This document shows positions 1 to 52,588 of a stretch of DNA of 52,588 nucleotides, piece by piece. Numbering within the stretch: position 1 is the stretch's first letter; each line of letters begins with the position of its first letter. Source of the DNA: a virus; IMG/VR virus record IMGVR_UViG_3300009428_000012, positions 1 to 52,588 of that record; one strand, 5' to 3'. Position numbers and translations under genes: made by a program. Under the pieces are notes generated by a model. It saw nothing but the letters and a program-made list of their open reading frames with translations. It had not been told where the DNA came from and ran no database searches.

Positions 1-115
1 AGCTCCGTTAACGCAAGAAACTAAAGTAAACGCAAACGATAATTTTGCTCCTGTAGACTACGCCCTAGCGGCATAGTTGTACGGGGTTCGCCAGTACCTG
101 TCAACAGAAACTGGC
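1..115 (+). ncRNA. ssrA: tmRNA (ssrA), coding piece of a probable split, circularly permuted tmRNA; 5' part outside window
   Basis: Codons at 32-73 read ANDNFAPVDYALAA followed by TAG (74-76). This matches a complete tmRNA proteolysis tag, with the ANDN start and ALAA end typical of alphaproteobacteria. The bases before the resume codon (CTAAAGTAAAC then GCA) fit the A-rich lead-in of tmRNAs. Only about 40 bases separate the tag stop from a terminator-like hairpin, and a protein gene starts at 150. There is no room downstream for the pseudoknots and tRNA-like 3' half of a one-piece tmRNA. A two-piece, permuted form with the acceptor half upstream of the window is therefore inferred. tmRNA rescues stalled ribosomes and tags the nascent peptide for ClpXP. 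Alternative: the C-terminus of a protein ending in an ssrA-like degron, since the frame is open back to base 2. Confidence 0.7.
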
Positions 116-123
116 ACCTTTTT
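90..123 (+). terminator. hairpin and T-run after the tmRNA tag
   Basis: GCCAGT (90-95) pairs with ACTGGC (110-115). Inside it, CTGT (98-101) pairs with ACAG (104-107). A run of five T follows at 119-123. It could be an intrinsic terminator for the tmRNA transcript or the 3' structural end of the coding piece itself. Confidence 0.5.
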
Positions 124-149
124 ACGAAACAAACAAAGAAAGAAAACAG

Positions 150-512
150 ATGAAAAACGTAATTTTGGCTACGGCCGCACTAGTAGCCTCAGCATCAGCA
201 GTCGCCGCATTCGATGTGACTGACACATTTAGTATTGACAGCGAAGTAAAAACGTGGTATAATACAAGTCAATCAACATGGACTGCACACTACGAAGTTA
301 AACCAACTTACTCACCCTCGGCTCTACCAGGTATGGCTGTATATGTGATGAACGATGGCGATCTACGTGATGTAAAGTATGATGGCGTTGAACTTGGAAT
401 GGAATACAAAATGGATAACTCAATGGTTAGCCCAGTATTGAAAGCCAAGGTAGGATATGATGAAGATTGGAATCGTGGTGACATTTTTGTCGGTGCAACT
501 TTCAACTTCTAA
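150..512 (+). CDS. small secreted outer-membrane beta-barrel-like protein
   Basis: A 120-residue protein of unknown precise function. Residues 1-20 form a clear Sec signal peptide: a Lys at position 2, a hydrophobic core, and an AVA-A cleavage region before FDVTD. The mature part of about 100 residues is rich in aromatic, alternating-hydrophobic strands and has no Cys. It ends GDIFVGATFNF, with a terminal Phe and hydrophobic residues at -3, -5, -7 and -9, which resembles the BAM recognition signal of outer-membrane proteins. The length is short for a barrel, so eight short strands or an oligomer would be needed. It lies between the tmRNA piece and the dsbA-like gene, with a purine-rich leader (AAAGAAAGAAAA) before the ATG. 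A role in altering the infected cell's envelope, such as blocking superinfection or acting as a porin, is conjecture. Confidence 0.75.
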   Translation: MKNVILATAALVASASAVAAFDVTDTFSIDSEVKTWYNTSQSTWTAHYEVKPTYSPSALPGMAVYVMNDGDLRDVKYDGVELGMEYKMDNSMVSPVLKAKVGYDEDWNRGDIFVGATFNF

Positions 513-521
513 AGTATAGGC

Positions 522-548
522 TTGGTGCACCTTAACGCACCAACTTTT
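522..548 (+). terminator. candidate intrinsic terminator after the outer-membrane-like gene
   Basis: TTGGTGC (522-528) pairs perfectly with GCACCAA (537-543) around an 8-base loop, followed by CTTTT (544-548). The T-run is short, so termination may be partial and allow read-through into the dsbA-like gene. Confidence 0.45.
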
Positions 549-576
549 AACATTAACTACAACACGGTGAAAAATT

Positions 577-834
577 ATGACAGGTATTATTATCCCCTCA
601 AGCGATCACGACAAAAAGCGTATCAAAGAATGTATGCAAGAGATAAGTAACTCTTATCTACGACAGGAAGCTGAACGTGAGTTTGTCAAAGAAGCCCTAA
701 TCTCTCTAGAAGACGATGTAGGCATCCCCAAAAAATATCTAGGTAAAATGGCTCGTATCTATCATAAGCAGAACATGAGCGAATTGCTGTCCGAAATCTG
801 TGAGATCGAAGCTTTATTGGAAAGTGTTCAATAA
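577..834 (+). CDS. dsbA: DsbA-like double-stranded DNA-binding protein (late transcription)
   Basis: 85 residues, close to T4 DsbA (89). The C-terminal half aligns by eye with T4 DsbA: VGIPKKYLGKMARIYHKQN here against LGVDGKMFNRLLALYHKDN there, with the YHK.N core shared, followed by an acidic helical tail (SEICEIEALLESVQ). T4 DsbA is a small dsDNA-binding protein reported to enhance late transcription; it is not the thiol oxidoreductase of the same name, and no CXXC is present. The context supports the call: T4 has rnh-dsbA-33-59-32 in one cluster, and here gp33, gp59 and gp32 follow. A GGTGA ribosome-binding site precedes the ATG by about 6 bases. Confidence 0.72.
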   Translation: MTGIIIPSSDHDKKRIKECMQEISNSYLRQEAEREFVKEALISLEDDVGIPKKYLGKMARIYHKQNMSELLSEICEIEALLESVQ

Positions 835-838
835 ACAC

Positions 839-867
839 TTGACACGAGCCCAATTCGATGTTATACT
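839..867 (+). promoter_or_regulatory. sigma70-type promoter, TTGACA-17-TATACT
   Basis: A perfect -35 (TTGACA, 839-844) and a near-perfect -10 (TATACT, 862-867) are separated by exactly 17 bases. It lies between the dsbA-like stop (834) and the gene at 899. It would drive 899-1108, 1101-1289, gp33 and gp59 with host RNA polymerase. Start of transcription is expected near 874. Confidence 0.8.
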
Positions 868-898
868 ATACAAGTATAAACAATAGAGGAGTATCTTA

Positions 899-1108
899 AT
901 GAATCATATCAAGACATATTTCAAAGAAGGCACCGATGGTGCGAGAGCAGAAGTCTTCTTAGAAGAAGGGGTCTACTGTATTCGATATTACATGGGTATT
1001 GGAGATACTGAGTTTTTCCGTAGAGAGGAGTTTGAAGACAAGTCTAGGCAATATGTCGAAGATGCGGCTGAGAATTGGGCTTTAGGAATTAAGGTACTAA
1101 ATGGCTAG
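899..1108 (+). CDS. small protein of unknown function upstream of gp33
   Basis: A 69-residue acidic protein with no family I can name. It looks like a compact beta-rich domain (FLEEGVYCIRYYMG) followed by an amphipathic helix (EDAAENWALGI). The ATG is preceded by AGAGGAG (885-891) at good spacing, and it is the first gene after the TTGACA-17-TATACT promoter, so its expression is well supported. The next gene starts inside its 3' end (8-base overlap), which indicates co-translation. Its place in the late-transcription/replication cluster suggests, but does not show, a role in phage transcription or DNA metabolism. Confidence 0.75.
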   Translation: MNHIKTYFKEGTDGARAEVFLEEGVYCIRYYMGIGDTEFFRREEFEDKSRQYVEDAAENWALGIKVLNG

Positions 1109-1289
1109 AGTTACATATAACGAGCCAGTACTCTATAATGTTGATATAGACCCTAAAGAAGGCAAAGTAATCTTAGGTGGTGAAGAGTATATTATTAATA
1201 ATAAACGTGAAGCAAGCGTTTTTAAAACAGCCTATTTACTGGGCAGGGAGCATAAAAAATCGCAAATACTAAAGACATTGGGCTTATAG
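1101..1289 (+). CDS. small protein of unknown function
   Basis: 62 residues with no family recognised. The N-terminal half is beta-like with a G-G-E-E-Y turn; the C-terminal half is a basic helix ending KKSQILKTLGL. The ATG lies within the last codons of the preceding gene and has an AAGG motif about 8 bases upstream, so the two are probably translationally coupled. It is in the operon that leads to gp33 and gp59. Confidence 0.65.
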   Translation: MARVTYNEPVLYNVDIDPKEGKVILGGEEYIINNKREASVFKTAYLLGREHKKSQILKTLGL

Positions 1290-1312
1290 CACAACTAAAT
1301 TCTGAAACGATA

Positions 1313-1507
1313 ATGAAAGAAATTTCAGCAAATATCGCTAAGGGTGTACCATACATTGATGCAGTGATTGTATACGCAGAATCGTATGGACTGGAAGTAG
1401 AGGTAGTTGGAGAGATCATTCGAAGATCACCTGTACTTAAGGCAAAGATTTATAGAGAAGCAGAAGAACTAAATATGGTAGAGAAGTTAACAAGGCTGCC
1501 AGTGTGA
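1313..1507 (+). CDS. 33: late transcription coactivator gp33
   Basis: In T4, gp33 is an RNA-polymerase-binding coactivator that connects the gp55 sigma and the gp45 sliding clamp for late transcription. This 64-residue protein matches the short gp33 version seen in cyanophages: a YIDAVIVYAESYGLEVE helix-turn-helix-like block, an IKxSxxLKxKI-like stretch (IIRRSPVLKAKIYREAEELN), and a short end (TRLPV). T4 gp33 is 112 residues, so this form is reduced. The frame is open upstream to base 1256 but has no ATG/GTG/TTG with a good site, so the ATG at 1313 is kept; the true start could be a few codons earlier. Its stop overlaps the gp59 start (GTGA). The exact TATAAATA late boxes elsewhere in the window fit its presence. 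Confidence 0.78.
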   Translation: MKEISANIAKGVPYIDAVIVYAESYGLEVEVVGEIIRRSPVLKAKIYREAEELNMVEKLTRLPV

Positions 1508-2109
1508 CAGACCGATCAATGTACTCAACTAGAGAGGCGTTTGAACTCTATAGCTACTACATTGCTCTGAAGAAGCACTTTACCACTTCGTATGATTTTC
1601 ACAAATATGGTGGTAAGATGAGGTTGTCTGTAGATAGTTTTGAACGCAGAAAAGATAAGTTCTTCTTCTATAAGTTGGGAAAGCGTAAGGACTCTAAAGA
1701 GTTTCTACTCGCTAATGTGATTGATAATCCAGAAATATGGATTGGCAATTTGATAGATAACAAGACCGCTGATGAGATATTCAGAGAGTGGTCAAAGAGA
1801 CAACAGTCTTTGGGATACGTGTTTGGCAATGAGCTAGATGAATTGAACGAAGACTTTAACTCTAACTTTATTGTTGAAGACGGACAGTACTCTAGGGTAT
1901 TACAACTCTACAACATGAAGCGACTGAGCATCGAAACTCTAGTCATCTTAGATGATCTGACAGGATGCTTTAAATATTGGGATAAGAATATCAACGATAC
2001 CATCGTTTATCCTAATATAAATAAGATTGTTAAGAAATATCGACCTTTTTTAAATTATGATAAAGTGAAAATGAAGAAAATATGTCTTGACAAATACACC
2101 GCGGTCTAG
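1504..2109 (+). CDS. 59: replicative helicase loader gp59
   Basis: 201 residues (T4 gp59 has 217). gp59 loads the gp41 helicase onto gp32-coated forked DNA. Several blocks align with T4 gp59: an N-terminal Y-x-x-Y helix, FHKYGGKMRLSVDSFERRKDKFFFYKL (T4: IKYNWCMRVSDAAYQKRRDKYFFQKL), WIGNL (T4: WIGDI), and a C-terminal LSIETLVILDDL (T4: ISFETFILLDSF). All are in the same order. The start is GTG at 1504, overlapping the gp33 stop as GTGA with AAGG upstream; an ATG at 1519 is an alternative. The 3' end carries the -35 of the gp32 promoter, so coding and promoter sequence overlap. Confidence 0.92.
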   Translation: MTDRSMYSTREAFELYSYYIALKKHFTTSYDFHKYGGKMRLSVDSFERRKDKFFFYKLGKRKDSKEFLLANVIDNPEIWIGNLIDNKTADEIFREWSKRQQSLGYVFGNELDELNEDFNSNFIVEDGQYSRVLQLYNMKRLSIETLVILDDLTGCFKYWDKNINDTIVYPNINKIVKKYRPFLNYDKVKMKKICLDKYTAV

Positions 2110-2115
2110 TATAAT
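2087..2115 (+). promoter_or_regulatory. perfect consensus sigma70 promoter for gp32, TTGACA-17-TATAAT
   Basis: TTGACA (2087-2092) and TATAAT (2110-2115) are both exact and separated by 17 bases. The -35 is inside the gp59 coding end and the -10 spans its stop. It gives gp32 its own strong host-polymerase promoter, as expected for a protein needed in stoichiometric amounts. Confidence 0.88.
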
Positions 2116-2126
2116 AGACCAATACA

Positions 2127-2174
2127 ACGATATACATCGTAACATAAACCGCTATATATAGCATAATACAGGAA
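2127..2174 (+). promoter_or_regulatory. structured gp32 mRNA leader with ribosome-binding site (candidate autogenous operator)
   Basis: The leader between the promoter and the gp32 ATG (2183) holds hairpin ACGAT-ATAC-ATCGT (2127-2140), then the 12-base palindrome GCTATATATAGC (2151-2162), an A/T-rich single-stranded stretch, and AGGA (2170-2173). T4 gp32 represses its own translation by binding a leader with a pseudoknot and an unstructured A/U-rich region. A similar role here is inferred from position and shape only. Confidence 0.45.
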
Positions 2175-2182
2175 ATACTAAT

Positions 2183-3121
2183 ATGACAACATCATTCTCT
2201 GCCTTAAAGAAGGCACGTACTTCATCTTTCGATAAACTGAATTCTCAGTTACAGAAGATGGGATCACCCAATAACAACAAAGGCGATGATCGCTTCTGGA
2301 AACCAGAAGTAGACAAAGCTGGCAATGGTTATGCCGTGATTCGCTTTTTACCAGCACCGTCAGGTGAAGATATGCCATTCGTTCGTGCGTGGGACCATGG
2401 CTTTCAAGGACCAGGTGGTTGGTACATTGAAAACTCTCTTACAACTTTAGGTCAAGACGATCCAGTCTCTGAGTACAACTCAAAGCTTTGGAACTCTGGT
2501 CATGACGAAGATAAAGAAACTGCTCGTAAGCAGAAGCGCAGGTTATCATACACTGCTAACATCTATATCGTGAAGGATAGTGCTAACCCATCACGTGAAG
2601 GTCAAGTTTATCTTTATAAGTTTGGTAAGAAAATCTTCGACAAGCTGAACGATGCAATGAATCCTCAGTTTCAAGACGAAGATCCGATCAACCCATTTGA
2701 CTTTTGGGAAGGTGCAGATTTCAAATTGAAGATCCGTCAAGTAGAAGGCTATCGTAACTACGATAAGTCTGAGTTTGACTCGATTTCTCCTATCAGTGAT
2801 TCATCTGGTACAGCGTTATCAGACGAAGCCATGGAAGAAAATTGGAATAAGCAACATTCTCTAGCAGATATTGTCGATCCTAAAAACTTCAAGTCTTATA
2901 ATGAACTGAAAGCTAAATTGTATAAGGTTCTAGGTCTTGATGGCAGTAAACACGCACCCACAACAACTGCTGAGGACGATAGTACGGGTATGAACTTTGC
3001 TCCTAACTTTAAAGAGCGTGAAGCTCCTGAAGTGAGCGAGGCTTCATCCCCAACTCTTGCGAGTGACGACGGAGACGGAGAGTCTCTAGATTTCTTCAAG
3101 AGTCTAGCTGAAGATAGTTAA
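2183..3121 (+). CDS. 32: single-stranded DNA-binding protein gp32
   Basis: 312 residues (T4 gp32: 301). It binds ssDNA cooperatively in replication, recombination and repair. Order of parts: a basic N-terminal cooperativity segment (KKARTSS, residues 9-15, resembling the LAST motif), an OB-type core (about 35-245) with matches such as FRVxxAxxHGF, NIYIVKD, YKFGKKIFDK, and FWEGADFKLKIRQVEGYRNYDKS, then a flexible linker and an acidic tail (SDDGDGESLDFFKSLAEDS). The T4 zinc site (His64, Cys77, Cys87, Cys90) is not kept: the His is present (H72) but the protein has no cysteine at all, as in cyanophage gp32s. It has its own consensus promoter, a structured leader and a strong terminator, so it is an independent transcription unit. 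Confidence 0.95.
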   Translation: MTTSFSALKKARTSSFDKLNSQLQKMGSPNNNKGDDRFWKPEVDKAGNGYAVIRFLPAPSGEDMPFVRAWDHGFQGPGGWYIENSLTTLGQDDPVSEYNSKLWNSGHDEDKETARKQKRRLSYTANIYIVKDSANPSREGQVYLYKFGKKIFDKLNDAMNPQFQDEDPINPFDFWEGADFKLKIRQVEGYRNYDKSEFDSISPISDSSGTALSDEAMEENWNKQHSLADIVDPKNFKSYNELKAKLYKVLGLDGSKHAPTTTAEDDSTGMNFAPNFKEREAPEVSEASSPTLASDDGDGESLDFFKSLAEDS

Positions 3122-3140
3122 GCTATCTAGTTAGGGGAGA

Positions 3141-3176
3141 AAGGCGGCTTACATGGATGTGAGTCGCCTTTTTTTT
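3141..3176 (+). terminator. strong intrinsic terminator after gp32
   Basis: AAGGCGGCTTACAT (3141-3154) pairs with ATGTGAGTCGCCTT (3157-3170) over 14 positions with two G-U pairs and a two-base centre; in practice the innermost pairs open to form the loop. Eight T in a row follow (3169-3176). It also separates the plus-strand cluster from the convergent minus-strand block that ends at 3198. Confidence 0.88.
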
Positions 3177-3197
3177 GTTTAAGAATTGGGATTCTAA

Positions 3198-4973
3198 TTA
3201 GAAGCCCATGGCGTTTGATAGATTACCAGGCATTCCTAATGTCGTGTTTTGATTTCTCACATTAACGTTATTTACAGGTGCAATAACAGGTGCGGCAACA
3301 CTCACTTGAGAGCCTTTAGAATCTGCTCTGCCCATGGCGTCTGCTTCTACAGCAAGAGCGGTTATCGCATCTCCCCTACTAGAGGCTGCGCCCGGCAACA
3401 ATTCACCTGTCTTTGCGTCTAATCCTGCATATGTATACACTGAGTTTGGTATCGCTTTCGCAACGAGGCGGGAGGGATCATACCATGCTCTATCTGAGTC
3501 AGGATCAGGCAATATCATTCGTAAAATACTTTTGATGAAGTTTTCACCCATCTCACCTGCACCCTTTGCGATGCCCATTACAGTACCACCTGGATCAGTA
3601 AACATTTTCTTAAAGAAGTTTTTAACTGCTTCCCATGCAGGATCGACTAATGCAGTAAGACTGAAGCTTTTAAGTGTCTCAGCGATACCGTCAAAACCTA
3701 GTTTCTCCATCAACCAAGCAGGGAGCTTGATAAAGATTAGATCGATTGCTTCAGTGAAGCCTTTGATAATTCCTTTAATACCACCTTCTATACCAGCTTT
3801 AAGCTTATCGCCAAAACTACCATCTTCGCTAGTGAAGCCTTGATAGAATCCAGTAACAAAGTCGATGATGCTTAACAGTACTTGCGTGAATGGTCTCATA
3901 ACTGTCTTAAGAATGATCTCGAAAGGCGCAAGTAGAGGCTTAAGAAACCCGCCAACTTTGCCTAAGAATCCTAATATACCGCCACCGTCAATGGCACCGA
4001 ATGCTGTCTTCACGCTATCTGTTATACCAGCTAAGCCTACAGGCATAGTTAATTTAATTCTAGGTATTCCATCGAAGAACTTTCCGACACCATCCTTAAT
4101 ACTAGTAAGTTTATCTCCAAATGCTGTAGCTGGTCCAGCAAACTTCTCAGTCATTCCCAACTTGACTCCATCGAAGAATCCATTGATACTGTTCTTAATC
4201 GCAGTTATCTTTCCACCGAATGCTTCTATTGGGCTTGCAAACTTCTCAGTCATTCCTAGCTTAATTCCATCAAAGAATGTGTTAGCGGCTGTTTTAATGC
4301 CAGTTATCTTTCCACCAAATGCTTCGGCAGCCATAGTCCATTTCGTGTTTATACTAGCCTGTATGCTGTCAAAGAATGCGTTAGTTCCAGTTTTGATTAA
4401 ATCTATTTTAGGACCAACAGATATGCTGAGTTTAGTTTTGGTAAAATCATACGGCATACCCTTAGCATCTACAAATGATATTTTAGGTATATCGGGGAAT
4501 CTAGGTTTAAAGGCTTTAACTTTTTTCCCGAACTCTTCAATGCGAATGCCCATGTAAACAATCTCATCAGTAAATTTTGTCCAACCCATGTTGAAAGTTT
4601 TGAACTTTCCTGGTAGCGCCATAGCTTTAATAGCCGCATCGAATCCAGTCAAAGATGCGGCAATTGCCACAATTCCAGATCCTAAACCCATCATTCCCAT
4701 ACCCATACCGCCGGATCCACCATCTCCGCCATCCATACCTTTACTAGCAACTGATTCTGTTACAGCTTGCTTAGTAATTTTAGCCGTTGCTTTTGATTGA
4801 GCTAGATTGGCAGCCATTTGAGCTTTTCTTGCGGCATTAGCCGTCAGGTCAAAAGTAGCTTGTAGTATCTTAGTCTGGTTATCCATAGAATCACGCATAG
4901 ACTTCAGATGTGGTGCTATCTGGTCTGTAGTGTCACTTGATAAATTGACTGTGGGCAGAGACGTGGTTGCCAT
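3198..4973 (-). CDS. tape-measure-like tail protein (gp29 positional equivalent)
   Basis: 591 residues, almost the same as T4 gp29 (590), the tail-length ruler. It begins with a helical heptad-rich region (about 20-75), then a Gly/Met-rich linker (80-105) and a hydrophobic segment. Three near-perfect 33-residue repeats plus a partial fourth follow (189-304: K-(I/L)-T-x-I-K ... FFDGIKLGMTEKF ... AFGG). The rest is a hydrophobic helical region (330-420) and a C-terminal domain. It follows the gp26/gp51 chaperone pair, the usual place for a tape measure in long-tailed phages. AGGATAG precedes the ATG. I could not align it residue by residue with gp29, so the call rests on length, repeats and position. 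The alternative is another internal tail or hub protein. Confidence 0.6.
   Translation of the reverse strand: MATTSLPTVNLSSDTTDQIAPHLKSMRDSMDNQTKILQATFDLTANAARKAQMAANLAQSKATAKITKQAVTESVASKGMDGGDGGSGGMGMGMMGLGSGIVAIAASLTGFDAAIKAMALPGKFKTFNMGWTKFTDEIVYMGIRIEEFGKKVKAFKPRFPDIPKISFVDAKGMPYDFTKTKLSISVGPKIDLIKTGTNAFFDSIQASINTKWTMAAEAFGGKITGIKTAANTFFDGIKLGMTEKFASPIEAFGGKITAIKNSINGFFDGVKLGMTEKFAGPATAFGDKLTSIKDGVGKFFDGIPRIKLTMPVGLAGITDSVKTAFGAIDGGGILGFLGKVGGFLKPLLAPFEIILKTVMRPFTQVLLSIIDFVTGFYQGFTSEDGSFGDKLKAGIEGGIKGIIKGFTEAIDLIFIKLPAWLMEKLGFDGIAETLKSFSLTALVDPAWEAVKNFFKKMFTDPGGTVMGIAKGAGEMGENFIKSILRMILPDPDSDRAWYDPSRLVAKAIPNSVYTYAGLDAKTGELLPGAASSRGDAITALAVEADAMGRADSKGSQVSVAAPVIAPVNNVNVRNQNTTLGMPGNLSNAMGF
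4062..4409 (-). repeat. 99-bp in-frame tandem repeats within the tape-measure-like gene
   Basis: Codons 189-221, 222-254 and 255-287, then a partial copy to about 304, repeat with a strict 33-residue (99-base) period. FFD(G/S)I and AF(G)G recur at fixed positions. The second and third copies are the most alike (GMTEKFA is shared), which suggests recent duplication. Confidence 0.85.
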
Positions 4974-4983
4974 TTAAACTATC

Positions 4984-5310
4984 CTATTGAGACTTATTTG
5001 AGTAAGCTTGAGTTGTGTAAAATGCCGCAACGATAGCCGCTACTGACACAAAGTACGTTGGTGCGATATCGCCCAATGTTTTAGATGCCTGATCTAGTCC
5101 CATAAGAACGGCAAGTACTACTGCAAACGGGTATAAGAGCATGCCGAATAGTGCAAACCAAGCCATGTTACGCTGTGCGTCTTCACGCTTATCAGCATTT
5201 TCGATTTGTATCATTCGTTCGTGTTTAGATAGCTCTTCGTTTGATACGATTCCATCACCGTCTAGATCAGCGTCATTTAACATGCTGTCTACTGGTAGTT
5301 TTTTAGCCAT
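4984..5310 (-). CDS. EF-hand membrane protein between gp51 and the tape measure
   Basis: 108 residues. Residues 15-26 (DLDGDGIVSNEE) are a canonical 12-residue EF-hand loop with Asp at 1, 3 and 5, Gly at 6, Val at 8 and Glu at 12, so calcium binding is likely. A basic/acidic linker follows, then two hydrophobic segments (about 48-70 and 80-101) predicted to span a membrane. The ribosome-binding site AGGAGAAAG overlaps the stop of the upstream gp51 gene. The gene is locked between the tail chaperones and the tape measure, so a virion or tail-assembly role is more likely than a free host-membrane role. Delivery into the host membrane at injection is a guess. No specific family is named. Confidence 0.72.
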   Translation of the reverse strand: MAKKLPVDSMLNDADLDGDGIVSNEELSKHERMIQIENADKREDAQRNMAWFALFGMLLYPFAVVLAVLMGLDQASKTLGDIAPTYFVSVAAIVAAFYTTQAYSNKSQ

Positions 5311-5319
5311 GTCTTTCTC

Positions 5320-5487
5320 CTAGCTTTGTTGTTGATTCGTTGTTTCTATAAAGTCCACTAACATATCCATATAAAGATCACGCTCATACGGTATTAAGTT
5401 TTCTATATCACTTATACTATATTTATGATGTTGAGCCACTGCGAAGATATTTTTATAGTATGCCATAAGGTTATTATGGCTCAACAT
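5320..5487 (-). CDS. 51: baseplate hub assembly catalyst gp51-like (55-residue gene)
   Basis: A short gene below the usual size cut-off. It encodes 55 residues beginning MLSHNNLMAYYKNIFAVAQH, with a core SISDIENLIPYERDLYMDML. The pattern of an aromatic helix, then E-N-x-(I/M)-P-(Y/F)-E-R-x-x-Y-x-x-(M/L)-L is that of short gp51-type tail-assembly chaperones in T4-like marine phages. In T4, gp51 is a catalyst of hub assembly not found in the virion. Its ATG overlaps the gp26 stop as TAATG, and no Shine-Dalgarno sits at a normal distance from it. It may be reached by -1 frameshifting from gp26 (see frameshift site), by termination-reinitiation, or both. Confidence 0.78.
   Translation of the reverse strand: MLSHNNLMAYYKNIFAVAQHHKYSISDIENLIPYERDLYMDMLVDFIETTNQQQS
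5420..5427 (-). promoter_or_regulatory. late-promoter-like box CATAAATA (weak)
   Basis: The minus strand reads CATAAATA, one mismatch from the T4 late consensus TATAAATA, inside gp51 and about 110 bases before the EF-hand gene. It could give extra late transcription of the EF-hand and tape-measure genes, or be chance. Confidence 0.25.
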
Positions 5488-5514
5488 TATGTAAAAAAAG
5501 AGTCCATACCCTCC
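5462..5514 (-). other. candidate programmed -1 frameshift site joining gp26 to gp51
   Basis: On the minus strand the end of gp26 reads GAC TCT TTT TTT ACA TAA. The T TTT TTT heptamer (5499-5493) is in the slippery X XXY YYZ phase. A slip of -1 reads on through TAC ATA ATG into gp51. GGAGGG (5514-5509) sits 9 bases upstream, like the stimulatory Shine-Dalgarno of dnaX. A perfect 7-bp hairpin GCCATAA-loop-TTATGGC (5480-5462) starts 12 bases downstream. The product would be a gp26-gp51 fusion of 293 residues. This parallels the lambda G/GT tail chaperones. Confidence 0.65.
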
Positions 5515-6200
5515 ACAACAAATTCTTTATCCTTATCATTCTTATCTTTATACTGGATCGTGTGCGTAAGCTTAGGCATAGTGTCAAAGAATGTCTTAAT
5601 ATCTCCAATAACAGCGCCATTAAATCCATCTACGAAATCACTAATTTCAACTTTACTGAAGTCTTCTAGCTTGAATATCTCATCAGTATTATTATCCACC
5701 AATATATCAATACATCCAGTCATAGTCGAGAACATTTGATCGGTCTGAGAAAGATTATCATCAACCTCTTGTAACATTTTAACTTCGGATAAAGTTGGAT
5801 ATTTCATCATAATATGGTATTGATCATTCAGTACAATTTTCTTGTTATGACCCTCAGGAGTCTTTACGCTAATGTCATTTATGTCAATTTCGACATTCAC
5901 ATTCTCTTCAGTTTCTTCGTCTACGAATCCAAACTTCATCATATTGTCTACTGACTTGCCACGAATCATTAGAATAAGATACTCTAAATCAAATGTAGCA
6001 AGCTTATCTACGTCAACGCCTGTTGTACAGTTGTTAATGATCTGTTTTACTGCTAGAAAGATTTGATTCTGATCTTCTGATTCTTGTGCTATCAGAAGAA
6101 TTTTCTCTTCTTTAACCGTAAATGGTCGAAATTTTGCCTTTTTGTCTGTAGACGGAACAGTAACCTCAAATAAAGGTTGGTCAATTTTAGGTAAACCCAT
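5487..6200 (-). CDS. 26: baseplate hub subunit / tail-assembly chaperone gp26
   Basis: 237 residues (T4 gp26: 208). It matches the T4 baseplate family: a beta-rich N-terminus with FRPFTVKEEKILLIAQES, then LPxFDLEYLILMIRGKSV-type helix (ATFDLEYLILMIRGKS), a beta segment, and MMKYPTLSEV. The FxVKEEKxLL and DxEYL...iR.kS signatures are the main support. In T4, gp26 acts in hub assembly; in position and pairing with gp51 it corresponds to the upstream tail-assembly chaperone of other long-tailed phages. AGGAG precedes the ATG. The 3' end carries the slippery T7 run and overlaps the gp51 start. Confidence 0.85.
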   Translation of the reverse strand: MGLPKIDQPLFEVTVPSTDKKAKFRPFTVKEEKILLIAQESEDQNQIFLAVKQIINNCTTGVDVDKLATFDLEYLILMIRGKSVDNMMKFGFVDEETEENVNVEIDINDISVKTPEGHNKKIVLNDQYHIMMKYPTLSEVKMLQEVDDNLSQTDQMFSTMTGCIDILVDNNTDEIFKLEDFSKVEISDFVDGFNGAVIGDIKTFFDTMPKLTHTIQYKDKNDKDKEFVVEGMDSFFT

Positions 6201-6229
6201 AGTGTTATACTCCTATTGTATAGTAATAA

Positions 6230-6970
6230 TTAAAAAGATTTCAAAATAGTAGAGACATTAGATGCTTGGTTAATAGCATCTTGAATGCTTCTAGGTCGCT
6301 TCAATCCTCGAATCGCTTGTGTGAAAGTATTTATTGTAGATAGATAGCTTAATAATCCATTAACTCCACCTCTGCCATCTATCATAGAACCTGTGTCTGC
6401 GCCTGTAACTTTAATTTCATCGTATGTGAATCCTACAGGCAGTGTCATTATCTCAGTGTTTCCCCAAGATTCTGTTACATTACCCACTTGAACTGGGTAT
6501 GCGCCACTCATCGTGTATGTGTATGTGATACTTTCTGACGCATAAGAATATACTACAACCTCTACAGTAGAGGCATAATCAGACTTGTATCCTAATTCGT
6601 ACGGTAGTTGTCCGTCAACTGCTGACATTGGTCCACCAGACGTGTCGTAGTTAATCTGCAACTGCATCCATCTGTGAAAGAATTTCATAATTTCGAAATT
6701 GCTATCTACCATAAAAACTGTAGGCAGAATAGGAAATAACATAGAAGTTGGTCGTCTAGTAGTCGCACCAAATCCTTGAACTTGATAATCAGTTGTTACT
6801 ACGTCAAACTCTGGAAGTGTAACAGTTCGGCAGAAGAAGCGTAGATCAGGAATAATACCCTCATCGTTTCTTAGGGATTTAGGGGGTGTTATATTGACCA
6901 TAAACAGGTTATCTTTAGCTAAACCGTGTCTACTAATAGTTGAATTAAATTCTTGAATGTTAAACGCCAT
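6230..6970 (-). CDS. 54: tail-tube-like baseplate protein, gp54-type tube initiator
   Basis: 246 residues. The opening FNIQEFNSTISRHGLAKDNLFMVNI resembles the (x)F-x-S-x-x-x-x-x-G-(L/F)-A-R-x-N-x-F-x-V start shared by gp19, gp48 and gp54 tube-fold proteins. The pattern continues with a T-LP-(E/G) segment (CRTVTLPEFDV) and a central W/F-x-R-W-M-x-x-I motif (FFHRWMQLQINYD). In T4, gp54 polymerises on gp48 and starts the gp19 tube. gp48 is encoded just across the divergent promoter at 8516, so gp54 is the best candidate by elimination and fold. It is shorter than T4 gp54 (320), and a second tube-like protein cannot be excluded. AGGATAAGG precedes the ATG. Confidence 0.58.
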   Translation of the reverse strand: MAFNIQEFNSTISRHGLAKDNLFMVNITPPKSLRNDEGIIPDLRFFCRTVTLPEFDVVTTDYQVQGFGATTRRPTSMLFPILPTVFMVDSNFEIMKFFHRWMQLQINYDTSGGPMSAVDGQLPYELGYKSDYASTVEVVVYSYASESITYTYTMSGAYPVQVGNVTESWGNTEIMTLPVGFTYDEIKVTGADTGSMIDGRGGVNGLLSYLSTINTFTQAIRGLKRPRSIQDAINQASNVSTILKSF

Positions 6971-6974
6971 TGCC

Positions 6975-7565
6975 TTATCCTATTTTTCTTTTTGAGTCTG
7001 ACCAGACTTGAGTCTTCGATGCACCCTGGAATCTTTCTAGTGGTAAGAACAGTGCAACGTCCCATTCTGAGGGATATATGTACATGAACTTGCTACGTAC
7101 CTGTGTAGTAAGATAGCGTTTAATGCATGGTTGAAATTCTTTATACTTAGCCGCACTCTCTAACATCTGATAGCTAATTTTAAGTCTAGTAGACTCATCA
7201 AATCGAGTGTTGCTTGCCGTGTCATATAGTGCGTCCATCAACTTAGCACGTAATGGCAAAGGAAGATAGTGCATATTTAATCCGTAGAACCCACCCTTTA
7301 CTTTCTTAAAAGGAAATACTAACGGGAATCTATCAAAATATGGTAGAGTTGCTTTACCCTTTGCGTCATAATAATACATGTACATCTGTCCAACGAGAGG
7401 TCTAGCTGTTAAACGATCTGCATCGCCTTTTAACAGTTTACCATCGTTGATTCTCTTATAGTCACTAGCACTTTTTCTATACCAGTCACGTGCCTTTGCT
7501 GTACGAGCTGGTATTTGTCCAGCCCGAACACCTTTGGTGAGAATTTCGTCAAACAGAATTGCCAT
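6975..7565 (-). CDS. 2: DNA end protector-like protein gp2
   Basis: 196 residues. Conserved-looking blocks are LPYFDRFPLVFPF, GFYGLNMHYLPLPLRAKLMDALYD, and a C-terminal WDVALFLPLERFQG followed by a basic end (SKTQVWSDSKRKIG). This combination is what I recall for gp2-type proteins in T4-like marine phages. In T4, gene 2 is next to gene 4, and its product caps the packaged DNA end and protects it from RecBCD. Here the gene is in the gp4 operon and shares one base with the nuclease gene upstream. It is shorter than T4 gp2 (274). The recall is not backed by a search, so the identity is moderate; a head-completion role is the safer statement. Confidence 0.6.
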   Translation of the reverse strand: MAILFDEILTKGVRAGQIPARTAKARDWYRKSASDYKRINDGKLLKGDADRLTARPLVGQMYMYYYDAKGKATLPYFDRFPLVFPFKKVKGGFYGLNMHYLPLPLRAKLMDALYDTASNTRFDESTRLKISYQMLESAAKYKEFQPCIKRYLTTQVRSKFMYIYPSEWDVALFLPLERFQGASKTQVWSDSKRKIG

Positions 7566-7993
7566 TAGAGTACAACCACACCTTCGTTAATTAAACGCTC
7601 ACGGTTGACTAGGTGAGCCGCATCGACATCATCTTTACTGCCACCAAAATATGCAACAGCATGACCCTCATCAATAAGAACCTCTGTTACTTTACGACCA
7701 TCTTCTAGTATAAAATCGCCTAGAATACGACCAAATTTGCCCTTCATGTCTTCGCCCTTCTTAGACACTTGAGTCTTTAGAATAGAGCCATTCTTTAATA
7801 ATTCTTTTAGCTTGGCTTTAGACGCTAGACCGAACTTCTTCTCGACTTTATCACGTGTCCGTGACTCAGGAGTATCGATGCCCATAATTCTAACACGCTC
7901 TTTTCTCAGCCAAACGCCAAACCCTAGATCGATGTCTACATCTACTGTATCACCGTCTATTACTCTTACTACTTTACATTTATATTCATACAT
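7565..7993 (-). CDS. staphylococcal-nuclease-like (thermonuclease) protein
   Basis: 142 residues covering a single SNase domain. The signature VIDGDTVDVDID (residues 11-22) holds the metal-binding Asp (D15). R35, D40, T41 and E43 in RIMGIDTPESR match SNase R35, D40, T41 and E43. KGKFGRILGDF provides the second catalytic Arg (R89, SNase R87). All active-site residues are present, so calcium-dependent phosphodiesterase activity on DNA or RNA is expected. There is no signal peptide, so it acts inside the cell or in the particle. It is translated between gp4 and gp2-like, two head-completion proteins, which suggests a role at the DNA end or in host DNA breakdown. Both are inference. Confidence 0.9.
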   Translation of the reverse strand: MYEYKCKVVRVIDGDTVDVDIDLGFGVWLRKERVRIMGIDTPESRTRDKVEKKFGLASKAKLKELLKNGSILKTQVSKKGEDMKGKFGRILGDFILEDGRKVTEVLIDEGHAVAYFGGSKDDVDAAHLVNRERLINEGVVVL

Positions 7994-8013
7994 ATTGTTG
8001 TCCTTTAACTTAA

Positions 8014-8457
8014 TTATTTTATCCCTAAATGATCTTCATGCATTATCTGCCAGATGAATCCATGATCTTTACAATACTCTTCTGCCGCCGCCCATTTCGC
8101 TTGGTTAACACCCCAAGTCTTTACTTCATTAATATATCTTTTAGTAGGCTTCTTACCTCTCTGAACTGTGGGTGGTACAGTTTGATACTTAGGTTTGACT
8201 TCTATTAAAATCTTTTCTTTCTTCTTACTTCTATTTATCTGTTCCACATAGAAGTCTGGGAAATATCTGTGCCATCTCCCATCAATAGGACTTTTATACG
8301 GTATAACAATTTCTTCACTACACCACTTAATAACGTGTGGATGTTTGTCTAAATAAGACATAAGCTTCAATTCCCAATGCGATCTGTAAATCACATTAGT
8401 TGGATCACCTAGATACTTATTTGGATTTCTAGGTCTAAAACTTCCCTGATACGCCAT
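8014..8457 (-). CDS. 4: head completion protein gp4
   Basis: 147 residues (T4 gp4: 150). Strong similarity to T4 gp4 from end to end: MAYQGSFRPRNPNKYLGDP (T4: MAYSGKWVPKNISKYRGDP), YRSHWELKLMSYLDKHPHVIKWCSEE, then RYFPDFYVE and LIEVKPKYQTVPP, and KRYINEVKTWGVNQAKWAAAEEYC. The D-(x)n-E-x-K arrangement (PDFY ... IEVKPK) is that of a restriction-endonuclease/TnsA-like fold, and the residues are retained. In T4, gp4 finishes the head before tail joining. It is the first gene of the minus-strand block, 38 bases downstream of an exact late promoter box. Confidence 0.93.
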   Translation of the reverse strand: MAYQGSFRPRNPNKYLGDPTNVIYRSHWELKLMSYLDKHPHVIKWCSEEIVIPYKSPIDGRWHRYFPDFYVEQINRSKKKEKILIEVKPKYQTVPPTVQRGKKPTKRYINEVKTWGVNQAKWAAAEEYCKDHGFIWQIMHEDHLGIK

Positions 8458-8466
8458 CTGATCTCA

Positions 8467-8474
8467 TATAAATA
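8467..8474 (+). promoter_or_regulatory. T4-type late promoter box TATAAATA driving gp48 onward
   Basis: An exact TATAAATA at 8467-8474, 42 bases before the gp48 ATG (8516). Late promoters of T4 consist of this box alone. Initiation is expected about 6 bases downstream, near 8480. Confidence 0.82.
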
Positions 8475-8494
8475 ATTGTAGTTGTATTAACTAA

Positions 8495-8502
8495 TATTTA
8501 TA
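8495..8502 (-). promoter_or_regulatory. T4-type late promoter box TATAAATA driving the gp4 operon
   Basis: The plus strand reads TATTTATA, so the minus strand reads an exact TATAAATA. It is 38 bases upstream of the gp4 ATG (8457). Together with the plus-strand box at 8467 it forms a pair in which each box lies just inside the other's initial transcribed region. Confidence 0.82.
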
Positions 8503-8515
8503 AAGGTCGAAAACC

Positions 8516-9583
8516 ATGTCTACAGGCAGAATAACACCAGCGGAAACTGTAATAGATCAGAGAATGAAGAAGCGTAATAGCTCTACTCTGACTTTCCCGC
8601 ACACGCTTGGTCACCATGCCATGATATTTAACTTTAAAGAGTATAGCTACGGCAATTCTGCTCACGCTACAGTAGTAAATACCGAGAGCATCGTTTTACC
8701 TTTGCCTAAAAATCTTCAAGACAATATGAATATCAAAGTCGGCGCTGATGAGATTGGAGTAGCTGGATCAATGGCAGCAAATGCCGCTAAAGGCATGAAG
8801 AATATTGGCGGTATAGGAGGGTTAGCGACAAAGATATCAGGTATGTTTAATACGACTCTAGATGCGGCTAAAGGAGCGTCTGCGGCTGATATTAATGTCG
8901 CAAATGCACAAGCAGTTGTATCAGGAGCGACAGACACTGCCTTATTTCTTGCGAGTGCAGGACTAGGTGCTATCGGACCAGACCTTGCGAAAGGTATTGG
9001 AGCAGGAACAGGAACTGCTGTTAACCCGTATGCAACATTAGTATTCAGCGGAGTCGATCTAAAAGTACACACATTCGAATGGACATTATCACCTGATAGT
9101 CCTGAAGAAGCAGATACGTTAAGACGAATTATTGGCACTATTCAAAATCAGATCACTCCCGAGATGTCTGGAGTTGGTGGAGTTAAAGTAGAAGAATCTC
9201 TTAGTTCTGTAGGAGAGACTACACTATCAAGAGGTCTATTAAAATATCCTTCGATGGTTGATTGCTTCTTTTACGGTATTGATAGCAATTTCTTCTATAA
9301 AATGAAGACGTGTATGATCAGTCAGTTTAATGTTGACTATGCACCTAACGGTATTGCATTAAATAGAGGTGGTAAGCCAAGCGCAGTGAGAATTAATATG
9401 GTTATGACAGAGGCAGCTATTCATACGAAAGCTGACTACGGTGCTGAACTGTTTCTACCACCTGCTGTAGCAGAAGAAGAGAGCGAAGAGACCGCAACAA
9501 ACGAGACACAAGACGGATCAGGAGATAAATTAGACAGCAATGGTGTTCCGATACCTGCAAATCAAGGAGGAGCAACACCATGA
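8516..9583 (+). CDS. 48: baseplate tail-tube cap gp48
   Basis: 355 residues (T4 gp48: 364). The C-terminal half has gp48 features: the FEWTLSPDSPEEADTLRRII strand-helix (T4: FTWDLTPRSTEDLMAIINIY), a YPSMVDCFFYG strand (T4: NPTVWMVKNFG), and C.ISQFNVDYAPNGIALNRGGKPSAVRINMVMTE (T4: CQIQSIRFDKTPNGNFN ... FTLEITMRE). The middle is Ala/Gly-rich and probably flexible. The protein ends in an acidic, low-complexity tail. gp48 caps the hub and, with gp54, starts the tail tube. It is the first gene after the late promoter, and its stop overlaps the gp53 start (ATGA). Confidence 0.86.
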   Translation: MSTGRITPAETVIDQRMKKRNSSTLTFPHTLGHHAMIFNFKEYSYGNSAHATVVNTESIVLPLPKNLQDNMNIKVGADEIGVAGSMAANAAKGMKNIGGIGGLATKISGMFNTTLDAAKGASAADINVANAQAVVSGATDTALFLASAGLGAIGPDLAKGIGAGTGTAVNPYATLVFSGVDLKVHTFEWTLSPDSPEEADTLRRIIGTIQNQITPEMSGVGGVKVEESLSSVGETTLSRGLLKYPSMVDCFFYGIDSNFFYKMKTCMISQFNVDYAPNGIALNRGGKPSAVRINMVMTEAAIHTKADYGAELFLPPAVAEEESEETATNETQDGSGDKLDSNGVPIPANQGGATP

Positions 9584-10128
9584 GTTACTTCAGCAAATTC
9601 CCGCTAGTATTAAGAGATAAAGAATATGTGGTCGATATCACGAGAAGAGCAAAGCTATCAGACTCTATCGCTAACACGAATTATCTTCCCTACACAGTTA
9701 AAGAAGGCATGAGACCAGAAGATGTTGCCTACTTATACTATGGAGATGCAGAGTTAGCATGGTTGGTGCTATTAGCTAATAATATACTTGATCCATATAC
9801 TCAATGGCCTAAGTCACAAGCCAATTTAGACGCATTTATTATAAAAGAATACGCTACGCAATCAGGTACAACTAATGAAGCAGTCCTCACGTGGGCACAG
9901 AACACATCATTAACAAATAATATCAAATACTATAAGAGTAAATACGTACCTGAAATACAAATCAATCACGCAACATACTCAGCTAATCCAACGTCAGAAT
10001 GGTTACCAGTAAGAGTATATGACTACGAGTTCGAATTAAATGAGAAGCGTAGAATCATATCACTATTTAATGCGAACTATGTCGGTGAGATAGGTAAGTT
10101 GCTAGAGAAGAGATTAAATGGAAAGTAA
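9580..10128 (+). CDS. 53: baseplate wedge subunit gp53
   Basis: 182 residues (T4 gp53: 196). The key match is MRPEDVAYLYYGDAELAWLVLLANNILDPYTQWP against T4 PEELANAIYGNPQLYWVLLMCNDNYDPYYGW, the LysM-like block typical of gp53. A C-terminal EKRRIISLFNANYVGEI matches the KIRQIKIIA...I...F/ME tail. gp53 is the last wedge component, stabilising wedges for assembly around the hub. It starts within the gp48 stop and its end overlaps the gp27-like gene by 11 bases, so the three are translated as a unit. Confidence 0.9.
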   Translation: MSYFSKFPLVLRDKEYVVDITRRAKLSDSIANTNYLPYTVKEGMRPEDVAYLYYGDAELAWLVLLANNILDPYTQWPKSQANLDAFIIKEYATQSGTTNEAVLTWAQNTSLTNNIKYYKSKYVPEIQINHATYSANPTSEWLPVRVYDYEFELNEKRRIISLFNANYVGEIGKLLEKRLNGK

Positions 10129-11476
10129 TAATGTAAATGTCGCTGAAGCAGGTTACTATGAACTGATCAGCTTTAAGATACGCACACTCAAATCAAAGCC
10201 AGATGAGGGTATTGAATTAAATCAAATCGTCACTAACTGGCTTATAACTGAAGGTATCGATAGTCCTAATATAATGGGATCGTGTATCGTAGTAGACTCA
10301 GAAGGACTCTTAAGAAAACTTCCTATATTAGGCGAAGAATACATTACTATCGAATATAAAGACTTCTTTGGTAAGACAAGCAAGAAAGAATTCTATTGCT
10401 TCTCGGTACGTGACGTTAAACCCTATGATGAGAGCAAAGATAACCTATTGAGCTACAGCTTAGACTTCACATCAATCGAGAACTTCAACGCTAATCAACA
10501 AGAAGTCGCTAAATCATACAGTAATATGCTTGTATCAGATATGGTAAAGAATGTCTATGAGGAATTCTTTCTTAGACAAGAGAACGCCTCTAGTGCAAAG
10601 CCGATTGAAATCGAACCTACAGTAGGCAACCAATCGTTCTGTATCCCAACGCTGTCGCCCGCCAGAGCGATAGACTTCCTCGCCAGAAGAGCATACGGCG
10701 GTGATAAGTCAACAAACAATTATAAGTTCTTTGAGACAAGAGAAAGCTTTTATTTCTGTACACCTAACTACCTGGCTGAGAAGTATAAGGACATGACATC
10801 AACACCTCAGGCGATAAGTGATAATAATCTTTTATTTAATACAAATAAGGTGTATGATAACAATACTCCCGAAGGACAACTCTCGGCACAACAAACAATC
10901 ATGCAGATGAGCTATGGTAATCCCACTAATACTATAGAAGAGATAGGATCAGGTCAATATAAGAGATCAGTATTCGAAGTAGATATATTAAATAGAACCA
11001 CATCAAGAACAGCATTCGATTATAGAGAGTATGCAGACAGAAACAATCTAGGTGATATCAAGATCAATCATAGCGAAGACTTTATTAGCGATAAAATGCC
11101 TCGTATTGCAGAGACATTCGTTATAAAGGACTATAATACACCTGGTCAGATAGAGAGAAGCGATAGAAGTTATCCCTTTTACGCAGAGGTAATTAATTCA
11201 CGCAGGGTATTTAATTCTCACCTTGCTAAGTATGCAATTAATTGCGGCATAAACGGTCGAATTGCACTGGTTCCAGGAATGGTTATATTTATAATGGTTG
11301 ATCGAATCGAAGTGGCTAAGAATCCACAGGCAGACAAAGAGCGAGACGGCTTCTATATGATCACAAACATAGCGAATGTACACGAAGACGATAACTATAT
11401 GCAGATGATAACGATGACCAAAGGCGGTCTATCACAGTCCTATGATAGAGTCTTGTTCAGTGAGGGAGGAGAATAG
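10118..11476 (+). CDS. 27: baseplate central hub protein, gp27-like
   Basis: 452 residues (T4 gp27: 391). The plan fits hub proteins of the gp27/gpD class: an N-terminal beta domain (ELISFKIRTLKS ... IMGSCIVVDSEGLL), GEEYITIEYKDFFGK then a domain resembling the second tube-like barrel, a middle domain (IPTLSPARAIDFLARRAYGG ... FYFCTPNYL) and a final barrel strand series ending VPGMVIFIMVDRI ... GFYMITNIANVHEDDNYMQMITMTKGG. gp27 forms the trimeric collar onto which gp5 docks, and gp5 follows directly. Position gp53-gp27-gp5 is consistent. Sequence identity with T4 looks low, so the call is by architecture and order. Confidence 0.75.
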   Translation: MESNNVNVAEAGYYELISFKIRTLKSKPDEGIELNQIVTNWLITEGIDSPNIMGSCIVVDSEGLLRKLPILGEEYITIEYKDFFGKTSKKEFYCFSVRDVKPYDESKDNLLSYSLDFTSIENFNANQQEVAKSYSNMLVSDMVKNVYEEFFLRQENASSAKPIEIEPTVGNQSFCIPTLSPARAIDFLARRAYGGDKSTNNYKFFETRESFYFCTPNYLAEKYKDMTSTPQAISDNNLLFNTNKVYDNNTPEGQLSAQQTIMQMSYGNPTNTIEEIGSGQYKRSVFEVDILNRTTSRTAFDYREYADRNNLGDIKINHSEDFISDKMPRIAETFVIKDYNTPGQIERSDRSYPFYAEVINSRRVFNSHLAKYAINCGINGRIALVPGMVIFIMVDRIEVAKNPQADKERDGFYMITNIANVHEDDNYMQMITMTKGGLSQSYDRVLFSEGGE

Positions 11477-11477
11477 T

Positions 11478-13559
11478 ATGAGCGGAGGGTTTAGAAATCC
11501 ATTGTGGTTCGTTGGTGTTGTAGAGTATCGTCACGATGCCACTAATGATGGTCGTGTGAAAGTGAGAGCATTTGGTATTCATAGCGAAGACAAAGAAGCA
11601 ATGCCTACTGAAGCCTTACCATGGGCTATTGTTATTGATGGGTCATACGGAGCCTCTTCTAGCATACCTGATACTGGTGAATGGGTGTTTGGTTTCTTTA
11701 TGGACGGACGAGACGCACAGCATCCTATGATACTAGGCAGGATACCAGGCATTAACTTGCAATTACCACCAGAAGCAGGTGCGCCTAATGAAGTGTCTAT
11801 GATACCAATGGCGTCTATAGATAAGTATGGTAAGCCTCCTTTGCATCGAGCGATGGGTGGTGAAGACGCAGAGATAGGTCAAGCAACTATACAAGCCGCA
11901 TCACAGAAGAACGATATCGAATCAGCTACAGGCGAAACATGGTCTGAGCCACCTATTATAACACCAGAAAAGAATCTTGACAATAGAATTTATACCAGTA
12001 AGAATGACAATAACTTTGTAGTCCTATCTGATAGTGAAGACGGAGATGGTACATATATCTTAGTATCACATAGTAGTGGTTCTGCTATACAGATAGATGG
12101 TAATGGTACTGTCTTTATTAAGTCCTTTGGTGACACATACAATAGCTCTGAAGGGTTTACTATGAACCGTACTGAGAACGATCACGTGACCAATGTTGGT
12201 GGTGATTATCTTCTTAAGGTAGAGCGTGGATCAGGTAAGGTATGGATTAATGGCGACTTAGATATCGAGTGCGAGAACTTTAATGTTACAGCCCGTGGTA
12301 CCGCCAATATTAATGCCGCTGTCTCTACGAACATATCTGGTGGTAAAGTAGGAATCTTTGGTACTAGTGATGATATTAACTTAGCCGCTCAAGCAAACAT
12401 TAAGATGAAAGCGGGTACTGCCTTGAACTTTGGTGGCATATATGGACAAGCATTATATGGTGATATACATCTTGACAGTTATAAGATGAATCTGTATAGT
12501 AGTGCTTATACTAAGATACACAGCTTAGGTACTCCTGCTGTCTCTACACAGACATTACCGTTTCCTGATGTGGGTCATCTGGGGATCGATATCAATAGTA
12601 CGACATCATTGCGTATGAATTCTCTCCTTACTATGGACATTAATGCTGTTGGTGCGCTTGGTATCAACGCAGGAGCTGCCCTAGGAGTCAAGTCTGTTGG
12701 TACTATGGACTTATCAGCGGGTGCACAGCTAGGCATAGGCGCTGGTGGACTCGTTAATATGGACGGATCATTAGTGCTTATTGGTAATGGTACTGCAAGT
12801 GCTACAGCAGGCGTAGCGACAAGCACAATCACAGCATCTAAGGCAGCACAGCTAGTTCAGTCTGGTACGGCTGCAATACCTCCTTTAAGTATAACAGAAG
12901 TTGCCGCTGTTGTCAACCCCGGAGATATCCCTGCTTCACGTATTGGTGTAGGGTATTCGACAGGTGCTAATAAGCGAACAAGGAAGCCTGTACACTTGAC
13001 AAGTCGCATGACTGATGATACAACAGACGGAGCATCCATACCAGGTGCAGTTACCTCTGCGGCGAATGCCGCTACTGCTGTCACTAAGGCAGGTACGTAT
13101 GAGTCGAAAGAAGAACTAGAAGCAGACGTGTCGTTCCAAGATAAGTTAAAGTCTATGATAGAGAAGTTCCCTGGTCTTACGAAAGATGAACTGTATAGAG
13201 TTGTACAAGGCGAAAGTAATTTCAACACATCTGCACTAAATAGTGATAGTGGTGCAACTGGTCTATTCCAATTTATACCAGGCACTGCTGATTTCTTGGG
13301 CTATACGACAGGCAAGATACAGAATATGAATGCTACAGAACAGCTAGGCGTCTATGATGAATACCTCACTAAGTTTGATTATCGTGGGGGTGATCTAGGA
13401 ATCATGCAAGCCGCACCAGCATATGCTAACAAGCCTAAAGACTATGAGGTTTATGCATACGGCACTAAAGCATGGGAACAGAATAAAGGATGGAGAGATA
13501 CCTCTGGTAAGATAACAGTGTCGAGTATCAATGACTATTATAAAAATCAAAACGTTTAG
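11478..13559 (+). CDS. 5: baseplate hub and tail lysozyme gp5, with C-terminal transglycosylase-like domain
   Basis: 693 residues from ATG 11478, chosen over the upstream in-frame ATG 11442 because GAGGGAGGAGA lies just before 11478 and the protein then starts at the OB fold. Residues 1-90 are the gp5N/gpV-like OB domain (NPLWFVGVVEYRHDATNDGRVKVRAFG). About 150-470 is beta-helix sequence (strand repeats with G-D/G-N turns, INGDLDIECENFNV). About 560-693 is an SLT/goose-lysozyme-like domain with catalytic Glu579 in QGESNFN and SGATGLFQFIPGTADFLG. In T4 the lysozyme domain sits between the OB fold and the helix and belongs to another family. The needle therefore carries its cell-wall enzyme at the far end here. 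Confidence 0.88.
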   Translation: MSGGFRNPLWFVGVVEYRHDATNDGRVKVRAFGIHSEDKEAMPTEALPWAIVIDGSYGASSSIPDTGEWVFGFFMDGRDAQHPMILGRIPGINLQLPPEAGAPNEVSMIPMASIDKYGKPPLHRAMGGEDAEIGQATIQAASQKNDIESATGETWSEPPIITPEKNLDNRIYTSKNDNNFVVLSDSEDGDGTYILVSHSSGSAIQIDGNGTVFIKSFGDTYNSSEGFTMNRTENDHVTNVGGDYLLKVERGSGKVWINGDLDIECENFNVTARGTANINAAVSTNISGGKVGIFGTSDDINLAAQANIKMKAGTALNFGGIYGQALYGDIHLDSYKMNLYSSAYTKIHSLGTPAVSTQTLPFPDVGHLGIDINSTTSLRMNSLLTMDINAVGALGINAGAALGVKSVGTMDLSAGAQLGIGAGGLVNMDGSLVLIGNGTASATAGVATSTITASKAAQLVQSGTAAIPPLSITEVAAVVNPGDIPASRIGVGYSTGANKRTRKPVHLTSRMTDDTTDGASIPGAVTSAANAATAVTKAGTYESKEELEADVSFQDKLKSMIEKFPGLTKDELYRVVQGESNFNTSALNSDSGATGLFQFIPGTADFLGYTTGKIQNMNATEQLGVYDEYLTKFDYRGGDLGIMQAAPAYANKPKDYEVYAYGTKAWEQNKGWRDTSGKITVSSINDYYKNQNV

Positions 13560-13567
13560 GACATAAC

Positions 13568-15241
13568 ATGAGTGCGATTTGCGAAAATACAACACCACTA
13601 GCATCTAGATTCGATTCTTCGATATTAAGACTTGACAGTGGAGCCTTTTCTGATATAATAGATATAACTAAGCTGGCAGATACTAACCCTGTTGAGAAAG
13701 TCAATAGGCAATCATTAGTAGATGTTACGAAGAAGACTAACGCTATATTAGGTGGTCTTGATCTATCTAACTATGATACACTAAGGGACCGATACGAGCA
13801 AGCACCATTAAGCTTTGTTGACATCGCTGACTTTGTGGTAGATAATAACTATAGTATAACAGACCTTGACGATGATATCAAGAACTATAATCCATTTAAT
13901 CCAACAGAAGTCGTACCCGTACCTGTCGATTCATACTTAACTGACTTAGACTATCACCTGAATAAGAACTTAGGCAAGTCGATCTCATCTGGTATGTGTG
14001 GTGCATTCGCTAATGTATTCGGACAACTCACTGCCTTATTCATTCTTATTGATACTGCTAGTGAATTAATGGGTGACATTAAGAACTTATTAGAGAAAGA
14101 TCCCTTAAAAAAGGTCAAAGCTATCACTCTGAACCAAGTTATTACGAAGATAAAGGACTTGGTGCTTGAGATTATAGACAAAGTTGTAGAACAATTACTT
14201 AAACAGATAGAGAAAGCAGTGACTGCCACCGTTGGAGCACTCAATGATATACACGGTACTGGTCAAAAAGCATTCAAAAAGATACAAGAGATAGCAGAAG
14301 ACATCAAAGAACTATTCTCCGAAGAAGGTATTAAGGACTTTAAGAAGAAAGTAGAAGCCTTTCTAGCTAAGACTTCAGCACAGTTCGAACGCCTTACTGT
14401 AGAGAACGTTGCTCTATTGATGTTTAGATTCTGTCAACTGACTGAAGTGATTCAAGGCTTACTCAAGGGACCTGTTGATGGACTCAAAGCTCTCTCTAGT
14501 GCTATGATCGCAGAACATGCTGTACTGAGTGCCCTGAGTCTACGAGAGACAGAGAAGGCAGTCAAAGCAGGTGCTATACGTATTGATCCTAAAGAACGTA
14601 GAGACGCTAAGACTAAAGCTCAAGAGACAGTGAATGCATCAGCACCAACTATTAAAGAAGTAGTAGCTGACGCTTCAATACAATCTAATTATATCACACC
14701 TTCTGAACTAAGTCAAGTAGAAATTAAAACTATTTCCGATAATCGTACAGAAGCAGGCGTACCAGGGAAGTTCACATACACAAGTGCTGTTATTAATCAG
14801 AACGACTACGAAGGTAAAGAGCTTAAGGGTGCGGGATATAAGAAGATAGATCCAGTAGTACTAGGTAAGCTACTACGCATATGTGAGCAGACAGGACAGT
14901 CATACGTTATTAACTCTGGCTATAGATCGCCTAAGAAGAATAAGAAAGTTGGTGGTGCTAAATTGTCACAGCACATGACAGGTAAAGCCATTGACGTACA
15001 AGTAAAAGGATCGTATGAAGACAGAGCAGAGTTTGTTGTGGCAGCGAGTCGAGCAGGCTTTACTGGCATTGGTGTATACTCATCATTCATACATCTAGAC
15101 ATACGTGACTATAGAGTCAGTTGGGTCGGGGGTGAGAGATATACTCCTAGCGATTACCCTGTACCAGATAGTCAACTCAGTAAATGGGTCGCTCATGTAG
15201 ATAAGCATGATAAAGATTTATTCCGTACGAAAACAGCATAA
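13568..15241 (+). CDS. baseplate/hub-associated structural protein with C-terminal M15 peptidase domain
   Basis: 557 residues. The first about 370 residues are helical and unknown, with amphipathic stretches (KAITLNQVITKIKDLVLEII, IEKAVTATVGALNDIH) and a K/E-rich coiled-coil-like region. Residues about 425-540 form a zinc peptidase M15 (VanY/D-Ala-D-Ala carboxypeptidase type) domain: VINSGYRSPKKNKKVGG, then SQHMTGKAIDV with zinc ligands H469 and D476, then FIHLDIRD with the third ligand H509. Such domains cut peptide cross-links of peptidoglycan. It directly follows gp5, which carries a glycan-cleaving domain, so the tail tip appears to have two complementary wall enzymes. No signal peptide is present, consistent with virion delivery. 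Confidence 0.85.
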   Translation: MSAICENTTPLASRFDSSILRLDSGAFSDIIDITKLADTNPVEKVNRQSLVDVTKKTNAILGGLDLSNYDTLRDRYEQAPLSFVDIADFVVDNNYSITDLDDDIKNYNPFNPTEVVPVPVDSYLTDLDYHLNKNLGKSISSGMCGAFANVFGQLTALFILIDTASELMGDIKNLLEKDPLKKVKAITLNQVITKIKDLVLEIIDKVVEQLLKQIEKAVTATVGALNDIHGTGQKAFKKIQEIAEDIKELFSEEGIKDFKKKVEAFLAKTSAQFERLTVENVALLMFRFCQLTEVIQGLLKGPVDGLKALSSAMIAEHAVLSALSLRETEKAVKAGAIRIDPKERRDAKTKAQETVNASAPTIKEVVADASIQSNYITPSELSQVEIKTISDNRTEAGVPGKFTYTSAVINQNDYEGKELKGAGYKKIDPVVLGKLLRICEQTGQSYVINSGYRSPKKNKKVGGAKLSQHMTGKAIDVQVKGSYEDRAEFVVAASRAGFTGIGVYSSFIHLDIRDYRVSWVGGERYTPSDYPVPDSQLSKWVAHVDKHDKDLFRTKTA

Positions 15242-15244
15242 ATA
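15237..15244 (+). promoter_or_regulatory. late-promoter-like box CATAAATA before gp25
   Basis: CATAAATA (one mismatch from TATAAATA) spans the stop of the M15-domain gene and ends 24 bases before the gp25 ATG. A plausible internal late promoter for the wedge genes. A similar CATAAATA lies at 15628-15635 before gp6. Confidence 0.35.
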
Positions 15245-15268
15245 GATATAACACAAAGGTAATTACTA

Positions 15269-15682
15269 ATGGCAGAGACGATCACACCACGCACTAGATT
15301 CAAAGCTGTATACTCAGACTTCCATAAGGATCTTTCGCCTATTCCAGGCAGGGGTGATATAGCACGTAGACTGAATGAGAACTCTGTACGAGAAGCTATT
15401 AAGAACCTCATACTATTAGACAAAGGAGAGCGACTGTTTCAGCCTAACTTAGGCAGCGATATTCGTGCATCGTTATTCGAGAACGTTACACCTACTACTA
15501 TCATTCTACTCAAAGACAAAGTACGTGAGGCACTTAACGCATATGAACCACGCTGTAATCTATTAGATGTAGAAGTACTAGGTGACATAGACGAGAATGC
15601 GATAACAGTCAACGTTGTTTTCAACGTCATAAATAGTGAAGCACCACAATCAATTTCAATAGGCATCGACAGGGTAAGATAA
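15269..15682 (+). CDS. 25: baseplate wedge subunit gp25
   Basis: 137 residues (T4 gp25: 132). Clear gp25/gpW family member: NENSVREAIKNLILLDKGERLFQPNLGSDIRASLFE is the family signature, and the conserved EPR motif is at residues 93-95 (AYEPRC). gp25 helps nucleate the tail sheath at the baseplate and forms the core bundle with gp6 and gp7. It is immediately followed by gp6 with no gap (stop TAA then ATG), the common order in T4-like marine phages. AAAGGT precedes the start. Confidence 0.95.
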   Translation: MAETITPRTRFKAVYSDFHKDLSPIPGRGDIARRLNENSVREAIKNLILLDKGERLFQPNLGSDIRASLFENVTPTTIILLKDKVREALNAYEPRCNLLDVEVLGDIDENAITVNVVFNVINSEAPQSISIGIDRVR

Positions 15683-17440
15683 ATGGCAAACATATCACCA
15701 GTAACTAACTTAGATTTCTTCGCTACGAAGACAGCACTTAAGACGTTTCTTAAGAATCAGGATAGGTTTGCTGACTACGACTTCGAAGGATCGAACATGA
15801 ATGTTCTCCTAGATGTACTATCATATAATACGTTCTATAACAACTACTATTATAACATGGCTATTAGCGAGATGTTTCTCGACTCAGCACAAGAACGTAA
15901 TAGTATTATATCACATGCCAAGGAATTAAACTACCTACCACGTTCACGTAGATCCTCGATGGCTACTGTTACGTTGAATATCACTGCTACACAAGACTCG
16001 AACTACTTTACTATTCCTGCTAATACATCACTGTCAGGTAAGTGTGGTAATACTACATTTTCTTTCTTGACAGACAAGACAAATACTGCTATACGTAATG
16101 CTAACACAAACACGTTTACTATCACAGGCATGCAAGCATTTCAAGGGCGTCTTATGAGTGAGACGCTATCTGTATCAGACTCTATTCTATCTAACTCATG
16201 GATTGACACACGCTCATTGTATGTTACAGTGAATGGTGTAGAGTACGTACAGAAGAGCGACATCTTTGGCATTAGTGCTACACAGAAAGTATTCTATCTC
16301 CAGCCCGAAGAAGATGGCAAGTATAGCCTACAGTTTGGTCAGAACACGTTTGGTGCTCAGCCAGAGACTGCTGACGTTATCGTTGCTACGTATAGGATAT
16401 GTAATGGTGGTGATGCTGATGGTGTCAAGTCGTTTACGATAGCACAGAACATTGGCGGCGCCTCATCTATATCAACAAACGTTACAGTACCTTCTACTGG
16501 TGGATTTCTTTCTGAGACTATCGAGTCTATACGAACATTCGCACCTAAGGCATTACAAGTACAAGATCGTGCTGTTACAAAGAGTGACTATGAAGTACTA
16601 CTGAGAAATAGATTTCCTAACATTCAAGCTATATCTGTATACGGTGGTGATGAAGTTATACCACCACAATATGGTAAAGTGATTATCTCTGTAGACGTTA
16701 CTGGTGGACAGGGAGCGGCAGACTTTGAGATCGCTGACTTTAAAGAGTATCTGAAAGACAAGACACCACTGACTATCGAACCAGTATTCGTAGCGGCTAA
16801 GTTCTTATTCATTGACACAGTAGTCAATGTAGTGTATGATGCAAACATCACTACGAAGAGTGCGGCTCAGATACGAAGCGAAGTTATTGCTTCTATTGTA
16901 GCATACCAGACTACGAATCTCAATGACTTTAATAAGACATTGCGCCAGTCTAGGTTATCTGCTACACTTGATGCTCTCGATAACTCTATCATCTCTACTG
17001 ATATCTTTGCACAGCCTATCATTGAGATCAAGCCTACATTGTCTATTGTCCAGAATCCCGCATTCTCTTATGAGTCTACGCTAGTACAGCCGTATCCATT
17101 TGATGCTGTTACTGGCTTCTCATCATTCACACCAGCTATTAAGACTACTAAGTTCACGATAGAAGGATCTCTTGTCACACTACAAGACGACGGTAAGGGC
17201 TCTATCATGGCTGTGACAGCAGGTACTACTATAGAAGGTGTATTCAAACGTAACGTTGGTACAGTTGATTATAGCACAGGTGCTGTTAAGTTGTCAAATC
17301 TTATTGTTGATTCATATGAAGGCGATGCTATTAAGTTCACTGCTAACACAATTAATAAAGATGTCAAGTCTCCTAAGGACAGAATCATCTCTATACGCAA
17401 CCAAGACATTACAGTTAACGTAACACAATTAACGGAATAA
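15683..17440 (+). CDS. 6: baseplate wedge subunit gp6 (gpJ-like)
   Basis: 585 residues (T4 gp6: 660). The N-terminal FATKTALKTFLKNQDRFADYDFEGSNMNVLLDVLSYNTFYNNYYYNMAISEMFLDSAQERNSI block is diagnostic for gp6: helix, D-(F/Y)-xGSN-x-x-x-LLD-L-x-YNT, then AxxE-x-FLDSAxxRxSxxS. The middle is a baseplate-J-like beta domain ending with RAVTKSDYEVLLRNRFPNIQAISVYGGDE, which also matches gp6/gpJ. gp6 forms the dodecameric ring that holds neighbouring wedges together. It lies between gp25 and the gp7/gpI-like gene, matching the trimeric core bundle partners. Confidence 0.95.
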   Translation: MANISPVTNLDFFATKTALKTFLKNQDRFADYDFEGSNMNVLLDVLSYNTFYNNYYYNMAISEMFLDSAQERNSIISHAKELNYLPRSRRSSMATVTLNITATQDSNYFTIPANTSLSGKCGNTTFSFLTDKTNTAIRNANTNTFTITGMQAFQGRLMSETLSVSDSILSNSWIDTRSLYVTVNGVEYVQKSDIFGISATQKVFYLQPEEDGKYSLQFGQNTFGAQPETADVIVATYRICNGGDADGVKSFTIAQNIGGASSISTNVTVPSTGGFLSETIESIRTFAPKALQVQDRAVTKSDYEVLLRNRFPNIQAISVYGGDEVIPPQYGKVIISVDVTGGQGAADFEIADFKEYLKDKTPLTIEPVFVAAKFLFIDTVVNVVYDANITTKSAAQIRSEVIASIVAYQTTNLNDFNKTLRQSRLSATLDALDNSIISTDIFAQPIIEIKPTLSIVQNPAFSYESTLVQPYPFDAVTGFSSFTPAIKTTKFTIEGSLVTLQDDGKGSIMAVTAGTTIEGVFKRNVGTVDYSTGAVKLSNLIVDSYEGDAIKFTANTINKDVKSPKDRIISIRNQDITVNVTQLTE

Positions 17441-17443
17441 AAC

Positions 17444-20140
17444 ATGCTAGACGTTTCAAGTAATATTTCGACATTCATCGAAGAACAGTATCCTGCTCTC
17501 TATAGGGAAGAGGGTAACTTTCTTGTTGAGTTCACGAAAGCATACTACGACTTCAACGACTCTACTATGGATAGAAATATTCCAAAGCTACGAGACCTTG
17601 ATACGACACTAGCTAATTTTCTCATCTTCTTTAAGAAGAAGTTTCTGCATGAGTTACCTCTTGATACGATAATCGATACTAAGTTTATTATAAAACATAT
17701 TCAAGACTTATACAAGAGAAAAGGTTCTGAAGAATCACTCCGCTTGCTATTTCAAATGTTCTATGATACAGAGATCGAAGTCTTCTATCCTAGTCAGAAC
17801 ATATTAAAGCCTTCGGACTCAGTATGGGGTGGGGCAATCTATCTAGAACTCCAAGCTGTTGCGACTGTGATAGGATATCCTATTCAACGTGGTGACAAGC
17901 TGAACGGAGACATCTCTGGTGCTGTAGGCTTTGTAGATGAGATCGTCTTCATTAACTTCACTGGTTCATTAATACCTATTGCATATATCTCTAATGTATC
18001 AGGAACATTTACTTCAGACGATGGCATACTAGTTACACGTGGTACAGCATCGCCTGTTAATCGTGGTAAGCTAATACAGGGTTCTGTTAGTACAGTTACA
18101 GTAGACTCAAGTAGTAGAATAGCTGGACAGCAAGTCGGTGATAAACTAAAGCTACAATCAAACGAGAGTGGTACCTCTGCTACAGCATCAGTTAAATCAG
18201 TATCTACTGTAAGCACTGGTCAGATAGACTTCGCTATATCAGATACTGGATATGGATACGCTTTACCTACTACTAATAACGATATCTTAATATCTAATCA
18301 AGTTGTTGTGCTTCAGCAGTCCTTAACGCCTACGGTCAATGTCGGTGATTGGATCTATGCAGAAGGGCATTCCTCTGCTGTGACTCAGATCAGTACTGCG
18401 TCTGGAGCGGCTTCTGTATCTGGTAATATCACAGGTGGCGGGCGAATCGTTGGATATGAACACCCCCTCATCTATGTGAATACCATAGATAGAACACGTA
18501 CCGAGTTTCTTACCTATGTTCATGCTCAGATTACTTTAGCGGCAAACAAAGACTCATCGATTGATCCTAAGATGAGTGCGGTATTTAATCGCAATCATAG
18601 TACAGGTTATAGACTAGGTGATATCAGCAACTCAGGATACGTTGCGGCTCAAGATAGACATATCACTCAAACTGATGTTAATGCTATGAATTCATATAAG
18701 AATGGCACAACTCTCTCAGCGGCTAAGACTGCTTGGATAGAAAACATATTATTACCTAACATCTTTGCTACTGGATACGGACACGACTTTAACGTATTAC
18801 CTACTAATGGTCAAGCTGATTTTATTGTGGGCACACAAACATTAAACGCTGTGAGTATCGGAGCCTTTAATGCCACTGCTTCTTATACTATCGACTCTAT
18901 CTCTGCGACTGATCGAGAAAATGTAGATATCATTGTTGACTTGATTGGAGACTTTACTAACACACCACTTCAAGTTACTGTCAATGCTACAGCAATGGTT
19001 AATCCTAAAGTGTATGAGATCAATGTTGTAGGCAACACTAACTTTACATTAGTCGGTGCGGCTGATAACAATGTAGGTACTCGATTCACAGCGACAGCCG
19101 CTGGAACTGGAACTGGTACTGTTGTTGATGTTGTAGAGACTAACTATAGGATGAGTGGTGCTACAGAAGAGACGTTGAATACTAAATTCAAAGACGCATT
19201 TATTCCTCTTAATGTTACAATAGGCTCTATCGATAATATTATTAATGGTAACTCGGGCAGTCGATACACTAGTGATGTATTTACTGAGGCAAACTTTGCT
19301 GACGTATCACGATTTGATAAGAAAGATCCTATTCTGACATTTAATACTCCTGACTTCTTACTAGAAGTAGGTGATACTGTGACTCAAAATCTTACTATCG
19401 AGAACCCTGATCTCAGTTCTGCTACAGCTACTATAGCTTATGTCGCTAAGGGAAGGTTCTTGAAGCGAGAGGGCAACGACTTCTACTTTAAGCAACTCAG
19501 CTTCTATGACTTCCAAGTTGGTGTAGGAGTTAATATACGAGGTAACTTAGAAACTCTATCAGCGATTACTCGTGATAACACATCTTTACCTATGGGACGC
19601 AATGCAGTCATTGATGGTCCAGCTAGTTTTCAGACTGGTCAGATTGAATCAGTTGATATATTAAACACTGGCTATAGATACGCTGACAACGAAAGAGTTG
19701 AGTTACTCGACACAGATGATATAGTTGTTGCTACAGCAAAGATAAGAACACAGGGACCTGGCTTGACTGAGGGTAGATGGAGAACCACTACTTCATTCTT
19801 AAGCGAGAACACTAAGAAGCTTGCAGACAACTATTACTATCAAGAGTATTCATATGACATCGGATCTATTGTTGATCCTGATAAGTACAAGTCGCTCATC
19901 GATAATGTAGTAGGAGTTGCTGGCACAAAACTCTTCAGTTCCCCTCTCATAAATAGTAATAACGATCTATCATCAAAGCTTGATGTCGAGTTTGAGGTTT
20001 GGGATATAACAGAAAATGGACTTCAGAACGAAGAAGGTACACAGACTATTAACACTGAACAGAATACAGGACTAGTAGCTACAATAATAACACTTGACAC
20101 TTCAACGAGTGCTTCAATAACAACATCGATAGGAACTTAA
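17444..20140 (+). CDS. 7: large baseplate wedge protein, gp7/gpI-like
   Basis: 898 residues (T4 gp7: 1032). The first 130 residues (FIEEQYPALYREEGNFLVEFTKAYYDF ... LANFLIFFKKKFLHELPLD ... HIQDLYKRKGSEESLRLLFQMFYDTEIEVFYP) are helical and include the Y-x-x-KG(S/T)-x-x-(S/A)-L motif seen in P2 tail protein I, the minimal wedge partner of gpJ. The rest is a string of beta-rich modules, including one at residues about 520-565 (YEINVVGNTNFTLVGA ... FTATAAGTGTGTV) also found in two adhesins of this window. Position right after gp6 and before gp8 supports a gp7 role. Direct similarity to T4 gp7 was not evident to me. Confidence 0.68.
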   Translation: MLDVSSNISTFIEEQYPALYREEGNFLVEFTKAYYDFNDSTMDRNIPKLRDLDTTLANFLIFFKKKFLHELPLDTIIDTKFIIKHIQDLYKRKGSEESLRLLFQMFYDTEIEVFYPSQNILKPSDSVWGGAIYLELQAVATVIGYPIQRGDKLNGDISGAVGFVDEIVFINFTGSLIPIAYISNVSGTFTSDDGILVTRGTASPVNRGKLIQGSVSTVTVDSSSRIAGQQVGDKLKLQSNESGTSATASVKSVSTVSTGQIDFAISDTGYGYALPTTNNDILISNQVVVLQQSLTPTVNVGDWIYAEGHSSAVTQISTASGAASVSGNITGGGRIVGYEHPLIYVNTIDRTRTEFLTYVHAQITLAANKDSSIDPKMSAVFNRNHSTGYRLGDISNSGYVAAQDRHITQTDVNAMNSYKNGTTLSAAKTAWIENILLPNIFATGYGHDFNVLPTNGQADFIVGTQTLNAVSIGAFNATASYTIDSISATDRENVDIIVDLIGDFTNTPLQVTVNATAMVNPKVYEINVVGNTNFTLVGAADNNVGTRFTATAAGTGTGTVVDVVETNYRMSGATEETLNTKFKDAFIPLNVTIGSIDNIINGNSGSRYTSDVFTEANFADVSRFDKKDPILTFNTPDFLLEVGDTVTQNLTIENPDLSSATATIAYVAKGRFLKREGNDFYFKQLSFYDFQVGVGVNIRGNLETLSAITRDNTSLPMGRNAVIDGPASFQTGQIESVDILNTGYRYADNERVELLDTDDIVVATAKIRTQGPGLTEGRWRTTTSFLSENTKKLADNYYYQEYSYDIGSIVDPDKYKSLIDNVVGVAGTKLFSSPLINSNNDLSSKLDVEFEVWDITENGLQNEEGTQTINTEQNTGLVATIITLDTSTSASITTSIGT

Positions 20141-20151
20141 CGGGTACAATA

Positions 20152-22014
20152 ATGGCAAAAATTATTACTGAAAATTTTAAAGTAGAGACTACGAATGAGT
20201 TGTTTAACTCTTTCCTTAGTACTAATGCAACCGTTGGGTCTAACTTTGCAACATCTTTGGCAGCGTACAACACCACCAGCAGTTTAAGTCTTTCTTCTGG
20301 CAACCAGACTGCTATAACTGGATTTGTTAATACGCAACTAGCATCATTAAAGCCAGAGTCTGATTATTATATCATGGGCTCTAGTGTCGATAAAGCTAAT
20401 GATATATTAAACACTCAATTCGAAAAGCGAGAGTTTCAACGAAGAGTTATATTCGGTAACAAGGTTACTGATGACGATGTTAGATATATGTTTATGCTGA
20501 ATGATTGGACATCTGGTACTATCTATGATGACTTCGATGACACTCAAGATTCAAGTCTTCTTAACATGTTCGTCACTATCACTAATGACGAAGGAAACTA
20601 TTACGTCTATAAGTGTATCAGCAATAGTAACGCAACGGCTTCTACAGTAGCACCAAGTATTAATGTTGGAGTTGATGGAGGAGTGAGCGCAAGCACATAC
20701 GAGACAGTAACATCTAGTGATGGATACGTATGGAAATATATGTTCTCAGTAACTAACTCAGATGCTAAGGTATTTGCCACGACCGATAGTTTACCTCTAC
20801 CTTATCCTGCTTATGGAGATGCGGCAGTTAAGGCTGCGGCAAAAGAAGACGTATCACAAGTTATAATCACCAATACTCCTAATAGTTTATTCGCTTCATG
20901 CACATTCGGACCAGGCACAGTTGAAGAGACTGATCCTACTGGGATAGCCTCAGCCTCTACAGTAACACTAGACTCAGTTGTGGTAGATGGCACTGACACT
21001 AATAAGAAAAGTATTAGAGTTAAAATATCTCCTAAGTCTGGAAACTTTCTAGCTACTGCAAATAACTTCTATACGAATTTGTATCTATGGAGAAGTGATG
21101 GTAAAGTGTTTGATATCTTAACATCTGTTGTGCCTTCTGCTAGTGGAGTTTTTATTGACGTTGTTATATCTACGACAGAGACTAAAGCTTCTTTCGATGA
21201 TGGGGCAAAGACATATAAACTTCTGCCTAAAATTTCTGTGAGTAGAAGTGTAAGCACTGGTATACCTTGTATTGCATATGGCATTATAGATAGATTCGGA
21301 ACTCTTGTAAATGTTGAATTTCAAAATAAGGGTACTAAGTATAAACATGCCACAGCAACTCTTCTTTTACCACCTGGAGTAGCAGAGGCAGCTAGTACAG
21401 CTAGTTTAACACCTACGTCACTGAGAGCAGTAGTGTCGCCTAAAGGTGGTCACGGATCAAACCCGATTAATGAAATGTCGATGAGTAGATTAGCAGTCAT
21501 CACAAACTTCTCGGGTGAAGACGTGCTGATACCAGACTCTAACAACTACACCAAAGTAGCACTGTTAAAGAATCCTACATTCAGTGATGGAACAAACCCA
21601 ACACAGTTCGACAATAGAACAGTGATAACAATAGCGGGTAATGTAACATCCACTGCTGTTGTCGGTAGTTATATAACACAATCAGTTACATTGTCAGGAG
21701 GTACTGGCACAGAGAGCGAGACTGTAATAGGCAGAATACATGAGAGCGTTTATGATGGTAGCACCAATACGCTAATATATTTGGTTGACTATTCTGGAGA
21801 TTTTCAGAATATATATCAGACGGGCGATGTTTATGTAAGAACTACCCCAACCTCATCAGATGCTAATGTATTGAGTATAAATAATGCTAGTAATGATGTT
21901 GTTTATGGGAAGTATTCTCCATACACTGGAGAGATTCTACACTTCGTAGATTTTGATCCTATTGAACGGCAAGCAGATCGTAAAGAAAAAATAAAGTTTA
22001 TCTTCGACTTTTAA
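20152..22014 (+). CDS. 8: baseplate wedge subunit gp8
   Basis: 620 residues, much longer than T4 gp8 (334). N-terminal features are those of gp8: an opening helix (NFKVETTNELFNSF), YYIMGSSV ..., then FEKREFQRRVIFGNKVTDDDVRYMFMLNDWTSGTIYDDFDD, and VTSSDGYVWKYMFSVTNSDAKVFATTDSLPLP, the W-K-Y-(M/L) plus K-F-x-T motif common to gp8s. The C-terminal half contains further beta domains, PFxxPGV-like and GEILHFVDFDPIERQADRKEKIKFIFDF, which is a typical gp8 ending in cyanophages. gp8 is a dimer at the wedge periphery. It starts 11 bases after the gp7-like stop. Confidence 0.9.
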   Translation: MAKIITENFKVETTNELFNSFLSTNATVGSNFATSLAAYNTTSSLSLSSGNQTAITGFVNTQLASLKPESDYYIMGSSVDKANDILNTQFEKREFQRRVIFGNKVTDDDVRYMFMLNDWTSGTIYDDFDDTQDSSLLNMFVTITNDEGNYYVYKCISNSNATASTVAPSINVGVDGGVSASTYETVTSSDGYVWKYMFSVTNSDAKVFATTDSLPLPYPAYGDAAVKAAAKEDVSQVIITNTPNSLFASCTFGPGTVEETDPTGIASASTVTLDSVVVDGTDTNKKSIRVKISPKSGNFLATANNFYTNLYLWRSDGKVFDILTSVVPSASGVFIDVVISTTETKASFDDGAKTYKLLPKISVSRSVSTGIPCIAYGIIDRFGTLVNVEFQNKGTKYKHATATLLLPPGVAEAASTASLTPTSLRAVVSPKGGHGSNPINEMSMSRLAVITNFSGEDVLIPDSNNYTKVALLKNPTFSDGTNPTQFDNRTVITIAGNVTSTAVVGSYITQSVTLSGGTGTESETVIGRIHESVYDGSTNTLIYLVDYSGDFQNIYQTGDVYVRTTPTSSDANVLSINNASNDVVYGKYSPYTGEILHFVDFDPIERQADRKEKIKFIFDF

Positions 22015-22031
22015 GGAAAAGAGTATAATAC

Positions 22032-25000
22032 ATGGGCATTAACACAGACTTAAACGTTGATCCGTACTATGATGACTTTGCTGAAGCAAAACAGTTTAAC
22101 CGTATTCTGTTTAAACCAGCGAAGGCAGTTCAAGCACGTGAATTAACACAATTACAAACTATTCTCCAAAAGCAGGTTGAACGCTTTGGCTCAAACATCT
22201 ATAAGGAAGGTACGATTGTTACCGGTATTAATATTACCGCTCGTCCTGACATCTTCTATGTTAAGCTAAATGACCAAGCAGACTTTACGGATCCTACAAT
22301 CTTTGATCAGACTGGTAAAGTGACATACACTGTTACCGGCGGAACATCTAAGCTTGTTGCTAATATCTTTAAAGGCGAGAATGGTTTTCAAACTCAAGAT
22401 CCTAATCTTAAAACTTTTTATGTCAACTACATCGGCTATGATGGAACTCAGTCTGCAACAACAGACGTTAAAGAGTTTCAGCAAGGTGAAGTTCTAACTG
22501 TCAAGGTTGCTAGTGTAGCTGATTCAGCGTCAGCAACTCTTTACGGTGCTGTAGGCACAACTGTCAAAACCGTTACTGTCGCTACTGTGTCTGCCCACGC
22601 AGGAAGATCGTTCGGTGTTACTTGTGAAGAAGGTGTTCTATATCAGAAGGGTCACTTCATCTTTGTTACTGCACAGTCAATCATTGTTTCTAAGTACTCG
22701 ACTATTCCTGGTAATGTGTCTGTTGGTTTTACAATCAATGAAAACATTATCACATCTGGTCTAGACTCAACTCTATTAGACAATGCCGCTGGATTCAATA
22801 ACGAGAATGCTCCTGGTGCTGATAGACTTAAATTAGTTCCTACTCTCATCGTATACACAACTGCTACAGAGCCTGAAGAATTCTTTGCACTCATTAGATA
22901 TGTTGATGGTAACCCTGTACGTATTCGTACTGAGACACAGTTCAACTCTATCTCTGATGAAATGGCACGTAGAACATATGATGAATCTGGAAACTATATC
23001 ACGAACGGATTGAATGTCACAGTAGAGCAAATAGCAGGCAGTGCATACGCTGTTGTTGCTCCTGGTAAAGCATACGTATTCGGTAACGAAGTACGAAACA
23101 TTTCTTCTAGAAAGATTTTAATTAATCCTACAACTCTAACACAGTCTAAGACGAATCAACATACTGGCGTATCTTACGGACAATATCATACCTATAATCA
23201 TACAACTGGTCAAATAGTAGATAAGTTTGCCACAGACGGCACAAGATATGCGCTGTATAACGGCTCAACTAATATTGGATCATGTTCAGTATCTAACATT
23301 ACTCCTGGTAAAATCTTTGTCTACGCTGTAGTAAAAGCTTCGACAAAAGAGAATACTGTTATTACTAAAATTGCTAACACCACTCTGACAAACTCTGGAG
23401 AATTATTCGGCGCTAATAGTGGTGGTAAAATATTCGATGCTGGTAAATCGAATCTGGCTTCTACATCTGCCGTTAAGTTCACACAGAGAATAAGACTTGC
23501 AGTTGCTGATAGCACCACTCACACAATCAGCGCAACAAGCACACACAGCCCTATATCAAACTCATCAATATTTGCTGTAAAATCTGACAACACTGTGATA
23601 GCACTTCAATCATCAGGTTATACAGGAAGCGATGTTGATGTAGTGTTAGCCGCTTCTGGATCCGAGTTCTTATATTACGATGCAATAGTATCTGGTACAA
23701 GCGAAGATGGTTTACAAGAACTAGACGTTTACGTGAAGTCAACTTGGTCTAACGGTCAAGCAACTATAGGTCTACCCAATGCGATCAAGCTATTAGAAGT
23801 TATAGATGATGATGGCGCAGGCGCTGACGTAACAGGAAAGTTTAGACTTGTAAATAACCAAAATGATAACTTCTACGGAATATCATATATCACAACTAAG
23901 TCGGGTGCAACTGTATCCAACAACAATCTCAGGATTAAAGTTAAGGTACTGAAGAGAACTTCTAACTTGGGTAGTGGATACATTTCAAGTTCAAGCTACA
24001 ATACTGTTTCTAGTAAAAATCTTATACAGAATTATGTGGGTAAGAACGGCGTTACTTATACTTTAATAGACAGCTTTGACTTCAGACCATATCTCAGCCC
24101 AGTTGTATCGTATGCTGTAGGCATCTCGGGTGCACCTTCGGCTTCTGTCGTAGCGACAACAGTAGTTTTAGGAGTTCAGCCATCTAACGATAGCTCGATT
24201 ACATCAACCCAGTCTTACTACATGTCTAGAATGGATAGCGTGGTAATAGATGAGTTGGGAGACATCACGCTATATGAAGGCGGTGAAGCAGAGAATCCTA
24301 GTATACCTAAACTTCAAGGGTTATATGCAATTAACAATATATTTGTGCCTGGAAATATAACGACAGTATCAGGTAACAATAGAATAAAACTTTCAGACGT
24401 ATCGAATAAAAACTATACGATGAAACAGATAGGAGCTATTGAAGATAAGATTGATAGGCTTGTCGATCTAGTATCATTGAGTTTGCTAGAGACAAACGCT
24501 AAAGACTTTTATATCGATGATGGATCAGGTAGTAATAGATTTAAGAATGGAATATTGGTAGATGCATTCAAAGGAATGCAGAACGCCGCTCTAGCTGACC
24601 CAGAATTTAAGGCAGCGGTTGATAAGACAAGAACAATTGCCTCTCCTTCTGTGATGCAATTCCCAGTTGATCTAAAGGTTGGAGCATCTAGTGGTGCTAA
24701 CAGCTTTAAAGATATCGTAACTTTAGCAGATACTGGCACAAGGGTCACGATGATCTCACAGCCATATGCAACTAACTTTAGAAACTGTGTATCAAACTAC
24801 TACAGCTATGATGGCAAGGCTGCGATCAGTCCTCCTTTTGACGCAGGGTATGACGTAGTTCAGAATCCAGCGATCAATATAGAGATAGACGTTGCTGGAC
24901 CAATATTAGACTTGATTGATAATCTTCAAGAGTTTGTTCCTCTGACAAACGAGACTTCTACGTCTAGTTCTAGTGGCGTTACAACTCGAAATCCTGCTGG

Positions 25001-27218
25001 CGGTCTGACACAGACTACTACTACAAACACTACTACACAAACAAGTGTCTTAACAAGCGCCACCTCTTCGTTGACCGAAACCGTAGGTAATTTCGTCACT
25101 GACATTTCAATGACTCCTTATATACAGTCTAGAGAAATGAAGATACTGGTAACAGGTCTACGTCCTAACGTCAGACACTACTTTTATTTTGAAGAGCAAG
25201 ACATCAATGCCCACGTTTTTCCTGCATCAGTCAATTCTACAGTAGTAGGATCTGGCACAGAGTACAACGTAGAAGATGTTGAGATTAATGGAATTCTAGG
25301 CGCATCTGTGCGAACTGATTCAGAGGGTACGCTATCAGCAGTCTTCGTTATTCCTGAAGGAAAGTTCTTCGTAGGCGAATCAACTCTAGAGATAGCAGAT
25401 GTTAGTCAATACAGTAGTATAACTTCAGCTAAGACTTCTTACAGTAAAGCAATATACAGAGCTTACAACTTCTCTATAGGCAAGTCCGAGTTAAGTACGA
25501 CTACTCGTACAATTGATTTTGATGTTGAGACTAGTATTTCACGTAGAAGTATTCAGAGAGACAGAAATTTTGATCCGATTGCACAGACCTTTGTAGTTCG
25601 TGCATCTCAAACATCTGGAGCATCAGTCGCTTTCATTAGTGACCTAGACTTATTCTTTAATACCAAGTCTACGACCACAGGCATCACTGTTGATATTCGA
25701 GAAGTTATTAATGGATATCCTTCTAGCGTAGTTTTACCTTTTGGTAGAAAACATCTTAGATCGGATCAGGTAGCAGTATCGGCAGACGGATCTGCTGTAA
25801 CAACTGTTACATTCAAAAATCCTGTTAAGCTTCAAGTAGAAAAAGAATATTGCTTTGTTGTTATTCCAGATCAGAATTCTCCCGACTACTTAATCTACAC
25901 GTCTAAGGTTGGTGGTAATGACTTAGCTTCAGGATCTGCAATCACAAACGATTGGGGTGATGGAGTACTATTCACATCTACTAATGACAGCGCATGGAAA
26001 TCTTATCAAGACGAAGATATTAAATTCAAGTTGAAAAGATATCAATTCCAATCAGCGGCAGGTTACGTAGACTTAGAACCTAACGATATGGAATTCTTAT
26101 CTATAACTGGAACAACTCTTTCTTTCAGAAATGACGAATTGGCATATGTTCAGAAAACAACACAGTACTCAGCTGGAGTCACAGCAAGAGCATTGACCAT
26201 TACCGGCGGAAGCGCATTCTCTATAGGAGATTATGTTCTTCTCGTAGACGGCTCTAACAAGTTCTTATCTGAAATTGTGGGAGCTACTAATAGTGGAGCA
26301 AACTTGACATTGAGAACTCCTTATAATTTAACAGCGACTACTTCAGCGACAGCATACTTTGCGGTAGCTGGCAGAGTTTCTTACTTCAACAGTAGAGATG
26401 ATGCAAGATTATTCTTACGCAAGAGTTCTGCGACAGCAACAAATTTCATTGTACCTACTGATGTTATAAGAGGATACTCAACTGGAGCATATGCAACTGT
26501 GGGAACTATTGACAATGAAGATATCTCATATTTTCAACCACAGGTATTTACCAATAACTCTATCAAGACATCTACTAGTCTTACTCTATATAATGGATCA
26601 GTAATCGATAAGAGTATAGAAGATAATGGAAACGTCTACACGACAAATCTGCCTAGAAGTCTAAAGAGCTTGAGTAATATTGTTAATCCAAGTCTAAGTG
26701 TCACTCAAGATTTTAAGATTAGAGTTGCCATGAAGAACAATGGTTTTCAAACGGCTTCTCCTATAGTTGACTCTGACATATCTCTACTCAATGTGTATAA
26801 GTATAACATAACAAACACTGCAACAACATCGTCTAATTGGGTAACAAACGAAGTAATTCTTGCTGAGAAACTTGATGCCGCAGGGTTGAAGGTTCTAGTA
26901 AGTGCATTCAGACCAGCTGGCACAATGATCGATGTTTATGCGAGATTTGTTTATCCTACAAACGTTGATACCCAGAGTGCTTGGATCCAGTTAGTGAATG
27001 CTTATCCTGAAATGTATTCTAACCCGTCTAACACTAAAGACTATAGAGAGTTCGAATATAATCTTTCTGATGAGACTAATGAGTACAGCACTTTTCAAGT
27101 GAAGTTTGTGCTAAGACATGCAACTAGTACGGAGATAAACGCAAGTGACCTAACAGTCACTCCGGCAATTAATATCTTTCCGCACTTGTATGACTACAGA
27201 GCGATTGCACTGACATGA
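22032..27218 (+). CDS. giant structural protein with N-terminal DUF4815 domain
   Basis: 1728 residues, the largest gene here. The N-terminus (YYDDFAEAKQFNRILFKPAKAVQARELTQLQTILQKQVERFGSNIYKEGTIVTG) is the hallmark of DUF4815 proteins found in baseplates and tails of marine T4-like phages. It is followed by beta domains, a Ser/Thr-rich linker (about 975-1020), a region with LVTGLRPNVRHYFYFEEQDI and many small beta modules. The C-terminal segment repeats strands typical of adhesin shafts. It occupies the place of T4 gp9/gp10/gp11, directly after gp8, so it may join wedges to fibres. No catalytic motif was seen. AAGGAAAAG precedes the ATG, and its stop overlaps the next start (ATGA). Confidence 0.8.
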   Translation: MGINTDLNVDPYYDDFAEAKQFNRILFKPAKAVQARELTQLQTILQKQVERFGSNIYKEGTIVTGINITARPDIFYVKLNDQADFTDPTIFDQTGKVTYTVTGGTSKLVANIFKGENGFQTQDPNLKTFYVNYIGYDGTQSATTDVKEFQQGEVLTVKVASVADSASATLYGAVGTTVKTVTVATVSAHAGRSFGVTCEEGVLYQKGHFIFVTAQSIIVSKYSTIPGNVSVGFTINENIITSGLDSTLLDNAAGFNNENAPGADRLKLVPTLIVYTTATEPEEFFALIRYVDGNPVRIRTETQFNSISDEMARRTYDESGNYITNGLNVTVEQIAGSAYAVVAPGKAYVFGNEVRNISSRKILINPTTLTQSKTNQHTGVSYGQYHTYNHTTGQIVDKFATDGTRYALYNGSTNIGSCSVSNITPGKIFVYAVVKASTKENTVITKIANTTLTNSGELFGANSGGKIFDAGKSNLASTSAVKFTQRIRLAVADSTTHTISATSTHSPISNSSIFAVKSDNTVIALQSSGYTGSDVDVVLAASGSEFLYYDAIVSGTSEDGLQELDVYVKSTWSNGQATIGLPNAIKLLEVIDDDGAGADVTGKFRLVNNQNDNFYGISYITTKSGATVSNNNLRIKVKVLKRTSNLGSGYISSSSYNTVSSKNLIQNYVGKNGVTYTLIDSFDFRPYLSPVVSYAVGISGAPSASVVATTVVLGVQPSNDSSITSTQSYYMSRMDSVVIDELGDITLYEGGEAENPSIPKLQGLYAINNIFVPGNITTVSGNNRIKLSDVSNKNYTMKQIGAIEDKIDRLVDLVSLSLLETNAKDFYIDDGSGSNRFKNGILVDAFKGMQNAALADPEFKAAVDKTRTIASPSVMQFPVDLKVGASSGANSFKDIVTLADTGTRVTMISQPYATNFRNCVSNYYSYDGKAAISPPFDAGYDVVQNPAINIEIDVAGPILDLIDNLQEFVPLTNETSTSSSSGVTTRNPAGGLTQTTTTNTTTQTSVLTSATSSLTETVGNFVTDISMTPYIQSREMKILVTGLRPNVRHYFYFEEQDINAHVFPASVNSTVVGSGTEYNVEDVEINGILGASVRTDSEGTLSAVFVIPEGKFFVGESTLEIADVSQYSSITSAKTSYSKAIYRAYNFSIGKSELSTTTRTIDFDVETSISRRSIQRDRNFDPIAQTFVVRASQTSGASVAFISDLDLFFNTKSTTTGITVDIREVINGYPSSVVLPFGRKHLRSDQVAVSADGSAVTTVTFKNPVKLQVEKEYCFVVIPDQNSPDYLIYTSKVGGNDLASGSAITNDWGDGVLFTSTNDSAWKSYQDEDIKFKLKRYQFQSAAGYVDLEPNDMEFLSITGTTLSFRNDELAYVQKTTQYSAGVTARALTITGGSAFSIGDYVLLVDGSNKFLSEIVGATNSGANLTLRTPYNLTATTSATAYFAVAGRVSYFNSRDDARLFLRKSSATATNFIVPTDVIRGYSTGAYATVGTIDNEDISYFQPQVFTNNSIKTSTSLTLYNGSVIDKSIEDNGNVYTTNLPRSLKSLSNIVNPSLSVTQDFKIRVAMKNNGFQTASPIVDSDISLLNVYKYNITNTATTSSNWVTNEVILAEKLDAAGLKVLVSAFRPAGTMIDVYARFVYPTNVDTQSAWIQLVNAYPEMYSNPSNTKDYREFEYNLSDETNEYSTFQVKFVLRHATSTEINASDLTVTPAINIFPHLYDYRAIALT

Positions 27219-27400
27219 GTATGGAAGCAACATTCGAAAGACGTGAATCAGGAATAGTCAACACTGATGTTTCTGCATTTCGTTCAGCTAAAGCCAGAAT
27301 AGAACAGACCAAGTTTATCAAATCTATGGAGCAACGCATATATAAATTAGAGTGTGCGGTAGAATCGCTACAACAAACATGTAAAGAGAAATCGAAATGA
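27215..27400 (+). CDS. small coiled-coil protein between DUF4815 protein and fibre
   Basis: 61 residues. The N-terminal part (FERRESGIVNTDVSAFRSAKARIEQ) leads into a helix with heptad spacing (IKSMEQRIYKLECAVESLQQTC), which suggests an oligomeric coiled coil. It overlaps the preceding stop and the following start by four bases each (ATGA type), so expression is linked to both neighbours. A linker or assembly factor for the fibre encoded next is reasonable; the family is not recognised. A TATAAATT box (27341-27348) inside it may serve the next gene. Confidence 0.7.
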   Translation: MSMEATFERRESGIVNTDVSAFRSAKARIEQTKFIKSMEQRIYKLECAVESLQQTCKEKSK

Positions 27401-28686
27401 GCATAACATTATCCCAAATCACAAACGAAAATACTTTTGGTATCTGGAAAGATAGAACAAACGCTATCATCACCGGTCTAGGAACTGTTGTAACTCTCGG
27501 AGATACTGCCGCAAACAATACAGGCAATATCGCTTTGACTGGTAATGTAACTGCTGGAGGCAAACTTGTCTCAAACACTATAGACTCGGTGAACGGCACT
27601 TTGATAACAGTTGACGATAACGTTCATATTAAAGGCTACCTAGACCTAAACTCCCAGTCTTCTGGCACAGCTTCAGCATTGAACATGAAGAATAACGGAA
27701 CACTTACTTGGGTAATGACAACTAGTGCCAATCACGCAGATTTATTATTTAAAAATGGACTAAAAGTTCTTCAAATTGATGGCGATGGAGTGGACGCTTC
27801 TACTGCAAGCTTGACTGGTACGAATATCAAAATAGATAACTCTATTTTACCAACTACCCTTACACAAAACACAAGTGGTAATGCCGCAACAGCATCACAA
27901 TGGGCAACAGGAAGATTAGTAACTTTTGCAGGTGGCGATGTCACTGGATCATTTACTATCGATGGATCCGCTGCCGTTCCTGACATTGCATTGACTGTAG
28001 CAAATAATAGCCACACTCACCTAGCCGCTAACATCACAGACTTAAGTACAGCTTTATCTGGTTATGCTCTTAAATCTGGAGCCAGTTTTGTAGGTGCAAA
28101 CGGAGTTATCAAAGTAGGATACAACGATTACATTCAACTCGGTGGGATCGCTGGATCAGGCGGCGCAGGCAGTGGGATCGGTGAAGCTTATATTAAATAT
28201 GGATCAAGTATAGGTGGTAGTCCCAGGTTACTAACAATAGGTCTAACCCCAACTGGCACTCCTAGTACTACACCAGCTGGTATGATACTTGAGTTACAGG
28301 GTAAGAGTTTGAGTATTAGAAATAATGATGCTATTGTGATTGCTATGGATGGAACAGCTGGCAGCATCACAACGATTGGCGACATCACAGCATTCGGCTC
28401 TTTCTCCGATCGAAGACTGAAAGAAAATATTGTTAAGATTGAAAATCCTTTAGATAAAATATTGCAGATTTCTGGATACACATTTAACTATATTGGTGAT
28501 GATAAGCCTATGACTGGTGTGATCGCACAAGAAATCGAAGAAGTTTTACCTGAGGTTGTTTATGAGACAGAAGCAATCGATGGCACGTCAGCTAAAGCTG
28601 TAAGACATGGAAACATAGTTGGACTTCTCATAGAGGCAATTAAAGAACTTAAGGCGGAAGTCGAAGAACTCAAGAAGGATAAGTAG
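27397..28686 (+). CDS. tail fibre with C-terminal S74 intramolecular chaperone
   Basis: 429 residues. The first about 330 are fibre-like: repeats of short beta strands with G-N/T-D turns (GNIALTGNVTAGGKLVSNTI, NATTASQWATGRLVTFAGGDVTGS). Residues 337-429 form a Peptidase_S74 endosialidase-type chaperone: SDRRLKENIVKI at the start, with the Ser-Asp-Arg-Arg-Leu-Lys self-cleavage motif, then SGYTFNYIGDDKPMTGVIAQEIEEVLPEVV, ending in a helix (AIKELKAEVEELKKDK). This domain trimerises and folds the shaft, then cuts itself off. It follows the DUF4815 and coiled-coil genes and is probably a baseplate-attached fibre. Confidence 0.9.
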   Translation: MSITLSQITNENTFGIWKDRTNAIITGLGTVVTLGDTAANNTGNIALTGNVTAGGKLVSNTIDSVNGTLITVDDNVHIKGYLDLNSQSSGTASALNMKNNGTLTWVMTTSANHADLLFKNGLKVLQIDGDGVDASTASLTGTNIKIDNSILPTTLTQNTSGNAATASQWATGRLVTFAGGDVTGSFTIDGSAAVPDIALTVANNSHTHLAANITDLSTALSGYALKSGASFVGANGVIKVGYNDYIQLGGIAGSGGAGSGIGEAYIKYGSSIGGSPRLLTIGLTPTGTPSTTPAGMILELQGKSLSIRNNDAIVIAMDGTAGSITTIGDITAFGSFSDRRLKENIVKIENPLDKILQISGYTFNYIGDDKPMTGVIAQEIEEVLPEVVYETEAIDGTSAKAVRHGNIVGLLIEAIKELKAEVEELKKDK

Positions 28687-28688
28687 AG

Positions 28689-29975
28689 ATGGCTGTAAAG
28701 TCTTTTGATCCAGATAACAATCCAGCAACAGCTCCGCCTTCATTAGCACTATCTGAAGTTGCATCCGAGTTTGGAGATCCTATAAAGGATTCCGGAGCCG
28801 CATCTAATACTGGGCATAAGATGAGCGAGTTCTATAGAGACGGCGCCTACGTTCCATCAAATTCGCCTTCTACCAATGCAGGCGTTTATGTAACAGAATC
28901 CTTAAGAGTACCTAATACTGTTCTATTAGCAGGCAGTCCAGCGTATGCCTATCCTGGTGGATATCCACGTGATGAAATTATTGTCATTGATGTTGGCAAT
29001 GAAGGCGGACAAGGTGGTGGCGTCACAACAGAATTGTATCAGCCTTCACTTAATGGCGACCCATTCTACGTTAGAGTTTTGGATATAAATCGTTATAGAG
29101 CAGGGTTCCCAAATAATGGCGAAGTGAAATTTGTTTGGGGCACAAACATAGAAATAAATGTGACAGGTTTAGGGTTTGCAGGGCATTTGATTACACGTCC
29201 AGAGTATGAGGGGTTTATTTACTCAATATCATTTGAAATGTCACAGATCCCTGAGCTTGGAAATACAGGTTATAATACAGAATACTTATACCACCCGATT
29301 ATGAGGAAACCAGTTGCGGCAGATGCAGAAGTTAATGATGATGTTCCCACAAGTGGTCCAATAAGCTTCTCTCAACTATATAGTAGTCAACAAGCAATAG
29401 TACGAACAATTACTGTACCTGCATTAGAGGTCAATAATCTTGAGAGTCAAAGAGGAGTCGAGGCTGGTGGGCTAGAGGGCGATCTATTCGGATCAGGAAA
29501 AAGGGGTAGTTGGCCAGGAATAGCGTCAGGCGCACCCAACGCTGTATTGAAAAGAGTTAGTTTTAATATAGGATTTAATTCTAAGATGACTGTTACGGCA
29601 AGTGGCGGTGTTGTGCCTGTTGAAATTAGAGGAAGTAGGCTTCAAAATAATGGAAACATGCAATCTCTTTCTATACGAGCTCCAGGCTGGAGAATAATTA
29701 GTCCTACTGGAGGTGTAGTTCTAGAAAGCAAAGCCGAAACTCTTACAAGCATCGGGACATACACGTCAGCAAATGGAGGCCAAAATGCCTCACCATTGGC
29801 TACTGGTAATATTCCAACAGCAACAGTGGATAATCTAACAGAAAAAGGCGTATATTATTTAGAGTTCGTTGCTCAAGTGCAAAATGACCAAACTGTCGGT
29901 CCCACACCAGAATTTTTAAATGTTGGAATTTACTGGAAAACACCAGCATTTGATATAAAGATAGAGACAACTTAA
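28689..29975 (+). CDS. fibre-like structural protein
   Basis: 428 residues. The start (LALSEVASEFG ... GHKMSEFYRDGAYVP) is the L-S-(D/E)-(I/V)-A-x-E-F-G ... M-S-E-F-Y-x-G-(x)-V-P motif that I recognise from fibre or tail proteins of marine T4-like phages, often repeated within such proteins. The remainder is beta-rich: a Pro/Gly loop region (GSPAYAYPGGYPRDE), a repeated VNDDVPTSGPISFSQLYSSQQAI that echoes the first motif, and a C-terminal Ig-like stretch. Function beyond an attachment or fibre role is not visible. It starts two bases after the previous stop with AGTAGAG upstream. Confidence 0.7.
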   Translation: MAVKSFDPDNNPATAPPSLALSEVASEFGDPIKDSGAASNTGHKMSEFYRDGAYVPSNSPSTNAGVYVTESLRVPNTVLLAGSPAYAYPGGYPRDEIIVIDVGNEGGQGGGVTTELYQPSLNGDPFYVRVLDINRYRAGFPNNGEVKFVWGTNIEINVTGLGFAGHLITRPEYEGFIYSISFEMSQIPELGNTGYNTEYLYHPIMRKPVAADAEVNDDVPTSGPISFSQLYSSQQAIVRTITVPALEVNNLESQRGVEAGGLEGDLFGSGKRGSWPGIASGAPNAVLKRVSFNIGFNSKMTVTASGGVVPVEIRGSRLQNNGNMQSLSIRAPGWRIISPTGGVVLESKAETLTSIGTYTSANGGQNASPLATGNIPTATVDNLTEKGVYYLEFVAQVQNDQTVGPTPEFLNVGIYWKTPAFDIKIETT

Positions 29976-29993
29976 TATCCGTCTAGCAATAAC

Positions 29994-30001
29994 TATAAAT
30001 A
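29994..30001 (+). promoter_or_regulatory. T4-type late promoter box TATAAATA before the beta-helix adhesin
   Basis: An exact TATAAATA in the 59-base gap before the ATG at 30035. It starts a new late transcript for the adhesin block (30035 to 44105). Confidence 0.82.
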
Positions 30002-30034
30002 AGATTAGATAACAAACATTAAAGGCAACAGAAG

Positions 30035-33000
30035 ATGACCATAAAATTTAGCGGATTAGATGCGATTACGATACCAGCAAATGCTGATCTCTTTGCCTTG
30101 TCCGATACTTCAGAAACAGCAACTAAGAAGATTACGTTTGCTAATCTTAAAACGTCTATCATCGATGCTAGTACGTTCTCAGCCTCTGGTCCTAATATAC
30201 CTCTAATCATCACTGGATTAAATGCTTACGATGCTGGTACGGGTAACTCACTTAAAGCTTCACAGTTATACTCTGGTGGTGCATATAGAGATGCTTCATA
30301 CTTCTTAACATACGCTAACATTGCTGGAACACCTACTGTACCATCAGATGTAAAAGATTTAACCAACACTACCGGATACGTAAGATTTCAAGGAGCTGTA
30401 GCAAACTCGGGCAATGGACTTGTTTGGAGTGGCGCAGGGGCTAATAATACTGGTAACTCATCAACGATATCTACTAGTAATATACCAGAAGGTACAAATC
30501 AATATTACACTCTTGCTAGAGGAGCTGAAGCTGTAGTAGCTAATTTCGGCACACAGTTCAATATCTATAACAGCACTTTTGACAAAGGTGATGTGAGAGA
30601 TAGTCTCGATGCAGAGGCAGCAACATTCATAAACACTCAAGTCACTGACGGACAGAATCAATCTAAGACTTTGCGCTTTGCCGCTGGTAGCTATGCTAAG
30701 AAAGCCAACTACGCTAAAGATCAAGTTCTAAGACTTTACGGAGCATCTACACTGTTTGCCTCTGACGCAATAGCAACATCATTCTCTGTTACTGTTACAG
30801 GCTTTGCAACAACTAGCGGCACTTCTAAGCCTGGCACAGGCGGTGTGATCAGCTATAGTTATAAGATTGCAGAGTTTGATGTAGTCACTGGAGAAATATC
30901 AGCGGCTTCTGCGGCGATTGTTAAGCCTATAGGAGTTCCAACAACTTCTGGAGCAAGTACAGTTGCTGGAGCATTCAATGCATCAGTGTTTAACAAATTA
31001 TTATTCTCTAGTGTACCTGCTGATAAAGGTGTACTCGTATACAGACAGATAGCGTCTGGTGGATACGAACTCACAGCAGTTCTTGGAAGAAAAGAAATGG
31101 ACGCTGGATATTGGATAGACTATCAAGCATTCGATTTCACAGCGTGGTCTGGAAAAGATGTTGTCACAAACACATATACTAGCATTACTCATTTCCCACT
31201 AACACCTCCTAGCACTTCTAGAAGAGGTTGGGTAGACAAAACTATAACGTCTGTAGTAGATAACGGTGGAACATTCGATGTTATCGTAGACGATTTTGTA
31301 TTCGTCAATACAGGCAATACCGTTCAAGTGTCACATAATGATACACAAATTATACAATCAGCTATCAACTCAAACGCCGCTGTCGGTAAAAAGAGTATCG
31401 TGCTTAACGCAAAAACTTATAACTCTTCACAAATATCTATGCCTAATAACTTTGGACTAGTGGGTACATCATACATCACTAAGCTTAAGAAGTTAGCTTG
31501 GTCAGGAGGAGAAGCTGGTGCGGTAAACGCTAAGTTCATCAGATCAGCGGCAGCAACTGGAGCTACTTCACTGTCTATAGTGGGATTAGATATCGAAGGT
31601 AATGCTCCTAATCAATTTTTATTCCCAGATGATACTACAAAAAACGCTAACTATCTCTTAGATTTTGGAATTAACTGTAGCTCACTATTATTAGACAGAG
31701 TTCGTATTAATAATGCAGTAGCTGGTGGAGTCTGGGCAACATCACCTATTGAGATGAAGATGAATACCAGTGAGATCATAAACAGTGGGACATCAGATAG
31801 ATACAGCTATTCTCCTCTAGTTGCTGACTTCGGTCAAGACACTATGATCGTGGGTAATAGATTTCAGAACTACACAAACTATCTCGATACTTCTGTAACC
31901 AATAAAGGTATTGTTGCCAACAACGTCATCAATAACTGTGGTAGTGGATTGTTTGTTTACGGATCAGTATTCTTTATATCATCGCCCAATGTTTTAATGG
32001 GACCAGCACAAGAGTTCTTACCAACTCCAGATATCCTCAACTCAGAGTACGACTTGATTAACATCGATCTAAGCTCTGCGGCAGGATCAAACTCTGCATA
32101 CAATAGTCCTATACACGTCTATCAAGAAGACGGCGCAATATTTGACCTGTCTACAACGGCAGGATCAATAGTGAATGTAGAATATAGAGCATTCTATCTA
32201 TCGAAGACTGCCGGAGGTGTTGAAGAGATTTACGGCACTACAACAAATTCAGGTTCGTTCGTTATCGGTAAGAGATACACAATTCTTACTGAAGGAAACA
32301 CAACTCAGGCTAACTGGAATAAAGCCGCAGGCACAGGTGGTTCTAATGGCACCACAACGACAGGAATACCTTTGCCAGCAAGAACTTACTCTGTAGGAGA
32401 TGATTTCATAGCGGCTACAGTAGGCACAGGTGGATCAGGTATGGGTACAGCAACTAGTGGCGGTGTTGATACTATAGTAATCAACGATAGACCAGGCGAT
32501 GCAACTAGAGCTAACGGAGAATTTGCCTTTCAGATTCCATCAGCAACGGTGCAAGCAATTAAAACAGCAAATGGAGCATACTCGTACTCTACACTGAAAG
32601 CGGCTAACACTCTACATGTAGGAATAGGTTGGACAGCATCTCAGAGAACAGAAGTTGCCGCCGGCACTATAAGTACTGCTGCCGGGGCTTGGTTTGTCGA
32701 TTCTAATAATGGGGTAAACAACAACCCTCTAACAACAAGTAACGACGGGACTAGTCCAACATACAGAATTAGTGTTACGAATCTTAAGTACCTAGCTATA
32801 GGACAGAAGGTTAAATTCAAAGATCATACAGGTTTCGCTAATCCTGGAGGTATAACAACAGGAACAGTAAAAACAATAACTACCAATAGCGCAGGTATTT
32901 CGGTTATAGAAATTCAATTCGTGGGTGCCGGTGGTGGAGAAGTCAACTCAGCATCTTTGAGTGCGGGTTTAGTTCCAAGCACAGCAGGCGGAACAATAAA

Positions 33001-33043
33001 TATAATCGATACCTTTGTGATGGCACAAGGAAGGATAATCTAA
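30035..33043 (+). CDS. tailspike-like adhesin with parallel beta-helix domain
   Basis: 1002 residues. The N-terminus (IKFSGLDAITIPANADLFALSDTSETATKKITFANLK) is a common attachment motif of marine phage fibres. Residues about 440-680 look like a right-handed parallel beta-helix of the pectate-lyase/tailspike type: DTQIIQSAINSNAAVGKKSIVLNAKTYN, then short strands ending in N (LDIEGNAPNQF, VRINNAVAGG, TSEIINSGTS, MIVGNRFQNYTNYL, GIVANNVINNCGSG). Tailspike helices bind and often cleave surface polysaccharide; no catalytic pair could be assigned by eye. A module at about 740-808 (GKRYTILTEGNTTQANWNKAAG) recurs in the protein at 37122. It is the first gene after an exact late promoter. Confidence 0.8.
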   Translation: MTIKFSGLDAITIPANADLFALSDTSETATKKITFANLKTSIIDASTFSASGPNIPLIITGLNAYDAGTGNSLKASQLYSGGAYRDASYFLTYANIAGTPTVPSDVKDLTNTTGYVRFQGAVANSGNGLVWSGAGANNTGNSSTISTSNIPEGTNQYYTLARGAEAVVANFGTQFNIYNSTFDKGDVRDSLDAEAATFINTQVTDGQNQSKTLRFAAGSYAKKANYAKDQVLRLYGASTLFASDAIATSFSVTVTGFATTSGTSKPGTGGVISYSYKIAEFDVVTGEISAASAAIVKPIGVPTTSGASTVAGAFNASVFNKLLFSSVPADKGVLVYRQIASGGYELTAVLGRKEMDAGYWIDYQAFDFTAWSGKDVVTNTYTSITHFPLTPPSTSRRGWVDKTITSVVDNGGTFDVIVDDFVFVNTGNTVQVSHNDTQIIQSAINSNAAVGKKSIVLNAKTYNSSQISMPNNFGLVGTSYITKLKKLAWSGGEAGAVNAKFIRSAAATGATSLSIVGLDIEGNAPNQFLFPDDTTKNANYLLDFGINCSSLLLDRVRINNAVAGGVWATSPIEMKMNTSEIINSGTSDRYSYSPLVADFGQDTMIVGNRFQNYTNYLDTSVTNKGIVANNVINNCGSGLFVYGSVFFISSPNVLMGPAQEFLPTPDILNSEYDLINIDLSSAAGSNSAYNSPIHVYQEDGAIFDLSTTAGSIVNVEYRAFYLSKTAGGVEEIYGTTTNSGSFVIGKRYTILTEGNTTQANWNKAAGTGGSNGTTTTGIPLPARTYSVGDDFIAATVGTGGSGMGTATSGGVDTIVINDRPGDATRANGEFAFQIPSATVQAIKTANGAYSYSTLKAANTLHVGIGWTASQRTEVAAGTISTAAGAWFVDSNNGVNNNPLTTSNDGTSPTYRISVTNLKYLAIGQKVKFKDHTGFANPGGITTGTVKTITTNSAGISVIEIQFVGAGGGEVNSASLSAGLVPSTAGGTINIIDTFVMAQGRII

Positions 33044-33044
33044 T

Positions 33045-36000
33045 ATGTCAAGTATAACAAATGTTAATAATAATGCCAGCGTAGTAAACGTAGGAAGAAC
33101 AACTCCGGTATCACCGGGAGTTCAACCAGCGGCCAAATCTATTCCTGTCGTAGTCGCATCTGATCAGGTAGCAATTCCTGTAGAAGAGCAAAACAAAGTA
33201 CAGTCTGAAGTAGCACTGTCGCTTCTAGGTATTCCACGTGCTGAAGTCGCTTTAGGTATCTTTGCAGACGTTAACACATATGATGTTAACCCAACAGAGT
33301 GGTCATCTAGTCCTCAATATCACATTACTGGTTACGGTATTAAGCATCTTCCAAACGAAGCTGGTGCATTAGTAGAAGCTCCTAGAAATAAGACATCAGT
33401 CTTGACCTCTAAGCGTTTCTTCAGATATCAGCCTGGTCGTGTATCAGCCGCAACATTCGGCGTTAAGAGTACTACGAGTTCAGCCAACTTCTGTCAGAAT
33501 CCGTCTATCAAAAAGTTTGGAATCTATGATAACTTTGATGGATACTTCTGGGAAACTAGAAACGATTCTCAAGAAGATAACTTCTCTGTAGTAAGACGCT
33601 CACAATCAATGATTAAAGCTCCTACTTCACCAACAGGTATTGCAGGTCAATACTTAAAAGGCGGATCACCTGGGAACGACACATTAGGCACAACACAGAA
33701 CGATGACTATAGAGTTATCGGTCAAGGTCAGAAAGAAACTGTTACAGAAAGCACAGTTCTCGTAAAAGACAGAAAACTAATCACAGATAATAGATTTTCA
33801 ATTGTCGATACCGCACTCGCAGCCGCAGTATCAGCTTACAGTACTACGGGCAATGTTAATGTCACATCGCCTAAAAATGGTACCACTGTAAACGGATACA
33901 CTATTACATCAGGAAGCTATACTGCAAGTGGAAACTTCTATGCTGACCTAGCAGTATCGATTAACACTGTTACCAATGCTCCTGATATTACAGCCGCACA
34001 AGTTGAGCTAAAGTGTAAACGTGACATGGATTACTGGATAGAAAACTATCTACTAGATATGGAATACGGTGGAACTGCACATACTAATCTAAACGTGAGT
34101 AACTATGCAACTGGTTTGTTCCCACAGATTGCTACATTTGAAAAAGCTATTCACGCACAACTTAAAAGTGTTCTAGATGGATATGCTGGAATTACTTCTG
34201 CAGGTGATACTAAAATCACAGCACTTACTACTATCACTCAAACAGCATTTAACCGTAATAATGGCCAGTCTGTACTAGTACCTTCTGTGCCCACTTCTGG
34301 AGCATATGGAACAAGAAACAAACTAGAAACGGTCTTCGCAGTCAAGAAAGAGTATTGGGCATATGTTGTATCTGTATCAACAGGTGCCAATGCCGCTATC
34401 ACATACACAGTTCCAGCTGATGGATTGAGTTCTGGACTTACTGCACTTGATATTAAATATAAGTGTCAGCGAGACGTTGGATACATCATCGATGGATACT
34501 CAAATGACATATCTGGTGGAGGTGATGCTGAGACAAAGTACAACATGACTATGTACTTCAAGAATGGTCGACCTTCTTCTTCTACAAATGGTGCAGGAAT
34601 GTCTATCTATTCACAGACAGCCGGCGGTGTTTTAGCGGAGATCGAAAGACACACGCACCTTAGAGATAAGATTAAAGCAGATTTAGTAACATATGGCTTT
34701 GCTACAACAACAGCAGAATACAAAAAGCTTGTAATTCTTGCAGACAGAGTTATATCTAACTTCTCTATCGAGAATCAGCAAAGCATGGATTTAGGAGAAA
34801 AAGGATTTGCAGGTAACTTAGTTGCTTTACGTGACGGACTAGTTGTAACTCACGCCGCAGTCTTTGACCCTACACTTCTCAAGACTGCTGAAAGCATCGT
34901 TACAGTTGCTATTGGATCAAATGCAGGAGCTAATCTGGGCACACCTAATTCGTTCAAGCTATCTAAAGGACACGTAACATTCGGACAACATGTTAGAGTT
35001 AAGACTTGGGCAAATGCAGAATCAGTAGCGGCTTGCGGTACATTAGTGCCAGGCACAGTATACAAAGTTGTTAAAGTATATGGTCCTAAAGGTAACGAGT
35101 TTACGTTGCAGGATGAAAGTGGTACCGCACAGGCATTCACTGTAGCTCAAGCAACAGCGGCTGGCACAATGTATCTTGAGACAGTCGTACCGTTCATCTT
35201 CCCTAAAGTGTATCAGCCTGCAACAGGAGCAGGATATTGGGATAACTTTACGCCTAACTTAGATATTAACTCAGACGTATTCCCTAAAGGAATGGTATTC
35301 CCATACATGTATGCAAGTGACTATAATCTTCTCAGCGATGATGTATCTTCTCTGAAAGTTGGATACATCAATACTGCATTAGATTTATCCAATGGCACAA
35401 ACCTTAATACAGTGTGTACACAAATGGATACTGTAAACTTTGAGCCAGAATATATCAACTGGATTAAGAATAATGTTAAGCCAGAGTACTACGGCGTTTA
35501 TGATTATCGTGTTCCTAGATCACGCTTCAGTCATGACACTTTAGATGGAAAGAGTTCTGCCGCAGGCACATCTAAGAATAGAGTATACAGTGATCTCGCA
35601 ACTGGAGAAAATGGTATTGCTCGACCTGGTCAGAGATATACAATAGGAACATCTCCAAACGAAGTGGCACAGTTCACAGATAGTCTTTACAGCTTTGACT
35701 TCACTAAAGTTACCATGCTTAAGATTGAATTCTCTTGGTACGGTGCTGTTGGTGCATTGTTCTTAGCATATGTTCCAGTAGCGAACGGAGAAGCAAGATG
35801 GGTAAGAGTACATCATCTTCGTGCATCGAATCAGTTGAAAATTGCCTCTTTAGGTAATGCGACACTTCCTATTACGTACACGACATTTGGTGGAGGAGAT
35901 GCTAAGTCTCTAGGTGATGGAGAAGATGCTAACTTTACTGATAGAGGATACGGAGCCGATTCACACTCTATCGTTAAGTATGGTGCTTCTTACTATATTG

Positions 36001-37118
36001 ATGGTGGAGATAGAGGTACTGTTCGTCTATACAGTCATAATAACGAAGATACTGCAACTGCATACGGTAAGCAATGGACTATTAAGAACGGTAGTTATGT
36101 ATCAAGTGGTAATAAAGTTGCAATCAACTCTACATCACTTGAGGCAGGTAACCCTACAGTTAACGTTGACCCTAGATTCTTTATGGGCGCAAGACTTAAA
36201 ACATCTAACAAGACTGACCAAAACATTAAAGTCGTTTGGGCAGATTCTACTCATGTGTACTTGTCTTCAGCACCTAGCTCAACTACTAGTCTTAAGTTAC
36301 TTGTAGATCGTGCTAACTCCACATTCGGTCTAGAGACTAAGAAAGTTATTCTAAGCACACGAGAGTCTAATGCTGTACGTAACAGAGTACAAGTTTATCC
36401 TACTAAACTGTCTACATCTAACTTAGGCGACAATCCAGTTAGAATGAGATTTAAGAAAACTCCATTATTCCAAACAGACACAGTTTACTTAGGAAGCATT
36501 TCTACTTCAGCAGAATACACGATTACGGCAGCAAATCTTCCGTTAGCTGTGACAGAATCGGGTGGAGCAGGTACGTTCATGGATAATGCAGACAGCCTAT
36601 ATGGATGGTTTCAAGCTACAGTCGGTGTTGACAACATCACAGTCTTTGGTAGATTATATAAAGAAGCGGATCTATATTACTATGAACTTCTCGAATCTTA
36701 CAATGCAGAGGTTATTATTAAGGTAGGAATATTCTTACCAGATGTAAGATTTAGCGCAGATGGTGTATATGCAACCGGTACTGCTTATAGCACAAGCGGA
36801 AGTAACTATTTGTTACGCCCTCCACTAGCGCAATCAACGGTAACTAAAGTAACATCAGAGAAAGAAGGATTAAGTTCAGTAAAAATTGCTAACGATACTG
36901 TAGTTCCTATTCCAGGAACTGGTATAAACGTAGCGACTATATACTTACAGGCGGGAACAGAACAACTTGACCTTGCACCTTATTTCGATTACAATAAAGA
37001 GTATCTATCATTCCCGTTGACAGATCAAGCAGATAGTCTTTATTTTACAGTAGACTCCGATACAGCGGCGAATACTTCAGATGAAATAAGTTTGGGTTGT
37101 ACGTGGGAAGAGCAGTAA
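33045..37118 (+). CDS. giant structural protein, paralogue of the next gene
   Basis: 1357 residues of unknown exact function. A linker-like start leads to SLLGIPRAE (59-67) and FADVNTY, shared with the next gene, as are FFRYQPGRVSAATFGVK, the VTMLKIEFSWYGAVGALFLAY block and KYGASYYIDGGDRGTVRL near residues 980-990. Between them lie two copies of a helical module unique to this protein: KCKRDMDYWIENYLLDMEYGG (from about 324) and KCQRDVGYIIDGYSNDISGGG (from about 471). Related C-x-R-D-x-x-Y modules occur in structural proteins of marine myoviruses. It is packed between adhesin genes with no gap, so a distal tail or baseplate decoration role is inferred. Confidence 0.72.
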   Translation: MSSITNVNNNASVVNVGRTTPVSPGVQPAAKSIPVVVASDQVAIPVEEQNKVQSEVALSLLGIPRAEVALGIFADVNTYDVNPTEWSSSPQYHITGYGIKHLPNEAGALVEAPRNKTSVLTSKRFFRYQPGRVSAATFGVKSTTSSANFCQNPSIKKFGIYDNFDGYFWETRNDSQEDNFSVVRRSQSMIKAPTSPTGIAGQYLKGGSPGNDTLGTTQNDDYRVIGQGQKETVTESTVLVKDRKLITDNRFSIVDTALAAAVSAYSTTGNVNVTSPKNGTTVNGYTITSGSYTASGNFYADLAVSINTVTNAPDITAAQVELKCKRDMDYWIENYLLDMEYGGTAHTNLNVSNYATGLFPQIATFEKAIHAQLKSVLDGYAGITSAGDTKITALTTITQTAFNRNNGQSVLVPSVPTSGAYGTRNKLETVFAVKKEYWAYVVSVSTGANAAITYTVPADGLSSGLTALDIKYKCQRDVGYIIDGYSNDISGGGDAETKYNMTMYFKNGRPSSSTNGAGMSIYSQTAGGVLAEIERHTHLRDKIKADLVTYGFATTTAEYKKLVILADRVISNFSIENQQSMDLGEKGFAGNLVALRDGLVVTHAAVFDPTLLKTAESIVTVAIGSNAGANLGTPNSFKLSKGHVTFGQHVRVKTWANAESVAACGTLVPGTVYKVVKVYGPKGNEFTLQDESGTAQAFTVAQATAAGTMYLETVVPFIFPKVYQPATGAGYWDNFTPNLDINSDVFPKGMVFPYMYASDYNLLSDDVSSLKVGYINTALDLSNGTNLNTVCTQMDTVNFEPEYINWIKNNVKPEYYGVYDYRVPRSRFSHDTLDGKSSAAGTSKNRVYSDLATGENGIARPGQRYTIGTSPNEVAQFTDSLYSFDFTKVTMLKIEFSWYGAVGALFLAYVPVANGEARWVRVHHLRASNQLKIASLGNATLPITYTTFGGGDAKSLGDGEDANFTDRGYGADSHSIVKYGASYYIDGGDRGTVRLYSHNNEDTATAYGKQWTIKNGSYVSSGNKVAINSTSLEAGNPTVNVDPRFFMGARLKTSNKTDQNIKVVWADSTHVYLSSAPSSTTSLKLLVDRANSTFGLETKKVILSTRESNAVRNRVQVYPTKLSTSNLGDNPVRMRFKKTPLFQTDTVYLGSISTSAEYTITAANLPLAVTESGGAGTFMDNADSLYGWFQATVGVDNITVFGRLYKEADLYYYELLESYNAEVIIKVGIFLPDVRFSADGVYATGTAYSTSGSNYLLRPPLAQSTVTKVTSEKEGLSSVKIANDTVVPIPGTGINVATIYLQAGTEQLDLAPYFDYNKEYLSFPLTDQADSLYFTVDSDTAANTSDEISLGCTWEEQ

Positions 37119-37121
37119 CTC

Positions 37122-40100
37122 ATGCCAAAGCAGATAAAACTTGGACTGGATAAAGTACCAGCTCCAGTTACGAAGCAGTTTACCCAGTTAATAGATATTG
37201 AAGGCAACCTGCTTTACGATGCGGCTGGTAATCCTGTAATAACTGAAGACGAAGCTACGCTAGGGTCATTCTCGACCTCAGCTGGCTCGACTTCTGTCTA
37301 TATTAATAATAGGGATAATAATCCTATTATTTCTATACCTATAGCAGAACAATTCTCTGAAACGTCAGAGGTGAGTAGTTCACTACTAGGTATTCCAAGA
37401 GCAGAAGAACAACTCAGTCTATTCTCAGATGTTTCAACGTATGGCTTAGACGAAGATAACTGGAACTATTATACATTTAGCGGTGCTACTTCACCAGGAG
37501 AATGGTACAATAAAGAAAATCCTATATTCGGCAGTAGACAAAATCCTGAATTCTATGAAGGATCAGAAGAGCAAGCATTATATCTAAAATCTTTTCCATC
37601 ACAATATGCCTTTCCAGGAAGTACAATAGCAGAGAACTCGGCTACTCCATCAGAGACGATGAAGCAGTACATGAACTTCATTGCTATGGGTCGATACCTT
37701 TACGGATATTTTTATCCAATCAATCCGGTATTCGCAGAAAGCAATTTTTTAAATGCCAATATTGAAGTTGTGAATTCTACAGGCACAACAGTTACTACTA
37801 GCACAAGTGGATCATTCTTAACTATCGCACTAACTTTTAATGGAGACGGTAACTTCTTTGATGTCGAATACGGAAGTGACTTTCAAGATTCTTGTAATCA
37901 AATAGAAAGATTTACATATATATTTGGAAGAATAGTTGACGGAGATGCATCATTTCCAGATTTAGTTGGTTCTGCTACAACAGATTTTAAACTTACCGCA
38001 GAATTTCCTGCAATACGTAGCTTCTTATCTACAAGATGTAGACCTGGTGGAAGTTCTACATCAGAAAAATTTGCGATTCTTCAGAGTAATAAGACCTTTA
38101 GGTATCAGCCAGGTAGAGCTAGTGGGTTCACATTCGGAGTTAGACAGCAGACAGATACGGCTTCTAGCGCAAGCTTTATTGAGTGGGGTTGCTCAAACGA
38201 CACAGATGAGTACATGTTTCAGTTAAGAGGATCTAGCTTTAATATTATTCGAAGAAGTACCATTAAAATGCCAGACGCATTACTAGTGCGACAGGGACTA
38301 GAAGTAACTGATCAGGGTTCTTCAGCAGTTCAGCCTAAAGGAGTTGGCGTTGGCGATGCTCTATGGGAAACAACTATACCTAGAACGAAGTTCAATGGCG
38401 ATAGCATGTTGGGCAGTGGTAAATCTGGGTACATTCTATCGTTTGAAGACGTTACTATGTACAAGATCGAATTCTATTGGTATGGTGCTATTGGTGCCAA
38501 GTTCTACGCATATGCTCCTGCTGATGTAGGTGAAGCAAGATGGATACTTATGCACACATTCGTAATTGAGAATGGATTGGGCAAACCAGTGCTAAATAAT
38601 CCAGACTTTAAATTTAAGTATCTAATATATACTGCTGATACCTCAACTCTCAAATACCCTATATATCTTTACAAGTACGGAAGCAGTTATTATGTTGACG
38701 GCGGTGATGAAGGTACTATTAATCTAACAAGTGTGACAGCAGATAGTAAAGAGTTCACGCAAAGAACCCCTATCATAGGAGTTTTACCTAAACAAGAAAT
38801 TAGAAATACTGATGGAGTTGGGATAAAAAACTTTAAGAAAGCTTACCCAACAACACTATCAGTATCAAGCGATATAGCGAGTAGAGTAGATATAGAAACT
38901 ATATCAGGATCTCCAGACGGAGTGCATTATAGTTTTGCACCTTCTCTTCATAACGGAGTACATGCATTATCTAGAAACTTGAATTTCAAGTTTAATGGCA
39001 CATCTGGACTAACCTTAGACCTTCCGACTGGAAATACTGTATCAGGTGGTAGTTTTGTCGTAGGCACATTATATAAAATAACAAGTCTTGGAAACACAAC
39101 TCAAGCACAGTGGAATACTGCCGCTGGCACAAGTGGTGTAGCGTATACAGTTAACGGTACATACAATTGCTTTACTGCCGCAACAACTGGAACAGGAACA
39201 GGAACAGTTGTCGATAATATATTCGCAGTTACAGATGATGGTGGCAAGATTATTGCAGATGGAATATATAACGCATATGTTCAATACAATGAGAACGACA
39301 AAAGTAGTGCTAATATTAGACGAAAGAATGGATACAATCTAACTTCACCCAACTCTGCAGGCTCTAAGATCAGTAAATCGATGAAGCTCGATGGCACTGT
39401 TATTGATACGTCTACTTCTCCTACGTTTACCGGAAAGGTAACAAACTTTCATTCGATCTCCACTTCGACAGTACCCATTCAATCTAATAATTTTAGAGTA
39501 CATTGGCTAGATCCAAACAGTTACTCAGCCATCACTGGTAGACATTTTACAGATTACGCTATATGCATAGGAACTAATTTAGGATTTGTAGACGGTACGG
39601 ATAGTAATAAGCTTAAGTTCACTAAAGACGATAGTAGTACTGTACCATTTAGCTTCGATGACGTGCTTTCAGTTAAAGGATCTCAGGTTGGCACAGCAAT
39701 AAACTATTCTACTAAGGCTGAATACGTTGAGTGGGATCCATCCTACGGAGATAGATTTGACGTTGATGTTCGTTTGCCTGCGCCATCAGGTGCTGACACC
39801 GGAACTATCAGTGCCCTCAAGGGCGAAGTCAGAGTAGTTACTTATGATGTCGCCTCAGTAGAAGCAGGAACAGGAACCTTTGCAGGTAAATTTAAAATAA
39901 CTTTTAGTAGTTCTGCTCCCTCTGCATCTATGTTTCCAGTAGACTCAAACGGAGATGTTATCGCAGGAGCATCTGAAGTGGGCGTAAACGGTATAGGACT
40001 AGGATTATATTACGTGACTGCTCCGGCATTCAACTCTAGTAACCAATATTTCGTCTACGTTGATCAGAATCCAAATACGTTTGGAGGTACAAGAGACATA

Positions 40101-40652
40101 ACAGCCACTGGTGTACAAACTAAAACAATTACTCTAACTGATGATTGGCAACTGGCGGACAGATTTGCGTCTGCACAGTTTACTGTATCGAAGGCAGTTA
40201 AGTTTAACGCACAGCCATTATATCTCACTATTGCAATGCACGATGACGCTAAAATAAATAGCATTGTCGTTGAAGAAATCACAGAAGATAATGTACAAGT
40301 AAAGACTCCTAAGTTTATTAAAGGCGATGAGTGTCCTAACTTGTCTATTGTAGCAAGTGGACTATCTAGTAACATATTATCTCCATCTGCTTTTCAGTCA
40401 GACGATAGAACTTCTAGTATCAGGTTCGATACACAGACATTGAATCCTCTTAGACCAGGAGTTAAGATATACTCTTTCTACATTGCGCCTAATAAGCCAG
40501 CACAGTTCGACCTATCTAACATATTCGGCAGAGACAGAAAAGGATTAGCTAGAGGTTTGCTAAATAATCAAGCACTATTCTTAACTGCATCAGCAGTTGA
40601 CGGAGTATCTACGGGTAATATTGAAATGACTCTTACGGCGAAGGAACAATAA
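37122..40652 (+). CDS. giant structural protein, paralogue of the previous gene
   Basis: 1176 residues. It shares with its upstream neighbour SLLGIPRAE (87-95) plus FSDVSTY, KTFRYQPGRASGFTFGVR, VPRTKF-like IPRTKFNGD, VTMYKIEFYWYGAIGAKFYAY and KYGSSYYVDGGDEGTINL, in the same order, so the two arose by duplication. It lacks the C-x-R-D modules and instead carries the GNTTQAQWNTAAG ... TAATTGTGTGTVVD module (about residues 643-700) also present in the beta-helix adhesin. Beta-rich throughout; probably an elongated virion protein. Its stop overlaps the start of the LRR gene (TAATG). Confidence 0.72.
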   Translation: MPKQIKLGLDKVPAPVTKQFTQLIDIEGNLLYDAAGNPVITEDEATLGSFSTSAGSTSVYINNRDNNPIISIPIAEQFSETSEVSSSLLGIPRAEEQLSLFSDVSTYGLDEDNWNYYTFSGATSPGEWYNKENPIFGSRQNPEFYEGSEEQALYLKSFPSQYAFPGSTIAENSATPSETMKQYMNFIAMGRYLYGYFYPINPVFAESNFLNANIEVVNSTGTTVTTSTSGSFLTIALTFNGDGNFFDVEYGSDFQDSCNQIERFTYIFGRIVDGDASFPDLVGSATTDFKLTAEFPAIRSFLSTRCRPGGSSTSEKFAILQSNKTFRYQPGRASGFTFGVRQQTDTASSASFIEWGCSNDTDEYMFQLRGSSFNIIRRSTIKMPDALLVRQGLEVTDQGSSAVQPKGVGVGDALWETTIPRTKFNGDSMLGSGKSGYILSFEDVTMYKIEFYWYGAIGAKFYAYAPADVGEARWILMHTFVIENGLGKPVLNNPDFKFKYLIYTADTSTLKYPIYLYKYGSSYYVDGGDEGTINLTSVTADSKEFTQRTPIIGVLPKQEIRNTDGVGIKNFKKAYPTTLSVSSDIASRVDIETISGSPDGVHYSFAPSLHNGVHALSRNLNFKFNGTSGLTLDLPTGNTVSGGSFVVGTLYKITSLGNTTQAQWNTAAGTSGVAYTVNGTYNCFTAATTGTGTGTVVDNIFAVTDDGGKIIADGIYNAYVQYNENDKSSANIRRKNGYNLTSPNSAGSKISKSMKLDGTVIDTSTSPTFTGKVTNFHSISTSTVPIQSNNFRVHWLDPNSYSAITGRHFTDYAICIGTNLGFVDGTDSNKLKFTKDDSSTVPFSFDDVLSVKGSQVGTAINYSTKAEYVEWDPSYGDRFDVDVRLPAPSGADTGTISALKGEVRVVTYDVASVEAGTGTFAGKFKITFSSSAPSASMFPVDSNGDVIAGASEVGVNGIGLGLYYVTAPAFNSSNQYFVYVDQNPNTFGGTRDITATGVQTKTITLTDDWQLADRFASAQFTVSKAVKFNAQPLYLTIAMHDDAKINSIVVEEITEDNVQVKTPKFIKGDECPNLSIVASGLSSNILSPSAFQSDDRTSSIRFDTQTLNPLRPGVKIYSFYIAPNKPAQFDLSNIFGRDRKGLARGLLNNQALFLTASAVDGVSTGNIEMTLTAKEQ

Positions 40653-43141
40653 TGGCTAGTTTTAGAGGATTAAATGTCCAGAAAGCGATGAACGATGTCG
40701 ATAATAAGGCACAATCGCTAGTCAATCTAGGTCTAGACCAACGAGATTTGGCTTTAATAAGTGGAATTGCTGCCGCTGGAATAACGACTAACGAACTACA
40801 CACTCTAGCAGGTTTAGTAGTAGATCAGAAGAAATCTCTGTATTCTTTAGGCGAATCTGCTGAAACTCTTGGAGGCATATTAACGGGCTTGCAAGATATT
40901 CAAGTACCTCAGGCATATAATATACAGTACGATGATCAAGTGCGAGCCTCTGCAATCAAGTATAACTATTTAGATTTTGCCCGTTATGGCGCACTTGATG
41001 AAACACAAAGCGCAGACATATCAACATCACGAGTATCTTCTTGGTCAACTATTGGCACAACAATACTATACGGCGGTGAGATTAAAGTCACTGGCTCACA
41101 GATCGAGCTATCTTCTTTGAAAGCAACGACGGCTCCAGTAACGAAACTATTCAGATCAGAAATACCTACACATACGTTAAAATTAAATATTAATGGTTCA
41201 CCGCAAACTTTTCTTGCGATGAAAGGCATACCGATGGAACTTCAAGGGTTCTTTAGAAACGCTAATTTTAGTCATGCAGTTACGGCAGTGACCGACAGTC
41301 TTGGTCAAGTCCCAGGCACATGGAGAATAGTTAATAACGATAACGGACAAACATATAACTCAGGCGATGGCACTGCGGCACCAAACAACGGTAACCTTGG
41401 AGTTGGAGCATTGGGTAGTCCAGCAACTTATGCATTCAGAGATAGTTCTAATAGATCGAGAACAGTACAGTTCTACTATGATCCATCTAAGATACTTGAA
41501 CTACGTACACCTGGAATAAACATCACTAACTGGACAACATCTAAGTTGCCCGCTTTGCGGAGACTAGACATAAACAATAATGACTTATACGTTCTACCCA
41601 GTTTCAGAGGAGATGCCACCAGTAAAGACGGCATATTGACTCCTGGAGGTCTAGCTCCAGTTCTAGAGCAAATAGTATTAACTGCTAACAACTTATCGAG
41701 AGCAATACACGCTGATGGCACCCAAATTGTTGCCACTCATCAGTTAAACACTTTACCCACAACTCTTACACATTTGACTATGAATGGAGTCTTTTCTGAT
41801 AGCACAGATATCGATCTTTTAGACTATCAAAATCTATCTGTTCTCAATTTTCACACGTACTATTCACGTAATGCACAGAGAAGAATGACTGGAGGCACAG
41901 TATCTCCAAAAGTTTACACTAATGTTGCGGCAGGAAAAGGCATAGCATCTTACAGCATGTATCATCAGCCGTATTCCCAGTTGGCTGACGGAGTATGCAC
42001 AAGTAATAATTTAGCATATCTATACTTTCCTTGGTGTGGTACTAGTGCTAAAGAAGGCGGTGGTGATATCACTATTGCCAGCCCAGTGATAGGCAGTTTT
42101 CTGTCTTATGGTAATGGTCATAACGTAGTCGATATGAATAGTAAGAGTAGTCTGATCACTTACATTCAACAATATTCGAGTGGCGGTTCAACTGCCGCTC
42201 AAAAAGCTATAGGTAGTAAGTTCGCTGGATGTTCATCATTAGGACAGCTAAACTTTTACTCATCTGCTGTTACTGGCAATATAGAGACTGCGTTTTCATC
42301 ACTACAATCTTTAACTTATCTGGAACTTAGATGGACAGGGGTCAGTGGAAGACTAGATGATAATAGTTTTGCGAATACCAATTCACTACAATATCTGCTT
42401 CTTGCAGGATCTGGTTATAACACTTCAGACTTTTTCGGCACACAAGATTCGATTGACAATAACTCTGGTAGCGGAGAAGTATTTAAAAACACACTCGATC
42501 TTAGGTGGATGTATCTTTATAATAATGGTAGCGCCGCAGGCAAGTTGCCAGACTTCAGCTCTAACGTTAATCTAACTGGATTATATTTTCACAGCACAGG
42601 AATTAATGGACCACTTCAAACCTTTGCGAATAACACAAGTCTCTACTATTTAAGAATAAGTAATTGTCAAGTTAGCGGTACTGTTCCTGCATTCACAGGC
42701 AACGGTCTTAAGTACATATACTTGTACTCTAATCAGCTTGCCGGTCAAGTTCCTAAATTTACTACTCCATATCTCTACCAGTTATACTTACAGTACAACA
42801 ATCTTACTGGCAATATTCCAGACCTGTCTGGGTGTACTCGATTGCAGAGAGTTTATCTAAATAATAATAGTATAAATGGATATACTCCAGGTGCGTTGCA
42901 GTACAACTCATCACTGTCTGTCATAGATTTCAGTAATAATCAGTTATCTAATACTGCGGGGTCAAATATTATAGCGGATCTATATGAGAACCTAAGTCTT
43001 AATCCCAGAACTGGTGTATCTGTTAACTTACTGGGTAATTCAATGACTAGGGAAGGCATACAAAACGATGGCACAACAGGAGACACAAGCACAGCTAATA
43101 AACTAAGCTTCTTGGAAAACTTCTGGACTATTCTAATATAA
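40652..43141 (+). CDS. leucine-rich-repeat adhesin
   Basis: 829 residues. The N-terminus (FRGLNVQKAMNDVDNKAQSLVNLGLDQRDLALISGIAAAGIT, residues 4-45) looks like a virion-attachment domain, as it recurs in fibre genes of related phages. From about residue 290 the protein is a solenoid of leucine-rich repeats, clearest at about 560-790: LTYLELRWTGVSGRL, LKYIYLYSNQLAGQVPKF, LYQLYLQYNNLTGNIPDL, LQRVYLNNNSINGYTPGAL. The L-x-x-(L)-x-N-x-L-(T/S)-G-x-(I/V)-P form is the plant-type LRR. LRR arcs bind proteins or glycans, so a receptor-binding role is likely. No enzymatic motif or transmembrane part is present. Confidence 0.85.
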   Translation: MASFRGLNVQKAMNDVDNKAQSLVNLGLDQRDLALISGIAAAGITTNELHTLAGLVVDQKKSLYSLGESAETLGGILTGLQDIQVPQAYNIQYDDQVRASAIKYNYLDFARYGALDETQSADISTSRVSSWSTIGTTILYGGEIKVTGSQIELSSLKATTAPVTKLFRSEIPTHTLKLNINGSPQTFLAMKGIPMELQGFFRNANFSHAVTAVTDSLGQVPGTWRIVNNDNGQTYNSGDGTAAPNNGNLGVGALGSPATYAFRDSSNRSRTVQFYYDPSKILELRTPGINITNWTTSKLPALRRLDINNNDLYVLPSFRGDATSKDGILTPGGLAPVLEQIVLTANNLSRAIHADGTQIVATHQLNTLPTTLTHLTMNGVFSDSTDIDLLDYQNLSVLNFHTYYSRNAQRRMTGGTVSPKVYTNVAAGKGIASYSMYHQPYSQLADGVCTSNNLAYLYFPWCGTSAKEGGGDITIASPVIGSFLSYGNGHNVVDMNSKSSLITYIQQYSSGGSTAAQKAIGSKFAGCSSLGQLNFYSSAVTGNIETAFSSLQSLTYLELRWTGVSGRLDDNSFANTNSLQYLLLAGSGYNTSDFFGTQDSIDNNSGSGEVFKNTLDLRWMYLYNNGSAAGKLPDFSSNVNLTGLYFHSTGINGPLQTFANNTSLYYLRISNCQVSGTVPAFTGNGLKYIYLYSNQLAGQVPKFTTPYLYQLYLQYNNLTGNIPDLSGCTRLQRVYLNNNSINGYTPGALQYNSSLSVIDFSNNQLSNTAGSNIIADLYENLSLNPRTGVSVNLLGNSMTREGIQNDGTTGDTSTANKLSFLENFWTILI

Positions 43142-43151
43142 GGGCTGAGAG

Positions 43152-44105
43152 ATGGCACAAGGATTTGTAAGAACATTAAATTTCCAAGAAAGTGATACTG
43201 GTGCGCTAGATAGAGGCATACTAGATAACTTGGGAGGACTAAACATAACAAATGATTTGCTACTCTTTGATGGCAACTCCAAATTTGTATCTAAACTTGT
43301 TGCCGCTGACTATAGTGTCGCAAATAATATCGTAACTGTTACAGGTGAAGGTAAGGTCGCTTTCTCTGACGGAACTAAGCTGTCTTTTAACTCAGCGCCA
43401 GCATCTTTCATATACACTGTATTTAATTCTAATGGCATTGATAAGTTCCAAGTAAAGAATGGTGGAGGCTCAACAGTAACTCCATCTGGTACTTTGCGTA
43501 GAAGTGACTATATCACTCAAGCAAATTTAGCCAATCTCAGTGTTAAGAGACTGGAGACTAATGGAGGAATTAGCTCTGGAATATCAGTAGACAGTGATGG
43601 AGGAGGAGATGTATTCAACTCTTTCACGTCCAACGCACAGGTTGCGTATATTGAAGATTTACTAGGACTGTTCTACTATAAAAGGTCTAGAATACCTCGT
43701 AACTACGAACTGAGTACTTTCAGCATTCCTGTTAAATTTTCTGGTGCAATCACAATAATGAACAGTGTAGCTACGTCTAGCACTGTACCTAGTGCCACTA
43801 GTCCAGGTTTGTTTATTGTAGATGCGTCAAATCCTTCAGCCACTGCTGTACGTGCATTCAGCGATTCATCAAATCCCTGGTCTACAGTTTCTGGCGCTCT
43901 TCATACAGACGAAGATAACGCTCAAGCTAACAGACTATTCTTTGATCCAGCCTCACAGCCTACTACTCCAAATATTAAAACTGTGAATGCTTCAGGAACT
44001 CAAGTCACCTTAGTGACAACTGAGACAAACGTAGTATCAACAGCGACTCATAAATTGCCTGTAGAAGTTAACGGTGAAACGTACTTTCTACTTCTTAAAG
44101 TTTAA
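43152..44105 (+). CDS. structural protein of unknown function next to the LRR adhesin
   Basis: 317 residues. The N-terminus (FVRTLNFQESDTGALDRGILDNLGGLNITNDLLLFDGNSKFVS) followed by NNIVTVTGEGKVAFSDGTKLSF looks like a beta-rich virion module. A middle helix-strand part (VAYIEDLLGLFYYKRSRIPRNYELSTFSIPVKFSG) leads to a Ser/Thr/Ala-rich C-terminus. No known family was recognised. It follows the LRR gene by 10 bases in the same operon, so it may be an adaptor or chaperone for it. Its stop codon overlaps the stop of the opposing gene within the four bases TTAA, leaving no space for an intergenic terminator. Confidence 0.7.
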   Translation: MAQGFVRTLNFQESDTGALDRGILDNLGGLNITNDLLLFDGNSKFVSKLVAADYSVANNIVTVTGEGKVAFSDGTKLSFNSAPASFIYTVFNSNGIDKFQVKNGGGSTVTPSGTLRRSDYITQANLANLSVKRLETNGGISSGISVDSDGGGDVFNSFTSNAQVAYIEDLLGLFYYKRSRIPRNYELSTFSIPVKFSGAITIMNSVATSSTVPSATSPGLFIVDASNPSATAVRAFSDSSNPWSTVSGALHTDEDNAQANRLFFDPASQPTTPNIKTVNASGTQVTLVTTETNVVSTATHKLPVEVNGETYFLLLKV

Positions 44106-46519
44106 GTCATTAATATCTTATAAGTGGTTCCCGATGAAGTCTGAAGTGGAAAATACTTGCCCGCATTTGTTGGTGGAGATATTGCCACAATATGATTAGT
44201 GGGTAAAGTAATTGCCATTTCACCGAAAGCTAAACCCTCTACTTCTAAATTTGCATTAGAAGCAGGCGTAGCAAGACCCAAGGCTGTACCAGCAAATGGC
44301 GGTGCAGTGTTCAGAGGAATAATACAGAACTCTTTGTTTGTACTGCCTGGATTATTAGCGTTTTTAATAAAGACTAACGTTGAGGCAGCATTTAACGCAC
44401 TATTGACGGGAGCTGAAAGTGTGATAGTAGTTGCATTAACAACAGACAAAACAGTTGTGCCGTAAGTAATAACTGGACTTCCAGAGTTTGATCCTACGAA
44501 CTGTACAAAGTCATTTTGTGCAACTCCACTAGTGGTTGTTAACACGACTGAATTGCCACTAGATGTAGTCGATGCAACTTCTCTACCATAAACTCCTGCA
44601 CACGAAAGAACTGAAGACTTATCATCTAATCCACGACTAGCGTATACAGCAACTATAGAGCCTCCGGCAGGTCCTGATAGGTTTCCTCCAGATACAGTAA
44701 TGTTGTTTTGTGATCCAGCTATAGTCGATACAGTAGTTCTTCTTCTTGTTGTAGAATTCGATGTTCCGTTATCAGCAACGCCAAATAATAACATATCTTC
44801 ATACACTTTAGCGGGTAAAGCTCCTTCTCCAGACATTTTATATAAAGAACCTGCTGTAGTGCCGCCAGCACTGGATAGTTTGTAGACTCCCACTAGTCCA
44901 AGGTTCTTCCATATCATTGCACTGAACGTACCATTAATAGCTATGCCAGTATCTGACTCGATAGTATCTTTCAGATATGCAAACTGGACTGTGTTGTCAA
45001 CATTCGCACCACTTATCTCTAATATCTGATAAGTGTAGTACGTAGATCCGTTTTTAAATGTTACCCAGTCTCCTACTGAACATCCGTCCCAGTTTGCTGC
45101 CCCAACTTTACCGAACGTGTCGATTATTGTCACTGCTTTCATAGTCACCGCAGTGTTGTTTCCTGTGACAGACACAAGTTTCTCACTGTGAAGTTTTGGT
45201 ATAGTATATGGCATAGACAAAGTATTGTTAACTCTAATCGGGCTAGTAGATAGCTGGTTTAGAGGACTAGCTTTAAAGTCTTCAAAGTATTTGTACGTGT
45301 ATGGTCCAAATACCTGATTTCTATCAAAGGAAGAATACAATCTATTGAACGGTAGTTTGTCGCTATTCTCAGAAGTTTCAGAAAACATTTTAGTCTGATA
45401 GTTAGATCCATCGCCTGGATTTGGATACCAAACAGTGAATCTAACTCTCAGTCTATTTCCTCTTTTCTGAGGAGTGAACACTATTGGACTTTCTGCAGGG
45501 TCTACACCGCCTACATGATCAAACGTTAATGTGCCCGAGAATCCTGTTCCTGGAACTGTACAGGTCTTGCCTGTTATGCTCATATTTTCTACAATTTGAC
45601 CAGCCGATTTGGCAGCGGCATAACTCTGACCAGGCTTTCTAACTATCATGCCATTACACACATACTTTTCAACACCTAATGTAGTTCCAATTTTACCTGG
45701 AGCTAAGTTTATAGTTGTTGTTGATCCGTCATCTGTAAAAGTCAATAGCGTTATTGCTTGACTGAAATTGAATACACTCTTTAGCTTTACCCAATTATTT
45801 TCATTTCCTGCATCAACCACGTCCTCCTCGATCATAAATAACCCAGTAGACTCCCACACTTGTGAGTAGTCTCCAGATAAGTATCCTATCCATTGAATAA
45901 GACCGTATGTGTCCGGCATAGATGGGTGTAACTTAGCGGCAAAATCGAATACACCGTCGTTCCAAAAATCGACGGGATACACCATGGCTTGATAGTCGTT
46001 AACAAGAGAAGTGGAGAATAGATTGGTACCTAAAGAGCCTATCGCACTAGAACTTAAATTACCGGTTGTGGCAAAAGATATAGTTGCGTTGATTCTATCG
46101 GCAGTAACGAATCTAGCTATAGGACCATCACCGCCGTCTATCCATGGAGGATCGCCTAAGACTGATTTAAAATTGCTGATATGGTCTTGTAGAGTTCTTC
46201 TAGGCTGTACTTCTAGAATAGTACCAGGAGAGACTCCACTTAGACTTGTTCCTACGCCTACAGTGAACTCAACTAGACTGTTATTGAGAGCAACTAAGTC
46301 TAAGGATTGTCCGTTATCGTTTACGCTATCAGATAGCCCAGTGTTTCTCAGTCCTTGCGTAGGCTTTATATCGTCTACAGAGAATCCAGTGCTTGCACTG
46401 TTTTCATCTAGGGCTGAAGATAAATTATCTAGTACGTTAGATAATGCTGAATTTGGATTGGTTAGATCCGCTAAATTTTTATCTGCTCTTAGGCCGAATT
46501 TTAAGTATTTTGTGGTCAT
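44102..46519 (-). CDS. large structural protein encoded on the opposite strand
   Basis: 805 residues from ATG 46519. The longer frame from 46576 is rejected because an exact late promoter lies inside it (46562-46555) and MTTKYLKFGLRADKNLADLTNP is a natural protein start, similar to one I recall in large structural proteins of marine T4-like phages. Beta-rich sequence with segments such as SFATTGNLSSSAIGSLGTNLFS, VYPVDFWNDGVFDFAAKLHP and a C-terminal LEVEGLAFGEMAITLPTNH. No enzyme motif was seen. It alone interrupts the plus-strand adhesin block, with its own divergent promoter, and its end overlaps the 43152 gene. A tail or baseplate adhesin is likely. Confidence 0.75.
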   Translation of the reverse strand: MTTKYLKFGLRADKNLADLTNPNSALSNVLDNLSSALDENSASTGFSVDDIKPTQGLRNTGLSDSVNDNGQSLDLVALNNSLVEFTVGVGTSLSGVSPGTILEVQPRRTLQDHISNFKSVLGDPPWIDGGDGPIARFVTADRINATISFATTGNLSSSAIGSLGTNLFSTSLVNDYQAMVYPVDFWNDGVFDFAAKLHPSMPDTYGLIQWIGYLSGDYSQVWESTGLFMIEEDVVDAGNENNWVKLKSVFNFSQAITLLTFTDDGSTTTINLAPGKIGTTLGVEKYVCNGMIVRKPGQSYAAAKSAGQIVENMSITGKTCTVPGTGFSGTLTFDHVGGVDPAESPIVFTPQKRGNRLRVRFTVWYPNPGDGSNYQTKMFSETSENSDKLPFNRLYSSFDRNQVFGPYTYKYFEDFKASPLNQLSTSPIRVNNTLSMPYTIPKLHSEKLVSVTGNNTAVTMKAVTIIDTFGKVGAANWDGCSVGDWVTFKNGSTYYTYQILEISGANVDNTVQFAYLKDTIESDTGIAINGTFSAMIWKNLGLVGVYKLSSAGGTTAGSLYKMSGEGALPAKVYEDMLLFGVADNGTSNSTTRRRTTVSTIAGSQNNITVSGGNLSGPAGGSIVAVYASRGLDDKSSVLSCAGVYGREVASTTSSGNSVVLTTTSGVAQNDFVQFVGSNSGSPVITYGTTVLSVVNATTITLSAPVNSALNAASTLVFIKNANNPGSTNKEFCIIPLNTAPPFAGTALGLATPASNANLEVEGLAFGEMAITLPTNHIVAISPPTNAGKYFPLQTSSGTTYKILMT

Positions 46520-46554
46520 TTTAAATCCAATGTTGTTAATGGCTCTGTTCTTAT

Positions 46555-46562
46555 TATTTATA
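46555..46562 (-). promoter_or_regulatory. T4-type late promoter box (minus) for the inverted structural gene
   Basis: The plus strand reads TATTTATA, so the minus strand reads an exact TATAAATA, 36 bases before ATG 46519. It shares four base pairs with the plus-strand box at 46559-46566. Confidence 0.82.
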
Positions 46563-46566
46563 AATA
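46559..46566 (+). promoter_or_regulatory. T4-type late promoter box (plus) for the terminal fibre block
   Basis: An exact TATAAATA, 27 bases before the ATG at 46593. With the minus box it forms the 12-bp palindrome TATTTATAAATA (46555-46566), so one sequence can serve both directions. Confidence 0.82.
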
Positions 46567-46592
46567 CATGTAGCATACATTAGGGAAAAATC

Positions 46593-46934
46593 ATGGCAAT
46601 TAAAGCAAATATTGTAATAGATCAAGGCACTGATTTCTCAGCTTTGATTGATGTAGAATCATCAGCCGGAGGCTCCATCGGGGTTTACGATTTAACGGGT
46701 TTCACAGTAGCCTCTCAGATGAGAAAAACTTACGCATCTGCATCACCAGCGGCAACTTTTGGTTGTTCACACAATGGAGCTCTTGGACAGATATCTATAA
46801 CTCTGGCTAATTCAGTAACAAATGCATTAGAACCAGGAAGATATATGTACGATATAGAGATCACTTCTAGCGGAGGCGCAAAACAGCGAGTCGTAGAAGG
46901 AGTCGTAACAGTAACAGCAGGAATGACGAGATAA
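46593..46934 (+). CDS. small Ig-like virion protein
   Basis: 113 residues, all beta by appearance. It opens with QGTDFSALIDVESSAGGSIGVYDLTGFTVASQMRKTY and closes with LEPGRYMYDIEITSSGGAKQRVVEGVVTVTAGMTR. The DLTG ... A-x-x-R and G-x-Y-x-Y-D-(I/V) ... V-(V/I)-EG-x-V-x-V-x-x-x-V/M-T-R pattern is common in small baseplate or fibre-associated proteins of many tailed phages, and recalls the N-terminal domain of upper-baseplate proteins. AGGGA precedes the start. First gene after the divergent late promoter, likely an attachment or capping unit for the fibres that follow. Confidence 0.75.
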   Translation: MAIKANIVIDQGTDFSALIDVESSAGGSIGVYDLTGFTVASQMRKTYASASPAATFGCSHNGALGQISITLANSVTNALEPGRYMYDIEITSSGGAKQRVVEGVVTVTAGMTR

Positions 46935-46940
46935 AGCAAA

Positions 46941-47159
46941 ATGGCAAATATAAAAGCGAAGCTTACTCCGCAACAGAATTTTTTAGTAACCAATTACCAG
47001 ATCAATGCCGCCACTATCAGACTCGGTGACCTCTTTGACGTAGACGGAACTGGGCAAACAGACGGGGCTATCATTGTCTACAATGGTACCAGTACGAAGT
47101 GGGAAGCTTCTACTGAACTCGATAATATAAATACAATTATAAATGGAGGCAACTTTTAA
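46941..47159 (+). CDS. small fibre-associated protein
   Basis: 72 residues: ANIKAKLTPQQNFLVTNYQI then ATIRLGDLFDVDGTGQTDGAIIVYNGTSTKWEASTELDN. The last half (D-G-A-x-(I/L)-V-Y-(N/D)-x-x-T-x-x-W-x-A) is a motif that I recognise at fibre N-termini in marine myoviruses, where it is often fused to longer fibres; here it stands alone. It ends exactly where the next fibre begins (TAATG overlap). A connector role is plausible. Confidence 0.7.
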   Translation: MANIKAKLTPQQNFLVTNYQINAATIRLGDLFDVDGTGQTDGAIIVYNGTSTKWEASTELDNINTIINGGNF

Positions 47160-49432
47160 TGTCTATAATTAAGATCAGAAGATCCACCGGTACGGCCGCA
47201 CCATCTAGCGTTCTCGCATTAGGCGAGATGGGATATGCGTACGGCAGTGGTACACAAGCAAACGGCGGTGATAGACTATTTATCGGTACCGGCGGCGAAA
47301 CAGACAACATAGCGAATGTCGTTGATGTTATTGGCGGTAAGTATTTTACAAACTTACTAGATCACGTTCACGGAACTAGAACCGCTAGTTCTGCGTTAAT
47401 CGTAGACTCTAACGGTAAACTAGACGTATTAGATGTAGATAACTTAAAGTTAGACACAAACACTCTATCATCTACTAACACTAACGGAAACATTATACTT
47501 AATCCTGCCGGCACAGGTACGATTGAGATGGATGCTATTACCAACTTTGCGTCTAGTGCAACATTCACTGGATTAGTCAATGCAAACGCTGGTATAGCCG
47601 TAGACACAAATAAATTTACTGTAGCAGATACAACTGGTAACACGTTAATCGCAGGCACATTAGGTGTCACGGGTGAGACTACATTATCATCCGCAATCGT
47701 TAGTGACTTAACAGATAACAGGATCACAATCGCTGGCACATCAGGCGCACTAGAAGATGATGCTAAATTCCGCTTTGATGGAACTAACTTCCATATTGGC
47801 GTTAGTGGCAGTGAAGTATTCGATGTAACTGTCGCAAATGGTAACACTCAAATCACTGGCACAATAAATGTTGACGGCGAGTCAACACTAGCAAGTGCAG
47901 TTGTCGAAGACCTGACCAACAATCGAATTGTTATTGCAGGCGCAGGCGGCGCAATAGAAGATGATGCCAATCTAACATTCGATGGAACAACATTCACAGT
48001 TGCGGCTGCCACACAACTTACTGGCGTAGCTACTGTAACAGGTCAATTGAACGTAGACAGCGTTCGCACTGATGGCAATACTATATCAACACTAGGCACA
48101 AACACTAACCTAGTATTAGATCCAATTGGCACAGGATACGTGTCAATTACTGGAACAAATGGGTTTGTTATTCCAGTTGGTACAAATGCTCAACAGGGAC
48201 CTAATGTTGCTGGTGCTATTAGATATAACAGTGAGAATACTCAATTCGAAGGATACTCAGGAGCTAACTGGTCATCCTTAGGTGGAGTAAGATCGGTTGA
48301 TGGTCAAACATTCATCATTGCTGAAACTAGTCCTGGTAACTCAGACGATACACTACACTTCTATACTGCAACAGGGGCTGCCTCTAATAAGAGAGCAATG
48401 TTCCTTGATGAAGATCAGCTAAGTATTTTAAACACAACAACTTCTACGTCTAATGGAACTGGATCTCTTATCACTGCTGGTGGTGTGGGTATCGCAGAAA
48501 ATCTATATGTAGGCGGAAACACTGTACTCACTGGAGACTTATTGGTTAAAGGTGGTGACATCACTACCGACCAAACAACATTCAATCTAGTTAACACTAC
48601 AGCGACCACTCTTAATATTGGTGGAGCAGGTACTGCAATTAGTATCGGTGCTTCTACTGGTAAGACAACGATTAATAACCCAACTGATGTAACTGGTAGC
48701 TTTAGAGTAGGAACGACTAACTTTACCGTAGATGCATCAAACGGTAATCTCGAAACTGCTGGTAACGCAATCATCGGTGGCGACTTAACTGTTAACGGTA
48801 CAACCACATCAGTAAACACAAATACATTAGATGTTGAAGATGCTCTTATTAGACTTGCATCAGGCAATACATCAGATAGTGTTGATATTGGTTTTGTAGG
48901 TAGATACAATGATGGCGCAGATAAGTTTGCTGGTATATACAGAGATGCTACATCGAATGAATTCTATATCTTTGATGAACTTGTAGATAGTAACTTAACC
49001 GATAACGTCATCACACAAGATGGAACTTTTGTTCTAGCTGATACAAATGTAAAAGCTATTAAGTTTGCTCAGAAGTCATTCGCTTTAACTGGTGATGTAG
49101 CTGGTACTATCAACATGTCTGACATGGGTGATACTAACCACTCTATGGCAGTTACGATTCAAGCTAACTCAGTTGCTCTTGGTACTGATACGACTGGTAA
49201 TTATATTGCTACTATCGTACAAGCTACAGGCGGTGCTACAGACAACAATAGCACAACAAACAACGGACTAGTAATAACAGGAAATGGCACAGAAACTGCC
49301 GCAGTAACTCTAAAGAACAACTTAGCAGATGCGGCAGGTGGAATCGGTACATCTACATTTAACGCAACAAACTTTGACGTTAGTTCTGGAGGTGTTGTTA
49401 CAGTAGACACCATAGATGGTGGAACGTTCTAA
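47159..49432 (+). CDS. long repeat-rich tail fibre
   Basis: 757 residues. The N-terminus (IIKIRRSTGTAAPSSVLALGEMGYAYGSGTQANGGDRLFIGTG) is the K-x-(R/K)-R-S-x-x-x-x-x-x-P-x-x-L-x-x-G-E-(M/L) attachment motif shared with the gene at 49532. The shaft is built from recurring units such as DTNKFTVADTTGNTLIAGTLGVTGETTLSSAIVSDLT, found several times with changes (ITGTINVDGESTLASAVVEDLT). Near 535-620, GDLTVNGTTTSVNTNTLDVED precedes a segment (LIRLASGNTSDSVDIGFVGRYN) also present in related form in the last gene of the window. No S74 chaperone is at the C-terminus, so it may need a partner for folding. Confidence 0.85.
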   Translation: MSIIKIRRSTGTAAPSSVLALGEMGYAYGSGTQANGGDRLFIGTGGETDNIANVVDVIGGKYFTNLLDHVHGTRTASSALIVDSNGKLDVLDVDNLKLDTNTLSSTNTNGNIILNPAGTGTIEMDAITNFASSATFTGLVNANAGIAVDTNKFTVADTTGNTLIAGTLGVTGETTLSSAIVSDLTDNRITIAGTSGALEDDAKFRFDGTNFHIGVSGSEVFDVTVANGNTQITGTINVDGESTLASAVVEDLTNNRIVIAGAGGAIEDDANLTFDGTTFTVAAATQLTGVATVTGQLNVDSVRTDGNTISTLGTNTNLVLDPIGTGYVSITGTNGFVIPVGTNAQQGPNVAGAIRYNSENTQFEGYSGANWSSLGGVRSVDGQTFIIAETSPGNSDDTLHFYTATGAASNKRAMFLDEDQLSILNTTTSTSNGTGSLITAGGVGIAENLYVGGNTVLTGDLLVKGGDITTDQTTFNLVNTTATTLNIGGAGTAISIGASTGKTTINNPTDVTGSFRVGTTNFTVDASNGNLETAGNAIIGGDLTVNGTTTSVNTNTLDVEDALIRLASGNTSDSVDIGFVGRYNDGADKFAGIYRDATSNEFYIFDELVDSNLTDNVITQDGTFVLADTNVKAIKFAQKSFALTGDVAGTINMSDMGDTNHSMAVTIQANSVALGTDTTGNYIATIVQATGGATDNNSTTNNGLVITGNGTETAAVTLKNNLADAAGGIGTSTFNATNFDVSSGGVVTVDTIDGGTF

Positions 49433-49531
49433 ATACAATTATTAATGAGATGAAGATGTTCGGTATATACCATTAAGCATCTTTATTCTAACTTAGAAGC
49501 TATATAGCTATTATATCAGGTGTGAGGACAG
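49433..49531 (+). other. intergenic gap with weak hairpin and 12-bp palindrome
   Basis: In this 99-base gap AAGATG (49453-49458) can pair with CATCTT (49479-49484) around a segment with its own palindrome GGTATATACC, followed by TATTCT: at best a weak terminator. AGCTATATAGCT (49498-49509) is a perfect palindrome. GTGAGGACAG is the ribosome-binding region of the next gene. No TATAAATA box or sigma70 promoter was found. Confidence 0.45.
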
Positions 49532-50488
49532 ATGTCAACTATTAAATTAAAAAGAAGTGCGGTCGCAGGTAAAGTTCCTGCTACTTCCGATCTTGGCTTA
49601 GGCGAGGTAGCACTCAATACCTACGACGGTAGGATATATGTTAAGAAGTCGGTAGGTGGAACAGATTCCATCGTCACGTTTAGCGGTAGTAGCGCAAGTG
49701 AAAATAATGTTCATGTAGTAGCATATACCGGCAATGGCTCCCTAAGAGTTTACTCGATGCCTGCTATTCCTAAAGGCGATCAATACATTTCAGTATATCT
49801 TAACGGTGTACTTCAGCACATCACTGAATATAGCTTCAGTGGTCAATCTCTGACATTCAATGACGCTCCTCTAGCGAGTGATGCAATTGAAATCAGAATA
49901 TACGATGCTCTAGTGGCTAGCGTCACTCTAAGAGACTTTAAAACATTCACATACACATTTAACTCATCGCAGACCACATTCTCTGGTGCTGATGATAATA
50001 ACCAAACTCTAGCATATGACCCAACAAAGATATCGGTCTATGCAAACGGTGTTAAGTTAGTAGACGGACTCGATTTCACTGCAAGCAACGGAACGTCTAT
50101 CGTTCTAGATCAAGCAATTGGCGCAGGCACTGTAGAGATTTCAACGATGTCTCTTGCATCTTTTGTAGACCACGATGTGTTAAAGCCCATACATACTCCT
50201 CTTACAGCAAGCACATTAAACCAAGTTGTTGACACGTTCTCTGGAGCACAATATCGTACTGCTAAATATCTAGTGCAGATGACACAAGGAACTAATTATC
50301 ATGCAACAGAAGTGCTACTAATTCACGATGGGACAACAGTTTACATGACAGAATACGGAACAATATTTTCAAATGCGAGTTTGGGAACAATAGATGGCGA
50401 CATCAACGCAGACAATGTTCGATTGCTGGTATCTCCCACTACAACCAACACGACAATCAAAGCGCAACGTATACAGGTAGGGGTGTAA
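49532..50488 (+). CDS. fibre or fibre-adaptor protein
   Basis: 318 residues. The start (STIKLKRSAVAGKVPATSDLGLGEVALNTYDGRIYVKK) is the same attachment motif as in the gene at 47159, here in its classical form K-(L/I)-K-R-S ... P-x-x-x-x-L-x-x-GE-x-A-(L/I)-N-x-x-D-G-(K/R)-(I/L)-(Y/F). Two related modules follow: FSGQSLTFNDAPLASDAIEIRIYD and FTASNGTSIVLDQAIGAGTVEISTM (each Y-x-N-G-(V/x) ... L ... I-x-(L/I)), a repeat known in many phage tail proteins. The C-terminus resembles a collar or cap. It precedes the last fibre by one base, suggesting that the two assemble together. Confidence 0.8.
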   Translation: MSTIKLKRSAVAGKVPATSDLGLGEVALNTYDGRIYVKKSVGGTDSIVTFSGSSASENNVHVVAYTGNGSLRVYSMPAIPKGDQYISVYLNGVLQHITEYSFSGQSLTFNDAPLASDAIEIRIYDALVASVTLRDFKTFTYTFNSSQTTFSGADDNNQTLAYDPTKISVYANGVKLVDGLDFTASNGTSIVLDQAIGAGTVEISTMSLASFVDHDVLKPIHTPLTASTLNQVVDTFSGAQYRTAKYLVQMTQGTNYHATEVLLIHDGTTVYMTEYGTIFSNASLGTIDGDINADNVRLLVSPTTTNTTIKAQRIQVGV

Positions 50489-50489
50489 C

Positions 50490-52588
50490 ATGGCAACTAG
50501 AGTAAAATCATCCCAGATACTAGACGGAACTATAGTAGGATCTGACCTACATTCAGCAGTTGTTATTAATACGACAGCCGCAGGTACATTCGGCTCAGTC
50601 ATTGTAGATAATTTCACACTTGACGGAACCACATTAGCGTTATCAAGTGGTAATATGACACTGGATTCAGTAGCGGGCGACATTGTCCTTGATGCTCATG
50701 GCAATCAAATACTATTTAAAGGTAGTTCAGGGCAGATAGGGTTTATTGACTTAGCTACTGGCAGAATGGATATTAAAGCATCTAATGCAGATGCGGATAT
50801 GAGATTCCAAGGTAATGATGGTGGCGTTGCTATTAACGCCCTCACCCTTGATATGTCAGCGGCAGGTGCGGCTACGTTTAATGCTGGAATTAATGTAGAC
50901 GGTACTATCACCGGCGTAACAGATTTCAACTCTAGTGGTGATATGATCGTTGGCGGTGACTTGTCTGTCACTGGCGATCTTACCGTACAAGGCACTCAAG
51001 TAACACTCAACACTACTGCCCTTGATGTCGAAGATAAGAACATCACGCTCAACTACCATGCAAGCAACGACACATCCGCTAGTGCAGATGGCGCTGGTAT
51101 CACAATACAAGATGCAGTTAATGCATCTACTAACGCAAGTATTCTATGGAATGCTACGAATGATGCATTCGACTTTTCACATGAGATAACTGCTCCAAGT
51201 GCCCTGACTCTTACTAGCAGTGCACCAAGAATTTACCTATATGAATCAGACACTACAGACCTGAATACTGCTTTATTTTCGAGTGGCGGTGCATTTACCA
51301 TTCGAACTACTACAGACAATGACTCTACACGAACTCCAAGACTTCAAGTTTCTCATAGTACTGGTGATATCAGCTTCTACAATACCGGAGGTAACGCCGT
51401 CAAGATGTTCTGGGACGCAAGCGGCGAATCATTGAGCATCGGCACTACTGGATCTGGAACTGACAGAAGATTTCAGATTTCGGGTACTGGCACAAGTACT
51501 AGTACAACTCAATATGGTATTGTTGCTAATCCTACAATGTCAAATAATGTTACTGGTAGCATCTATAACATATATTCTCAGGCTAACGTAGCTTCTGGAG
51601 CCACTCTCACTAATTTATACAGTGTGTATATAGGAACAAATGGGTTAAATAGCTCTACTGTTACCAACAACTATGGTCTATATCAAGCCGGAGCAAGTGA
51701 GAAAAACTACTTTGCAGGTAACGTTGGCATCGGAACATCTACTCCACAACACAAACTTGATACTGTAGGTACAATCAGACACACATCGAATATAGTGTCT
51801 AACACTGTATATAAAGCTTTCAGTATTGGCAGTGACAGATCAATCAATGATTACGGTGGAGTTAATAAAGATTACTGGGCTATTCAATTAGCAACACCTG
51901 GCGCTAGTACAGACGGACAAAGTAGCGCCCATGCATATGGATCATTAAAGTTTAGCGGAGTATCTGGTTCTGACGCAACATTAGATGATGTATTAGTTTT
52001 AAAATACAATGGCTACGTTGGTATCGGAACACCTTCTCCTGATGCATTACTTCATATAAGTGCAACTAGTCCTCATATTGATATAGGACCTCAAGGTGGT
52101 AATAGAGGTAAGATTGGTTATCATAGCAACGATGTCATTATAGGATCTACGTCAAGCACTGGTAATATCATATTCAAAAATAATATATCATCTACAGACT
52201 CTCCACAAACTAGTGGTGATGTGAAGATGACCATTGCTGATGTAGGCTTGACTATACACAGCGACACTTATAATATCTTAAATCTTCAAACGGACTCTAA
52301 TAACGATGAGACAAGCACCGATGGTATTATCAAGATTACTAATAATAATGGCAGTTCCAATGTAACTAAAGCAGAGTTTAGATGGGACGAAAGTGAAGAC
52401 TTAGTACACGTCAGCTATGGTGATCATGGTAGACATATTTCGATCAACTCATCTGGTAACGTTGGTATCGGCACAGGCTCAGTAAGCCCTGTTCACACTT
52501 TAGACGTAGACGGCGCTATTGCTACAAGTCAAGTACGACACTCTGTTCGACCTACGCTTAACTTAGACTTCGCTAACTCAAAAGAACT
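50490..52588 (+). CDS. long tail fibre, 3' end outside the window (partial)
   Basis: At least 699 residues, open to the end of the window. It begins ATRVKSSQILDGTIVGSDLHS, with the (I/V)-x-(S/D)-G-(T/A)-I ... DL fibre start, and GGTAGGGG upstream. The shaft contains DGTITGVTDFNSSGDMIVGGDLSVTG then VQGTQVTLNTTALDVEDKNITLNY, which matches the segment in the gene at 47159. Later sections repeat NVGIGT-type units (GNVGIGTSTPQHKLDTVG, YVGIGTPSPDALLHIS, GNVGIGTGSVSPVHTLDVDG). Such fibres usually end in an S74 chaperone, which would lie beyond the window. Confidence 0.88.
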   Translation, partial: MATRVKSSQILDGTIVGSDLHSAVVINTTAAGTFGSVIVDNFTLDGTTLALSSGNMTLDSVAGDIVLDAHGNQILFKGSSGQIGFIDLATGRMDIKASNADADMRFQGNDGGVAINALTLDMSAAGAATFNAGINVDGTITGVTDFNSSGDMIVGGDLSVTGDLTVQGTQVTLNTTALDVEDKNITLNYHASNDTSASADGAGITIQDAVNASTNASILWNATNDAFDFSHEITAPSALTLTSSAPRIYLYESDTTDLNTALFSSGGAFTIRTTTDNDSTRTPRLQVSHSTGDISFYNTGGNAVKMFWDASGESLSIGTTGSGTDRRFQISGTGTSTSTTQYGIVANPTMSNNVTGSIYNIYSQANVASGATLTNLYSVYIGTNGLNSSTVTNNYGLYQAGASEKNYFAGNVGIGTSTPQHKLDTVGTIRHTSNIVSNTVYKAFSIGSDRSINDYGGVNKDYWAIQLATPGASTDGQSSAHAYGSLKFSGVSGSDATLDDVLVLKYNGYVGIGTPSPDALLHISATSPHIDIGPQGGNRGKIGYHSNDVIIGSTSSTGNIIFKNNISSTDSPQTSGDVKMTIADVGLTIHSDTYNILNLQTDSNNDETSTDGIIKITNNNGSSNVTKAEFRWDESEDLVHVSYGDHGRHISINSSGNVGIGTGSVSPVHTLDVDGAIATSQVRHSVRPTLNLDFANSKE

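Follow-up and report, generated by a model that had tools for sequence, protein, structure and literature searches.

Gene 26 and the gp51 reading frame that follows it in this T4-like phage very probably constitute a single tail-assembly-chaperone locus of the lambda G/GT kind, with a short form and a frameshifted long form. The two frames lie on the minus strand of the window, the whole stretch of 52,588 nucleotides of viral DNA that was analysed, and all window positions given below refer to that strand (Table 1). Gene 26 ends with ...GAG GGT ATG GAC TCT TTT TTT ACA TAA, in which a T TTT TTT heptamer stands in slippery phase (TCT TTT TTT ACA TAA) with one 0-frame codon between it and the stop TAA (5489-5487). 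From the heptamer the -1 frame is open across the junction into gp51 and translates as FFYIMLSHNNLMAYYKN... The first-pass annotation had read from the letters the in-phase heptamer two codons before the gp26 stop, a GGAGGG 9 bases upstream of it and a stop-free passage through the junction; all of these are present, and the count of two codons is correct when made from the second TTT.

Layout of the locus

The first reading frame belongs to the T4 gp26 family (PF12322 and phrog_150) and the -1 frame to the gp51 C-terminal family (phrog_634, 5.5e-22 over 5326-5505). By tblastn, which matched 559 phage records, the gp51 homology reaches up to the frameshift site. A search of NCBIfam gave no useful match, and a search for an intrinsic terminator between the two genes found none. 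The order of genes is tail tube, gp26, gp51, an ORF of 108 amino acids and tape measure, so that the pair sits between tail tube and tape measure with one small ORF separating gp51 from the latter. The lambda order V, G, T, H is the same arrangement. Together with the T4 comparison given below, this gene order supports the earlier proposal that gp26 and gp51 form a G/GT-type pair.

Table 1. Features at and around the gene 26-gp51 junction, in window positions
Feature	Position	Strand	Details
gene 26 (putative TAC-N, short chaperone isoform)	5487..6200	-	237 aa; phrog_150 1.4e-59; PF12322 T4_baseplate 4.6e-53
gp51 frame (putative C-terminal extension; TAC-NC when fused)	5323..5493	-	~57 codons after heptamer; -1 frameshift entry; -1 translation
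slippery heptamer T TTT TTT	5493..5499	-	sequence; T TTT TTT/C/G in 146/156 distinct junctions
SD-like GGAGGG, upstream	5509..5514	-	ends 9 nt before heptamer
conserved downstream stem (predicted), 5' arm ATGTTGAGCCA	5477..5487	-	5 nt after heptamer; fold and covariation
conserved downstream stem (predicted), 3' arm TGGCTCAACAT	5428..5438	-	fold and covariation
local 7-bp hairpin GCCATAA/TTATGGC	5462..5480	-	competes with conserved stem, much weaker
gp51-frame ATG overlapping gene 26 stop (TAATG)	5485..5487	-	possible reinitiation start; not conserved
tail tube protein, upstream of gene 26	6230..6970	-	phrog_45 7e-34; PF23849 2.9e-11
tape measure protein, downstream	3198..4973	-	phrog_58 8.8e-7

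The 108-aa ORF that fills the gap between gp51 and tape measure (4984-5310) contains an EF-hand-like loop, DADLDGDGIVSNEEL, and two hydrophobic stretches, MAWFALFGMLLYPFAVV and APTYFVSVAAIVAAFY. Small ORFs recognisably like it occupy the same position in L004, L086 (phiN3), L095 (Melnitz-3) and other T4-like phages.

An AlphaFold2 model of gp26, built with 45 sequences, had a mean pLDDT of 84. When 350,542 PDB chains were ranked by fold, the HK97 tail assembly chaperone 2ob9 came first with a weak, non-significant match (E 0.31, TM 0.19-0.35), which gives a model-based hint of a chaperone relationship. The named structure matches in BFVD were mostly other baseplate hub (gp26-type) proteins, and when the gp26 alignment was run as a profile against the PDB sequences, no relevant match emerged.

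The slip site and the -1 frame in related phages

The junction was compared across 265 related loci from IMG/VR and GenBank phages, which were gathered by scans with single proteins and comprise 156 distinct junctions; scans with a Vibrio gp26 and a Rhizobium gp26 contributed only 2 loci and 1 locus, respectively. An open -1 frame follows gene 26 in all 265 loci, extending over at least 33 codons in every one and at least 53 codons in 263, and it encodes gp51 in all except that of Stenotrophomonas phage IME-SM1. The distinct junctions carry T TTT TTT (57), T TTT TTC (87), T TTT TTG (2) or no heptamer in the expected place (10). Such an alignment had been set beforehand in the first-pass annotation as the test on which its reading could fail; 146 of the 156 junctions retain both the heptamer in phase and gp51 in the -1 frame, with a run of six to eight T's. 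This conservation extends over Kyanoviridae, Vibrio and Aeromonas Straboviridae, Emdodecavirus, pf16, Pootjesviridae, a Variovorax phage and Melnitz-3. The heptamer is usually separated from the stop by one 0-frame codon, and by eight codons in 11 junctions.

The ten junctions without a heptamer are those of Ackermannviridae and IME-SM1. The Ackermannviridae (L094, L265-L279) read GAG ATT TTC ATT TAA, and the -1 frame after their gp26 is still gp51-like; they possibly use a single-codon slip or another recoding signal. At the IME-SM1 junction (L092, 3196-3310), GAG GAT TTT TCG GCT, the run has one T fewer than is usual in the family, and gp51-like sequence is read in the other frame with respect to gp26, which may reflect either a sequencing error or a different solution.

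Two ATGs might start a free gp51, the one that overlaps the gene 26 stop and another at 5466-5464, and neither has a Shine-Dalgarno sequence at normal spacing, as had been pointed out from the sequence of this phage. Overlapping stop and start codons are common in phage operons, and TAATG or TAGTG is found at the junction in this phage and its close relatives; because the ATG overlaps the stop, some free gp51 could arise by reinitiation in this phage. It is nevertheless highly unlikely that gp51 is simply a separate protein made by termination and reinitiation at TAATG, with an incidental T-run. Such a mode of expression has no need of an in-phase heptamer, yet the heptamer is kept, while the overlapping codon is ATG at only 26 of the 146 distinct heptamer junctions and often specifies Ser, Thr, Ala or Ile. 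Moreover, at 39 of the 146 no ATG, GTG or TTG precedes the conserved YYxxxF motif in the gp51 frame, and the full-length gp51 domain could therefore be made there only as a fusion, barring an unusual start codon. The first start codon in the gp51 frame of L063, whose junction is identical to that of L058, comes 129 nt in. In GenBank, gp51 is unannotated in ACG-2014i (NC_027132), ACG-2014d (KJ019048) and the Aeromonas phages 65.2 and Ah1 (KY290955, MG250483), and the annotated gp51 begins inside the domain in P-HM2 (NC_015284) and syn9 (DQ149023), as expected if there is no usable start near the junction.

Homopolymer runs can also cause slippage of RNA polymerase, in which case the T7 run would give rise to mRNAs carrying an extra U. 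This we find very hard to credit, as the run consists of only six T's across most of the family and of seven in this phage's clade, and is never longer than eight (6, 7 and 8 T's in 89, 56 and 1 of the heptamer junctions). The run furthermore keeps to the X XXY YYZ phase, and both the SD-like element and the conserved stem, 5-6 nt past the heptamer, suit slippage by the ribosome.

Codon choice at the site was analysed in a set of 45 distinct close relatives. Of these, 44 spell the Phe pair TTT TTT, whereas TTT accounts for 68% of the Phe codons in the rest of gp26 (binomial p 5e-14), and the preceding codon (Ser or Thr) ends in T in all 45, where ~40% would be expected; the p-values of these codon tests are nominal only, because the sequences are interrelated. 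These preferences, which go beyond codon usage, bear on the idea that the T-run and the -1 overlap merely mirror tight packing of the genes and a conserved end of the gp26 protein, SFF, with no fusion made. A motif E-G-x-x-[ST]-F-F is indeed conserved there at the protein level, but many relatives have a gp51 without a start codon and the downstream stem covaries, so that we grant this idea next to no probability.

Conservation of the GGAGGG had been named as a further check on ribosomal frameshifting. An SD-like motif precedes 139 of the 146 heptamers, in 134 cases at a distance of 8-10 nt, and among the close relatives its Glu codon is GAG in 29 of 39 cases against 31% elsewhere (Fisher p 5e-8, nominal for the same reason). 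Part of this conservation is not related to the RNA, because the motif falls within the conserved protein motif E-G, which also fixes its position.

The predicted RNA stem downstream of the heptamer

The minimum-free-energy fold of the sequence after the heptamer is a 12-bp stem (-17.5 kcal/mol, z -3.1, none of 200 shuffles as good), 11 pairs of which join the two arms listed in Table 1. The first-pass annotation had proposed a perfect 7-bp hairpin as the stimulatory structure. This hairpin exists and starts 12 nt after the heptamer, but the stable fold is the 12-bp stem, which uses the same bases; the two structures are mutually exclusive, with a middle-pair probability above 0.999 for the long stem versus 0.001 for the hairpin, and energies of -14.1 kcal/mol for the bare 11-bp stem versus -8.2 kcal/mol for the hairpin. 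Its competition with the conserved stem, its far lower stability and its lack of general conservation led us to reject the hairpin as a stimulator, and the longer covarying stem fits this role instead.

In the 45-sequence alignment, 89.5% of the cells pair, compared to 26-45% in slid versions, and 31 cells are changed on both sides, compared to 14 in shuffles, none of 500 reaching the observed number. For one stem pair, 22 sequences have T-A and 18 have C-G; on the gp26 tree each side of this pair changes 7 times and the pair state only 9 times. Pairs are formed in 443 of 495 cases, versus 356+-8 under synonymous shuffling with the gp51 protein held fixed and 422+-3 (maximum 431 in 1000) under a stricter permutation that preserves columns and residues, the phylogenetic tree standing outside the model of both nulls. 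Part of the stem conservation could come from the conserved LSH and AQHH residues, though the synonymous nulls are exceeded. The predicted fold includes the stem in 40 of the 45 sequences; the remainder fold otherwise, some of them into local hairpins or in a shifted register.

Relatives of P-SSM2 have a different stem, AGTATGGCTCA/TGAGTCATACT, at the same spacing of 5-6 nt, and in another group, again at 5-6 nt, a stem GCCTCT/AGAGGC exchanges with GCCTGT/ACAGGC. A simple stem search found none for some groups (e.g. L191, L198, L216). Only a few relatives have a local hairpin in place of the long stem: in L025/L027 and L058 the long stem is weakened by a change of S-H to G-Y, and a local hairpin of 8-9 bp, TGCTAGGTT/AACCTAGCA, is predicted at the same spacing. 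Judged by folding and covariation, the predicted 11-12-bp stem is the likely stimulator of the frameshift. No description of it was found in the literature searched, and the covarying stem may be new to the literature.

From these features we infer slippage and its rate, its stimulation by the SD-like site and the stem, and the chaperone role of the products, as follows. Most ribosomes would halt at the gene 26 UAA and release the short form, TAC-N (gp26). A minority would pause on U UUU UUU, with the SD-like GGAGGG behind them and the 11-12-bp RNA stem 5 nt ahead, whereupon both Phe-tRNAs would slip back by one base and reading would continue as F-F-Y-I-M-L-S-H... to give gp26-gp51 (TAC-NC), the long form. 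Acting together, both products would then chaperone the tape measure and the tail tube during tail assembly.

Comparison with T4 and with other frameshifted genes

The tripartite signal resembles that of E. coli dnaX, which likewise combines an upstream SD, a heptamer and a downstream stem; the dnaX heptamer is, however, A AAA AAG, and its shift leads to a shortened product rather than an extended one. The lambda heptamer is G GGA AAG, compared to T TTT TTT here. The present locus shares with lambda G/GT its position between tube and tape measure genes, a short form and a -1 extended form, and a slippery heptamer close to where the first ORF ends (Xu, Hendrix & Duda 2004), and differs from it in its likely stimulators, the SD-like site and the stem. 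No sequence relation between lambda G/GT-type chaperones and gp26/gp51 was detected. The tail assembly chaperones of Vandenendeviridae and Andersonviridae (PMC12846349) also belong to contractile tails, use a -1 shift at a T-rich site (GTTTTT) and have a C-terminal extension that is mis-annotated as a separate or absent gene, whereas the phage lineage and the slippery sequence are others and the available part of that paper reports no stem.

In T4 and RB49, genes 26 and 51 are separate and divergent, on opposite strands, in contrast to the single overlapping frameshifted pair of this phage, and because its two genes are so placed T4 does not use the frameshift. T4 gp26 and T4 gp51 each match PF12322 across the whole profile, and T4 gp51 also matches phrog_634. 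By these matches T4 gp51 seems to be a ready-made genomic fusion, with the short and the long form apparently encoded by two separate genes in T4. The T4 state would be derived from the frameshifted one, because the latter is widespread.

In Virology 2022, 566:9-15, Vladimirov, Gautam and Davidson reportedly identified the tail assembly chaperones of T4-like phages, whose genes we take, from the T4 comparison, to be 26 and 51. As far as the available parts of the sources go, those proteins are, as here, tail assembly chaperones with short and long forms; Vladimirov et al. 2022 is cited for T4-like phages that, rather than frameshifting, have one short gene and one long, fused gene (PMC10885494) and, in a 2025 paper, for poly-T slippery sequences in the TAC-N genes of T4-like phages (PMC12846349). 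The frameshifted gp26/gp51, which had at first seemed undescribed for T4, was thus already reported for T4-like phages, and within the same parts of these sources the frameshifted chaperone found here is of a kind already known in T4-like phages. No further description of a gp26/gp51 frameshift was found in the literature searched.

A broader proposal, which we regard as evenly poised, is that the SD-like site, the T TTT TTY heptamer and the covarying stem 5-6 nt further on, which has been remodelled in different ways in three or more clades, together make up an undescribed and probably ancestral regulatory RNA of T4-like phages, that free gp51 is absent in most of them, and that the two-gene state of T4 is derived, gene duplication and fusion having taken the place of the frameshift.

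The slip site and the downstream RNA stem are deeply conserved in T4-like phages, and they provide a defined, covarying RNA signal that is open to standard reporter tests. The evidence indicates that in many T4-like phages gp51, named 'baseplate hub assembly catalyst' from T4 genetics and shortened or omitted in many annotations, is the C-terminal extension that frameshifting adds to a chaperone. In evolutionary terms, one frameshifted gene in cyanophages and in Vibrio, Aeromonas and rhizobial phages would correspond to two separate genes in T4.
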